Source: a virus. Taken from it: DNA of 37,369 bases. How positions within the stretch are numbered: position 1 is the first letter of the stretch; each line of letters begins with the position of its first letter. The stretch covers positions 1 to 37,369 of the IMG/VR virus record IMGVR_UViG_3300005289_000012; one strand, written 5' to 3'. Below, in pieces: positions 1 through 37,369 of this stretch. The position numbers and the translations under genes were made by a program. The notes under the pieces were generated by a model, which did not search any database, was not told where the DNA came from, and worked only from the letters and a program-made list of their open reading frames with translations.

Positions 1-110
1 CCGGCAATCGCTGTACACAGTGTTCGTTTGAATTTCACGTTCCAGCTCCTGGCGAATCGTCACGTTCTTGGGTTTGATCTTGGCGATTTCCGCAGCCGCG
101 CCCTTCTGGC
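1..110. repeat. Terminal direct repeat, copy 1 (circular assembly overlap)
   Basis: Bases 1-110 are identical to bases 37260-37369. The repeat falls inside the Rz coding region, and the reading frame continues perfectly if the two copies are merged. It is therefore best explained as a circular contig written with overlapping ends, not as a biological terminal repeat. The unique circle is about 37,259 bp. A true 110-bp terminal redundancy cannot be excluded from sequence alone. Confidence 0.93.
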
Positions 111-258
111 CGGCGTCATAGGCGATCCCTGCGATTCGCTCGTCGCGGGCCTCCTGCGCTTCCGCTCCCTGCTTCCCGATGTGCACGCCGTAGAAGAACG
201 TGCCGGCGAATGCGCCAACCGCCAGGGCGCCGGCAGCGATCAGCGCGTAGGGGTTCAT
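1..258 (-). CDS. Rz: Rz-like inner-membrane spanin, 5' part (continues at 37369)
   Basis: The ATG at 258 overlaps the endolysin stop (ATGA). After joining the circle the protein has about 121 residues and ends at 37152. It begins with MNPYALIAAGALAVGAF, a single N-terminal signal-anchor helix, and continues with a charged helical periplasmic stretch. The C-terminal part contains YSDCRVPADGVRLVNEA, a sequence typical of Rz/LysB proteins. Inner spanins pair with the Rz1 lipoprotein and fuse the inner and outer membranes in the last step of lysis of Gram-negative cells. Rz1 is encoded in another frame inside this gene, as in lambda. Family assignment is secure; only the split at the window edge is artificial. 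Confidence 0.88.
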   Translation of the reverse strand, partial: MNPYALIAAGALAVGAFAGTFFYGVHIGKQGAEAQEARDERIAGIAYDAGQKGAAAEIAKIKPKNVTIRQELEREIQTNTVYSDCR

Positions 259-902
259 GCGAATGCTGTCAGGTTGTGGTGAAAGGCGGCGGCGCGCTCG
301 TGCTTGTGCAGCATGCCGGGGCCATTCACAAGGCGGGTCGTCATGTCGAAGTTGCCAGCGTCGATCGCCTGATTGCATCCCCGGCTGAGCCAGTACCAGG
401 CGAAGCTGAGGCATGCGTCCGTGGGCTGGGCGATCAACTCGGGCTTTTGCACGTACACCGACCCTAGGCCTACGCCTAGCGAGGCTGCTGCGTAGTTCGC
501 GCGGCCGGTGATCCCGAACCCGCGCCCCCGGTAGTTCCAGCCGTCGCCGCTGGCCTCGTTCCCGTTTCCGTTGCGGTTGGCATAGGCGCGATTGGCCAAG
601 GCCTTCGGGTTGCGCACATAGGCCTTGGCGAACTCGATTTCCTCCGGGTCTACGATGCCGTCGCGATCGAGATCGAACCCGGTCTTGAAGATGCGCGCGA
701 CACGGGCCGGGTCCGTGTAGTACATGTTCTCTTCCATCTTCGTGAAGCCCTGCGATTCGATCATGCAGTGCGCCAGGAACGCAGCGCGACGCTCGTCGGT
801 GGAAATGTCGTAAAGCGCCATAGCGGCCTTCAGGGGCTCGGCGAAGGCTTTGGCCTGGGTTGGGTTCACACCGGCGGCTATCAGTCGTTCGATCATGCTC
901 AT
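255..902 (-). CDS. Endolysin, glycoside hydrolase family 19 (chitinase-like) with an EF-hand-like loop
   Basis: This 215-residue protein has the GH19 fold signature: a catalytic-type Glu at about E49 (LAHCMIES), then the segment GDGWNYRGRGFGITGRANY (119-137) and NGPGMLHKHER near the C-terminus. GH19 endolysins cleave the glycan strands of peptidoglycan between N-acetylmuramic acid and N-acetylglucosamine. There is no signal peptide, so release depends on a holin. An unusual insertion at residues 77-88 reads DLDRDGIVDPEE, which fits the 12-residue calcium-binding EF-hand loop (D1, D3, D5, G6, V8, D9, E12). The gene overlaps the upstream 85-residue gene and the downstream Rz gene by 4 nt each, inside the lysis cassette. 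Confidence 0.9.
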   Translation of the reverse strand: MSMIERLIAAGVNPTQAKAFAEPLKAAMALYDISTDERRAAFLAHCMIESQGFTKMEENMYYTDPARVARIFKTGFDLDRDGIVDPEEIEFAKAYVRNPKALANRAYANRNGNGNEASGDGWNYRGRGFGITGRANYAAASLGVGLGSVYVQKPELIAQPTDACLSFAWYWLSRGCNQAIDAGNFDMTTRLVNGPGMLHKHERAAAFHHNLTAFA

Positions 903-1156
903 CCCCAGCGGGTGTTTTCGTCCACTTGGACGGGCTCGAATGGCTCGGGCGGTGGAGGTGGTGGCGCAAGAGGAAAACCGACCTTGATCGGACGGCGCTT
1001 GCGACCAGAGAGAACCGGGCGGTACAGCTTCATCACCGACTCATGTACGAGGCGCGCTTTTGCAGCGATGGCGATGTTCGACCACGAGTTTTCAGCAAGT
1101 TGGAACAGCTCCAGAAAGCCGATCTCGACTTCCCGGATCTGGTCTTCTCGGGTCAC
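899..1156 (-). CDS. Hypothetical protein in the lysis cassette
   Basis: An 85-residue soluble protein that I do not recognise. It starts MTREDQIREVEIGFLELF, has a helical first half and ends with a proline run (PPPPPPEPFEP) followed by an acidic tail. No membrane segment is visible. It is sandwiched with 4-nt overlaps between a holin-like gene and the endolysin gene, so it is translated with the lysis proteins. A role in lysis is suggested only by position. Confidence 0.7.
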   Translation of the reverse strand: MTREDQIREVEIGFLELFQLAENSWSNIAIAAKARLVHESVMKLYRPVLSGRKRRPIKVGFPLAPPPPPPEPFEPVQVDENTRWG

Positions 1157-1452
1157 TGGTCGGCCTCGCCGTGGTCCGGGTCTCCCTGCAACTGCTCAGG
1201 CGGGCTGTTGTCCACGCGCTGAATGCTGGTGTTCTTCGCGAGTGCGAAAGCTGCCACCGTGCCGATCAGCGTGTACAGCGCCAAGTGCTCAGCCGACAGG
1301 CCTAGGCTCGCCAGGATCTGCACCTTTTCGGGGTCGTCCAGTTGGAGCCAATAGCCGACTGCAAAGACCACCACCGCCAGCACCTGATTGGTCGTGTGCG
1401 TCAGTGATTTCTTGCCCGCCGGGTTGGGACGGATGCGGTATGGAAACTTCAC
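1153..1452 (-). CDS. Putative holin, two membrane helices
   Basis: I chose the GTG at 1452 because GAAGGAG lies about 7 nt upstream and the start overlaps the stop of the upstream membrane gene. The 99-residue product starts KFPYRIRPNP and has two hydrophobic segments, about residues 20-38 (TNQVLAVVVFAVGYWLQL) and 54-74 (EHLALYTLIGTVAAFALA), followed by a charged tail. Size and two-helix topology fit a class II holin, which forms inner-membrane lesions that let the endolysin out. The frame stays open farther upstream, but that extension overlaps the neighbouring gene and is arginine/alanine-rich, as expected for out-of-frame sequence. Which of the membrane proteins here is the holin and which an antiholin cannot be decided. 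Confidence 0.7.
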   Translation of the reverse strand: MKFPYRIRPNPAGKKSLTHTTNQVLAVVVFAVGYWLQLDDPEKVQILASLGLSAEHLALYTLIGTVAAFALAKNTSIQRVDNSPPEQLQGDPDHGEADQ

Positions 1453-1742
1453 AGGGGCTCTCCTTCGAGCGGGACCGGGCGGGACCGCATGCGCTCCATG
1501 CGCCGCTGGTGCTCTCGCTCTTCCATGGCAAGCTGACGCTCTTCGCGCTTGTCTCGGCGGCGCTGGAAATAGAGGCTTGTGAGGTAGCCCAGGACGGCGA
1601 TCAGAATGCCGCTGAGCACACCCAGGTTGCTGTGCAGGAAACTCATGACTGCGGCCCCGCCGCTGCCAAGCCATGTGACTTTGTTTCCAGCGGGGATAAG
1701 CACGGCCTCGACGGCCTCCTTCGTGATCTGGTTAGGCGGCAT
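1449..1742 (-). CDS. Putative holin of the HP1/type II-like family, or antiholin
   Basis: A 97-residue protein starting MPPNQITKEAVEAVLIPAGN. It has one clear membrane helix at about residues 38-59 (HSNLGVLSGILIAVLGYLTS), with a possible short hydrophobic stretch before it (WLGSGGAAVMSFL). A very charged helical tail (FQRRRDKREERQ and beyond) follows. The N-terminal pattern and this layout resemble the small holins found beside phage endolysins. It overlaps the downstream two-helix protein at a GTGA junction, suggesting coupled translation and perhaps a holin/antiholin pair. Confidence 0.68.
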   Translation of the reverse strand: MPPNQITKEAVEAVLIPAGNKVTWLGSGGAAVMSFLHSNLGVLSGILIAVLGYLTSLYFQRRRDKREERQLAMEEREHQRRMERMRSRPVPLEGEPL

Positions 1743-1744
1743 GG

Positions 1745-2155
1745 TCAGGGCAGTGCGATGTGTGGAGGGGTGGGGTCAAACTTGTTCGTGTACCGGGCAA
1801 TCACGCGAGCAACGACACCGCGCCAGCCGGTGTCGAACACCAGGCGTTCGAGGTGCTGCGAAAAGGTGATTTCCTTCTTTCCTGGCGTGCTCGCCATGTA
1901 GATCGAGAAGGTGGTGAAGTTCAGCCACACGTCCACCAGCGCGGCCAGCAGCGTGAACGGCATGAGCAACTTCCACCAGCCGCCGCGCTCGTACTGGATG
2001 ACGACGGGATAGGCGACCGCGAGCAGCAGGGGCAGATACACGAACTGCCACAGCAGCGCGTCCGTAACTGGTATGGGCAGGACGCCCCAGATGAACGCGA
2101 GCACGTCGCGCGCAATCGGCCACCCAGCGGCCAGAAGGGCAAGGTCAAAGCTCAT
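1745..2155 (-). CDS. Phage membrane protein of unknown function
   Basis: A 136-residue protein with three hydrophobic segments, about residues 5-28 (ALLAAGWPIARDVLAFIWGV), 36-54 (LWQFVYLPLLLAVAYPVVI) and 62-84 (LLMPFTLLAALVDVWLNF). The soluble, basic C-terminus ends DPTPPHIALP. It lies between the tail fibre gene and the holin candidates, with a 4-nt overlap on the tail-fibre side. Similar polytopic proteins occur beside lysis genes of other phages, but I cannot name the family. A holin-like or antiholin role is possible but unproven. Confidence 0.72.
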   Translation of the reverse strand: MSFDLALLAAGWPIARDVLAFIWGVLPIPVTDALLWQFVYLPLLLAVAYPVVIQYERGGWWKLLMPFTLLAALVDVWLNFTTFSIYMASTPGKKEITFSQHLERLVFDTGWRGVVARVIARYTNKFDPTPPHIALP

Positions 2156-3237
2156 AGCTTGATGCCCACCAACACGGCGATGTTTCGCATGCGGGTTTCC
2201 GAGGCCACGCGAGGCGTGCCGTTGGCGGTGTTGCTGCGCATCGTGGTTGCGCCATAGCCGTTGTTTGTCGCGTCCGTTTGCGCAGATGCGTTGCCAGTGG
2301 TGCCACCGAACCCGTTGGCCGACCCGGTGCCTGCAAGAAGAAACACGTCGTGCGTGTGACCTTGGAGTGCATCCATCTGCTCGCTACCGAGCACCCGGCC
2401 AGAGTCAACCCCACGCCCATCGTCCAAGGCACGGCGGACAAGGCCCCGGATGTCGAAGACTGGCAGGCGCTTGTTCGCCGCGAAGTCAGCCGCCGCCGAC
2501 GCGCCGCGAGTCGTGGGAGAACCCGCGCTGTTCTGGATCGGAAGGATCGTGTTGGAAAAGTCGTTCCACCACAGCGTGAACAGAGGTTCCGTGTCTGCGT
2601 TCGCTCGGGTGGTCGCCCCAGACGAGGCGCTGCCGATGGAGCCGCTGGCCTTGATCCAGCCGCTGGGCAAGGTCGCACGCATGAAGTCGGCGATCTCCCC
2701 AACTTCGCGCGTGGGAATCCCCAGGTTCGCGCGAGCTGCGGCGGCATTGTCGGCTCCGGTCCCGCCTTGCGAGACAGGAAGAATGCCCGCTAGAGCCCCC
2801 GGAACCAGGCTGGCCAGGACGTAGGACATAACGCGCCAGCCGGTGGGCGAAGCCGAGTTCGGGATCGCAATGGCGCAATCTCCTGCAGCGGTGGTGATGT
2901 TCGCCCCGCCGGGAAGAATCAGGGATGTGGCGTTGTGGGTGAGCGTCAAGGCCCCTGAAAACACCAAAAATCGCGGCCCGTTGTAGTTGGTGCCGAACGA
3001 CGTGATCGCCGTCGTGCCGGTGATCGTCAGGATCTGGGACGCCTGAGCCCCGATGTCGGTCGTCGCCGCCGAGGCCAGATCAACGGGCTTGGATTGGCCC
3101 TTTCCGTCGCGCAACTGGGCAATGAACGCGAAGATCGTCCGCATGTAGTCATCGAACGTGGTCGGCGATTCTGAGCCGGCTGGGGAATTGGAACCTGGTG
3201 TGGTGCTCAGGTCGCCGATTGAGCTGGGAACGGGCAT
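2152..3237 (-). CDS. Tail fibre protein
   Basis: A 361-residue protein starting MPVPSSIGDLSTTPGSNSP. The N-terminal part holds a conserved pattern for short tail fibres (FDDYMRTIFAFIAQLRDGKG). A repeat-poor, Gly/Thr/Asn-rich middle follows, with LPVSQGGTGADNAAAARANLGI, a motif common in phage tail fibres. The C-terminal collar-like part contains GHTHDVF and ends RNIAVLVGIKL. Such proteins bind receptors on the host surface. The ribosome-binding site TTTTGGAG is 8 nt before the ATG. A terminator separates this gene from the ejection-protein operon, so it may have lower or separately controlled expression. No reverse transcriptase is present, so a diversity-generating system is not indicated. 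Confidence 0.82.
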   Translation of the reverse strand: MPVPSSIGDLSTTPGSNSPAGSESPTTFDDYMRTIFAFIAQLRDGKGQSKPVDLASAATTDIGAQASQILTITGTTAITSFGTNYNGPRFLVFSGALTLTHNATSLILPGGANITTAAGDCAIAIPNSASPTGWRVMSYVLASLVPGALAGILPVSQGGTGADNAAAARANLGIPTREVGEIADFMRATLPSGWIKASGSIGSASSGATTRANADTEPLFTLWWNDFSNTILPIQNSAGSPTTRGASAAADFAANKRLPVFDIRGLVRRALDDGRGVDSGRVLGSEQMDALQGHTHDVFLLAGTGSANGFGGTTGNASAQTDATNNGYGATTMRSNTANGTPRVASETRMRNIAVLVGIKL

Positions 3238-3256
3238 TTGCTATGCTCCAAAAGGA

Positions 3257-3279
3257 AAAGCCCGCACGGGGCGGGCTTT
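3257..3279 (-). terminator. Intrinsic terminator between ejection and tail-fibre genes
   Basis: AAAGCCCGC and GCGGGCTTT form a 9-bp perfect stem with a 5-nt loop. On the minus strand it is followed by TTTTCCTTTT, so it should stop or weaken transcription arriving from the 720-residue ejection protein gene. Confidence 0.75.
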
Positions 3280-3303
3280 GAACAGGGGAAAAGGCAGGCT
3301 CAA

Positions 3304-3390
3304 ATGTTTGGAAACATCGACCCGGGTATGTTGGGCTGGATCATTGGGATGGGCCTTCTATTCGCCTACTGGTCTTGGCGCGGCAAGTAG
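3304..3390 (+). CDS. Possible 28-residue membrane peptide on the opposite strand
   Basis: ATG at 3304 opens a frame that reads MFGNIDPGMLGWIIGMGLLF and ends AYWSWRGK before TAG. It has one hydrophobic helix and a short basic end, the shape of a phage micro-membrane protein. AAGG lies 9 nt before the start. It fills an otherwise empty 120-nt gap and overlaps the 3' end of the minus-strand ejection gene by 33 nt. Against it: it runs opposite to every gene around it and no plus-strand promoter is obvious. Treat as a candidate. Confidence 0.33.
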   Translation: MFGNIDPGMLGWIIGMGLLFAYWSWRGK

Positions 3391-5520
3391 CCCACCCATG
3401 GAGACCGCGGGGCCAAGCAAAGTCGGCGCGGCTTGGCGCGGGCTTGGGTTCAGCAGCGACGGCGTAAGGTTTTGCGCCTGGCGCTGAGACAGCGTGATGT
3501 CGATGTTCCGCAGCGGGTCCATGACGAAAGCACGACCACCGGGCAAACTGCCCACCACCGAATTCAGCAAGTCATAGCCCTTGCCCAGCATCAGCGCACC
3601 GCTGTTGCTGTTATTCACCGCAGACCCCACCGGCTGAACCTGCATGTAGCTTGCGACCCGCCCATTTGCATGGAGCTGGGCGATTTCTTCGGGCGTGAAG
3701 AAGACCCGCAACTTGTCGTCGCCGATCTCGCGCATCGCCTTGTTGAAAGCCGACTGCGAGAATTTGCCCACCTCGTCGGCTGCGCCGCTTACCGCCTTCG
3801 ATTTCAGGTGTGCCAGAAGCGCATTCTTGATCGTCCCGATGCCGGTTGGCCCCACCTCTTGAGCGAGAACACGGGCTTCGTTCGTGGTGCCATTCACAAT
3901 GAATCGTTTGGCGATCCGCTGCGGGTCCGCTGACGCGCCGTCAGACAGGACAGACCGCACCAACGGGGACGAGTCTTCATAGGCGTAGGCCGCCCGCGTC
4001 GCTGCTCGCGCCTGGTTCACCGCATCGATGGAAGATGCAGGGGCCGCATCCACCTGACGCATTGCCGCCGCCATTTGCGGCGTTGACGGGAGATTGCGGA
4101 AATCGATTCCGCCAGGGTTGGTGATCGGCTGAATGTCCGACCGTTCCAGCACACGGCGCGCCAAGTTCGCAGCCGCCCCCTCGTTGCCGCCCTTGGCGAC
4201 CTCGCGCGAGAGCATGGATTGCAAATTCCGATAGGCCTGCGGCGTGAACGGCTGGCCGGTCTGGAACGCCTCCATGTACTTGCTGATCGTCGGGTTCATG
4301 AACGGCATCAAACCCTCGTCGCCGAGCGCTTGGTTGATGTCGCTAATGACGTGCGAGGAAATCGGTTGTCGATACCCTGGCGATCCTTTCGCGGCGTCCC
4401 ATGCGGTTTGTTCTGCACCACGCAGCCCAGCCTGCCGCCCGGTGATTGCCGAGGTCACTCGCGCGCCGGCTGCATCCACATTCCCGGTGGATGCGCCCAG
4501 ATCGTTCAAGTTGTCGATCAGCCGCGTGTTGTTCTGGTTCTGAGTGCGAGCGAGGCCCTGCAAAGCGTCGTCGGCCGTGTTGGCCCCGAGCTTTGCCAGG
4601 TTCTGCTCTCGCGTGATCTGCACCGGATCGAGCGTCAGACCGCCCCGGGTGGGCGTGGTGCCCGTCAGACGGAAATCGGCCAAGCGGCGAAGCGCATCGG
4701 CGTTCAGGCTTTCACCTGTGGTGCTGGCGCGTCGAACGTCGGCCAGGAGCTGGTTGCGCACGTTCTGAGGCATCTGTCCCCAATCCACGCCGCTTTCTCG
4801 CAGGATGGTCGAAACTCGGCCTTCGAGCTGCATCGGAGGGGCCCGCAGGGCGCTCAAGCGCGTGGCAAGGCTGCTCATCGCGCCAGGAGCAATGCCGCCG
4901 GCAAACGTACCCAGCACCGTAGCCAAGCCTTGCTGAGTGTCTGAGCCCCCAGCTTCGCGAGAAGCCCCGCTCGCAAGGCCGCCGCCAGCCGCCGCCGTCA
5001 GTTGCGATGTCGGATTTGCCGCGAGCTTTGTGAACACCTCCCGGGCCACGCCAGTCGCCACATCCGCGCCACGGTTGGCAACGCCAATCGGCAATGCGCC
5101 ACCGGCTACAAACTTCGTAGCCTCAGCAATGGTTCGCTCGTTCGCATCGCGAGGGCTTGGCAAGCCAATGCGGTCCGCGAACTGCGTGGCGATCATGCCG
5201 AGCGGCAGGGATTTGGGCTTGCGCTCGCCAGTGACAAGGTCGCTCATCGACGGCGCGCGCTCAGGCGTCACCTTGTCTTGCAGGTAGCGAATCGGCTCAG
5301 TGACGATTTGGGCGGCATTCGCCAGACCTTCGATGCCATAGCGCGCAGTCAGGCCGACTTGGCGCGGGATCTCGTTCAACACCCCGCCCGCCTGCACTGC
5401 GGCGGGCTTCGCCTTGGGAATATTGAGGTAGTTGGCCTTGATCGCTGCCTCGATGTCGGGCGCGGCCATGCCGTCCGGGAACTCGATCGTGTGCCCGTTG
5501 ACTTCGACGTATTGAGCCAT
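3358..5520 (-). CDS. Large internal virion (DNA ejection) protein
   Basis: A 720-residue protein starting MAQYVEVNGHTIEFPDGMA, a short N-terminal domain seen at the start of podovirus internal virion proteins. It continues with long Ala/Gly-rich helical regions (for example residues 160-220) and many Gln/Asn-rich helices. It has no enzymatic motif that I can see. It is the last and largest of five neighbouring genes that match the position of podovirus ejection proteins: after the tail genes and before the tail fibre. These proteins leave the virion with the DNA and help build a channel across the envelope. The gene overlaps the upstream ejection gene by one base. Function is inferred from order, size and the N-terminal pattern. 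Confidence 0.68.
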   Translation of the reverse strand: MAQYVEVNGHTIEFPDGMAAPDIEAAIKANYLNIPKAKPAAVQAGGVLNEIPRQVGLTARYGIEGLANAAQIVTEPIRYLQDKVTPERAPSMSDLVTGERKPKSLPLGMIATQFADRIGLPSPRDANERTIAEATKFVAGGALPIGVANRGADVATGVAREVFTKLAANPTSQLTAAAGGGLASGASREAGGSDTQQGLATVLGTFAGGIAPGAMSSLATRLSALRAPPMQLEGRVSTILRESGVDWGQMPQNVRNQLLADVRRASTTGESLNADALRRLADFRLTGTTPTRGGLTLDPVQITREQNLAKLGANTADDALQGLARTQNQNNTRLIDNLNDLGASTGNVDAAGARVTSAITGRQAGLRGAEQTAWDAAKGSPGYRQPISSHVISDINQALGDEGLMPFMNPTISKYMEAFQTGQPFTPQAYRNLQSMLSREVAKGGNEGAAANLARRVLERSDIQPITNPGGIDFRNLPSTPQMAAAMRQVDAAPASSIDAVNQARAATRAAYAYEDSSPLVRSVLSDGASADPQRIAKRFIVNGTTNEARVLAQEVGPTGIGTIKNALLAHLKSKAVSGAADEVGKFSQSAFNKAMREIGDDKLRVFFTPEEIAQLHANGRVASYMQVQPVGSAVNNSNSGALMLGKGYDLLNSVVGSLPGGRAFVMDPLRNIDITLSQRQAQNLTPSLLNPSPRQAAPTLLGPAVSMGGLLAAPRPVGE

Positions 5521-6188
5521 TAGCGCCCCACCGGTTCGAGTTTCTTGGTCTGCGGGTTCCAGCGCATGGTTGCGGCAGAAGCAGGAGCGGGAGTAGCAGT
5601 AGGCGACGGCTCACTTCGACGCGCGTTGCGCTGAGCCCATTGGCTATCGAAGTCCAGCAAGTTCCCATGCTGGTTCAAATGCGCCTTCATCGCGTTGGAC
5701 TTCTCGATCGCGAGGTTGTACTTGCGCTCGAAGTCCTCACGGATACCCCGGTTCGTGTTCCCCTCGTTCTCAAGGCTCGGAAGCCCGCGCAGGAACATGG
5801 CCACATCGCGATCAGACGAGGCGCCAGACCCAGCCTCACGCTGCGCAGGGGCCAGGCGGGATTGAATAGCCGCCATCTCCATGGATGGGCCAGTGCGAAA
5901 CAGCGGCTTGTCAGGCGTGATCTGTTGCCACAGGGAGCCAGTCGAGTTTTCTCGGTTCAACCGACCAAACTCGTTCAAGTCGTCCATGGTCTGGCCGCTG
6001 TTGGCAATGCTCGACTGGAGGTCCGATAGTCGCTTCCGACCTTCCTCGTACATGTCCTTCTGGATCTTTGCCTGATCCTGACGGCTCATGTTCACCGCCC
6101 ACGGCGGGGCGCTATGTTGAGTGGTCGAGGATTGCGCAGGTGAAACTGCGGAACCGCCAAACTGAGCTGCAAGTGCGTCAAGGTCCAT
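5520..6188 (-). CDS. Putative internal virion protein
   Basis: A 222-residue, Ser/Gln/Asn-rich and mostly helical protein beginning MDLDALAAQFGGSAVSPAQ. Its middle carries SDRDVAMFLRGLPSLENEG and its end MRWNPQTKKLEPVGR, both of which I associate with podovirus internal virion proteins. There is no signal or membrane segment. It lies between two other ejection-type genes with one-base overlaps. The role in DNA delivery is inferred. Confidence 0.6.
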   Translation of the reverse strand: MDLDALAAQFGGSAVSPAQSSTTQHSAPPWAVNMSRQDQAKIQKDMYEEGRKRLSDLQSSIANSGQTMDDLNEFGRLNRENSTGSLWQQITPDKPLFRTGPSMEMAAIQSRLAPAQREAGSGASSDRDVAMFLRGLPSLENEGNTNRGIREDFERKYNLAIEKSNAMKAHLNQHGNLLDFDSQWAQRNARRSEPSPTATPAPASAATMRWNPQTKKLEPVGR

Positions 6189-7021
6189 TACTGAAGCCCC
6201 GCTTGTTTCTTGAACGCAGCCGCTGCCGCTGCATTCGGAAAGGTGTATGTTTTTCCGCCGGCAGTAACGGACGCGCCACCACCGGAAGGAGGTCGCGGCG
6301 CAACAGGCGGCGGCAGGTTGTAGGCGTTTTCCGCATTGATGTTGCTCACCTGAGCGTCACGCAGCGGTGCAGCCGCAGCAGCCATCAGCGCCGGGCCCAG
6401 CACAACAAACTGCTCGAACGAGCCTTTGTATCCATTCGCACGGGCGTACTTGAACTGCTTGATCTTTGCGTCGTCCTCTGCTTCGGCAGGCTTTGCCGGG
6501 CCTTGGGCAACGATCTTGCCGTCCGCCCCATAGCGAACTTGGTTTTCGCCCAAGGTGAATGGCTCCTGTGGCTTCGGGAACAAGCGCTGTTCCATCAACT
6601 TGTCTGCAAAGGGTGAGTTCGGCAGCATCAGGTAGTCGTTGAGCAACTGCGGATTGCCAGCGGTCGAAGCCTTGCCGACGCCCGACCCATCGCCGAGCGT
6701 ATCGACCATGTCATAGGTCTGCGGCTTGGCCTGCTCCATCACGCCCAGGAGCCCGGTACGCCATTGCTCTTGGCCCTTTTGCCTGGCCATCTGGCTTTCG
6801 AGCGTCTGCATCTGCATGTCGCGGTACTTGCGCTGTGCCTCGCTCTCCGCCTGCTGCGTGATGCGGTCCTGTGCACCCGTGTAGCCAGCCAGGCCCGCGA
6901 GACCACCACGACCGATCGAGTTCCAAGGCTGGCCGCGACGCGCGCCAGCCATGCCACCGAACGCCGCCGACAGCAGGCCTTGCCCTTCCGGGGTCTTGGC
7001 AAATTCAAGAAGACTGTTCAT
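6188..7021 (-). CDS. Putative internal virion protein
   Basis: A 277-residue protein starting MNSLLEFAKTPEGQGLLSAAF. A glycine-rich N-terminal segment (residues 17-50, GGMAGARRGQPWNSIGRGGL) is followed by a Gln-rich coiled-coil-like stretch (residues 50-90). The C-terminus has a proline-rich linker and SVTAGGKTYTFPNAAAAAAF. This build is common in the internal proteins of P22/SU10-like podoviruses. It overlaps its neighbours by 4 nt upstream and 1 nt downstream. No catalytic motif is visible. Confidence 0.6.
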   Translation of the reverse strand: MNSLLEFAKTPEGQGLLSAAFGGMAGARRGQPWNSIGRGGLAGLAGYTGAQDRITQQAESEAQRKYRDMQMQTLESQMARQKGQEQWRTGLLGVMEQAKPQTYDMVDTLGDGSGVGKASTAGNPQLLNDYLMLPNSPFADKLMEQRLFPKPQEPFTLGENQVRYGADGKIVAQGPAKPAEAEDDAKIKQFKYARANGYKGSFEQFVVLGPALMAAAAAPLRDAQVSNINAENAYNLPPPVAPRPPSGGGASVTAGGKTYTFPNAAAAAAFKKQAGLQ

Positions 7022-7614
7022 GCCAATAGTCCTCGACGTTGTTGACGACGTGCAGCGCGCTCGTTTGCCGCAGCTTGGAGCGGAGCCATGTACGCCTGCT
7101 GGTTCTGAGTGGCGATGTCCTGCAGGCTCAGGCCGGCCGTAGGCGGCGCCAGGGATGGGGGAGCTGCGCCCTGCTCTTGCGGCATCAGCGATCGAGCGGT
7201 CTGGATGCCCGTGCTCGCGGCGTCCATCACCGGCTTGTATTCTTTCAAGCCGGCCAGCAGTCCGCCACTGGAGGGTGCGCCCATGGCCGTGGTCGGTGCG
7301 GCGGTCAGGCCAAGCCCGGAGCTACCCGCCGCGAGGCTGGTCCCCGTTCCAGTGCCAGCCGTCAAGCCCAGGCCCGTACCGCCAGCGGCAAGGCCGGTTC
7401 CCGCACCAGTCGCAGCGGTCAGCCCTGCCCCGGTCCCTGCGCCGGCTGCTGCGCTACCAAGAAGGCCGCCAGCACCTGCCGCACCTGCCGCACCAGCAGC
7501 ACCGGCTGACCCTGCACCTGCCGCACTGGCAAGCGCTGGCGCCGCAGCACCGCCCGAGGCTACCGTGGCCGCACCCGCCGCCGCAAGAGCGGCCAATTGC
7601 CACCATTTGTTCAT
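7018..7614 (-). CDS. Glycine/alanine-rich putative internal virion protein
   Basis: A 198-residue protein beginning MNKWWQLAALAAAGAATVASG. Residues 20-115 are almost entirely Gly, Ala, Thr, Ser and Leu in loose repeats of the type GTGLxAGxxGLGLTA. The C-terminal 60 residues are ordinary and end with an arginine-rich tail (ERAARRQQRRG). The N-terminus may be membrane-inserting. Low-complexity hydrophobic proteins of this kind are frequent among podovirus ejection proteins. Position in the operon supports that, but the sequence itself says little. Confidence 0.58.
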   Translation of the reverse strand: MNKWWQLAALAAAGAATVASGGAAAPALASAAGAGSAGAAGAAGAAGAGGLLGSAAAGAGTGAGLTAATGAGTGLAAGGTGLGLTAGTGTGTSLAAGSSGLGLTAAPTTAMGAPSSGGLLAGLKEYKPVMDAASTGIQTARSLMPQEQGAAPPSLAPPTAGLSLQDIATQNQQAYMAPLQAAANERAARRQQRRGLLA

Positions 7615-7616
7615 GA

Positions 7617-8297
7617 TTACTTCCCTCCGCCGGTCGAACTGGTCGTCGAACTTTGGCCCGGTGCGCCCGAGAACGCACCGCCCATCGCGGCCAACTGCTT
7701 GTAGGGCAGGTTCTGCTGTTCTTGGAACTGCTCGTAGTTGAAGTCTTTTTGCTGTTGGGCCTGATCCTGTTGGAGCTGACCAGCGTTGAGCAATTGGCCG
7801 GCATCCTGATACGCCTGGTTGCCGAACTGCTGCGCCATGCCGATCGATTGCATTTGGCGCTGCTTGTCCTGGTCGTACGCCTGGCCGTACATCGAAGTTG
7901 CCACGTCGCCTAGACCCTTCTGGAATTGCTCTTGCAAGCCAGAATTTCCGAACGAACCAGAATTGACCGCCCCGGTGTTGAACTGGCTGCGCACCGAGTC
8001 CTGAGCCTTGCCGACCATCTGATCAAGGTATGGATTGGTCTGCCCACCCTGGATGTTCTGGTTCAACGCCGCCTCGGCGTTGTTGATCGTCTGCGAACCC
8101 TGCGTGGCGCGTTGCGTGATCGCGTCAATGCCCTGCTGCTGGGCAGGGCTCAGATCGGCGAACCGATCGCCCGTGTAGGGCGTGAAACCCTGATTCGACA
8201 AGCTGATCGCCTTGTCGGCATAGGCCGACGCAAGGGGACGAAGCTCATCGGGAATGTTTTGTCTCGTGGTCGATTCACCACCGCCGCCGCCTCCCAT
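7617..8297 (-). CDS. Putative tail/internal virion protein with polyglycine start
   Basis: A 226-residue protein starting MGGGGGGESTTRQNIPDELR. It is rich in Gln and Asn, with many short helices (AYADKAISLSNQG, NAEAALNQNIQGG), and ends in FNYEQFQEQQNLPYKQLAAM plus a Gly/Ser tail. I recognise this as a family found in many podoviruses just before the ejection proteins. A virion role is likely but the exact position in the particle is unknown. Confidence 0.62.
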   Translation of the reverse strand: MGGGGGGESTTRQNIPDELRPLASAYADKAISLSNQGFTPYTGDRFADLSPAQQQGIDAITQRATQGSQTINNAEAALNQNIQGGQTNPYLDQMVGKAQDSVRSQFNTGAVNSGSFGNSGLQEQFQKGLGDVATSMYGQAYDQDKQRQMQSIGMAQQFGNQAYQDAGQLLNAGQLQQDQAQQQKDFNYEQFQEQQNLPYKQLAAMGGAFSGAPGQSSTTSSTGGGK

Positions 8298-8298
8298 A

Positions 8299-8727
8299 TC
8301 AGACCTCCACTTTCAAAGTTTCGTAGACGGGTGTGAACCCGCATTTCATTCGGAACAAACGCGCCTGAGCCGGCTTGGCCGAGCAGCGCACTTCCGAGCA
8401 ACCGAGCTTTTCGGCCATGGCTTTGATCTCCGAGAAAAACTGCTCAAAGTGCCCATGAGGGGCAACCAGATTTGTGACGTGCAGGGCGCGCAGATTCGGG
8501 AGTTGATCGACGCGAACAGCACCCCAGCCGACCGTCTTTTCCTGGTACGGATCGGTGGGCTCGATGGCGAGCATGCGGATCAAAGTCCGCTCACCACGAC
8601 TGAGGATCAGCTTGAGCTGAGATCCCGTGATCTCGCCGCCCGACTCATCGCACGCCGAGGCGAGGCAGTCCGCGCCCTCTTTCCATGCCTTGTCGATGAA
8701 GAAAGTACCGATGGGTTCGAGCTTCAT
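8299..8727 (-). CDS. GNAT-like acetyltransferase domain protein
   Basis: The preferred start is the ATG at 8727 (MKLEPIGTFFIDKAWKEGA), which overlaps the upstream stop by one base, giving 142 residues. The predicted alternation of strands and helices, with VGWGAVRVDQLPNLRALHVT followed by KAMAEKLGCSEVRCSAKPA and ARLFRMKCGFTPVYETLKV, resembles the second half of GNAT N-acetyltransferases. The ending in MKCGFTPVYETL is especially like them. Phages often carry such a protein among head/tail genes. No clean acetyl-CoA-binding motif is seen, so it may be catalytically inactive or structural. Confidence 0.55.
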   Translation of the reverse strand: MKLEPIGTFFIDKAWKEGADCLASACDESGGEITGSQLKLILSRGERTLIRMLAIEPTDPYQEKTVGWGAVRVDQLPNLRALHVTNLVAPHGHFEQFFSEIKAMAEKLGCSEVRCSAKPAQARLFRMKCGFTPVYETLKVEV

Positions 8728-9014
8728 CAGTTGCCCGTGAGGAATCGGCACTGAACGAACGTCAGCGGAGAGTCGTCGATGCACATCCAGCCATAGACGA
8801 CGTACTTGTTAGGCGTGGTGCCCAGCTCGGCCGGCGCAGAGTTGCGCACGAAATCGCCTTTGTTGAACTGGCCGGCGGTGGGCACTGAGGGCAAAGCGTT
8901 GTAGGCGCCGACAATCCGTCCTTCGCTCACCGCATTGACCTGCTGCGCGTGGTTCTTGAGTTCCCGAATCAGCGCCGGATCGCCAGGAACCAGGGGGGTG
9001 ATATTGAGCTTCAA
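8727..9014 (-). CDS. Hypothetical phage structural protein
   Basis: A 95-residue protein starting MKLNITPLVPGDPALIRELK, with a short N-terminal helix and then a beta-rich part (VYGWMCIDDSPLTFVQCRF). It is joined by overlaps to the tail protein gene upstream and the GNAT-like gene downstream. I do not recognise a specific function. Small beta-rich proteins in this position are often head or tail fibres. Confidence 0.6.
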   Translation of the reverse strand: MKLNITPLVPGDPALIRELKNHAQQVNAVSEGRIVGAYNALPSVPTAGQFNKGDFVRNSAPAELGTTPNKYVVYGWMCIDDSPLTFVQCRFLTGN

Positions 9015-10456
9015 CGCATTCCCTCCTGCTTGTACGTGGCCTTCATGTGCGTGACCGTCACCGGCCCCACGAAATCAGCCGCCGCGCGATGCCAGCGAGC
9101 CGACCAAAGAACATCAAACTTCCCGTCGTTCATCGCCCCGCTCGGGCCATCCGTGTACGGATTGCCGCTGTTCATGCTTGATTGGGTCTGGATCGTTGCC
9201 GAGATCGGCGCCTTGGCAAAGCGAAGTCGGATGCCTTGGAGCAACAGAACGATGTCGTCATCACCTACCTCACCGGTCACAAAGCCGCTCGCCACGGAAT
9301 CACCGGACAGGCTTTGAAGCTGATGCGAGGTGTTGAACACCGACAAGGACCGACCGCCCGAGAGCCAGAATTGCGAGTCAAAACCGATGTCAGGCAGGCC
9401 ATCCATCGTCGGGCTGTAGTCGTCCAGCGTGTCGTAGGTCGCGCCAGGAGACACGTATTCGACGGCAGACTCGATGTTCCGATCAGCGCGGCCCCAGCGC
9501 TTGGACTGCACGTTGTAGACCAGCGCGCTATCGAGTTCCGTTGAATCGGGCGACGGGTAGAAGATCCAGACGCGATTGGTCGATCGGTCGAAGGTGCAAA
9601 TGATCTTGTACTTGGCCGATGGGTTCGAGTTCGCCATGAACCACTTGCGGAGCACCCCATCAGCGATAGGCGTCGGTCGCGTGCCATCGAAGAGCCAGAA
9701 ATTGTCCTCGCCCACGAAGAAGTGAGTACCGCCAAGATCGCACCAGGCGCTTTTGCCTACACACCCTGACTCACCGCCAGGCACCGGGGTCCAATCCCAG
9801 ACAACCGGTGCTCCGACGTACTGGCCGAGATAAATGGATCGGCTCTTGTAAGCAATGGCGTACTCGCCAAGCCGACCCCCTGCCGTCAGAGGTCCGGGCG
9901 TCGAAACCAGCCGACCGGATGCCGCTTGCGTGACGACAGACTGAGTCCAGTCGGTGTCATCAAAGACCGCGCAGCAGTGCCAGCCATCGGCCTTTTCCGC
10001 CCCGTCGTTCACGTTCAAGGCCATGACCTGATCGCGCACGGAGAAGACGATCTCTGCCTTCGGTGCCCCGGCGATGTCGGCGAAAGCGCCCGAGGTGGAA
10101 CGCTGAATGGTGTCGGCCCGATTGGCCATCAGCGTCGAGTCGCCGAACTGGGTGATCGACCAGCGAGATTCCGCTCCGCCGCCGTACCCGCCGACCTTGG
10201 ACTGATCGACCCACACACCGGCCAGCAGCTCGTAGATCGCATTCTGTGTCCCCGCCATGACGCGGCGGGTGTTGTCGAGCCGGGAGACGACCGCCGAACC
10301 CTGGCAAACGTCAGCCAGAGCAGGCACGCCCGCAGGCGACGTTTCACTCGGCCCGCCTTCCATGCCAACCAGGGCAGGGATCAGGTTGGTGCAGTCCGAC
10401 AGGAGACCGGGCGTCGTCTGCTCGGCGTCGGGGGCAAAACCAATGATGGGGATCAT
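9011..10456 (-). CDS. Tail nozzle / DNA-stabilisation-like protein
   Basis: A 481-residue, beta-rich protein starting MIPIIGFAPDAEQTTPGLLS. Repeated blade-like segments such as VDQSKVGGYGG, SRWSITQFGDSTLMAN and THFFVGEDNFWLFDGTRP suggest a propeller fold like that of podovirus nozzle proteins (T7 gp12) or the P22 gp10 DNA-stabilisation family. These close the tail tube and keep DNA in the head. The gene follows the head-tail adaptor and precedes the ejection genes, the usual place for this product. Family-level recognition is good; which of the two analogues fits better is uncertain. Confidence 0.65.
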   Translation of the reverse strand: MIPIIGFAPDAEQTTPGLLSDCTNLIPALVGMEGGPSETSPAGVPALADVCQGSAVVSRLDNTRRVMAGTQNAIYELLAGVWVDQSKVGGYGGGAESRWSITQFGDSTLMANRADTIQRSTSGAFADIAGAPKAEIVFSVRDQVMALNVNDGAEKADGWHCCAVFDDTDWTQSVVTQAASGRLVSTPGPLTAGGRLGEYAIAYKSRSIYLGQYVGAPVVWDWTPVPGGESGCVGKSAWCDLGGTHFFVGEDNFWLFDGTRPTPIADGVLRKWFMANSNPSAKYKIICTFDRSTNRVWIFYPSPDSTELDSALVYNVQSKRWGRADRNIESAVEYVSPGATYDTLDDYSPTMDGLPDIGFDSQFWLSGGRSLSVFNTSHQLQSLSGDSVASGFVTGEVGDDDIVLLLQGIRLRFAKAPISATIQTQSSMNSGNPYTDGPSGAMNDGKFDVLWSARWHRAAADFVGPVTVTHMKATYKQEGMR

Positions 10457-11022
10457 CTTGCGCGCGCCACCAAAGGACCGGTATACCGGTTGTCATTGCC
10501 GCTCAGCTCGGCGATTGCGTTCAGGTACGCCTCTTCGTAGGCCGTCTTGTCGGACCTGGTGAAGATCGCGCATTGGATCAGCGCGCCATAGAGGTACACG
10601 TCCGGCGCCTCGGTCGCGAGCCAGTTTTCCGGCGCGGACTCGGTCAGGCCGGGGATCTTGGTGTAGAGCACGCCCTGAACATCCCCGCCGCCGTTGATGA
10701 ACAGATCTTGCGCACCACGCCGGGCGTACTGGGTCGGCGTACCAGACAAGCCGCTCGCGAGCACGCTGTCGAGCGACTGGCGCTTGAGGGGCGTCCCTTC
10801 ATAGCCGGGCACCCAAAGGGCCTTCACGTCGGCGATGTCTGCGGCCAAGGTGATCACGTTGTCAACGATGGGCGTCGCTGCGAGCGTGGTTTCCATCTGC
10901 CGCACGCGCAGGAAGCGATTCATCTTGGTCTCGGCCAAGAGAATGAAATTCGGGATGGACCCATTCAGGTCCGTGCGATGAATGAGCCCGACAATCGCCG
11001 CGACCAGCTCTGTGTAGTTCAT
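10453..11022 (-). CDS. Head-tail adaptor protein
   Basis: A 189-residue, mostly helical protein starting MNYTELVAAIVGLIHRTDLN. The segment ETKMNRFLRVRQMETTLA and the later YGALIQCAIFTRSDKTAYEE match the adaptor proteins of SU10-like and other podoviruses, which dock below the portal (the role of P22 gp4). It overlaps the small gene before it and the nozzle-like gene after it by 4 nt each. It is normally present in twelve copies at the portal vertex (family knowledge). Confidence 0.72.
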   Translation of the reverse strand: MNYTELVAAIVGLIHRTDLNGSIPNFILLAETKMNRFLRVRQMETTLAATPIVDNVITLAADIADVKALWVPGYEGTPLKRQSLDSVLASGLSGTPTQYARRGAQDLFINGGGDVQGVLYTKIPGLTESAPENWLATEAPDVYLYGALIQCAIFTRSDKTAYEEAYLNAIAELSGNDNRYTGPLVARAR

Positions 11023-11321
11023 CGCAGGGCCTTGTTGAAGGTCACGAAGGCCGGGTTCTTCTTCAAGAACTCGATGCAGCGCTTCTTGTCGATCGTTCCG
11101 TCCTGACGCATCATGGTCGCCAGCTCAGCCATGGGGATCGTCCCGATGTGGCGCATGTCGCCCCAGCGCTCGCCCTCGGTCACGGCCCGGGCCTCCGCAC
11201 ACGCATCCACCAAAGGCTGCGCGTCGTAGGTCTTCTGAATGACGGTCTTCCCAGCATCCTCAAGGTAGTGAACCGTGGTCTTGATGCCGGTCTGAGCGTC
11301 GAAATCTTGGAATGCGGGCAT
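11019..11321 (-). CDS. Hypothetical head protein
   Basis: A 100-residue protein starting MPAFQDFDAQTGIKTTVHYL. It contains short conserved-looking segments (GERWGDMRHIGTIPMAELAT and KRCIEFLKKNPAFVTF). It lies directly after the capsid gene and overlaps the adaptor gene. I have seen such proteins between capsid and adaptor genes in podoviruses, but the function is not known to me. The terminator immediately upstream would lower its expression relative to capsid. Confidence 0.65.
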   Translation of the reverse strand: MPAFQDFDAQTGIKTTVHYLEDAGKTVIQKTYDAQPLVDACAEARAVTEGERWGDMRHIGTIPMAELATMMRQDGTIDKKRCIEFLKKNPAFVTFNKALR

Positions 11322-11327
11322 GAAAAA

Positions 11328-11353
11328 ACCCGCCGAAGTTACCCCCGGCGGGT
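11328..11353 (-). terminator. Intrinsic terminator after the capsid gene
   Basis: ACCCGCCG pairs with CGGCGGGT around a 10-nt loop, and the minus strand continues with a run of six T. It sits 20 nt after the capsid stop, so it should make capsid mRNA more abundant than the downstream messages. Confidence 0.8.
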
Positions 11354-11372
11354 CCGTCTCAGTTGCTGACGA

Positions 11373-12356
11373 TCAGGCGGTCAGGTCGGCGACCTTGCCG
11401 TGTGCCTTTTCGGAGGTCACGACCAGGGCGGCTTCCACCGAAACCAGCTCTTTCGTGGTGTGGCCGGTCTTCGCCAGAGGCTCGGACTTGTAGCCGCCCA
11501 GGTAGGCAATGCCGGCGTACTCGGGGTTCAGGACGAACGCCGTCGAGGTGTTGGCCGTGCCCTGCACGTAGTTGGGCACCACGGTCAGTTCGCCGAAGTC
11601 CGACATGTACACGTCGGCGCCGCCGATGATCGTGCCTTGCTTGCCCTTGGAGACGTTCACGCGGTTCGCGGCGATGCCGGCGAAGCTGGAGAACGTCACC
11701 TTGTGCGAAGGCGTCAGGCTGATCACGGTCGCGAACTCGCCGGAGTTCGTGTAGATGCTCTGCAGCACGGTTTTCAGCAGCGCCTCGGTGAACGCGCGCG
11801 GGGTGCCTGCCAGCACCGGGGCAACGGTCGCCAGGCCGGAGGTGTGCGCCGTGGTGGAGCCCACGGGAGAACCGGCACCATGCGAGACGTTCGTGTAGAT
11901 CAGCGGGCCCAGGCCTGCCGACTTGCGCGCGGTGGTCGAGTTGCCTTGAACCGCCGGGTTGTTCGACACCACCATGGCTTCCACGTCGCGCTTGAGTTCG
12001 ACCATGCTCTTGCTGACCTGGTACTTCATTTCCGAAGAACGGCCGGCGGACTTGGTTTTCTCCTGCGTGGTGGACACCACGGCGACCTTGTCGAAGAGCT
12101 GCACGGTGTTGGCCACGCGCTCGGTCGGGGGCAGGGCGGTGCCGGTGCGGTCGTCGCCTTCGATCACGGCGTTGTCCTTGTTCGGCGTGGCGAGGTTGTC
12201 GCGCTGCCATTCGTGGAGTCGCTGGGTGGCCGAGAAGCGGCGGATCGAAGAGACGATGGGCGTCTTTTCGGGGGAGACCATGTAGATCTTGTCTTGCAAG
12301 TCTTCACGGTTGCCGACAGCGTCGTAGCTGTCGAAGGTGTTTGCGGGTTGCGTCAT
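11373..12356 (-). CDS. Major capsid protein (SU10-like)
   Basis: A 327-residue protein with the characteristic N-terminus FDSYDAVGNREDLQDKIYMV and then SPEKTPIVSSIRRFSATQ. This is the signature of the SU10-type major capsid family (also described as DUF5309). The rest shows the expected mixture of a long helix (KYQVSKSMVELKRDVEAMVV) and beta segments of an HK97-like fold. It forms the icosahedral shell. It is preceded by a scaffold-like gene and followed by a strong terminator, as expected for the most abundant virion protein. Confidence 0.9.
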   Translation of the reverse strand: MTQPANTFDSYDAVGNREDLQDKIYMVSPEKTPIVSSIRRFSATQRLHEWQRDNLATPNKDNAVIEGDDRTGTALPPTERVANTVQLFDKVAVVSTTQEKTKSAGRSSEMKYQVSKSMVELKRDVEAMVVSNNPAVQGNSTTARKSAGLGPLIYTNVSHGAGSPVGSTTAHTSGLATVAPVLAGTPRAFTEALLKTVLQSIYTNSGEFATVISLTPSHKVTFSSFAGIAANRVNVSKGKQGTIIGGADVYMSDFGELTVVPNYVQGTANTSTAFVLNPEYAGIAYLGGYKSEPLAKTGHTTKELVSVEAALVVTSEKAHGKVADLTA

Positions 12357-12368
12357 TTCAAATTCCGA

Positions 12369-13265
12369 TCAAAGGAATGCGGCCAGATCCTCGACACGCC
12401 CGCCTTTTTTGAGGCGATCGAGAGCGGCCAGGTTGGTACGTTGTTTCGGTGGCGTGGCCGCTGGCTTGATCACCTTGGGCGCTTGCGTCACCTTCTGCAT
12501 CGCTTGAGGCTTTGCGGCCTGCAATGCGCGCCACTTCATCGCGTCATGCAGCACATGCACGAATCGGGCGTCTGGGTTGTCTTCAGAGATCGCTTTCAGC
12601 TCTGCCGGCGTGATGCCGTAGTGCTTCGTGGCGACGGACGCAATGTCCGCTGCGGTCTTCTCAGAAAAGTCAGGGATGTGCGTCTTCAGGTACTGCGTGC
12701 CATCTGCGAGCTTTTGCTGACGCTGGGTTTCCGTCAGTTGCTGCAGTTGGTTGCTGACCTGTTGCAAATCGCCGTTCGTCTTCTGCGCTTCGCGCTGGAG
12801 CTGTTGGTAGGCAATGTGGAGCTGCGTTGCTTGGGTCGGGTCGGTCGCGGCCAGGCTCTGCCAGTCGATCTGCTCGTACTGGGATAGCCGGTTCTTGATT
12901 TCCCGGAGTTCGACGGCTTTGTCGAACGTCTGCAACATGACGCGCTGGCGTTGCTCGACCACTTGGGTGAGCTGTTCGACCGCCTTGCGTTGCTCCGCTA
13001 CCTCTTGCGTCTTCTGCGTGTAATCCGACTGTCGGAGCAGGGCCAACTTGATCTCTTTCGGGACCTTGTACGCCTTGCCCTCAAACTCCACCTCTTCAGA
13101 TTCGTCTTCACCTTCGCCCTCAGCCTGCCCCTCGGTTTCATCGCCTTCTGCGACTTCCTCGGTTCCTGCCTCTTGCTCCAGTTCCTCGACGTTCTGCTCA
13201 GTGTTGTCATCCAGCAGATCAGCCACATCGGCAACCGACACTCCAGTTTCTTGGTTGGTGTCCAT
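12369..13265 (-). CDS. Head scaffolding protein
   Basis: A 298-residue protein. Residues 1-70 are extremely acidic (NVEELEQEAGTEEVAEGDE), residues 75-190 form long Gln/Glu-rich coiled coils (AEQRKAVEQLTQVVEQRQRV), and the C-terminus is basic (KVIKPAATPPKQRTNLAALD). This charge layout, and a place directly before the capsid gene, are typical of podovirus scaffold proteins, which guide capsid assembly and then leave. The basic C-terminus is where scaffolds usually contact the capsid protein (family knowledge). Confidence 0.82.
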   Translation of the reverse strand: MDTNQETGVSVADVADLLDDNTEQNVEELEQEAGTEEVAEGDETEGQAEGEGEDESEEVEFEGKAYKVPKEIKLALLRQSDYTQKTQEVAEQRKAVEQLTQVVEQRQRVMLQTFDKAVELREIKNRLSQYEQIDWQSLAATDPTQATQLHIAYQQLQREAQKTNGDLQQVSNQLQQLTETQRQQKLADGTQYLKTHIPDFSEKTAADIASVATKHYGITPAELKAISEDNPDARFVHVLHDAMKWRALQAAKPQAMQKVTQAPKVIKPAATPPKQRTNLAALDRLKKGGRVEDLAAFL

Positions 13266-13287
13266 TCACGCTTCCTTCAATGAGAAA

Positions 13288-13328
13288 GCCCGCGTGCAGC
13301 GGGCATAAAAAAGCCCACCGAAGTGGGC
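13288..13328 (-). terminator. Tandem hairpins upstream of the scaffold gene
   Basis: Two hairpins stand side by side. GCCCAC-CGAA-GTGGGC (13313-13328) is followed on the minus strand by six T. GCCCGC-GTGCA-GCGGGC (13288-13304) has only a weak T tract. The first should act as a terminator for transcription arriving from the 95-residue gene at 13349. Confidence 0.7.
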
Positions 13329-13348
13329 ACAGTTCACCTTTCGATGAA

Positions 13349-13636
13349 TCAGGTTCCGAAGAGCTTGCGAATGCCGCGAGGCTCTTCAAGGCGTTTCAGG
13401 TTGGCAGACGCCAGTTTTCCGGTGTCCACATAGCCGACCAGGATCGAGCGGAACTTCTGCGCGGTCTTGGCGAGCTGCCAGAGGGTTTCTTTCCCTTCCT
13501 TGTCGCGTGCCGGGCAGTTCATCCACTGCTCGAACACTTCTTTCTCGATCGCATCCAGCGCCTCTTTAAGCAGCTCGTTTTCCAGCAGCGATGCGGAGAT
13601 CTGGCCCCGGGTCTGTTGTGCGAGTAGGTCGTCCAT
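13349..13636 (-). CDS. Hypothetical head-region protein
   Basis: A 95-residue helical protein starting MDDLLAQQTRGQISASLLEN. It includes AIEKEVFEQWMNCPARDKEG and KTAQKFRSILVGYVDTGKL, and ends IRKLFGT. The stop of the upstream 805-residue gene abuts its start. Small proteins with a similar pattern occur near scaffold genes of podoviruses. The function is unknown to me. Confidence 0.68.
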   Translation of the reverse strand: MDDLLAQQTRGQISASLLENELLKEALDAIEKEVFEQWMNCPARDKEGKETLWQLAKTAQKFRSILVGYVDTGKLASANLKRLEEPRGIRKLFGT

Positions 13637-16054
13637 TTAGAGGCTCATAAGAAGAATCAACACGTCATCCTCATCCCGCCTCATGGCCTGGATGCGGGCT
13701 ATTTCGATCTGCGCCAGTTCAGCGGCTTGTTGCTCCTGCTGACGGCGTCCCAGCTCGATCAGGATCACGCGGTAGAGCGTCATCCAGTCGAAGCCCGGCA
13801 TTTCTGCCACCAACGGGGCGATCGCCTCGCGGACCTCGCGCTTCTGCTCCTTGGCCGGTGCCGGCTGTTCGGCCTTCACCTGGCTCAGGGCAATGCGCTC
13901 GACCACGCGCACGACCTGGGCGACCTTCTGTTCGGCCTCTTCCTCGTCCAGCGCCTTGGGCTTGCGCTGCCACCACAGCTTCGGCGCCGTGTCGGTGATG
14001 ACGAAGCCGTGAGGTGATCCGGTCTGCTCCCCGCTGTACACCAACTCCACCGGATACCCGGTGAACAGGTAGGCGCCCGGCGTGACGATCAGCTCCTTGT
14101 TGGGCGTCACATACTCAAGCTCGACATTCGATCCCGTGACCGAATACGCGCCAGGATCGACGCTCAGCGCCTTCGAGGCGAGCAGCGAGGCATCGGAGCC
14201 GGTGAGGCTGTAGGCCCCAGGACTGACAGAAAGCAGCTTGCCCACCAACAGCCCGGCATTCGAGCCAGACAGGCTGTACACCCCTGGGGTGACGTTCAGC
14301 ACGCTCGACTTGAGCAGCGTCCCATCTGCACCGGTGAAGCCGTAGCTGCCCGGAGTGACATTGATCTCCAGCGCAGGCGAAACTGGCGTGTAGACCAGCT
14401 CCACGTCTGCGCCGCTCACCGCATAGCTGCCAGGCGTCACATTGACGAGCAGGCCGGCACTCAACGCACCATCCGATCCAGTGATCGAGTAGGAGCCCGG
14501 CGTCACTACGAGCGGGCGGCTGTAAACCAGCGCGCCGCTCGATCCCGTCAACAAATAAGAGCCCGGTGTAACCAGTGCGCGACGTGCGTACAGCGTGCGA
14601 GCCGAACTACCCGTCAGCGCATACGAACCAGGCGTGACACGCGACAGCCTGCCGGCAAGCGTTCGGGCACTCGCTCCCGTGAGCGAATAAGACCCGGGCG
14701 TGACCGTGATCTCATACCCTGCCAACACCTTGGCTTGGACCGTCGCCAGCGCGATACACGAACCGTTCGTGTTCTGCGTTGTCGCGGTCTCAGTGCCCGT
14801 CGCGGTGATGGCCTTCTGGCGAATCCGAGAACTGGCCCAGTAAGTGAATGCGCCGGTCGTCTGCCCAGTGTTGAGGCTCGTCCAGCCTGATTGATTGGCG
14901 GGGTAGTTCCCACCCGTGGCATCAAGCCTCGTATCCGCAGCAATCGCCAGACCATTGAGAACGCCCGCAGCGCTCGCCGTGCCAGCCGTGGCCCCTGCAC
15001 CCGTCGCCTGCGCCTTGTTGGTCGCAATCGTGGAACCCGCAAGAACGTCCTGCAGAAACACCACCCAGCAACCAGCACCCGCCACGGGGTTTGTGGCCGT
15101 CATGACCGGCGTGAAGGTCCGCCCAGCCCCTGTGACCGTGACCGTAGCGGTAGCCACCGCGACGGCCTGCGCCACGCTGGACGACACCGCGTTATCGATC
15201 GTGAACGTGCCAGCAAAGTTGCTGGTCAGAGATGAAAGCGAAGCGTCCGGCGTTCCCGCGTCATCGGACTGGTTGAAAAACATCAGCACGCGCTCGGCGT
15301 ACGTCGGCACAGTGACCGATTGAGCGCCTGGCGTTGCTGTCTGCCCCAGATCAAAAAACTGAGGCGTGCCGATGATCGATGGCCGGTACACAAAGGCCGT
15401 GCCGTCGCCGCAAGGAACTGCCGGGTTGTCAGCCATGTCCGGCTGACCTGACACCGTGTCGGCAAACCGGCCCGAACCAGCGTTCATCGGCCAGTTGTGA
15501 ATCAGGCCCGACGTGCGAACAGGAGCAAGAGACCGATATTCCGCCCGGTGCTCAGCCTCAGAGAGAACCGCCGTCCACATGCGCCACCGCGCAATCGTGC
15601 AATCGGTGTACCCGGCAATATCCCCATACCCGCCTAGCTGCGTCGAGCGCTCGCCAGGGATGCCGGCATTCGGAGTGAACGACAGCGTGAGAGCCACCAC
15701 ACCATCCAACAGCATGCGGACAGTGCCCGAGCCGTTGTAATCGATGGCGATGCGGTAATCCCGACCTACCTCAAGCAGGTAGTTGCCGCTAGTGACAGCA
15801 GCGGACGGACCGTTTCTCCCTTCAAGACGGCAGTTGATGCCGTCTGCATTCATGTACAAGCCGACCCAGTTCAGGGTCGAGCTGAGATAGTTCGTCTCGC
15901 CGTACAGCGCGACGATCAGACTGTCTTGGTTGACATCCGCCTCAACGCGGTACAGGCCCGCAACCGTCCAGGCGGTGTTTAGGGCGGGGACCGTGTGGCC
16001 TAGAGGCTCGTGGATGTAGACCGCCTGATTGGCGGTGTCAACGCGAATGGCCAC
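13637..16054 (-). CDS. LamG-like decoration protein with ten VTPGSY repeats
   Basis: An 805-residue protein. Residues 1-215 look like a concanavalin/LamG jelly roll (WTVAGLYRVEADVNQDSLIV, YRIAIDYNGSGTVRMLLDG, and CTIARWRMWTAVLSEAEHRA, the usual ending of such domains). Residues 225-445 form a Thr/Ala/Gly-rich beta region. Residues 447-675 contain ten tandem repeats of about 22 residues with the pattern VTPGSYxxTGxxAxL. The C-terminus (690-805) is highly charged and helical and ends IQAMRRDEDDVLILLMSL. The gene lies in the head module between portal and scaffold. A capsid-surface or head-fibre protein that binds glycans is a reasonable guess, but unproven. Confidence 0.7.
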   Translation of the reverse strand: MAIRVDTANQAVYIHEPLGHTVPALNTAWTVAGLYRVEADVNQDSLIVALYGETNYLSSTLNWVGLYMNADGINCRLEGRNGPSAAVTSGNYLLEVGRDYRIAIDYNGSGTVRMLLDGVVALTLSFTPNAGIPGERSTQLGGYGDIAGYTDCTIARWRMWTAVLSEAEHRAEYRSLAPVRTSGLIHNWPMNAGSGRFADTVSGQPDMADNPAVPCGDGTAFVYRPSIIGTPQFFDLGQTATPGAQSVTVPTYAERVLMFFNQSDDAGTPDASLSSLTSNFAGTFTIDNAVSSSVAQAVAVATATVTVTGAGRTFTPVMTATNPVAGAGCWVVFLQDVLAGSTIATNKAQATGAGATAGTASAAGVLNGLAIAADTRLDATGGNYPANQSGWTSLNTGQTTGAFTYWASSRIRQKAITATGTETATTQNTNGSCIALATVQAKVLAGYEITVTPGSYSLTGASARTLAGRLSRVTPGSYALTGSSARTLYARRALVTPGSYLLTGSSGALVYSRPLVVTPGSYSITGSDGALSAGLLVNVTPGSYAVSGADVELVYTPVSPALEINVTPGSYGFTGADGTLLKSSVLNVTPGVYSLSGSNAGLLVGKLLSVSPGAYSLTGSDASLLASKALSVDPGAYSVTGSNVELEYVTPNKELIVTPGAYLFTGYPVELVYSGEQTGSPHGFVITDTAPKLWWQRKPKALDEEEAEQKVAQVVRVVERIALSQVKAEQPAPAKEQKREVREAIAPLVAEMPGFDWMTLYRVILIELGRRQQEQQAAELAQIEIARIQAMRRDEDDVLILLMSL
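14030..14712 (-). repeat. Ten tandem ~66-bp coding repeats (VTPGSYSLTG units)
   Basis: The repeats encode units beginning VTPGSYSLTG, VTPGSYALTG, VTPGSYLLTG, VTPGSYSITG, VTPGSYAVSG, VTPGSYGFTG, VTPGVYSLSG, VSPGAYSLTG, VDPGAYSVTG and VTPGAYLFTG. Eight units are 22 residues; the fifth is 27 and the ninth 25, both enlarged by an insertion of the VSPALEIN/VTPNKELI type. Divergence between units is high, so the array is old and not freshly slipped. Confidence 0.9.
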
Positions 16055-16071
16055 GAGCTACCCGACCAGGG

Positions 16072-16506
16072 TCAGACCAGGGTGAAGGCCGTGCCAGGCG
16101 TGGCGTTGTTGAAGCGCACCGCGAAGTTCTCGCCGTCACCCAGGGTGATCGCTGCGCCGTAATCGAACCAGGCCACCAAGGCGTCAGCCGGCGACGTTGC
16201 GGTGTCGTTGTACAGCACCGCATAGCGGAACGGGCCCACCGAGCCACCCGATGCGGTCGTGACGACCTCGGTCCCGGTCACAGTCGTGGTGCCGCCCGTC
16301 TCGCTCACCGCCATGGTGGTCGTTCCACCCCCAGTGGTGTAGCCGTTGCCGTTCGCGATCTGCGTGATGTTCGCAAGGATCGTGTTCGTCGCAACCGGCG
16401 CGGTGTTCGTCAGCGCCACCTTGAAGGTGTGCGTGCCGAACTGGTGCACGCCTTTGGCGAACTGCTCGGAGAAGTCTTGAAATTTGTTCCAGGCTGAGGT
16501 TGCCAT
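16072..16506 (-). CDS. Phage capsid-associated/decoration protein
   Basis: A 144-residue, Thr/Ala/Gly-rich beta protein starting MATSAWNKFQDFSEQFAKGV and then THTFKVALTNTAPVATNTIL. It ends in GDGENFAVRFNNATPGTAFT. I recognise this as a common phage virion protein encoded near portal genes of GC-rich phages. Its composition and position fit a capsid decoration protein. Exact function is not established. Confidence 0.66.
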   Translation of the reverse strand: MATSAWNKFQDFSEQFAKGVHQFGTHTFKVALTNTAPVATNTILANITQIANGNGYTTGGGTTTMAVSETGGTTTVTGTEVVTTASGGSVGPFRYAVLYNDTATSPADALVAWFDYGAAITLGDGENFAVRFNNATPGTAFTLV

Positions 16507-16515
16507 GCTTGTTCC

Positions 16516-18807
16516 TTACGAAATGGCGATTGCGCGACCGTCAGGCCCACGCTCGATAGGGCGAACTGCCCCGTTGATCTCCACGCCCACCGTTTCGCCC
16601 GTTTCCGGGTCTCGGACCAGGCTGCGAGGCGCGTTCATTGCTTGGTAGATGACCTGGAGCCCTTGGAGCACTTGCGCGAGCAGCTGATCGGTTTGCGACG
16701 GCTCCGACTCAATCGCTTCCCCATCCGCATCCACAGGCTCGGACGTTGCAGCCATGTCGGCCTTCATGCCCTCCATCTGGAGCTTGAAGATCCGATCTCG
16801 CTCGGCCTGTTCGGCCTTGAAAGCCAGCTCGGCGTTGAACTGCTCGCGGTCCTGTGCCATTTCTGCAGCGGTCTTCTCGCGGTCCATGTGCATCTGCGCC
16901 ATGGTCTTCTGCTGGTCGTTCTTGAGCCTTTCCTGCTCGACGATCAGGCGCGGATCAGGCGGAGGCGGTGCCGGCGGGGGCGATTGCACCGTGTCGGGGT
17001 CGGTCCAAAACTCGCCGGGGTTCTTGAACCCAGCGTTTTCGATCAGCCGGGCTTGGAGGTTGTAGATGTTCTTCGGCGTGATCAGCTTTCCAGCCAACGG
17101 GCTGGCGATCGCCGCAGCCTGGGCCTGCGCAACCTGCTGCAGGAAGGCGCTTTGCTGGATCGCGTCACCAGTGCCGATGCCGACATTGATCGACATGTCG
17201 TATTGATCGCGCCACTCCTGCGGGTCGTAGGACACGAATTTCCCGTTCAGGCGATAGCTGATCTTCTCCATGCCGAAATCGGTCAGGGTCTTGAAGATGC
17301 CCCGGAACATCGGCGCGACAAGCGCCTCGGCCACGATGCGCGCCATGAGCTTCTGCCGCTTCTGGCTGGCGTTCATGATCATGCCGATGCCGGTAGCGGT
17401 CTTGTTCAGGCTGTTCGAGTCCAGCCCTTGCGAATAGCGCGTGTAGCCCGTGCGGTTCTCTTTCGCAACATTGAGCTGTTCGAGCATCGGCATGGCTTCG
17501 ATGCCTTGCCAGCGCTCTTGATAGGGCCGGACAGCTCCCGCAACCTTCTCGCGGATGATGCCGCCCGGGCGACGGTTCAGAAGGTCATCGATGTTGGCCT
17601 TCATGCCCTGACTGTCCTCAAGGACGACCGTCTCCTGGTTGTTCGCCAGGGCCAGGTTGTCGAGCTGCTGGCGCCAGATTTCGGTATGGATGCGCTGGAA
17701 GTCCTCAACGAGGTCAGCAACAGACAGGCCGTTGAACTGGTGGGTCAGGATGTACGGCGTCCACGCGGCCAAAGGCACATGCGAGCATTCCTCGTTCTCC
17801 AGAACCACATTGCCCAGGCGCACCACATGGCGGCGCTCGGCGATGCCGTCGCCGTCGAAGTCAACCAGAACGTACTCGTCGCGCAGGTAGCCGCGAACCA
17901 TCGATTCATCGAGTTCGTTGTCGTCCTGCCACCAACCCCATTTGCCACCTCGGCGGGTCTCGCGATAGTCGCCGTCTGCTGTGTGCTCGTCGTTCTGAGC
18001 AGCCTTCAGCTCATCGACCGTGACCTTGTAGCCCATCTGGTTGATGTCGCTCAGCGTCTTTTCAACGACGTGCGCAACATACGGGCATTCGTCCAGCAGG
18101 ATCGAGTCATGCCGGCGAGAGATCTGGAGTTCATCAGGCGGCACGGACACCACCTTGACGCAGCCTTTTTCCTCGATCGTCTTGATCTTGACGTTGTAGC
18201 GAACAGGCACAGGAGGGGCGGTCATCCCCATCTCCGCATACTGCTGCTCGATAGCCTGGATCTGCTGCTGCTCTTCAGGCGTCGGCTCGACCTCTTCCTG
18301 CTCCAGAACCTCGGCCTTCGGGTTCGTGATCAGGAATACCGCGAGCTGCATTTCATCGATCGAACGGTAGCGGGTGAAGATCGGCGTGCGCTTCTTCTCG
18401 TAGTACCACTTGACCCCGCCCGTCTTGAGCATGAGGCCGTCTTTGATCGCGCTGTAGAGGATCAGGAAACCGTTGTTCTGCTTGTAGAACACGTAGTTGC
18501 AGGCGTTCGTAACCTGCTCTGCGCTTTCCTCATCCTCCGGGCCTACAGGCTCAAACACCACCGCCTTGTCAGACCCTGTGAATACCTCGATCAGGTCAGG
18601 AAGAATGCCCTCCACCGCGTCGAACACGTCAGATGCGACGACGGCAGAGCGGCCTTCTTCCTCGGTGCCGTAGGGCTCGCGCATGTAGCTGCGCATCGAC
18701 TTCACGCGATCGGACGCAATTTCCCCTTCGGTGAAGTGAAAGGCTTGGGAAGCCTCTTCATCGAGGAATTGCAACAGATCTTGTTCGGTCATCTTCATGT
18801 TTTTCAA
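16516..18807 (-). CDS. Portal protein (P22/SU10-like)
   Basis: A 763-residue protein, the usual size for P22-like portals. The N-terminus has FTEGEIASDRVKSMRSYMRE, and VVASDVFDAVEGILPDLIEV is diagnostic of this portal group. The central stem region is followed by a long C-terminal Gln/Glu-rich helical barrel (QERLKNDQQKTMAQMHMDRE). The portal is the dodecameric ring through which DNA enters and leaves the head. Its start overlaps the end of terL (ATGA). A P22-like portal together with this terminase points to headful packaging, which also fits a circular, permuted assembly. Confidence 0.92.
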   Translation of the reverse strand: MKNMKMTEQDLLQFLDEEASQAFHFTEGEIASDRVKSMRSYMREPYGTEEEGRSAVVASDVFDAVEGILPDLIEVFTGSDKAVVFEPVGPEDEESAEQVTNACNYVFYKQNNGFLILYSAIKDGLMLKTGGVKWYYEKKRTPIFTRYRSIDEMQLAVFLITNPKAEVLEQEEVEPTPEEQQQIQAIEQQYAEMGMTAPPVPVRYNVKIKTIEEKGCVKVVSVPPDELQISRRHDSILLDECPYVAHVVEKTLSDINQMGYKVTVDELKAAQNDEHTADGDYRETRRGGKWGWWQDDNELDESMVRGYLRDEYVLVDFDGDGIAERRHVVRLGNVVLENEECSHVPLAAWTPYILTHQFNGLSVADLVEDFQRIHTEIWRQQLDNLALANNQETVVLEDSQGMKANIDDLLNRRPGGIIREKVAGAVRPYQERWQGIEAMPMLEQLNVAKENRTGYTRYSQGLDSNSLNKTATGIGMIMNASQKRQKLMARIVAEALVAPMFRGIFKTLTDFGMEKISYRLNGKFVSYDPQEWRDQYDMSINVGIGTGDAIQQSAFLQQVAQAQAAAIASPLAGKLITPKNIYNLQARLIENAGFKNPGEFWTDPDTVQSPPPAPPPPDPRLIVEQERLKNDQQKTMAQMHMDREKTAAEMAQDREQFNAELAFKAEQAERDRIFKLQMEGMKADMAATSEPVDADGEAIESEPSQTDQLLAQVLQGLQVIYQAMNAPRSLVRDPETGETVGVEINGAVRPIERGPDGRAIAIS

Positions 18808-20267
18808 GCCACTCGGCGATTCCTGTAAACGATGGGTTGCGAGGCTGAAGGCTTGTTGATCGCGAAGCGCTTCATCATGTTTGCGTAGCGCGTGGCCGAC
18901 ATCAGGTCGTCGTCCAGCTTCACGATCTTTCCGTCCTTGCGGTGGTACATGCGGAACTCTTCAAACCAGTCGCCTAGGTGGCTGAACACCTTGAAGCGGC
19001 CTGTCTGCATGCGGTCCAGCAGGTCCAGCACGCCGGCCTCAACACCGTTCCCGCCGCTGCCTTCGATCAGCTCGCCCTTTTCGTTGGGCACGGGCGGGTG
19101 TGTCGCCTTGTCTTTCAGCATCGCCAGGCCTTGCGCCTCGTACTGGTCGCGCAGCGCCTGGCCTGAACCCTTGTCGTGCTGCAGACCGTCATGCGGCCAT
19201 GCCCATGGCAACCAGTCGCCCCAGGGCTTCACGGTCGCTGCGAACAGCACGGGGGTTTGCTCTTTCTGCCGATGGGCTGCGATCACGTAGAGCACATCCG
19301 CATCGCGGTCCCAGGCCAGCCGGACGGCCGCGCTTGGGTGATCCCATCCGAAGTCGATGCCGGCGATCTGCACCCAATGGCGCGGGATCTCGAACGGCTC
19401 GACCTTGATCAGCTCTTCCGCGATCGGGAAGATTCGACCACTGCCCAAGGTCGGAATGCCCTTGGTGCGGGCATCGCGCTCATGGGCGGGATAGCTGGCG
19501 ATGATCGCGGCCCGCTCTTCGGGCGTGTAGTGCTCGGCGTCTTCAATCGTCATCGTCGTGACGACGGTCCCGGGCATCTTGTCCATCAGGAACCTTTTGA
19601 CGACATCGCTCATGCCCTTCAGAGGCGTGAACGTCATGTAAACCAGACCGCCCGTTGCGTTGGTGCGGGTCAGCGACTCGGTGTAAATATCTAGATCAGG
19701 CTCTTCATCGAGCCACACGAAATCCAGCGTCTCGGCTTGGAACTTCTCCCGGCCCTGGTCGTAGCTCTTGAACCCCAGCAAGCTCTCGCCGGCCTGGACA
19801 TCACCACCACCACCCCAGCGAATCACCAGCGTGTCGATCGCGTCAGCCACACCGCGCTTCATCGACTTGTCTTTGATGGCATCCCGAGGAATCGCCCCGG
19901 TGCCAATCGCGTTGATCCGTCCACACAGCACGCGCTGCACAGAGTCGCGGGTCACTTCACTGGTCACACCAGCAGCCCAGCCTGCTACCTGCTTGTCGAA
20001 CGTCCTACCCTGCCAGTTGTCCGGGTAGCGCCCTGTCAGGTGCATGGAGGTCTCGAAACCTGCGCTCCACGTCTTGCCAAGCTGATTGCCCGCCATCAGC
20101 AGGCGCTCGCGGAACGCTTTGCCGTTCGCGTGGAACTCCTGCTGTTTCGCGTAGGCCTGGTAATCCTTTAGCCTGTTGCCCTCAAGGCGGTACTTCTTTT
20201 CTTCAAGAAGCGCCAGCAGCTCGAACTTAGCCGCCCGTTGCTGTGCGGAGCTGGGCGATTCGAGCAT
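18804..20267 (-). CDS. terL: Terminase large subunit
   Basis: A 487-residue packaging motor. The ATPase Walker A is at residues 59-68 (AGNQLGKTWS), Walker B at 182-189 (DFVWLDEE) and a coupling motif at about 211-218 (MTFTPLKG). The nuclease domain starts at VQIAGIDFGWDHPSAA, with the metal-binding Asp at 305, and ends with an acidic DDDLMSATRYA segment. It cuts concatemeric DNA and pumps it through the portal. It overlaps terS by 41 nt; I kept the first ATG because no later in-frame Met precedes Walker A closely. Confidence 0.93.
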   Translation of the reverse strand: MLESPSSAQQRAAKFELLALLEEKKYRLEGNRLKDYQAYAKQQEFHANGKAFRERLLMAGNQLGKTWSAGFETSMHLTGRYPDNWQGRTFDKQVAGWAAGVTSEVTRDSVQRVLCGRINAIGTGAIPRDAIKDKSMKRGVADAIDTLVIRWGGGGDVQAGESLLGFKSYDQGREKFQAETLDFVWLDEEPDLDIYTESLTRTNATGGLVYMTFTPLKGMSDVVKRFLMDKMPGTVVTTMTIEDAEHYTPEERAAIIASYPAHERDARTKGIPTLGSGRIFPIAEELIKVEPFEIPRHWVQIAGIDFGWDHPSAAVRLAWDRDADVLYVIAAHRQKEQTPVLFAATVKPWGDWLPWAWPHDGLQHDKGSGQALRDQYEAQGLAMLKDKATHPPVPNEKGELIEGSGGNGVEAGVLDLLDRMQTGRFKVFSHLGDWFEEFRMYHRKDGKIVKLDDDLMSATRYANMMKRFAINKPSASQPIVYRNRRVA

Positions 20268-20688
20268 CTAACTGTTCTTCCGTCAGATCGGTCAACGTCG
20301 TGCGCTGGTCGATCTCCAACTTCGGGCCGTACTTCTTCGGGCGTAGCTTCTCGGCGGTCCATTGCCGAGCGGCGATCCGCAGCTTGCGGTGCTCGATCAT
20401 GTCGCCCTCAGTCGTCTCAACCTCGCCCTTTTCGTTGGTCTTGGTCTTCACGCCGATCTGCGTCGTGTCAGCAATGTCCACAATGTCGTCGGCCATCGAG
20501 TCGGCCTGAAACTCCCTCGCGCGCGCGTACTTGGTCGCGAAATCGGGCAATGCCTCAAGCCAGCGGAACACCGTGGACTTGTTCGGCATGCCTTCTTCAG
20601 CACAGATCGATCGAAGGCTCTCACCGTCAGCGATGCGCTCACAGATAGCGTCAGCCGTCGCTTGGCTGTATTCGGAAGGTCGGGACAT
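20227..20688 (-). CDS. terS: Terminase small subunit
   Basis: The ATG at 20688 is preferred: AAGGA lies 8 nt upstream and the protein then begins MSRPSEYSQATADAICERIA, giving 153 residues. Residues 20-48 form a helix-turn-helix (SLRSICAEEGMPNKSTVFRW), typical of the small terminases that recognise pac or cos DNA. A helical oligomerisation region follows, with a C-terminus (LTDLTEEQLDARIAQLRTA) of the type that contacts TerL. The pac site is not identifiable by eye; such sites often lie within or next to this gene. The 192 nt between it and the tRNA hold no gene I can support. Confidence 0.88.
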   Translation of the reverse strand: MSRPSEYSQATADAICERIADGESLRSICAEEGMPNKSTVFRWLEALPDFATKYARAREFQADSMADDIVDIADTTQIGVKTKTNEKGEVETTEGDMIEHRKLRIAARQWTAEKLRPKKYGPKLEIDQRTTLTDLTEEQLDARIAQLRTATGG

Positions 20689-20880
20689 GTGCGAGTTCCT
20701 TGGGGATTGTTCGCGGTGGGGGTGTCGCCATGCGGCTACAGGGCTTGTTCGGGCCCCGCTGGCGTCTGCGCTTCGCACTACTGCCGCTCAGTTCCTGGGA
20801 GTGCGCCAGGCAGGGTAGACCCCCGGCGCAAGGCCGGCCCCGCTTCGGCTGCAGGGTGAAAGGTCATGGAAATGAAGTGG

Positions 20881-20953
20881 CGGGCCGAGGTGGAATCGAA
20901 CCACCAACCTTCGGTTTTGGAGACCGACGCTCTGCCAGTTGAGCTATCGACAC
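20881..20953 (-). tRNA. tRNA-Trp (anticodon CCA)
   Basis: All arms can be folded: D stem GCTC/GAGC, anticodon stem TCGGT/ACCGA around the loop CTCCAAA, variable loop AGGTT, T stem GGTGG/CCACC around TTCGATT, acceptor GTGTCGA/TCGGCCC, discriminator G. The 3' CCA is encoded (20878-20880). The acceptor stem has one mismatch (U2-C71) and a G-U pair. It lies just downstream of a terminator T-run and upstream of terS, so it should be made as part of the late transcript. Confidence 0.92.
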
Positions 20954-20963
20954 GCAAAAAGAA

Positions 20964-20990
20964 AAGCCGCTCGTACTGCTACGGCGGCTT
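20964..20990 (-). terminator. Terminator hairpin directly upstream of the tRNA
   Basis: AAGCCGC/GCGGCTT extended by an inner CGTA/TACG stem with one bulged base. The minus strand continues with TTTTCTTTTT and the tRNA begins two bases later. It is the third terminator after the late promoter. Confidence 0.68.
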
Positions 20991-21223
20991 GGTGTGACAG
21001 CGCCCGGCGATCAACTCGGACGGCCAATTACCGGATTTCCCGGTATTTGGACTTGAAGCCCGATGCCAAGGCAGAGCGGGAACCCGTTCATCGCGGCTGC
21101 AGGCTGCCCGGGGCTATTGCCAGTGGTTGCAACGTCATCACCCAGGGGTTCAGACACTGGCTCAGCGACTACCCGCGCTTCAACCGGCAGGCGCGATGAA
21201 CGATGGATCGCAGAAACGACGAA

Positions 21224-21239
21224 ACCCGCCGAAGCGGGT
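21224..21239 (-). terminator. Terminator hairpin in the late leader
   Basis: ACCCGC-CGAA-GCGGGT, followed on the minus strand by TTTCGTCGTTT. The tetraloop stem is good but the T tract is interrupted, so termination may be partial. Confidence 0.58.
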
Positions 21240-21375
21240 CTCTGAATTTTGGTGTCCCGATACTTCTCACCCGTCAGGACCGGCGGGCGCATCTGCAGTA
21301 TAGGCCAGCCGTGTGACAGTTCGGCGAATCGAGCCGAATGATGTGTAAGTGAAAAAGCTCATGCAAAAACAGAAA

Positions 21376-21395
21376 AGCCCTCCATCGGGAGGGCT
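21376..21395 (-). terminator. tR'-like terminator after the late promoter
   Basis: AGCCCTCC-ATCG-GGAGGGCT is a perfect 8-bp stem followed on the minus strand by TTTTCTGTTTTT. It lies about 75-90 nt downstream of the predicted late start, matching the lambda PR'-tR' arrangement, and also ends the early operon. Confidence 0.82.
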
Positions 21396-21473
21396 CTACT
21401 TTGAGCTTTATCGGCGCCGCCGCCTCCGTCATGGATGGGCGACCCCGATGCGTCTGCGCTCAGTCGTTAGCGG

Positions 21474-21503
21474 ATCATAAATCGAAATGCGGTCATGCGT
21501 CAA
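21474..21503 (-). promoter_or_regulatory. Late promoter (PR'-like)
   Basis: On the minus strand TTGACG (21503-21498) is separated by 17 nt from TTATGA (or 18 nt from TATGAT, 21479-21474), close to the sigma-70 consensus. It begins right at the stop codon of the zinc-ribbon gene and points to tRNA, terS and the virion genes. The Q-like gene is encoded just upstream. Confidence 0.75.
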
Positions 21504-21848
21504 CTACAAGTCGAGATCGTCTGACTCTCGGGGCGCGCCGTGCCATTCCTTTTTCTCCATCAGCTCTAGCTGGTCCTCGGTGGTCAGCCTCAAATGACAG
21601 GAAGGGCACTCAAGACGCCGCTGTCGGTCGTCGTAGTCTTCGAGTTCCGTCGTGCAGTTCGGGCAGGAAAGGTAGTCGGCAATAGCTGGTTTCCTCGGCG
21701 AACCATTGCCCGGGGCGACCGACTGCACAGCCCGCCGCAAAGAGTACCCAAGGCGAGAAGTGAAACTCCCGCCGACCCGGCATGAGAACTGCAGGCTTGA
21801 TTGCTCCACAGGAGTCGCGCAGATCGGGCAATACATCGGTCTGGACAT
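21504..21848 (-). CDS. Zinc-ribbon protein
   Basis: A 114-residue protein with three paired-cysteine elements: CPIC at residues 7-10, CPNC at about 62-65 and CPSC at about 80-83. A single Cys at about 23 may complete the first site. The pattern indicates one or two zinc ribbons. It starts MSRPMYCPICATPVEQ and ends in an acidic tail (ESDDLDL). It is the last gene of the early operon, between the Q-like gene and the late promoter, so a part in transcription control is possible. I do not recognise the family. Confidence 0.68.
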   Translation of the reverse strand: MSRPMYCPICATPVEQSSLQFSCRVGGSFTSRLGYSLRRAVQSVAPGNGSPRKPAIADYLSCPNCTTELEDYDDRQRRLECPSCHLRLTTEDQLELMEKKEWHGAPRESDDLDL

Positions 21849-21851
21849 AGA

Positions 21852-22265
21852 TCACGCCTTTTTGTTGATCAGCATCTGCCGACCGTCTCGAAGGTACTGA
21901 TACAGGCCGGCGGCGTTGGTGCCAATGGCTTGTGCTGCACTTTTCGGGTTGACCGGCTTCACGTAGCACCACTGTAGCGCGTGCCTATGTGGGTCCGGAA
22001 GGGTCGCCACAACTCGCGCAATTGAGACCGCGTCTGCGCCATCTACAGGGTTCGCCGTTGCTGCGCCATAGTCTCCCCGGCTTCTCGCCGATCCGACGCT
22101 CATACGAAACATCGGATTGGTAGACGAGCCCGTCGAGCCGTTGCACCAGCGCCCCCAGTTCTCAAGCCTGGCATGAATCGCTCGCTGATGCTCTTCAACA
22201 GCGTGGAAATCTACATCCTTAAATCTGACGGATGCGTTATTACGCCGGGTTACCGGAAACAACAT
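21852..22265 (-). CDS. Q-like antiterminator / sigma region 4-like protein
   Basis: A 137-residue protein. RLENWGRWCNGSTGSSTNP near residues 33-51 and a C-terminal helix-turn-helix (LPDPHRHALQWCYVKPVN and AAQAIGTNAAGLYQYLRDG) resemble the antitermination proteins of GC-rich phages, whose C-termini look like sigma-70 region 4. AGAGAGG lies 5 nt before the ATG. It stands at the end of the early operon and directly before a promoter-terminator pair, the position of lambda Q. It would allow RNA polymerase to pass the late terminators. Position and family resemblance agree, but proof needs experiment. Confidence 0.68.
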   Translation of the reverse strand: MLFPVTRRNNASVRFKDVDFHAVEEHQRAIHARLENWGRWCNGSTGSSTNPMFRMSVGSARSRGDYGAATANPVDGADAVSIARVVATLPDPHRHALQWCYVKPVNPKSAAQAIGTNAAGLYQYLRDGRQMLINKKA

Positions 22266-22286
22266 TCAGGCCTCTCTCTCAAAGGT

Positions 22287-22511
22287 TTAGCGGCGTTGGT
22301 CACTGGAGGCCCTTCGGTGAGAAAACGCCCACCTGAAAGCGTCCGCAGCCTGGGAAAGCGCCTCGTCGTACCAGCGCCAGCGGCGAAGGCTCACAACAGG
22401 CGGATTGAGCGATTCGACCGCGATAGCCTTCCACGACGTTCCGCCGACGAGCACGCGCTGGCCTGGTCGAACGCCATGGGCATCGGGACCGCTGATGTAT
22501 GGGCGCTTCAT
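22287..22511 (-). CDS. Hypothetical early protein
   Basis: A 74-residue protein starting MKRPYISGPDAHGVRPGQRV. The middle (VLVGGTSWKAIAVESLNPPV) looks like a small beta barrel, and the end is arginine-rich and helical. Its start overlaps the upstream stop (ATGA), placing it in the early operon chain. Function unknown. Confidence 0.62.
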   Translation of the reverse strand: MKRPYISGPDAHGVRPGQRVLVGGTSWKAIAVESLNPPVVSLRRWRWYDEALSQAADAFRWAFSHRRASSDQRR

Positions 22512-22732
22512 CTGCCGCCGCTCTGGATAACGACCGCTTCACCCACGCCGAAGTGCTTTTCCCAATCGCTCAGCACCTTCCGCAACGCCTCGGGGGTGAT
22601 GTCGGTACAGGCCACGCTGATCAGGTTCTTGCGCGCCACAACCCGGCAGACCTCGCCGTCGTGCGTGACCTTGCCGTCTGCGTTCAATGCGATCTTGGGG
22701 CGGATGTGTCCGCCATATGTACCTACGCCCAT
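22508..22732 (-). CDS. Hypothetical early protein
   Basis: The ATG at 22732 is preferred, giving 74 residues beginning MGVGTYGGHIRPKIALNADG. The frame is open further upstream, but that stretch is arginine-rich shadow sequence over the next gene. The product is beta-rich followed by a helix (TPEALRKVLSDWEKHFGVGE). It overlaps its neighbours at both ends within the early operon. Function unknown. Confidence 0.62.
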   Translation of the reverse strand: MGVGTYGGHIRPKIALNADGKVTHDGEVCRVVARKNLISVACTDITPEALRKVLSDWEKHFGVGEAVVIQSGGR

Positions 22733-23010
22733 GCTGCCCCGCCTTCCTGTATTTGCACCGGTGATTCCTCTTGCTGCTCGGGGTCTGGACAACTCAGGCA
22801 GTAGGTCAGCCGGCCGGCATGCGTGAGCTGGTAGCCGCGCACTGTCACGGCAAACGAACTGCCCGGGCCGAGTGTGATCACCATGTCTTGCAGCAGGCCT
22901 TCGTCGCGCAACTGCTTGTAGATCGCGGCCTTGGACTGAAACGGCAGGCGGTTGTCGATCTCTGCCGCAAACACGTTTTCCAGCGCTCTGAGTGCTCTTT
23001 TGGTTGTCAT
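22723..23010 (-). CDS. Hypothetical early protein with winged-helix-like segment
   Basis: The ATG at 23010 makes an ATGA overlap with the upstream stop and gives 95 residues (MTTKRALRALENVFAAEIDN). A GTG at 23028 is an alternative with a better ribosome site (GAGGG). FQSKAAIYKQLRDEGLLQDM reads like the recognition part of a winged helix, followed by strands FAVTVRGYQLTHAGRLTYC. Two cysteines (CLSC) could bind metal. Not recognised beyond that. Confidence 0.62.
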   Translation of the reverse strand: MTTKRALRALENVFAAEIDNRLPFQSKAAIYKQLRDEGLLQDMVITLGPGSSFAVTVRGYQLTHAGRLTYCLSCPDPEQQEESPVQIQEGGAAWA

Positions 23011-23192
23011 TGGATCGTCCGCTTCCACAAGGTATTACCCTCAGCGTCTTCAATGCGGATGACGTGATCGTTCAGTCGCGCGTGGTCTTCCGGCTTGCAC
23101 AGGGTGCTCGGCTGGATTGGGTAGAAGCCATCGGCTGTGAACATCAGCCAGGCGGTGGGCAGGAGTTCGGCGCGCTCACGCTGCTCAGCCAT
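23007..23192 (-). CDS. Hypothetical small early protein
   Basis: A 61-residue protein starting MAEQRERAELLPTAWLMFTA. It has an ordinary, well-balanced composition (GFYPIQPSTLCKPEDHARLN) and ends in EDAEGNTLWKRTIQ. It overlaps the genes before and after it by 8 and 4 nt. The tight packing supports it being real; the function is unknown. Confidence 0.6.
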   Translation of the reverse strand: MAEQRERAELLPTAWLMFTADGFYPIQPSTLCKPEDHARLNDHVIRIEDAEGNTLWKRTIQ

Positions 23193-23499
23193 GGAGCACC
23201 GTCCGCATGAAGTTAGTCAGGGCCGGGCTGCGCTCTGCTTCGCGCCCGATCAAGGTCTGCCGCAGCGAACTTGACATGGCGTGTACCTCGTCTTGCGTGC
23301 CGATGTGCAGCGGGACATAGTCCATCGGCGTGTTGTTCGTGTACGCGCGGCGGTTGGTGTCGAACATGCGAGACAGAGGCTCGACGTGCGTGCAGTTCTG
23401 GCTGTGGCTCCACAGCAAGACCCACGTCTCAGCCGCATCAAGCGGCGACGGCATAAGGGTCTGTGGCGGTGCTTCGATTGGGTCGGCTGTCGCGGTCAT
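23185..23499 (-). CDS. Hypothetical early protein
   Basis: A 104-residue protein starting MTATADPIEAPPQTLMPSPL. The conserved-looking core is AETWVLLWSHSQNCTHVEPL and NRRAYTNNTPMDYVPLHIGT. It overlaps the 3' end of the primase-helicase gene by 62 nt. Such proteins occur after helicase genes in related phages as far as I recall, without known function. Confidence 0.6.
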   Translation of the reverse strand: MTATADPIEAPPQTLMPSPLDAAETWVLLWSHSQNCTHVEPLSRMFDTNRRAYTNNTPMDYVPLHIGTQDEVHAMSSSLRQTLIGREAERSPALTNFMRTVLHG

Positions 23500-25288
23500 G
23501 GTTGGCCTCCTGGGCTGAGTAGTTGACGTAAGAAAGTGGCCTCCACTGGAAGCTCGCGCGGTACTGCATCGCGGGCTTGTAGAACCACAGGGAAACGGTG
23601 GCGTTCTGTACGCCGTCTTCTCGCTGCTTGAGCAGGTCGAGCTTTGCGTCTTTGTCTAAGGCCTCGCCGGGCTTGAGTTCGTCTTTGGGCGCTTTCCACA
23701 CCGCAAAGATGTTGTCCACCCCGTTGGTGAGGTGGCCGCTGCCGGCTACGTCCATCTTTCCGGGGCTGGCCGACTCGTCGCGACCCTTGCGCGGGTGGGC
23801 CACGAGGTGAACATGCACGTTGAATTGCTTGGCGAACCCGCACAGCTTGGCAATGGCCTGCTTCTGTTCGGTATTCGCCCTGGGACCGTCGTCGGGAACG
23901 TCGGTCATCATCAAACTGTCAATCACGCAATGCGTCATGCCGTACCGGCGCGCGGCGTAGGTGAAGACCTCGATCAACCGGTCAATCTTCGCCGTCCCCA
24001 CCTGATCGAACACCCAGCAGCGCTCCCGCAGCCAGTCGCCCACGGCATCGATGTAGCCAACCGTGGGGCGGTCGATCCCTGTCGCCTGCTTCACCATGCG
24101 TTTGAGCTGGCGGACAGGCTTCATTTCCCCCGAGAACACGCAGAAAACCGCCCCCTGTTGCATCAGCCCCAGACCGACCTGCGACAGCAGCATGGATTTG
24201 CCGTGGCCGTTGATGCCTGTCCAAAGCGTGACCTCTCCGCCTCGGAACTCGAACCAGTCGAAATCCTGATCGAGCCGCAACCGCGGGGCGTGCTGCGCCC
24301 CTTCGGCGGGATAGAAACTCGCCTTCACTTCGCCTGTGAAGTCAGCGATGGACCGCAGTTCCTCGGGGTCCAGCGGCTGAGCGGCCTGGATCAGCGCGTC
24401 GAAGTCCGACCGATCCGCCCCCTTCTGCAGGTACTCGTTGGCATCCTTCGAGCCGTCTGTGAACTTGACTCGCAAGCAGCGTTCCATGCCCAGGCGCTGG
24501 ATCACTTCGCGCGCGCCCTTCTCGCCCGACTCGTCGGTGTCGTAGAAGATCAGGATCTGACTAAACCGGTCCAGCTTTTCCCAATCGCTTTCGATCCATG
24601 CATGGTTCCCGGCCCCTGCGTTGCACGACAGTGCGGGGAACCCCGCCTGGTGCAGCGACATAGCGTCGATCTCACCCTCGGTGATCGCCACCGTCCGGCA
24701 ATTCGGGTCGATCAGGTGCCACCCGAAAAGGCAGGGCATCGCGCCGACCTCCTGGCGCATGTCCTTTTTCACTTCGGGGTTGCGGTACTTGACATTCACC
24801 AGCTCGCCGTCGTCGGTGATGTACGGGAACACCGCGTAGGCCTTGCCGTTGGTGAGCTGTTCGCCGATCTTGAAAGCCTTCAAGGTCTCAGCGGTGAGCC
24901 CGCGCCCGATCAGCCATTCGTGAACCTTCGACTTCGGGGTCTGGCAGCGCGGCTTTTCTGGCCGGCGGTACGACTTCGGAGCCGGCGCGTTGGGCGGCAT
25001 GCTGTCGCGAATGCCCAGGTAGGCGCTGGCCTGCTGCATGGCCTCGGGTAGCGAGCATCCGCGCGAAGCCCGCCACAGGTCGAGCAGATCGCCCTTCTCG
25101 CCCGATGCGAAGTCGGACCACACACCGGCCTTTGCGCCTTTGATGCACACCGAGAGGGAATCGCCTTCACCGCCATCGGTGTTCCCGGCCTTCCACTCGT
25201 TGCCCCGGCGCTTGCCGCCCGGCAGCAGGTACGCGGCAAGGGACTCGGCCTGGTCGGCCATGCGCTGCGAAAGCTCTTTCGCGTTCAT
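23438..25288 (-). CDS. TOPRIM primase-helicase
   Basis: The start at 25288 (MNAKELSQRMADQAESLAAY) overlaps the stop of the small peptide gene (ATGA) and gives 616 residues. Residues 30-75 resemble a primase N-terminal domain (VWSDFASGEKGDLLDLW) but lack zinc-binding cysteine pairs. A TOPRIM domain follows, with E205 (AITEGEIDAM) and D250/D252 (FYDTDESG). The helicase domain has Walker A at 358-366 (GINGHGKSM), Walker B at 454-458 (CVIDS) and a further motif, VHVHLVAHPRKG (491-502). This T7 gp4-like layout unwinds DNA and may prime synthesis at the fork. It works with the O-like protein encoded just upstream. Confidence 0.9.
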   Translation of the reverse strand: MNAKELSQRMADQAESLAAYLLPGGKRRGNEWKAGNTDGGEGDSLSVCIKGAKAGVWSDFASGEKGDLLDLWRASRGCSLPEAMQQASAYLGIRDSMPPNAPAPKSYRRPEKPRCQTPKSKVHEWLIGRGLTAETLKAFKIGEQLTNGKAYAVFPYITDDGELVNVKYRNPEVKKDMRQEVGAMPCLFGWHLIDPNCRTVAITEGEIDAMSLHQAGFPALSCNAGAGNHAWIESDWEKLDRFSQILIFYDTDESGEKGAREVIQRLGMERCLRVKFTDGSKDANEYLQKGADRSDFDALIQAAQPLDPEELRSIADFTGEVKASFYPAEGAQHAPRLRLDQDFDWFEFRGGEVTLWTGINGHGKSMLLSQVGLGLMQQGAVFCVFSGEMKPVRQLKRMVKQATGIDRPTVGYIDAVGDWLRERCWVFDQVGTAKIDRLIEVFTYAARRYGMTHCVIDSLMMTDVPDDGPRANTEQKQAIAKLCGFAKQFNVHVHLVAHPRKGRDESASPGKMDVAGSGHLTNGVDNIFAVWKAPKDELKPGEALDKDAKLDLLKQREDGVQNATVSLWFYKPAMQYRASFQWRPLSYVNYSAQEANHDRDSRPNRSTATDPYAVAA

Positions 25289-25401
25289 TGCGCAGCCCCG
25301 CCGGTTACGCGCACGACCCACGTTCCGAAGCTGCGGAACCATGCGAAGTCCAGGAAGCCGGCCATCGCCAACCCGACGATGATGGTCTTCGGCCACTTCA
25401 T
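25285..25401 (-). CDS. 38-residue membrane peptide between replication genes
   Basis: ATG at 25401 overlaps the stop of the O-like gene (ATGA), and its own stop overlaps the primase-helicase start (ATGA). The product reads MKWPKTIIVGLAMAGFLDFA followed by WFRSFGTWVVRVTGGAAQ. It has a hydrophobic helix after a short basic end. The double 4-nt overlap and the otherwise unexplained gap strongly support translation. The function is unknown; a membrane tether or inhibitor peptide is possible. Confidence 0.66.
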   Translation of the reverse strand: MKWPKTIIVGLAMAGFLDFAWFRSFGTWVVRVTGGAAQ

Positions 25402-26423
25402 GCTGCGCCCCCCTGGTCGTTGATGCGCTTGCGATCGTGGAACTCATGCGCGTTCCACTCCCTGCAACCGAAGTTCGCGGCCTCGTCTGGGTGATCAAAG
25501 CCTGCTATCGCCCACCACGCGATTGAGGTCGGCGCGATGCCGTGCAGGTCAGGCGCCTTTCTTGTCGCAGCAGCCACCGCCACGGCTACGGTTTCGTCTT
25601 CCCAGCGACGCCCGTTCAGCCAGGACGCCGGATGCGGGTTCTTGGTGCGATCCTCCGCCCACGGCCAGGCCTTGGTAGCGGCGATGATTTGGGCCTGCAG
25701 AAGCTCGTCAGGGTCCAGCTTGATCCAAGCCCCCATGGCCTTCTGCTTCGCCTCCTTGCGGTGGTACAGCTTGTACCAAGCCTCAAATCCATCGAAGTTC
25801 TTCAGGTTCGGCCCGATGCTGGATCGACGCGCCTTGCCCCCCTTGGGGGGTTGGGGGGGTATTTCAGGAATCAGTGAATCAGGTAATCCGGAATCAGGAA
25901 TCAGGGTGTTAAGGGACTGTTTGTTAACTGTCTCGCCACTGTTATCCGGCTGGGTTGAACCATTGTCTTTAACTGTTAAAGCACCGTTATCCGTCTGGGC
26001 CGGACTCTGTGTCTTAACAGTTAAAACGTAGTCCAGCAGATCTGGATTCCCTGTCGCGTAACCGTTCGACGTGCGTTTGTGAACAGTGAGAAAACCGTTC
26101 TCGTCGGGGAGTTCGCTGTCCTTCTCGGTGCCGTGCGGAGTTTGGTGTTTCAGGAAGTTGACGATCTGAATGATCGCCATGCCTTTGGCCTGATACCGCT
26201 GGATGAAGCCAGCCGCTTGGAGCTGGTTCAGCATCGCGTCGATGTCTGCTGCGCGGTCATACGGGAAGGCCTGCGCGGCGATGCGCTTCGGTCGATCCTC
26301 CAAACGCCCTTCGCGGTCTGCGAGCATCCAGAGGTAGATGAACAGCAACCGTGTCAGCGGCTCCAGATCGGCTAGGCCCTCGTTGTCCATGATGGCCGGC
26401 TTGATGTTGCGAGCGCGGGCCAT
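25398..26423 (-). CDS. O-like replication initiation protein
   Basis: A 341-residue protein. Residues 1-95 form a winged-helix domain typical of phage replication proteins (MARARNIKPAIMDNEGLADL, then RLLFIYLWMLADREGRLED and INQIVNFLKHQ-like text). Residues 100-195 are a low-complexity linker whose DNA carries repeated sequences. The C-terminal domain has FDGFEAWYKLYHRKEAKQK and WPWAEDRTKNPHPASWLNG, the part that in such proteins helps load the helicase. As in lambda O, the likely origin lies inside the gene. It overlaps its neighbours by 1 and 3 nt. Confidence 0.78.
   Translation of the reverse strand: MARARNIKPAIMDNEGLADLEPLTRLLFIYLWMLADREGRLEDRPKRIAAQAFPYDRAADIDAMLNQLQAAGFIQRYQAKGMAIIQIVNFLKHQTPHGTEKDSELPDENGFLTVHKRTSNGYATGNPDLLDYVLTVKTQSPAQTDNGALTVKDNGSTQPDNSGETVNKQSLNTLIPDSGLPDSLIPEIPPQPPKGGKARRSSIGPNLKNFDGFEAWYKLYHRKEAKQKAMGAWIKLDPDELLQAQIIAATKAWPWAEDRTKNPHPASWLNGRRWEDETVAVAVAAATRKAPDLHGIAPTSIAWWAIAGFDHPDEAANFGCREWNAHEFHDRKRINDQGGAA
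25868..26021. repeat. Iteron-like repeats; candidate replication origin
   Basis: Three TTAAC[TA]G elements begin at 25924, 25969 and 26014, exactly 45 bp apart. Around the last two lies a 45-bp imperfect direct repeat (CACTGTTATCC at 25937, CACCGTTATCC at 25982). Four GAATCAG copies lie at 25868, 25876, 25891 and 25898. The stretch is the most AT-rich part of the gene. This resembles initiator iterons within a replication gene. Confidence 0.6.
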
Positions 26424-26788
26424 CAGAAAGGGAGCCTCGGGTCAGCAGGCGTCCAGGTGACGCGGAATTGGCCGTCCATTGCGGGAATAGCAGCTTCCAG
26501 CTCGGTTGCCATGCGGCGCAGTTCGCTGGCCGGGAAGGTGAACGTCCCGATCTCATCGCCGAACCCGTTGGCGACATAAAACTCGCGGCCTGGATGACGT
26601 GCGGATTCCAGAATGCTGTGCACGTAGAAAGTGAAGCGTGGCCCGTTCTCCCATGCGCTGTGGATGATTGCGGTAGGGGTCTGGTCTACGCGCTGACCGG
26701 ACGCCGCTTCCGGTGGCACGCGAAGCTCGACAGCGTGGCCTTTTCCTGCGGTGTCAGTGAAAGTCCCGATGAAGGTATCCAGCTTCAT
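26423..26788 (-). CDS. Hypothetical early protein
   Basis: A 121-residue beta-rich protein starting MKLDTFIGTFTDTAGKGHAV. Segments FTFYVHSILESARHPGREFY and IGTFTFPASELRRMATELEA are well formed. It overlaps the CII-like gene upstream (ATGA) and the O-like gene downstream (TGATG). I do not recognise it. Its place between cII and O analogues suggests an early function. Confidence 0.64.
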   Translation of the reverse strand: MKLDTFIGTFTDTAGKGHAVELRVPPEAASGQRVDQTPTAIIHSAWENGPRFTFYVHSILESARHPGREFYVANGFGDEIGTFTFPASELRRMATELEAAIPAMDGQFRVTWTPADPRLPF

Positions 26789-27165
26789 GCGACGGCCCTC
26801 ACGGTGACGCGCCCAGCGGCGCGCTCGATGCGCTCGGCCAGGGTGGACTGAACTCGCACGGCCTCAATGAACTGGCGTTGCAGTTCGGCGACCTCGTCCT
26901 TCGGTTCAACTGGAATCGGCACGGTGTAGCCGAGTTCGCTGGTGATGTACTCGACACCGACATGGCAGCCGCGAGCGCGGGACAACCGCAAGACCAGCAT
27001 CACCTGCTCTGGCGACAACTTGGCCGGGCGGTCTTCATTCAGACAGTCCAGCAAGGCCCGCTGCGCGGCGTCTGGCGCCTTCTCCGGCCACAGCGCCGCC
27101 CCTACTTGCTTTGATCCGCCGCACGCCTTCACACAGGCGATCAGCACATCGTTGATTGACTCCAT
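26785..27165 (-). CDS. CII/CP76-type phage regulatory protein
   Basis: The ATG at 27165 is preferred (126 residues). It begins MESINDVLIACVKACGGSKQ and then VGAALWPEKAPDAAQRALLD, with CLNEDRPAKLSPEQVMLVLR. This is the pattern of the phage regulatory CII (CP76) family, whose helix-turn-helix is followed by a C-terminal coiled helix (ELQRQFIEAVRVQSTLAERI). Family members act in the lysis-lysogeny choice by activating repressor synthesis. The gene occupies the cII position, after cro and before the replication gene. A TTGC-N6-TTGC element lies just upstream. Confidence 0.75.
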   Translation of the reverse strand: MESINDVLIACVKACGGSKQVGAALWPEKAPDAAQRALLDCLNEDRPAKLSPEQVMLVLRLSRARGCHVGVEYITSELGYTVPIPVEPKDEVAELQRQFIEAVRVQSTLAERIERAAGRVTVRAVA

Positions 27166-27176
27166 CCGATACCCCT

Positions 27177-27190
27177 TTGCGATGCCTTGC
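27177..27190 (+). promoter_or_regulatory. Candidate PRE-like CII site (TTGC-N6-TTGC)
   Basis: TTGC at 27177 and TTGC at 27187, separated by six bases, match the lambda CII recognition pattern and are oriented on the plus strand. A promoter here would run antisense to cro and into cI. An inverted copy, TCGCAA, lies at 27208. No good -10 is visible at the expected spacing, as is common for activator-dependent promoters. Confidence 0.45.
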
Positions 27191-27251
27191 GAAATGTTCG
27201 GAAACGCTCGCAAAGCCTTTTTTGGACAAAAAAAGGAGGATTACCCCCACG

Positions 27252-27519
27252 ATGAACACGCAAACACCTACCCCCTACGCCGGGGCCACCCCCATCCATT
27301 CGAGCAACCGAACCCGGGTCGCCGTGAACGCCCTGCCCTGCGGCGGGCGCGAGATCGTCACCAGCAACACCGCGCTGACCATGCAATGGGTGAGCGGGGT
27401 CGTCTGGATCGCCTTCAACATGCGGACCGATCGGGTTTCGCTTCCTGCAGGAGTGCAGGACCGGCTACGCCCACGTAGGCGAACGCCAGGGCGGGCCCTA
27501 TGACCAGGGCGAGCGATGA
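27252..27519 (+). pseudogene. Small plus-strand gene with an apparent frameshift
   Basis: AAGGAGGA lies upstream of the ATG at 27252, though the gap of 13 nt is long. The frame reads MNTQTPTPYAGATPIHSSNR and has the GC-rich third positions of real genes up to about 27432. After the GGG at 27433-27435 the coding signal moves to the +1 frame, which reads RFLQECRTGYAHVGERQGGP and ends at TGA 27517-27519. In the original frame third positions become random and the frame stops at 27503. A one-base insertion, a sequencing error or programmed slippage could explain this. It lies between cro and the CII-like gene on the opposite strand, within the presumed PRE leader. No family recognised. Confidence 0.5.
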
Positions 27520-27535
27520 AAATGGCTGCCATGGC

Positions 27536-27760
27536 TCAGGCCTCCACAATGGGCGAGCTATCTGGTCGGGCGGTGACGGAGCGGACCGGCTCCTGTTTGA
27601 TGCCCTGCGCCTGGCGAGTGAGGGCCACAAGAACTCGGCCCTCCATGGGGGTCGTGAGCACTTCGGGCCATTGGCTGATTGCCGAGTGCGTCACACCGAG
27701 GGCCTTGGCAGCTGTCGAGACCTTGCCCCCAAGGAGATCGATGGCAGTGGTTTTGAGCAT
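27536..27760 (-). CDS. cro: Cro-like repressor
   Basis: A 74-residue protein starting MLKTTAIDLLGGKVSTAAKA; LGVTHSAISQWPEVLT forms the helix-turn-helix of the P22/HK022-type Cro family. The C-terminal half is basic and flexible. It is divergent from cI and shares three operators with it. The first ATG at 27769 (MGPMLK) is less likely, because the predicted transcript begins about 27763. Translation would then start 2-4 nt from the RNA end. Cro lowers cI and early transcription during lytic growth. Confidence 0.85.
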   Translation of the reverse strand: MLKTTAIDLLGGKVSTAAKALGVTHSAISQWPEVLTTPMEGRVLVALTRQAQGIKQEPVRSVTARPDSSPIVEA

Positions 27761-27769
27761 AGGGCCCAA

Positions 27770-27798
27770 ATGTTAGCCGACTTACAGATACCGCGCAA
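27770..27798 (-). promoter_or_regulatory. PR-like promoter for cro and the early operon
   Basis: On the minus strand, TTGCGC (27798-27793), a 17-nt spacer and TAACAT (27775-27770). The -35 overlaps operator O2 and the -10 overlaps O1. The predicted start is about 3 nt before the cro ATG, so the mRNA may be leaderless. Confidence 0.6.
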
Positions 27799-27836
27799 GG
27801 GTGCTTACGACCGTTCGACGTTTAATCTCACTTACA
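27771..27836. promoter_or_regulatory. Operator region (OR-like): three 16-bp operators between cro and cI
   Basis: O1 TGTTAGCCGACTTACA (27771-27786), O2 CGCAAGGGTGCTTACG (27794-27809) and O3 TTTAATCTCACTTACA (27821-27836) are imperfect dyads of the form TGTAAG-N4-CTTACA. Their centres are 23 and 27 bp apart. O3 covers the likely cI -10 (TTTAAT) and the A of the cI ATG, so cI mRNA may also be leaderless, as from lambda PRM. Confidence 0.68.
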
Positions 27837-28510
27837 TGAGCACACTGCAAGAGCGAATCGCGGAATTGATGGATGTCACCGGCTGGAAAGTCGGGGATCT
27901 GGCTGAGATCGCAGGTGTGTCCTCGTCCGCCGCCTCGCAGTGGAAGGACGGCCCCACCATGTCGATCAAGCTGGAGCCGGCTGTTCGCCTTTCAGCGAAG
28001 TGCGGCTACAGCGCGCTTTGGATCGCAAACGGCAAGGGACCAAAAAAGGCGGCGATTCCGCCAGGAGACGGCATTCTTGAACCCGAATACGCAGGCGCGC
28101 CACGGCCGCCAAGGCAAGTGCCAGTGGTAGGCACGGCAAAGCTCGGCTCGGACGGGTTTTATGAGGAACTGAGCCCTGTTGTGGGCGCTGGTGACGGCCA
28201 CATAGAAATCGCCACGGAAGACCCCAACGCCTACGGGCTGCGCGTCCGTGGACAGAGCATGTTCCCGGCCATCAGAGACGGCTGGTATGTGCTTGTCGAG
28301 CCCAATGGACGGCCGGCGATTGGGGAATATGTGTTGGTCAAGCTCCTGACCGGACAGAAGATGGTCAAGGAGCTACTGAACAGCCGCGCCGGCTCGTATG
28401 AGGTGGTGAGCGTCAACGGCGGCGAGCGGATGACATTTCACAGCTCGGAGATTGACAGTGTGCAAGCCGTGGGCGCGGTGGTGTCGCCGAGCAAATGGCG
28501 TCCGGAGTAA
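27836..28510 (+). CDS. cI: CI-like repressor with S24 self-cleavage domain
   Basis: A 224-residue protein starting MSTLQERIAELMDVTGWKVG. The helix-turn-helix lies at about residues 17-38 (DLAEIAGVSSSAASQWKDG). A possible RecA-stimulated cleavage point is A86-G87 in EPEYAGAP. The S24/LexA domain has Ser141 in RGQSMFPAI and Lys178 in QKMVKEL. It maintains lysogeny by binding the operators here and near 29.3 kb, and is inactivated in the SOS response. No ribosome-binding site precedes the ATG, which fits a leaderless transcript. Two further genes follow closely. Confidence 0.9.
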   Translation: MSTLQERIAELMDVTGWKVGDLAEIAGVSSSAASQWKDGPTMSIKLEPAVRLSAKCGYSALWIANGKGPKKAAIPPGDGILEPEYAGAPRPPRQVPVVGTAKLGSDGFYEELSPVVGAGDGHIEIATEDPNAYGLRVRGQSMFPAIRDGWYVLVEPNGRPAIGEYVLVKLLTGQKMVKELLNSRAGSYEVVSVNGGERMTFHSSEIDSVQAVGAVVSPSKWRPE

Positions 28511-28514
28511 ACGC

Positions 28515-28823
28515 ATGCACGCCGCCTCATTCCTCACCGCGCTCGTTCTGTTTTCCGGAGTGGTTGCGCCGGCCATTGCGCAACCCGCAAAGCCCAGGCC
28601 ATCGGCGACAAATGTGCGATCTGTCTGCCAAGAACTTGACGCCAGCATCCCCAATGTCAGAAAGGAAGTGGATCGACTGTCCGAAGGGATGTTCGATCCC
28701 AGCAAAGTTGGGTTGAGCCGTGATGAAATCATCGGTGCAGTAAATGCAGTCGAGAGCCTCGCCGTGAAGCGCGAAGAGTCGTGGCAACGGCTTGGCTGTG
28801 CGGCGATCATCTACGGCAAGTGA
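28515..28823 (+). CDS. Secreted protein of unknown function
   Basis: GGAG lies 7 nt before the ATG. The 102-residue product has a clear signal peptide (MHAASFLTALVLFSGVVAPA, with cleavage likely after AIA at about residue 23). The mature part is helical, with two cysteines that could pair (at about 39 and 96). It begins only 5 nt after cI and ends overlapping the nuclease-like gene, so it is probably expressed in lysogens. A lysogenic-conversion or exclusion role is possible; no family recognised. Confidence 0.68.
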   Translation: MHAASFLTALVLFSGVVAPAIAQPAKPRPSATNVRSVCQELDASIPNVRKEVDRLSEGMFDPSKVGLSRDEIIGAVNAVESLAVKREESWQRLGCAAIIYGK

Positions 28824-29239
28824 CGGCCGCGCTGCTCTGCCTGGTCGTCGCCATAGCTGACGGCGACACCCTCACCGCTCGATGCGGCGAGCCCGGGGCC
28901 TACCAGCAGGTCAAGGTGCGGATCAGTGCCATAGACGCACCCGAGAAAGGCCAGGACTTCGGGAGTGTGTCTCGGCAGCACCTGGCGGCTCTGTGCTTCC
29001 AGCAGGCGGCCACCATTACCCCCAAGACCACGGACCGGTACAAGCGCACCGTGGCGGATGTGGAGTGCCGGGGGAAAGACGCCGGCCAGGAGCAGGTCCG
29101 GGCCGGCTTAGCCTGGTACTACGTGAAGTACGGGAGGGGGTACGAACACCTGGCCCAGGTTGAGCAGCAGGCCCGGGACGCTGGGCGCGGGGTCTGGTCC
29201 CTGAACCCCGTTCCACCGTGGGAGTGGCGCAAGCGCTGA
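28820..29239 (+). CDS. Thermonuclease (staphylococcal nuclease)-like protein
   Basis: The GTG at 28820 forms a GTGA overlap with the upstream stop and gives 139 residues. The SNase fold is clear: AIADGDTL (D14, D16), VRISAIDAPE (R34, D39, E42) and TDRYKRTVADVEC (R76) match the metal-binding and catalytic residues, and GVWSLNPVPPWEWRKR is the family's usual end. The enzyme class cuts DNA and RNA in a calcium-dependent way. The N-terminus is hydrophobic (TAALLCLVVAIA) but runs straight into the first strand, so export is uncertain; an in-frame ATG at 28781 is an alternative start. It appears cotranscribed with cI. Confidence 0.85.
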   Translation: MTAALLCLVVAIADGDTLTARCGEPGAYQQVKVRISAIDAPEKGQDFGSVSRQHLAALCFQQAATITPKTTDRYKRTVADVECRGKDAGQEQVRAGLAWYYVKYGRGYEHLAQVEQQARDAGRGVWSLNPVPPWEWRKR

Positions 29240-29245
29240 ACCACG

Positions 29246-29312
29246 AATTTCTTAGTGCACTTTAGAAATTTTCGTAAGAGCGCTTGAAGTTTGCCGTTAG
29301 TTGACTTACATT
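29246..29312 (+). promoter_or_regulatory. OL/PL-like operator-promoter region
   Basis: CGTTAGTTGACTTACA (29295-29310) matches O1 of the cI-cro region at 13 of 15 bases over GTTAGNNGACTTACA. CGTAAGAGCGCTTGAA (29273-29288) matches O2. A third dyad, AATTTCT/AGAAATT, centres at 29258. Centres are 22-23 bp apart. TTGAAG (29284-29289) and TACATT (29307-29312), 17 nt apart, form a plus-strand promoter placed on the operators just as at PR. Confidence 0.68.
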
Positions 29313-29346
29313 CGCTTCACTGGCCTTGTGGCCTTTGGAGCGAAAA

Positions 29347-29568
29347 ATGCTGCTTGCCGACCCGGCGGACGCCGATACCTACCTCTCACCCCTGCAGCGC
29401 GCAGAGCGCCAGATCGCCGACGAGCTGGGAGAACAACCGCACAAGCACCGCGACGCGGCGGCCGATTTCAGCCCCTGCATGCACATCGATGACAAGTTTG
29501 TCATGCGCGCGTGCGGCTGGGCCGCTGCTGCCCTGGCCGTCATGCATCTTGCCGGGATGCTTCCGTGA
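29347..29568 (+). CDS. Hypothetical early membrane protein
   Basis: GGAG lies 6 nt before the ATG at 29347. The 73-residue product (MLLADPADADTYLSPLQRAE) has a charged N-terminal half and one C-terminal membrane helix (RACGWAAAALAVMHLAGMLP). It is the first gene after the PL-like promoter. Position recalls the small membrane or inhibitor genes expressed first in lambdoid phages, but no function can be read from the sequence. Confidence 0.64.
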   Translation: MLLADPADADTYLSPLQRAERQIADELGEQPHKHRDAAADFSPCMHIDDKFVMRACGWAAAALAVMHLAGMLP

Positions 29569-29948
29569 AGCGCATGTCCCGCTGGGCACAGCAGAAGGTC
29601 GAGGCCGATCTGTTGGAGTTACGTCTTCGCGCGCGCCATGAAGGCGGCGAGCTGGGCCCCGACTACATCAGGTTCTTGCTCGAAGAAAACCGCCACCTTT
29701 CCGAGCAGGCCATTCGGCAAGCGTTCGCGGAAGGCCTGGCCGATCGGGCGACGGGCATGCGCTGCATGTGCACGAAATGCGCGATCGACCAAGAGCGCAT
29801 CTTGCAGCACGAATACATGCGCCATGAATACGGCCGGCGCCGCTGGCAGGAACTGCGAGCCGCCGGCATGGACGAGTTCGAGATCGGACACCGCGTCGAG
29901 ACCGAGATTGCCAACGGTGCCGCTCTGCGAGGTGCAACGCATGCTTGA
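29565..29948 (+). CDS. Hypothetical early protein with a cysteine motif
   Basis: A GTG at 29565 overlaps the upstream stop (GTGA), giving 127 residues. The protein is helical and basic at first (KRMSRWAQQKVEADLLELRL). It contains CMCTKCAID at about residues 66-74, a likely metal site, followed by HEYMRHEYGRRRWQELRAAG. It may be a small nucleic-acid-binding protein. It ends facing the 3' end of the Arc-like gene, with 8 nt between. Confidence 0.62.
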   Translation: MKRMSRWAQQKVEADLLELRLRARHEGGELGPDYIRFLLEENRHLSEQAIRQAFAEGLADRATGMRCMCTKCAIDQERILQHEYMRHEYGRRRWQELRAAGMDEFEIGHRVETEIANGAALRGATHA

Positions 29949-29955
29949 CCCTTCT

Positions 29956-30465
29956 TCAAAGGCCGGCACTTTGTGCAAAAGCTTCGATGTGGGCATCGGT
30001 GTCACGAAGCTCTACGCGAATGTTCTCCAGGGAGATTTCCGTCTCCCTCAGAGTCTTTCGGGCCTCGCGAAGCTTGGCCTGCAAGTGCCTGAAGGCGCCC
30101 AGATCTTGGCGCGACTCGGCCGCCGCCACTTCAGATTCGATCCGTTGCACGCGCTCTTTATCTCGCGCCACCCCTTCCCGTTGAACTTGCTCCGACAAGG
30201 CAAGGCTCTGCCTTATGTGCTTCAAACGAAGCAGCGTGTCTTCCCGGGTTTTAGCGGCCAACTGTTGTTCCAAGGCTTCCAGGCGGTCGATCACCTGTGC
30301 CGTTCCCGCCGCCGCATCAGGCTCCGCCCTCATGACAAAGCTCTGTTCCAGGCGGTCCACCACCTCAGCGGTCAGCGAGCGCTTGTTCTCGAATGCGGCT
30401 TTGTCCAGAGCTTCTTTCAGCTCTTCAGGAATGCGCATGTAAATGGTTGGGTCTGTTCTAGCCAT
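29956..30465 (-). CDS. Arc-like ribbon-helix-helix repressor with coiled-coil extension
   Basis: Residues 1-45 (MARTDPTIYMRIPEELKEAL and DKAAFENKRSLTAEVVDRLE) match the Arc family of ribbon-helix-helix DNA-binding proteins. P22 Arc is only about 53 residues, whereas here a 120-residue coiled coil follows (about 60-165, for example RLEALEQQLAAKTREDTLLR). This suggests a larger oligomer or partner binding. It is transcribed leftward against the integrase-side operon and diverges from another ribbon-helix-helix gene. Between them lies a palindromic operator, as in the P22 immI region. Confidence 0.82.
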   Translation of the reverse strand: MARTDPTIYMRIPEELKEALDKAAFENKRSLTAEVVDRLEQSFVMRAEPDAAAGTAQVIDRLEALEQQLAAKTREDTLLRLKHIRQSLALSEQVQREGVARDKERVQRIESEVAAAESRQDLGAFRHLQAKLREARKTLRETEISLENIRVELRDTDAHIEAFAQSAGL

Positions 30466-30486
30466 CAGTCAATCGCGCAAAAACAC

Positions 30487-30543
30487 TTGCGTAACCTATG
30501 CACCGTGCATAGAATCAATCCCGTGCACAGAACGTGCATAGAA
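30487..30543 (+). promoter_or_regulatory. Promoter with Arc/Mnt-type operators
   Basis: TTGCGT (30487-30492), 17 nt, TAGAAT (30510-30515) form a plus-strand promoter. CTATGCACCGTGCATAG (30496-30512) is a perfect 17-bp palindrome covering the spacer and -10. GTGCAYAGAA is repeated at 30505, 30523 and 30534. The region separates two divergent ribbon-helix-helix genes. Confidence 0.72.
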
Positions 30544-30559
30544 CTAGGAGTGTAGACCA

Positions 30560-30730
30560 ATGAAAGCGAAAACCGGTGGCTCCAAGCCCATTCAGCTCCG
30601 TCTGGACGCTGAGACCCATCAAAAGCTGATGCAGGAAGCCGCTCGACAAGAGCGCTCCATGACGTGGCTGGTGAACCGCATTCTGGCCGAGGCCATCAAG
30701 TCGATGCCGGCCCAACAAGCTACCCCCTAG
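30560..30730 (+). CDS. Small ribbon-helix-helix (Arc/Mnt-like) protein
   Basis: A 56-residue protein: MKAKTGGSKPIQLRLDAETH then QKLMQEAARQERSMTWLVNR. One strand (IQLRLD) and two helices fit the ribbon-helix-helix fold, with IQLRLD giving the DNA-contact strand. AGGAG stands about 10 nt before the ATG. It diverges from the larger Arc-like gene and shares its operator region. It probably represses its own promoter and the genes behind it. Confidence 0.74.
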   Translation: MKAKTGGSKPIQLRLDAETHQKLMQEAARQERSMTWLVNRILAEAIKSMPAQQATP

Positions 30731-30742
30731 CCACAAAAGGCG

Positions 30743-30774
30743 AAGCCCCAACAGCTTGGACCCTGTTGAGGCTT
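30743..30774 (+). terminator. Attenuator-like hairpin
   Basis: AAGCCCCAACAG pairs with CTGTTGAGGCTT around an 8-nt loop, with a single C-A mismatch. The T tract after it is short (TTCTTGAT), so it may be a weak terminator or an RNA-protecting structure between the small repressor gene and the next gene. Confidence 0.5.
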
Positions 30775-30811
30775 CTTGATCACACCCACCAGCAATAGCA
30801 GAAGGATCACC

Positions 30812-31822
30812 ATGAATTCTACGATCAAGCCCGCGAATGTGGAAATGAGCGATTCCATGATCGTCATCCAGATTCGCACCAACACCAGGGACTTCATCCA
30901 GTTCCAGACCATCCACGCCCCGACTGCTGGCTTCAAACGGGCACCCCACGACCAAGGCCTCGCGCTGCTGTCCAAAGACACGGGCGAACCCATCGCCTTG
31001 ATCAACGCCAATCGCTTCCTGCATGAGATCGGCGAGCTGGTGCATGTGGAGGTCCGCACCGACCCGGCCAAAGCCCCGATGGAGTACCAGGCCGGTACTC
31101 GCTTGATGGATGCTTGCGCCCGTCTCGCGAAAGAGACCGGCGGCGCTCTGTTCGACTCGCGCGGCAAACCTCTCTCGGAAGCCGAGCAAGCCGCCATTGC
31201 CTTGCACATCGACACTGTCATGAGCGAGCGGCAGTCGATGGAATTTCGCCAAATCAAGGAGGCGGGCGAAAAGCTGCCGAACGGCAATCGGCTTACGCGC
31301 GAGGACGATATTTCGTTCATCACCACGATCCGCACCAATCGCGGGAAGTATCTGAGCACGAACTACTTCGACGCACCCATCGAGCCCTATTTCGAGGGCA
31401 AGATTACGGGGTATCGCATGGCTCATGAAGTGCTGAGCTTCATCGCCGCGCACAAGGTGAAGCACTTCCCCCTGCAGCACGTCATGGAGGCGGTGTATTC
31501 GATCACCGCCAAGGATGTGCCGAACACGGTTCGATTCAATACGCCCGGCGTTTCTGGTGCCGCTGACGCCTTCGCGCACGCGATGGAGGAAATGATCCGC
31601 TATGCGGGCCGCCACTGCGATCACCTTCGCTGGCTGAGTTCCATGGTCGAATACGAGCAGCAGAACAACGCGCGCTATGACGAACTGCGCCTCAGCCAAA
31701 AGGCTGAGTTCGTGGAGCGCATGAAGGAAGCCCGCGAGAAGAAGCGCCGCCAGCAGGCCGTGGGCGCTCGCCTGGTCAAGGCATCCGCGACCAAAGCGCG
31801 GAAAGAGGCGGTGGCAGCATGA
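30812..31822 (+). CDS. Unrecognised 336-residue early protein
   Basis: GAAGGA lies about 6 nt before the ATG. The protein begins MNSTIKPANVEMSDSMIVIQ. A central part contains SFITTIRTNRGKYLSTNYFD and HKVKHFPLQHVMEAVYSITA. After about residue 290 it becomes a strongly basic Lys/Arg/Ala tail (EKKRRQQAVGARLVKASATK). I see no enzyme motif and no family I can name. It is the first large gene behind the Arc/Mnt-like switch, the place where P22 has its antirepressor gene, but there is no visible resemblance to antirepressors. It overlaps the next gene by 4 nt. Confidence 0.68.
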   Translation: MNSTIKPANVEMSDSMIVIQIRTNTRDFIQFQTIHAPTAGFKRAPHDQGLALLSKDTGEPIALINANRFLHEIGELVHVEVRTDPAKAPMEYQAGTRLMDACARLAKETGGALFDSRGKPLSEAEQAAIALHIDTVMSERQSMEFRQIKEAGEKLPNGNRLTREDDISFITTIRTNRGKYLSTNYFDAPIEPYFEGKITGYRMAHEVLSFIAAHKVKHFPLQHVMEAVYSITAKDVPNTVRFNTPGVSGAADAFAHAMEEMIRYAGRHCDHLRWLSSMVEYEQQNNARYDELRLSQKAEFVERMKEAREKKRRQQAVGARLVKASATKARKEAVAA

Positions 31823-32706
31823 ACGCCGTAGTCATCCCCGCCAAGAAGGCCGCCAAGAAACGCGCAGCACCGGCCAAGGCACCACTGACAACTGTCGCCG
31901 ACCCTATGGGCACGATGTTCATGCGGTTGAGCCTGCACCTGAGAAACGCGGCCTTCGCCGAAGAAGATGGCGGCATCATGAGCGGCCATTCCATTCGCCT
32001 GCTGCGCACGGCGGCATCGATGGCAGGGGCGCAAGGTGGCAAGTATTGGGCGGCCAGGGCCGAAGATGCGCAGCACGCAGGCTGTGACATCGCCGCGCTG
32101 ATCGTGGCCGCGCTTGGAGTCGAGCACGACCGACAGGGCGCGTATGCGCTTGGAGAGATCCGGGCAGCGGCCCTGATCCTGGGCGAAATGACCGGGGACA
32201 ATGACGTACTCGAAGGCGCTTTGAACGCCTATGGCAAGCGCGAGATCGCCCAGCCGCCAACCCCTCCCCAGGAGCGAGCCGAGCCCCACCCTCTTCTGCC
32301 GGGTCTCATCAGCCAACTGCGCCACGCCGAGGCGATGACGCGATTCGCCTTCAAGGGCGCGGATGGCGGGGATAATCCCGGCACTACTCCTAACAGCCTG
32401 CTGGACATGGCGGCGGAGCTAATCGAGGGCATCATTTCGGTCCTCGAAGAAAAGCCAGCACTCTGCCCCGAAGATCAAACCTACGTCCTTTTCCGCCTGG
32501 GCCAGTTCGAGAACCTGATCTGGGGCGCAATCAGTGCTATCGAGCGGGAATGCCGCCGTCACAACCCCAGCGGGGAGGGAGAAGACTTCCGCGAAGCCAC
32601 CCGCCTCGAATTCCTTGACGAGCTGATCGACCACACCACCGCCCTGCACGGGGATTGCGACCTTGGCATGTGGGCTAAGATTTTCCAGGGGGTTGCCCAT
32701 GGCTGA
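31819..32706 (+). CDS. Unrecognised 295-residue early protein
   Basis: It starts MNAVVIPAKKAAKKRAAPAK, a histone-tail-like basic N-terminus. Helical segments follow (MRLSLHLRNAAFAEEDGGIM, RLLRTAASMAGAQGGKYWAA), then a proline-rich linker near residues 145-158 and a second helical domain (LDMAAELIEGIISVLEEKPA). No known motif is visible. The ATGA overlap with the previous gene suggests that the two proteins are made together. Both carry Lys/Ala-rich ends that could bind DNA or RNA. Confidence 0.66.
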   Translation: MNAVVIPAKKAAKKRAAPAKAPLTTVADPMGTMFMRLSLHLRNAAFAEEDGGIMSGHSIRLLRTAASMAGAQGGKYWAARAEDAQHAGCDIAALIVAALGVEHDRQGAYALGEIRAAALILGEMTGDNDVLEGALNAYGKREIAQPPTPPQERAEPHPLLPGLISQLRHAEAMTRFAFKGADGGDNPGTTPNSLLDMAAELIEGIISVLEEKPALCPEDQTYVLFRLGQFENLIWGAISAIERECRRHNPSGEGEDFREATRLEFLDELIDHTTALHGDCDLGMWAKIFQGVAHG

Positions 32707-33106
32707 CATCGTCAAGATCGCGCCCGGCGTTGTGCGCAGCTTCGACGGCAAGCGGGCGATCTACACCGGCCGCGCTGATGACCTGATCGCCGCAGGCCTG
32801 GTCGAACGTCGCCAGCTTCCGGGCGAACATGGCAACGATCGCGGCATGTGCACCTTCGACGCTGCTGGCGAGCCTGCGGGCTTCGAGCCTGGCAAGGGTC
32901 GAAGCATTGAGCGGGTGGGCTTCAAGCAGATCGTCGCCCAGCCCCGGAAGATCGGCACGGTGTACGAAGTGCGCATGGTTCTCAGCCCCGACCGGGCTGC
33001 AGCCATTCGGGCCGAGAGCGAAGTCAAGCGGCCACTGCCTGCCCCTGGTCGTCAGTGGCCGTTCCCCGCCTCCTATGGCGGCCAGCAGATGGGAGTGCGG
33101 GCATGA
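32699..33106 (+). CDS. Hypothetical early protein
   Basis: The ATG at 32699 gives 135 residues (MADIVKIAPGVVRSFDGKRA). The protein looks beta-rich in the first half (IYTGRADDLIAAGLVERRQL) and has a second strand-helix unit (IGTVYEVRMVLSPDRAAAIR). It overlaps the genes before (8 nt) and after (4 nt). Similar proteins appear in integrase-side operons of other phages as far as I recall, with no assigned function. Confidence 0.62.
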   Translation: MADIVKIAPGVVRSFDGKRAIYTGRADDLIAAGLVERRQLPGEHGNDRGMCTFDAAGEPAGFEPGKGRSIERVGFKQIVAQPRKIGTVYEVRMVLSPDRAAAIRAESEVKRPLPAPGRQWPFPASYGGQQMGVRA

Positions 33107-34092
33107 GCTATCGCCCCTCAGCCGACAGCCTGGCCGCGCGCGTGGTCGGCTTCTTCGCCCTGAACCCTGACGAAGAACTCACGCTGGACGACTTGATCGA
33201 CAAGTTCGTCGATCGCGGCGACTCCCGAAACGTGCACGCGCAACTGACTCTCGCTCTTGATCACGAATTGCTCAAGTGGAGCCCCGAGGAAGGGCTGTAC
33301 CGCAAGGGCAATGCAGATCTGCCGTCACTGCGCGAATCGCCGAAGGAAAGTGATGACGAAACCGAAGACACCGGGGCGGCCACCCAAGCTCAAGTGGTCA
33401 ATGGCGGAACTCGAAGCGCTGGAAGCGCTGTACCAAACGCACAACGCGAAGCAGATCGGCGAACTTCTTGGCCGACCGTGGCAAGCCGTCTTGAAGCAGG
33501 CGCAAGTACACGGGATCAAGAAACTCCCTGGCTGCAAGGTGGGAGCGGGGAAAGGCAGCGGGAGAACACTCCCAATCGGGACGGAGTCGAACAGAGCCTT
33601 CAAGGGCCTGCTGCGGAAGGTGTCCAACACCGGGCCGAAGAGTGCTCGCTGGGTTCCAGCGCATCGCCTGGATTGGGAGGCGATCAATGGTCCAGTTCCG
33701 CCGGGCTACTACCTCGTGCGTCGCGATCAGAACCTGCCGCCGACTCCCGACAACCTGCAGATTTCGGACGTGACGACCGAGCGATGGATGAACGATTGGC
33801 CGCAGGATCTCAAGGAACTGATGTCCCTGAGAAGGCAGGTTCTGAAGCAGGTGGAGAAGGCGGAAAACCCAACATGATGAGCACGGTCCGCCAGCATCTT
33901 CTGGACACGCTGGCAGACCTGAGAAGCAAGGAATCGCCCATGGACATCGCACGCGCTAAGGCGGTGGCAGAAGTCGCCGGGGTGCTCGTGAACTCCGCAA
34001 AGGTCGAAGTCGATTACCTGCGCGTGACCCAACAGCGGCGCGGCCAGTTCTTCGAGGCGCTGCCGGTGCCTGGGGATGGAGGTAGGCGATGA
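33103..34092 (+). CDS. Long open frame: winged-helix-like N-terminus, frame shared with the 33874 gene
   Basis: The start at 33103 overlaps the previous stop (ATGA). Residues 1-75 (SYRPSADSLAARVVGFFALN, LTLDDLIDKFVDRGDSRNVH, LTLALDHELLKWSPEEGLYR) look like a real winged-helix domain. From about residue 85 to 255 the product is disordered Ser/Gly/Glu/Arg-rich and coincides with another gene (33353-33877) in the next frame. The last 72 residues are identical to the separate gene starting at 33874. Either this is a 329-residue fusion with an overprinted gene in its middle, or gene A has lost its own stop. In a different frame, TGATGA at 33351 would be a natural end. The N-terminal part is convincing; the full length is not. 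Confidence 0.5.
   Translation: MSYRPSADSLAARVVGFFALNPDEELTLDDLIDKFVDRGDSRNVHAQLTLALDHELLKWSPEEGLYRKGNADLPSLRESPKESDDETEDTGAATQAQVVNGGTRSAGSAVPNAQREADRRTSWPTVASRLEAGASTRDQETPWLQGGSGERQRENTPNRDGVEQSLQGPAAEGVQHRAEECSLGSSASPGLGGDQWSSSAGLLPRASRSEPAADSRQPADFGRDDRAMDERLAAGSQGTDVPEKAGSEAGGEGGKPNMMSTVRQHLLDTLADLRSKESPMDIARAKAVAEVAGVLVNSAKVEVDYLRVTQQRRGQFFEALPVPGDGGRR
33353..33877 (+). CDS. Helix-turn-helix protein with a degenerate HNH-like domain
   Basis: The 174-residue product starts MTKPKTPGRPPKLKWSMAEL. Residues 15-55 (LEALYQTHNAKQIGELLGRP) read like a Myb/SANT-type helix-turn-helix. Residues 100-155 (HRLDWEAINGPVPPGYYLVR, NLPPTPDNLQISDVTTERWM) match the pattern of phage HNH proteins. The His expected after PPG is a Tyr, so nuclease activity may be lost. 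The C-terminal PQDLKELMSLRRQVLKQVE is typical of that family. A DNA-binding regulator is plausible. The whole gene lies over another open frame. Confidence 0.68.
   Translation: MTKPKTPGRPPKLKWSMAELEALEALYQTHNAKQIGELLGRPWQAVLKQAQVHGIKKLPGCKVGAGKGSGRTLPIGTESNRAFKGLLRKVSNTGPKSARWVPAHRLDWEAINGPVPPGYYLVRRDQNLPPTPDNLQISDVTTERWMNDWPQDLKELMSLRRQVLKQVEKAENPT
33874..34092 (+). CDS. Conserved small phage protein
   Basis: A 72-residue protein starting MMSTVRQHLLDTLADLRSKE and then SPMDIARAKAVAEVAGVLVN. I recognise this helical pattern (MDIxRAKAVAxVAxxxxNSAKVE) as a stand-alone phage protein of unknown function. Both ends show ATGA overlaps, with the HNH-like gene and the excisionase-like gene. It shares its frame with the long frame starting at 33103. 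Confidence 0.72.
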   Translation: MMSTVRQHLLDTLADLRSKESPMDIARAKAVAEVAGVLVNSAKVEVDYLRVTQQRRGQFFEALPVPGDGGRR

Positions 34093-34478
34093 AACGCGGC
34101 TACACCTACGCCCAGGCCATGGCCTATGCCGGCGTCAAACGCCGCACCTTCGACACGAAATGGCGGCCCCGCCTCGTTGCCATCAAACAGGGCTCCAGCC
34201 TGGTCTACGACCGCGCCGACCTCGATCGACTTTTCGACGAGTTCAAGGCAGACGCCGCAGGCGCGCCCCAGGCGGCCAACGACCCGGACGCCCAAATCCC
34301 CCACAATGGCCCTCGGAACGGACGGCCCGACCGAAACAAAGGAGTTAAACCATGGGCCGAACAACAACGGGGATCTACCCCGACCGAGAGAACACCTGGC
34401 AAATTGACAAATGGTTTCTGCAACACCGATTTCGTCAGCGCGGCTTCCCAAGTTTTGGCGAAGCGGAAAGCTGGCTGA
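34089..34478 (+). CDS. Excisionase-like DNA-binding protein
   Basis: Residues 1-55 (MKRGYTYAQAMAYAGVKRRT, then FDTKWRPRLVAIKQGSSLVY and DRADLDRLFDEFKADA) match small winged-helix proteins of the excisionase/AlpA type. These bend DNA and steer integrase toward excision. The C-terminal 70 residues are low-complexity and overlap the integrase start by 127 nt, an unusually long overlap. The gene's place directly before int is classic for xis. Confidence 0.62.
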   Translation: MKRGYTYAQAMAYAGVKRRTFDTKWRPRLVAIKQGSSLVYDRADLDRLFDEFKADAAGAPQAANDPDAQIPHNGPRNGRPDRNKGVKPWAEQQRGSTPTERTPGKLTNGFCNTDFVSAASQVLAKRKAG

Positions 34479-35533
34479 TCGCGAGGATGGCGGAGCGCCG
34501 TGGGGAGGTCGTGCATGGCACGCGCCCCGAGCGCACCTTCAGCCAAGCTGCAGGCCACTACTTGTTGACGCACCAGGACAAAGCCTCAATTGAGACCGAA
34601 ATCCACCTGCTCAACTCTGTGATGCCCTACATCGGCGCGCTCACGCTTCCCCAGGTTCACGACAGCACGTTGGCACCCTACGTCAATGCGCGGTTGGAGG
34701 ACGAGATCTCGCACAAGACCATCAATTTGGCCTTGGGCGTGGTCCGTCGCATCCTGAACCTGGCGGCGGCGGTGTGGCGGGACGATTCGACCGGCACCAC
34801 CTGGCTGGCGCAGGCGCCGAAGCTGACCATGCTGCCGCTCGTTGGGCACCAGCGTGACCCGCGCCCCATAACCTGGGGTCAGCAGCGGGTGCTGTTGCCC
34901 AAGCTGCCGGCGCACCTCTCCAGAATGGCGCTGTTCGTGCTCAACACCGGAGCGCGTGACAATGTTGTTTGCAACCTACAGTGGGATTGGGAAATCAAGA
35001 TCCCCGAGCTGGGGATCTCGGTCTTCGAGGTGCCGAAGCAGCATGTCAAGGGTCGCAAGCGCACCAGGGTGCTGGTATGCAACAGCGTGGCTCAGTCGAT
35101 CATCGATGCCTGCAGGGGCATGCACAAGACGCATGTTTTCGTGTGGCGTCGAGAGCGGGTGAAGAACCTCGATAAGGTGCCGGCGATGCCATACCGCCCG
35201 ATCCAGGTGATGAACAACACCGCTTGGCAGAACGGGCGCAAGGCCGCAGGCCTGGGCGATTTGCACGTTCATGACCTGCGTCACACGACGGGTATGCGTC
35301 TGCGCGAAGCTGGCGTGTCGGAAGGGACGATTTCGGCGGTGCTCTGGCACAGCACGGCCAACGTCACCCAGCACTACAGCGTGGCCCAGGTGGTGGAGCT
35401 GCACGAGGCACTGGAGAAAATCCGCGACGACAGCGGGCGCTGGAACCGCAGTTTGTCGATGATCCGGCTGGAACAAGAGGCGACGCGGGGTATGAATCCC
35501 CCAGAAGTCCCCCAACAAAGAAAAACGGGTTAG
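34352..35533 (+). CDS. int: Tyrosine integrase
   Basis: AAAGGAG lies 7 nt before the ATG. The 393-residue protein has an N-terminal arm-binding domain (1-55), a core-binding domain (60-160) and a catalytic domain with R202 (NTGARDNVV), a Lys in HVKGRKR (231-237), H307 and R310 (HDLRHTTG), H333 (LWHSTANVT) and Tyr342. It recombines attP with a host attachment site. Here that is the 3' end of a tRNA-Arg gene copied at 35573-35617. The 3' end of the gene itself carries one of the arm-type repeats. The usual LGHS is LWHS. Confidence 0.93.
   Translation: MGRTTTGIYPDRENTWQIDKWFLQHRFRQRGFPSFGEAESWLIARMAERRGEVVHGTRPERTFSQAAGHYLLTHQDKASIETEIHLLNSVMPYIGALTLPQVHDSTLAPYVNARLEDEISHKTINLALGVVRRILNLAAAVWRDDSTGTTWLAQAPKLTMLPLVGHQRDPRPITWGQQRVLLPKLPAHLSRMALFVLNTGARDNVVCNLQWDWEIKIPELGISVFEVPKQHVKGRKRTRVLVCNSVAQSIIDACRGMHKTHVFVWRRERVKNLDKVPAMPYRPIQVMNNTAWQNGRKAAGLGDLHVHDLRHTTGMRLREAGVSEGTISAVLWHSTANVTQHYSVAQVVELHEALEKIRDDSGRWNRSLSMIRLEQEATRGMNPPEVPQQRKTG
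35495..35513. repeat. Arm-type direct repeat, left copy
   Basis: AATCCCCCAGAAGTCCCCC, 19 bp, repeated exactly at 35711-35729. Each copy contains two A[AG]TCCCCC elements 11 bp apart, about one helical turn. The copies flank the attP core, as expected for integrase arm-binding sites. Confidence 0.72.
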
Positions 35534-35552
35534 CCCTTTTGGAGCTAACCCG
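35526..35552 (+). terminator. Terminator after integrase
   Basis: CGGGTTAGC pairs perfectly with GCTAACCCG around CCTTTTGGA and is followed by TTGTTCTACTT. It overlaps the last codons of int and should end the integrase-side operon. Confidence 0.78.
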
Positions 35553-35572
35553 TTGTTCTACTTAGTAAAAAG

Positions 35573-35617
35573 TGGTGCGGCTGGCAGGAATTGAACCCAC
35601 GACCCCTTGGTTCGTAG
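35573..35617 (-). other. attP: attP core: 3' part of a tRNA-Arg(ACG) gene
   Basis: Read on the minus strand, these 45 bases run from the anticodon loop CTACGAA through the 3' stem half CCAAG, the T arm GTGGG-TTCAATT-CCTGC, the acceptor half CAGCCGC and A to CCA. No 5' half of the tRNA is present, so this is not a tRNA gene but an attachment core. Integration would restore the host tRNA. Confidence 0.82.
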
Positions 35618-35632
35618 TTCTGCCGTCGCAGT

Positions 35633-35645
35633 TAAGTAATTGATT
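35633..35645 (-). promoter_or_regulatory. Likely IHF site at attP
   Basis: TAAGTAATTGATT fits the IHF consensus YAANNNNTTGATW at all defined positions. It lies between the attP core and the right arm repeat, the usual place for a DNA bend in the intasome. Confidence 0.6.
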
Positions 35646-35710
35646 CATATAGGGTGAAAGCCGTCCGTTCCGACATCGCTTGCCCTGTATTGCACTCGTC
35701 TGGGTTGGCC

Positions 35711-35729
35711 AATCCCCCAGAAGTCCCCC
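35711..35729. repeat. Arm-type direct repeat, right copy
   Basis: Exact copy of the 19-bp repeat at 35495-35513, in the same orientation, on the other side of the attP core. Confidence 0.72.
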
Positions 35730-35732
35730 GCA

Positions 35733-36011
35733 CTATAGCCGAGTCTCCGGCGGGAGTTCGATCGTCGCAATGCCGGTCGAGCGCTGCGGCCTGATCCAGT
35801 ACACCCAGACCCCGCGCATCCATGCGAAGGCGTAGAGCACGCTGACGATGAAGATCCCACCCTGTTCGGCCTTCCAGCTTGCGTAGAACCAGAACGGTTG
35901 CCCGATCATCCCGAAGATGCAGGCCCACCGCCGCCAGCTTTCCCGGCGTTCCTGAGACAGCCAGGCGGCGAAGGCGCCCAGCACTGCGATGGCGATTTGA
36001 TCAAAGCCCAT
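35733..36011 (-). CDS. Small membrane protein
   Basis: A 92-residue protein starting MGFDQIAIAVLGAFAAWLSQ. It has hydrophobic segments at about 4-20, 28-48 (RWACIFGMIGQPFWFYASWK) and 52-72 (GGIFIVSVLYAFAWMRGVWV), with conserved-looking tryptophans. I recall similar proteins in prophages and bacterial genomes but cannot name a function. It is isolated between attP and hicA and transcribed toward attP, so it may be a lysogen-expressed accessory gene. About 170 nt upstream hold no other gene. Confidence 0.66.
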   Translation of the reverse strand: MGFDQIAIAVLGAFAAWLSQERRESWRRWACIFGMIGQPFWFYASWKAEQGGIFIVSVLYAFAWMRGVWVYWIRPQRSTGIATIELPPETRL

Positions 36012-36185
36012 GGATCATTATGTGGCCTCGCAAGAGGTCTATTCGGTGTCGATCAGCCACCTTGACCGACAGTTTGTCTACCGGCCCAGCGCTGCAGGTC
36101 GAGCCACAAACTGCAGGTCAACGCGGATTGAGCAGGTTTACTCGGAAACAAGGATAGACCGGCTGTCGCTCGGTCAAATTTCATA

Positions 36186-36225
36186 AACAAATTTGTTGAC
36201 GATTGTTCGCAATTTTGTTTATACT
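36186..36225 (+). promoter_or_regulatory. hicAB promoter and operator
   Basis: TTGACG (36196-36201), 17 nt, TTATAC (36219-36224) is a near-consensus promoter. AACAAATTTGTT (36186-36197) is a perfect 12-bp palindrome that overlaps the -35, a likely site for autorepression by HicB. Confidence 0.7.
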
Positions 36226-36256
36226 CCATCCATCCCAACAACGGAAAAGGACAGCA

Positions 36257-36433
36257 GTGAAGATCAGCGAATTCAAGCGGTGGCTTGAAGCGCAGGGGGC
36301 CAGAGTCGAGAACGGTACAAATCACTGGAAGGTGTACCTGAACGGCAAACAGACCACCCTGCCAAGACACCCAAGTAAGGAGCTGAAGGAAGGTACTCGC
36401 AAAGCCATCCTGAAGCAGTTAGGAATCAAGTGA
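36257..36433 (+). CDS. hicA: HicA-like mRNA interferase toxin
   Basis: The GTG at 36257 gives 58 residues (KISEFKRWLEAQGARVENGT), the normal HicA length. The double-stranded RNA-binding-like fold has its catalytic His at about H23 in GTNHWKVY, and the typical PRHPSKELKEGTRKAILKQL end. HicA cuts mRNA when not bound by HicB. The gene precedes its antitoxin, as usual. On a phage it may stabilise the lysogen or block other phages. Confidence 0.86.
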   Translation: MKISEFKRWLEAQGARVENGTNHWKVYLNGKQTTLPRHPSKELKEGTRKAILKQLGIK

Positions 36434-36547
36434 GAGGCGGGCCCGAAAGGGCCTACCTCCACACTCTTTGCTGCTGAGCCTGTCGTTGTTTTTTGCCGGC
36501 GCTCTGCCCGGCCACGTAACCGTAACGTAATCATCAGAGGTACGCGT

Positions 36548-36967
36548 ATGTTCAACTTTCCCGCCCATCTTGAGGCGCAACCGGAAGGCGGTTTTACCGT
36601 CACGTTCCGGGATGTGCCCGAGGCCATCACTCAAGGCGATTCCCGAGAGGAAGCGCTTTCCGAAGCTGTAGACGCTCTCGTCACCGCCATGGAGTTCTAC
36701 TTTGACGATGGCCGCCCCGTCCCCTCTCCTAGCAAGGCCCGCAAGGGTGAGGAAGAGGTAACTTTGCCTGTCTCGATCTCGGCCAAAGTTCTTCTGCTCA
36801 ATGCAATGCTGGAAGAAAGAAAGCGCCCGGCCGATCTCGCGCGCGCTATGCGCGTGAAGCCCCAGGAGGTCAATCGAATCATGGATCTCCACCATGCAAC
36901 CAAGATCGATACGGTCGCCGACGCATTGCGCGCACTCGGCCGGCGGTTTGATCTTCGCGTCGTCTGA
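36548..36967 (+). CDS. hicB: HicB-like antitoxin
   Basis: A 139-residue protein. Residues 1-50 form the HicB partial RNase H-like fold (MFNFPAHLEAQPEGGFTVTF and PEAITQGDSREEALSEAVDA). A C-terminal helix-turn-helix (RPADLARAMRVKPQEVNRIM) can bind the operator. It neutralises HicA and represses the operon. The 114-nt gap after hicA contains a hairpin (GGCCC-GAAA-GGGCC) that may lower antitoxin or toxin expression; no second promoter is clear. Confidence 0.86.
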   Translation: MFNFPAHLEAQPEGGFTVTFRDVPEAITQGDSREEALSEAVDALVTAMEFYFDDGRPVPSPSKARKGEEEVTLPVSISAKVLLLNAMLEERKRPADLARAMRVKPQEVNRIMDLHHATKIDTVADALRALGRRFDLRVV

Positions 36968-36982
36968 GCTGAGACGAAAAAA

Positions 36983-37009
36983 GCCCCCGGCCAGTGACGG
37001 CCAGGGGGC
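36983..37009 (-). terminator. Terminator at the end of the late operon
   Basis: GCCCCCGGCC pairs with GGCC-A-GGGGGC (one bulged A) around AGTGAC, and the minus strand continues with TTTTTTCG. It ends the lysis/late transcript 45 nt after Rz1 and separates it from the convergent hicAB operon. Confidence 0.8.
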
Positions 37010-37054
37010 GAATTCAACATGCAGGCAACTGCGTAGTTGAAGTGGGGGAAGTGG

Positions 37055-37297
37055 TCAGTGGGGCTCAGCCAACGCAGCGGCCCGGCACTCCCGGTAGGTG
37101 CCGCCGACTTCCGCCAGCTTGTCGTTCAGTTCGCCCATGCTCACCGTTCCGTCAGGGGCGGGCTTCAGCGGCACCAGCTCGGGGCAGTTCGCGATCACCA
37201 GCGCGCTCGGCCCGGCCTGTAAGAGCCTCGTTGACGAGCCGCACGCCGTCAGCAGGAACCCGGCAATCGCTGTACACAGTGTTCGTTTGAATTTCAC
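37055..37297 (-). CDS. Rz1: Rz1-like outer-membrane spanin lipoprotein
   Basis: The GTG at 37297 gives 80 residues beginning MKFKRTLCTAIAGFLLTACG. It has a lipoprotein signal with the lipobox LTAC, Cys19 being the lipidated residue. The mature part is short, with some prolines (VPLKPAPDGTVSMGE). It lies in a different frame inside Rz and extends beyond Rz's stop by about 100 nt. Rz1 joins Rz across the periplasm to fuse the membranes during lysis. Overlap type and signal make the assignment firm. Confidence 0.87.
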   Translation of the reverse strand: MKFKRTLCTAIAGFLLTACGSSTRLLQAGPSALVIANCPELVPLKPAPDGTVSMGELNDKLAEVGGTYRECRAAALAEPH

Positions 37298-37369
37298 GTT
37301 CCAGCTCCTGGCGAATCGTCACGTTCTTGGGTTTGATCTTGGCGATTTCCGCAGCCGCGCCCTTCTGGC
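37152..37369 (-). CDS. Rz: Rz-like inner-membrane spanin, 3' part (continues from position 1-258)
   Basis: This is the remainder of the Rz gene described at 1-258; bases 37260-37369 repeat bases 1-110. It encodes the conserved end YSDCRVPADGVRLVNEAL and finishes with TGA at 37152-37154. It overlaps Rz1 in another frame. Confidence 0.87.
   Translation of the reverse strand, partial: QKGAAAEIAKIKPKNVTIRQELEREIQTNTVYSDCRVPADGVRLVNEALTGRAERAGDRELPRAGAAEARP
37260..37369. repeat. Terminal direct repeat, copy 2
   Basis: Identical to bases 1-110; see the first copy. Confidence 0.93.

Follow-up and report, generated by a model that had tools for sequence, protein, structure and literature searches.

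Positions 29250-29312 of the phage analysed here very probably form the OL/PL of a lambda-like immunity region, at which CI would bind and repress, as judged from the sequence. The analysed stretch (the window) is an entire IMG/VR virus record of 37,369 bp, and the phage records similar to it at the DNA level each cover at most 4% of a 6-kb query. Comparison across loci turned the reading of a single record into a comparative result: the lambda-style two-cluster switch is usual in the sampled temperate phages and prophages, several of whose hosts are of Burkholderiales type, and both clusters keep pace when the DNA-binding domain of the repressor changes. We regard as well supported a sound, recurrent OL/PL of an ordinary lambda-like kind, in a phage group whose predicted operator word is its own, and we regard the feature of the leader at PL as suggestive. 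The genes and predicted sites are listed in Table 1.

Table 1. Genes, predicted operators and predicted promoters of the immunity region and beyond; positions are those of the window.
Feature	Position	Strand	Description
cro-like gene	27536-27760	-	74 aa; Pfam P22_Cro, E 3.5e-7, 30.3 bits against a cutoff of 30.2
PR	27770-27798	-	-35 TTGCGC (27798-27793), 17 bp, -10 TAACAT (27775-27770); predicted by sequence
OR1	27771-27786		predicted site; 16-mer quoted in the preliminary description, OR matrix
OR2	27794-27809		predicted site; 16-mer quoted in the preliminary description, OR matrix
OR3	27821-27836		predicted site, OR matrix; final base is the A of the cI ATG
cI repressor	27836-28510	+	224 aa, HTH and Peptidase_S24; PHROG 4, E 1e-30
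small ORF	28515-28823	+	between cI and OL; signal-peptide-like start (by eye)
thermonuclease-like gene (SNase)	28781-29239	+	between cI and OL; Pfam SNase, E 1.3e-18
OL3	29250-29265		predicted site TCTTAGTGCACTTTAG; not spotted in the preliminary description
OL2	29273-29288		predicted site covering most of the PL -35; quoted 16-mer, matrix, pair test
PL	29284-29312	+	-35 TTGAAG (29284-29289), 17 bp, -10 TACATT (29307-29312); predicted by sequence and by the same placement in most relatives
OL1	29295-29310		predicted site covering most of the PL -10; quoted 16-mer, matrix, pair test
inverted repeat	29313-29342	+	directly after the PL -10; its RNA pairs the Shine-Dalgarno GGAG (29337-29340)
first PL gene	29347-29568	+	73 aa; no Pfam or PHROG match
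second PL gene	29574-29948	+	124 aa; no PHROG match
Arc-like gene	29956-30465	-	convergent to PL, after the two PL genes
integrase	34352-35530		the rightward-facing PL points at it; PHROG integrase, E 6e-28

The cI and cro genes are divergent with several putative repressor sites between them, as in a switch of the lambda type. CI joins an HTH (Pfam Phage_CI_repr, E 0.0035, below the curated cutoff) to a Peptidase_S24 domain (Pfam, E 8.7e-12), the composition of the self-cleaving type of repressor, and cleavage is predicted for it. cI appears to be leaderless, and the overlap of OR3 with its start codon is the same in the related loci L002, L003, L004 and L008. On the other side, only 9 nt separate the PR -10 from the ATG of cro, which makes cro nearly leaderless too; a nearly leaderless cro was also seen by eye in most of the relatives shown. 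Leaderless RNA may be the starting point for both switch proteins, CI and Cro. Between cI and OL, the small ORF at 28515-28823 had no match in a PHROG search.

The preliminary description had read the second cluster as a counterpart, in the manner of OL/PL, to the operators between cI and cro. All four 16-mers that it quoted are present, at 29273-29288 and 29295-29310 on the plus strand and at 27794-27809 and 27771-27786 on the minus strand, and the fifth site that it counted is presumably 27821-27836. The shared layout is also as described: OL2 and OL1 lie 22 bp and OR1 and OR2 (the minus-strand pair) 23 bp apart, start to start, and in both clusters the -35 and -10 hexamers, TTGAAG/TACATT and TTGCGC/TAACAT, each 17 bp apart, fall over the ends of the sites. 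The PL -35 starts at base 12 of OL2, and the difference of one base in spacing is absorbed by the position of the -10 within its site. With the further site at 29250-29265, which starts 23 bp ahead of OL2, OL has three sites like OR (27771, 27794 and 27821). The centres of the two clusters are about 1.48 kb apart, a spacing compatible with looping.

To score these sites we used a symmetric matrix built from 15 OR sites picked by eye upstream of cI in five loci (the analysed phage, L002, L003, L004 and L008), with the OL sites excluded. Over all 37 kb its top six places are 27771, 27821, 29295, 27794, 29250 and 29273, the sixth scoring 11.05 and the seventh 9.2, so that the OL and OR sites stand ahead of every other place in the scan. 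A matrix made from the three OR sites of this phage alone still ranks 29295, 29273 and 29250 third, fifth and eighth. In a pair test, which takes sites 21-24 bp apart and leaves the phage's own OR sites out of training, the pair 29273 and 29295 outscores every other place outside OR (23.9); the runner-up (8.5) still uses the 29250 site and the next place elsewhere scores 8.1. None of 60 dinucleotide shuffles reached 23.9 (shuffle maxima of mean 10.6, sd 2.1). The single sites are imperfect palindromes, with 8-12 of 16 positions symmetric. The PL hexamers of this phage are weak and a strict sigma-70 promoter scan of 27400-30700 reported none; the case for PL rests on its register and its recurrence. 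A second set of the same predicted sites is found beyond cI over a putative promoter that points in the direction of cI, the promoter being assigned by position and conservation.

The arrangement recurs in related phages. When the pair test was applied to the analysed phage and to 11 relatives that resemble it in the CI N-terminus, a second cluster was found 0.72-2.0 kb downstream of the cI start in 10 of the 12 loci (the analysed phage, L002, L003, L004, L008, L012, L013, L018, L019 and L024), and no shuffle matched the score in any of them (0/60 for the analysed phage, 0/150 for each other locus). L021 and L023 fail with the trained matrix, their scores being reached by 51 and 87 of 150 shuffles. 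Among the 14 comparison loci, ten had a best pair that at least 47 of 150 shuffles reached; the others were L011 (+1089, 4/150), whose CI N-terminus is moderately similar (40%), L005 (+726, 7), L027 (just upstream of its HTH gene, 6) and L026 (3.5 kb upstream, 20). Relatives have between two and four matrix sites in their OL clusters; the usual spacing is 21-23 bp, and in L004, L018 and L019 some steps of 14 or 19 bp lead to weaker sites. The earlier suggestion that the operators are specific to this phage group agrees with the loci examined, in which close matches accompany a similar CI N-terminus and several loci where it is diverged or different carry other motifs.

The CI proteins of L012, L013, L019 and L045 share a related N-terminal HTH and differ in their C-terminal parts, and each locus has a second operator cluster. 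No S24 domain was detected by Pfam in the CI of L019 or L045; the second cluster is present in both and weaker in L045, with matrix sites at +615, +637 and +659 of modest score (8.7-10.4). A first scan of genome contigs with the CI N-terminal alignment gave no match. A second contig scan gave five loci, L028 and L029 matching over most of CI and L030-L032 over its C-terminal part only.

We then compared all 16-mers of each locus's own OR region with the rest of that locus, a test that involves no training. The best match to the OR sequence fell 0.5-3.5 kb downstream of cI in 22 of 29 loci, where random placement would give 8.8 (nominal p 3e-7); these comprise 20 of 26 loci and two of three annotated phages (Bordetella PHB09 at +817 and Acinetobacter B1251 at +3448; Pseudomonas PS-1 is negative). 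Without three close kin the count is 19/26 (nominal p 7e-6). Of 13 loci assigned by hand to a group whose CI N-terminus is diverged or different, 10 were positive, with 4.1 expected (nominal p 8e-4); five of the 13, L047-L051, had come up as distant hits of the N-terminal alignment at 25-41% identity. These p values treat the loci as independent, which is true only in part. The loci were gathered by CI similarity, and their OR sites and promoter anchors were chosen by eye. OL did not come first in the analysed phage, L003, L004, L045, L048, L050 and L053; the analysed phage, L003 and L004 pass the matrix test, and for L050 just 1 kb of downstream DNA was covered. The set leaves out L014-L017 (same contigs as L003, L002, L008 and L004), L020 and L022 (repressor and operator DNA the same as in L021), L025-L027 (weak HTH-only relatives), L009, L010 and L030-L032 (cI start not located) and L033-L043, of which L035, L036 and L038-L043 were replaced by the longer L044-L051, L033 and L034 lie within the records of L003 and L013, and L037 duplicates L024.

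In the ten diverged positive loci the operator words differ from that of the analysed phage, and by eye each word is present at both clusters. Examples are AAAGCATGCTTT in L005, GTGAA/TTCAC in L006, ACAAC/GTTGT in L007, TTAGC/GCTAA in L047 and AATAAGATTTCTTA in L054. OR and OL thus change together, as would be expected if one repressor reads both, and the proposed OL/PL counterpart is supported by a second cluster that recurs at varied distances with its sequence changing in step with OR.

The promoter register is kept along with the sites. Of 26 loci, 20 have a hexamer with TTG (19) or TTT (1) as its first bases 17 bp ahead of a -10 that ends the promoter-proximal site; the anchors were placed manually with a spacer of 17 bp as the guide, and an 18-bp spacer gives a better -10 in some loci. 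Several relatives have a PL -35 of TTGACA or TTGACG. The distance from cI to OL is variable, the intervening content differs at least among the analysed phage, L004 and PHB09, and OL and OR are separated by about 0.6 to 3.5 kb across loci. By a simple rule, 19 of 26 loci have a terminator-like stem and T run ahead of OL, one of the 19 stems (that of L021) overlapping an operator, and none was found between cI and OL of the analysed phage. Extra operator-like sites were noticed downstream of the PL -10 in L002 (6791-6806), L008 (6790-6805) and L004 (7713-7728), and those of L002 and L008 overlap the leader hairpin. A boxA-like GCTCTTTAA directly follows the PL -10 region in L029 (an Achromobacter locus) and L052 (Bordetella phage PHB09), which suggests antitermination at these two loci.

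From this arrangement we propose that CI (27836-28510) would bind 16-bp sites resembling TGTTAG-N4-CTTACA at both OR and OL, and that Cro probably binds the same sites. CI on OL1 and OL2 would cover the -10 and -35 of PL and block RNA polymerase, and CI on OR1 and OR2 would likewise block PR; filling of OR3 should stop cI, because OR3 ends on the cI start codon. CI may bind cooperatively, and looping between the two clusters is possible. Lysogens would keep both early promoters off, and inactivation of CI would let both fire.

An alternative in which OL is chiefly a target of Cro or another phage HTH protein, acting in lytic shut-off and not in lysogenic repression, seems improbable. A Cro of the P22_Cro family adjoins OR, and in lambdoid phages Cro uses the same operators as CI, but in a comparison of the CI proteins the motif tracks the CI N-terminal domain (similar N-termini share it and most others do not). 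Still less probable is a role of OL chiefly as the looping partner of OR, tuning cI autoregulation at OR3 with PL secondary; the spacing would allow it, but promoter overlap is retained in most loci, and the second cluster is kept at distances of about 0.6 to 3.5 kb and in loci whose CI has no Pfam S24 domain (L019 and, more weakly, L045). Since those two loci have a second cluster, contacts of the lambda type between C-terminal domains are unlikely to be the sole reason for the layout. The loci are natural replicates that vary in OL-OR distance and in the presence of a recognisable S24 domain, which makes looping, as what keeps OL in place, directly testable. Chance similarity has a negligible probability and is rejected by the matrix ranks and pair-test shuffles, for even if AT-rich intergenic DNA favours TTAG/CTTA-like words and the single sites are imperfect, the relatives repeat the spacing of mostly 21-23 bp and the same promoter register.

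The inverted repeat directly after the PL -10 folds at -19.4 kcal/mol, its 3' arm holding the GGAG of the first PL gene, and from the expected RNA start the value is only -7.7. It is possible, and we put this forward tentatively, that PL is a portable two-layer lock in which CI sites shut the promoter and the promoter itself lies within an inverted repeat that hides the ribosome-binding site. The 5' arm would span the short stretch from the -10 to the RNA start, so that RNA made from PL would lose much of this arm and be translated. Transcripts that enter from the cI operon in a lysogen would keep it, with the Shine-Dalgarno sequence hidden and the gene silent. Folding fits such a loss of the 5' arm in the analysed phage and part of its relatives, with start sites assumed.

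The pattern was noticed by eye before it was tested. Leaders bounded by hand had z below -2 against letter shuffles in 14 of 18 cases. The mean unpaired probability of the Shine-Dalgarno sequence was 0.21 in the read-through RNA versus 0.44 in RNA from the expected start (17 loci, L046 being left out), and it was more open in the PL RNA in 13 of the 17, the exceptions being L002, L008, L024 and L047. Fixed 40-nt leaders after the -10 were then taken for the 26 loci where OL1 could be placed (L048, L050 and L053 left out): 11 had z below -2 and 15 did not. The same threshold was passed by 16 of 312 40-mers drawn at random from these loci and by 13 of 178 leaders with Shine-Dalgarno-like words ahead of other long ORFs. 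A repeat run with other shuffles placed 12/26 below -2, and leaders begun at the expected +1 gave only 2/26 (Mann-Whitney p 9e-5 against random, paired p 0.004). By folding, in a good part of the loci the six bases after the -10 contribute to a hairpin that could hide the ribosome-binding site in read-through RNA, and the leader of the analysed phage is among the strongest-folding of the 26. A two-layer lock would be a selected architecture of temperate phages, because the hairpin appears with varied operator words and leaders and mostly different first genes; it would be comparable to the T4 hairpins but serve lysogeny. The hairpin as a substitute for a missing terminator was not established (mean leader z -2.57 in 7 loci without a terminator and -1.40 in 19 with one; Mann-Whitney p 0.07, Fisher p 0.19).

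The first genes after PL were read in 13 of 14 loci tried and are mostly different by eye; the close kin L002 and L008 have the same one, and that of L024 may be a distant relative of it. Neither the Pfam nor the PHROG search recognised an N-type antiterminator as the first PL gene of the analysed phage; N-type proteins are short and diverse. A longer frame of the second gene (29565-29945) had no match in either. The preliminary description also predicted that CI controls the integrase-side operon. PL does face the integrase, and this much of the prediction stands, but only two co-directional genes follow PL before the convergent Arc-like gene, and the rightward genes past it begin beyond a repeat-rich intergenic region with its own repeats. 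Because that gene and that region intervene, control of the integrase by PL is unproven. The Arc-like gene (29956-30465, minus strand) and 30560-30730 (plus strand) are a divergent Arc/ribbon-helix-helix pair; the DNA that separates the two genes carries three CCGTGCATAGAA-like repeats and a palindrome, CTATGCAC/GTGCATAG. The pair may act as an independent switch for genes on the integrase side, resembling the immI of P22.

Among known systems, lambda is the obvious comparison. In lambda cI lies between the operator sets, PL points the way of cI, sites lie over the -35 and -10, and cI is leaderless; the analysed phage resembles it in having cI between the sets, PL in the cI direction, predicted sites over both hexamers and an apparently leaderless cI. 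Lambda OL and OR are about 2.3 kb apart and its PL has a long nutL leader, whereas here the spacing is about 1.5 kb, the leader is about 28 nt, cro is nearly leaderless, the operator word and the CI DNA-binding domain differ, and no N-like first PL gene is recognisable by Pfam or PHROG. Lambda has two sets of three operators (PMC5880393), and the two sets of three predicted operators found here agree with it. The Stx phages 933W and BAA2326 have a lambdoid CI switch with OR1-OR3 as here, the OL and OR regions of BAA2326 are 3.2 kb apart, and 933W is without OL3, unlike the analysed phage with its three predicted OL sites (PMC5977221). One CI reading two operator sets is the lambda design (PMC5880393; PMC5977221).

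The CI of Bordetella phage vB_BbrS_PHB09 (MN103401.1) is 56% identical over residues 83-222 of ours. As in the analysed phage its own OR sequence recurs downstream, at 0.8 kb and behind a terminator-like stem, but by eye its operator word is GTTGA/TCAAC-like, unlike ours, and its leader, which carries the boxA-like GCTCTTTAA, gave no unusually stable fold at the fixed 40-nt length. Among the openly licensed matches listed, none dealt with this phage group or described a leader of this kind at a CI-controlled PL, a silence that is weak evidence of novelty.

For the leader there is a precedent in T4, where a promoter is so placed that local transcripts lack the sequence for a blocking structure (PMC2988022). 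The T4 genes with a promoter in a hairpin are I-TevI, I-TevII, I-TevIII and segB, together with Aeh1 mobE (PMC2988022). The likeness is that the start site would leave the structure hiding the ribosome-binding site to upstream transcripts alone (PMC2988022). The T4 hairpins belong to late or middle promoters and homing endonuclease genes of virulent phages, whereas the predicted hairpin described here sits at a CI-controlled PL of temperate phages, and, if confirmed, such a leader would add a second lock that keeps early genes from leaking in lysogens.

Follow-up and report, generated by a model that had tools for sequence, protein, structure and literature searches.

Does a pair of small divergent genes beside cI and int in a temperate phage form a second immunity switch of the P22 immI kind, and if so, what does it keep under control? 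Mnt and Arc are textbook ribbon-helix-helix (RHH) repressors that, to our knowledge, have hardly been described outside enteric phages of the P22 type. In P22, the immI circuit tunes the frequency of lysogeny after infection (PMC11016777). The locus described here lies in a stretch of 37,369 bases with identical 110-bp ends (hereafter, the window). The phage is temperate and encodes SU10-type portal, capsid, and adaptor proteins, a CI/S24 repressor, a P22-type Cro match, and an integrase. A tRNA-Trp (CCA) gene (20878-20953, minus strand) is located just upstream of its late-gene block, and a HicA toxin and HicB-like antitoxin pair (36203-36967) is located downstream of the integrase gene.

Our analysis points to a divergent secondary immunity module that belongs to the same kind as P22 immI but has a shifted operator code and harbors an orphan gene in the ant slot. 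For the switch itself, we estimate the probability of this reading at roughly 0.78.

Architecture of the Locus

Comparison with P22 immI (X01916) revealed the same order and orientation of genes, similar gaps (90 bp in P22 vs. 94 bp in the window between mnt and arc; 68 vs. 81 bp between arc and the next gene), and similar promoter geometry, the distances from mnt to the Pant elements in P22 being nearly equal to those from the Mnt-like gene to the -35 and -10 elements in the window (Table 1). Both systems comprise a long and a short RHH repressor that are divergently encoded over a shared operator and promoter region, with overlapping promoters and an odd-centered CACnGTG operator, and in both an antisense RNA with a 13-bp terminator, predicted in the case of the window, precedes the third gene. 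These observations uphold the proposal of an immI-like switch made in the initial annotation, with the corrections given below.

The two systems also differ. The palindrome of the window lies in the promoter spacer and two tandem half-sites lie at the transcription start, the operator half-site is GTGCATAG rather than the GTGGACCT of P22, and the repressor is about twice the length of P22 Mnt. The locus is positioned beside cI and int, whereas P22 immI is positioned between genes 16 and 9. Moreover, the third gene is not Ant (P22_AR_N/C), and because this feature was looked for in the window and not found, we do not file the module as a complete P22 immI. As judged by sequence comparison, the module is built like P22 immI and probably works like it.

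Table 1. Coordinates of predicted features of the immI-like locus and associated genes in the window.
Feature	Position	Strand	Remarks
CI/S24 repressor (main repressor)	27773-28510		
Mnt-like repressor (predicted), 169 aa	29956-30465	-	N-terminal RHH, recognition strand TIYMR, then alpha-helical hairpin tail
-35 TTGCGT, Pant-like promoter (rightward)	30487-30492	+	17-bp spacer; same place as annotated P22 Pant -35
Operator palindrome CTATGCAC-C-GTGCATAG	30496-30512		Odd-centered, 8-bp arms around one C; in promoter spacer, overlaps -10
Half-site repeat 1, GTGCATAGAA	30505-30514	+	Right arm of the palindrome
-10 TAGAAT, Pant-like promoter	30510-30515	+	94% mean pairwise identity, six relatives
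Half-site repeat 2, GTGCACAGAA	30523-30532	+	At expected transcription start; first 9 nt invariant in 6/6 TIY-strand loci
Half-site repeat 3, GTGCATAGAA	30534-30543	+	11 bp after repeat 2; first 9 nt invariant in 6/6 TIY-strand loci
Small RHH protein in Arc position, 56 aa	30560-30730	+	PHROG 3180 Arc-like repressor, E = 4e-6
Predicted sar-like antisense RNA, about 75 nt	30735-30809	-	Between small gene and cargo; complementary to cargo ribosome site 30800-30806
Antisense terminator hairpin	30742-30775	-	13 bp, then TTTT
-10 TAGAAT, antisense Psar-like promoter	30816-30821	-	Just inside cargo start codon
Orphan cargo in ant slot, 336 aa	30812-31822	+	Coding-like codon GC profile
Second cargo ORF, 295 aa	31819-32706	+	No family match; start overlaps stop of first

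The Divergent RHH Proteins

The leftward protein matched the Pfam Arc model (34.8 bits vs. a cut-off of 20.4; E = 1.4e-8) and had been described as an Arc-like protein carrying a long coiled coil that P22 Arc lacks. When aligned from the first residue, however, the leftward protein (ARTDPTIYMRIP) and P22 Mnt (ARDDPHFNFRMP) share the N-terminal register ARxDPxxxxRxP, with the recognition strand of the window in MARxDPTIYMRIP. The protein combines this Mnt-type N-terminal arm with an RHH core, although its alignment with P22 Mnt (PDB 1mnt, residues 1-74) was weak (E = 0.04, over residues 2-78). Because of its place, length, and N-terminal arm, the leftward protein is, by these sequence characters, the counterpart of Mnt, the long repressor of P22, and not of Arc. 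The strands differ at positions 6 and 8 (H6/N8 in P22 Mnt vs. T6/Y8 in the window), as do the operators.

The tail of the leftward protein was modeled with AF2 from a nine-sequence alignment (pLDDT 84) as a hairpin of two helices (residues 49-118 and 122-166; pLDDT above 90). A search of PDB folds with the model returned generic coiled coils alone, none at E <= 0.001. Mnt has a C-terminal oligomerization domain (Waldburger and Sauer, 1995, as cited in PMC3325190). A helical tail is therefore to be expected in the leftward protein. Because its P22 counterpart is Mnt, we reject the idea that the coiled coil is new relative to P22, although the predicted hairpin is long. Among relatives, the tail ranges from about 30 to 210 residues and varies in sequence as well.

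The rightward protein yielded only sub-threshold Pfam matches (RHH_1, FitA-like, and TraY), exceeded no family cut-off, and lacks the N-terminal arm of Arc; a tblastn search with this protein against phage records recovered no relatives. The earlier statement that two RHH genes diverge from the promoter thus stands insofar as both genes encode RHH-type motifs, but at unequal strength, with the leftward protein above the Pfam Arc cut-off and the rightward one below threshold.

Operator and Promoters

The 17-bp palindrome CTATGCACCGTGCATAG was found to be exact and to cover the promoter, as previously noted. Palindromes of at least this length were recovered in 8 of 5,000 dinucleotide shuffles of the 94-bp gap, and no second copy was detected in the window, even at three mismatches. 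The window contains one other palindrome with arms of at least 8 bp (ACACGAACCGTTCGTGT, 14756-14772, within a late ORF) and no further ones. Three GTGCAYAGAA repeats are present, which occurred in 1 of 1,000 shuffles of the gap. They do not reach the small gene as had been described: the first is the right arm of the palindrome, and the last is separated from the ATG by 16 bp that include an AGGAG ribosome site. The palindrome and repeats go beyond what chance would give, and related phages have them as well.

Alignment of six gaps from loci with a TIY strand showed that the tandem half-sites and the TTGC of the -35 element are invariant, that the -10 element is 94% identical, and that the palindrome is 82% identical, while the remaining columns are 57% identical and the leader 37%. 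The putative Pant-like promoter was not listed by a consensus promoter scan because its -35 element is weak, and the case for it rests on this conservation. The leftward promoter is a poor match to consensus, and the Mnt-like gene of the window has no evident ribosome site. In P22, Mnt activates its own promoter. In five related loci (L005, L015, L016, L021, and L064), the repressor start codon sits directly against an additional operator site (CTATGCACTGTGCCA when read from the opposite side) that leaves a ribosome site no room; the window has lost that site.

Covariation of Operator and Recognition Strand

An exact scan of IMG/VR for the palindrome returned six contigs, approximately the number expected by chance in a collection of that size according to our own estimate. 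In one of these (L005), the palindrome is flanked by the genes for a MARTDPTIYMRIP protein and for a short RHH protein; the others (L002, L003, L004, L006, and L007) are not immI-type modules. On L003, an unrelated viral contig, two intergenic copies of CTATGCACnGTGCATAG lie 34 bp apart (4688-4738) with an ORF for a ParA-like ATPase (5694-6509) nearby, and this pair is possibly a partition site.

An N-terminal alignment identified 45 Mnt-like loci. GTGCAYAGA was present, in 2-3 copies each, in all five mnt-arc gaps associated with a TIY strand and in none of 25 other gaps, a split with a chance of 1 in C(30,5), or about 7e-6. Loci with QLNF or QVNF strands mostly feature an AGCAC(C/G)GTGCT palindrome, while the QFNL strand is associated with ATCACGGT, HFRL with GCACGGTGC, and the HFNF of P22 Mnt with GGTCCACGGTGGACC; a CACnGTG core is common to several palindromes of other strands. 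As a blind test, IMG/VR was scanned with the operator block alone (GTGCACAGANNGTGCATAGA). Of the nine contigs returned, four were already known and one (L064) was a new true case; the others amount to two independent chance matches (L060/L062/L063, which are one sequence, and L065) that are not immI-type modules. L064 encodes a sixth TIY repressor together with MARNDPTIYMRIP, an arc gene, a sar-like RNA, and a KilA-N gene. Within this set of sequences, GTGCAYAGAA-type repeats track the recognition strand of the Mnt-like protein, as in an immI system, such that operator and strand co-vary; this code rests partly on shared ancestry, since the TIY loci have a common origin. The specificity of Arc and Mnt is set by a short N-terminal region (Knight and Sauer, 1989, as cited in PMC3325190).

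L064 (IMGVR_UViG_2600255066_000002) resembles the window in its recognition strand, its long-tailed repressor (167 aa; 43% identity over 150 aa), its operator block, and its sar-like RNA in a 76-nt gap, but its Arc-position protein is unrelated in sequence and a KilA-N protein occupies the slot. L005/L014 (IMGVR_UViG_3300047523_000005) is identical to the window in 13 N-terminal residues and in the palindrome arms, but has a repressor of 253 aa and a slot with ORF6N followed by Rha; its arc and next gene overlap, leaving a sar-like RNA no room. Scans of IMG/VR and genomes with the full Mnt-like and Arc-like proteins recovered no relatives; distant relatives were instead recovered by searching with the operator pattern and by N-terminal alignment. 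In L008, L009, and L025, the Mnt-like and Arc-like proteins share a recognition strand (QFNLR or QINIR), which is not the case in the window or P22. Since the strand is shared, both proteins of these loci probably recognize a common set of sites, in the manner of CI and Cro.

A Putative sar-like Antisense RNA

An element overlooked in the initial annotation lies between the arc-position gene and the third gene and has, by comparison, the character of sar. The fold z-score of the antisense strand is -4.0, compared to -1.5 for the sense strand. The 3' arm of the P22 sar terminator stem (CAGUUGGGGCUUC; PMC13397905) and the corresponding arm in the window (CUGUUGGGGCUUC) are nearly identical and occupy the same position. 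Similar elements were identified in L008, L011, L017, L019, L020, L022, L024, L025, L058, and L064. Across ten sequences, the stem retains 116 of its 120 pair cells, with 16 G-U wobbles on the antisense strand vs. 1 on the sense strand. The distance between the antisense -10 element and the start codon is 0-4 nt at every one of the 13 loci compared. No Rfam family matches the element. Comparison establishes the antisense element, which is presumably expressed.

The Gene in the ant Slot

The orphan has no relative or family in Pfam, PHROGs, NCBIfam, PADLOC, phages, IMG/VR, or GTDB genomes, apart from a weak PHROG match of 24 residues to a family of unknown function. Searches of phage records by tblastn with both cargo genes recovered no relatives, and an AF2 model of the orphan made without an alignment was unusable (pLDDT 40). 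Compared with P22 Ant, the orphan has no Pfam match (P22_AR_N/C), no antirepressor PHROG, and an hhalign probability of 0.1 against an Ant alignment.

An antirepressor-type domain is encoded behind the small gene in 23 of 27 distinct loci with an immI-type layout: P22_AR_N in seven, Bro-N in six (once as third gene), ORF6N in four (once as second gene), KilA-N in three, Rha in two (once with KilAC), and AntA in one. The four loci without such a domain are L017, L021, L029, and the window. Variation in this slot among P22-like phages has already been noted under the term 'ant moron' (PMC2629481). Among the loci compared, a swapped slot gene is the rule rather than a peculiarity of the window phage. 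The earlier view of an old switch governing new cargo therefore holds in that the cargo is not P22 Ant, but not in the sense that the exchange is special to this phage.

Because relatives fill the slot with interchangeable antirepressor-type genes, the orphan may plausibly take the functional place of Ant. Its single most likely role, at a little below even odds, would be that of an antirepressor acting on the CI/S24 repressor. More speculatively, the orphan may be the first of a new class of phage antirepressors that is unrelated to Ant, Bro-N, KilA-N, ORF6N, AntA, and Rha and that occupies the interchangeable slot of an Mnt-Arc-sar cassette whose operator specificity is readable from a few recognition-strand residues.

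Proposed Circuit and Alternative Explanations

In a lysogen, the Mnt-like repressor, multimerized via its helical tail, would bind the palindrome and the two tandem half-sites and thereby shut off the arc-like and orphan genes. The short RHH protein, whose gene comes first in the rightward operon, may damp this operon after infection as Arc does, a role suggested by its position. A sar-like RNA transcribed from the promoter inside the cargo would cover the cargo ribosome-binding site and silence the gene post-transcriptionally. Repression and silencing together would make the orphan a product that the prophage must keep off.

In a different view of the cargo, close to that of the initial annotation, the switch is intact but times an operon of moron or early-function type that has no part in repressor inactivation. 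The rightward operon continues through several ORFs without a family toward the integrase, the slot genes of L017, L021, and L029 also lack an antirepressor domain, and the P22-like phages ST64T, ST104, and Para1 keep mnt beside a gene of unknown kind (PMC2629481). Yet a sar-like RNA placed at the orphan start codon suggests that this gene specifically requires silencing in the lysogen, and the slot gene is of antirepressor type in most relatives; we regard the moron explanation as clearly possible, if appreciably below even odds. It is improbable that the module is instead a toxin-antitoxin or plasmid-maintenance system in which an RHH pair regulates itself and the orphan is a toxin or accessory gene. 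The best scores of the small protein to FitA/RelB/CopG-type RHH models, the orphan's lack of an antirepressor domain, and the HicAB pair elsewhere in the window would fit such a pair, but a divergent pair of RHH genes followed by a sar-like RNA and a third gene is the layout of immI, most loci of this layout carry antirepressor-type genes, and the orphan matches no toxin family.

The operator could also be assigned differently, with the palindrome and repeats serving the Arc-position protein rather than the Mnt-like protein. The palindrome indeed occupies the promoter spacer, as O-arc does in P22, and its half-sites contain TAGA, like those of Arc. This TAGA, however, reads outward from the center rather than inward, and the odd-centered CACnGTG core is of the O-mnt type and recurs in other Mnt-like groups. 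Furthermore, the Arc-position proteins of the six TIY loci diverge widely while their operator sites remain constant. These observations render assignment to the Arc-position protein unlikely and favor the Mnt-like protein as the one that reads the operator.

Distribution of the Cassette and Further Slot Genes

Collectively, comparison suggests that many phages carry this control cassette together with its antisense RNA, and that its operator code can be read while its third gene can be swapped. Of greater interest than the locus itself is this wider pattern: the operator code, a sar-like RNA in phages distant from P22, antirepressors that replace one another, and an orphan in their slot. It provides natural pairs of RHH strands and operators for testing rules of recognition, and genes in the slot under a sar-like RNA may offer a sequence-only route to new antirepressors. 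Slot genes without a Pfam family behind Mnt-Arc-like pairs were also identified at L017:2315-2650, L021:2500-2745, and L029:2171-2725. Since L017 too has a sar-like RNA, its slot gene is a further candidate antirepressor.
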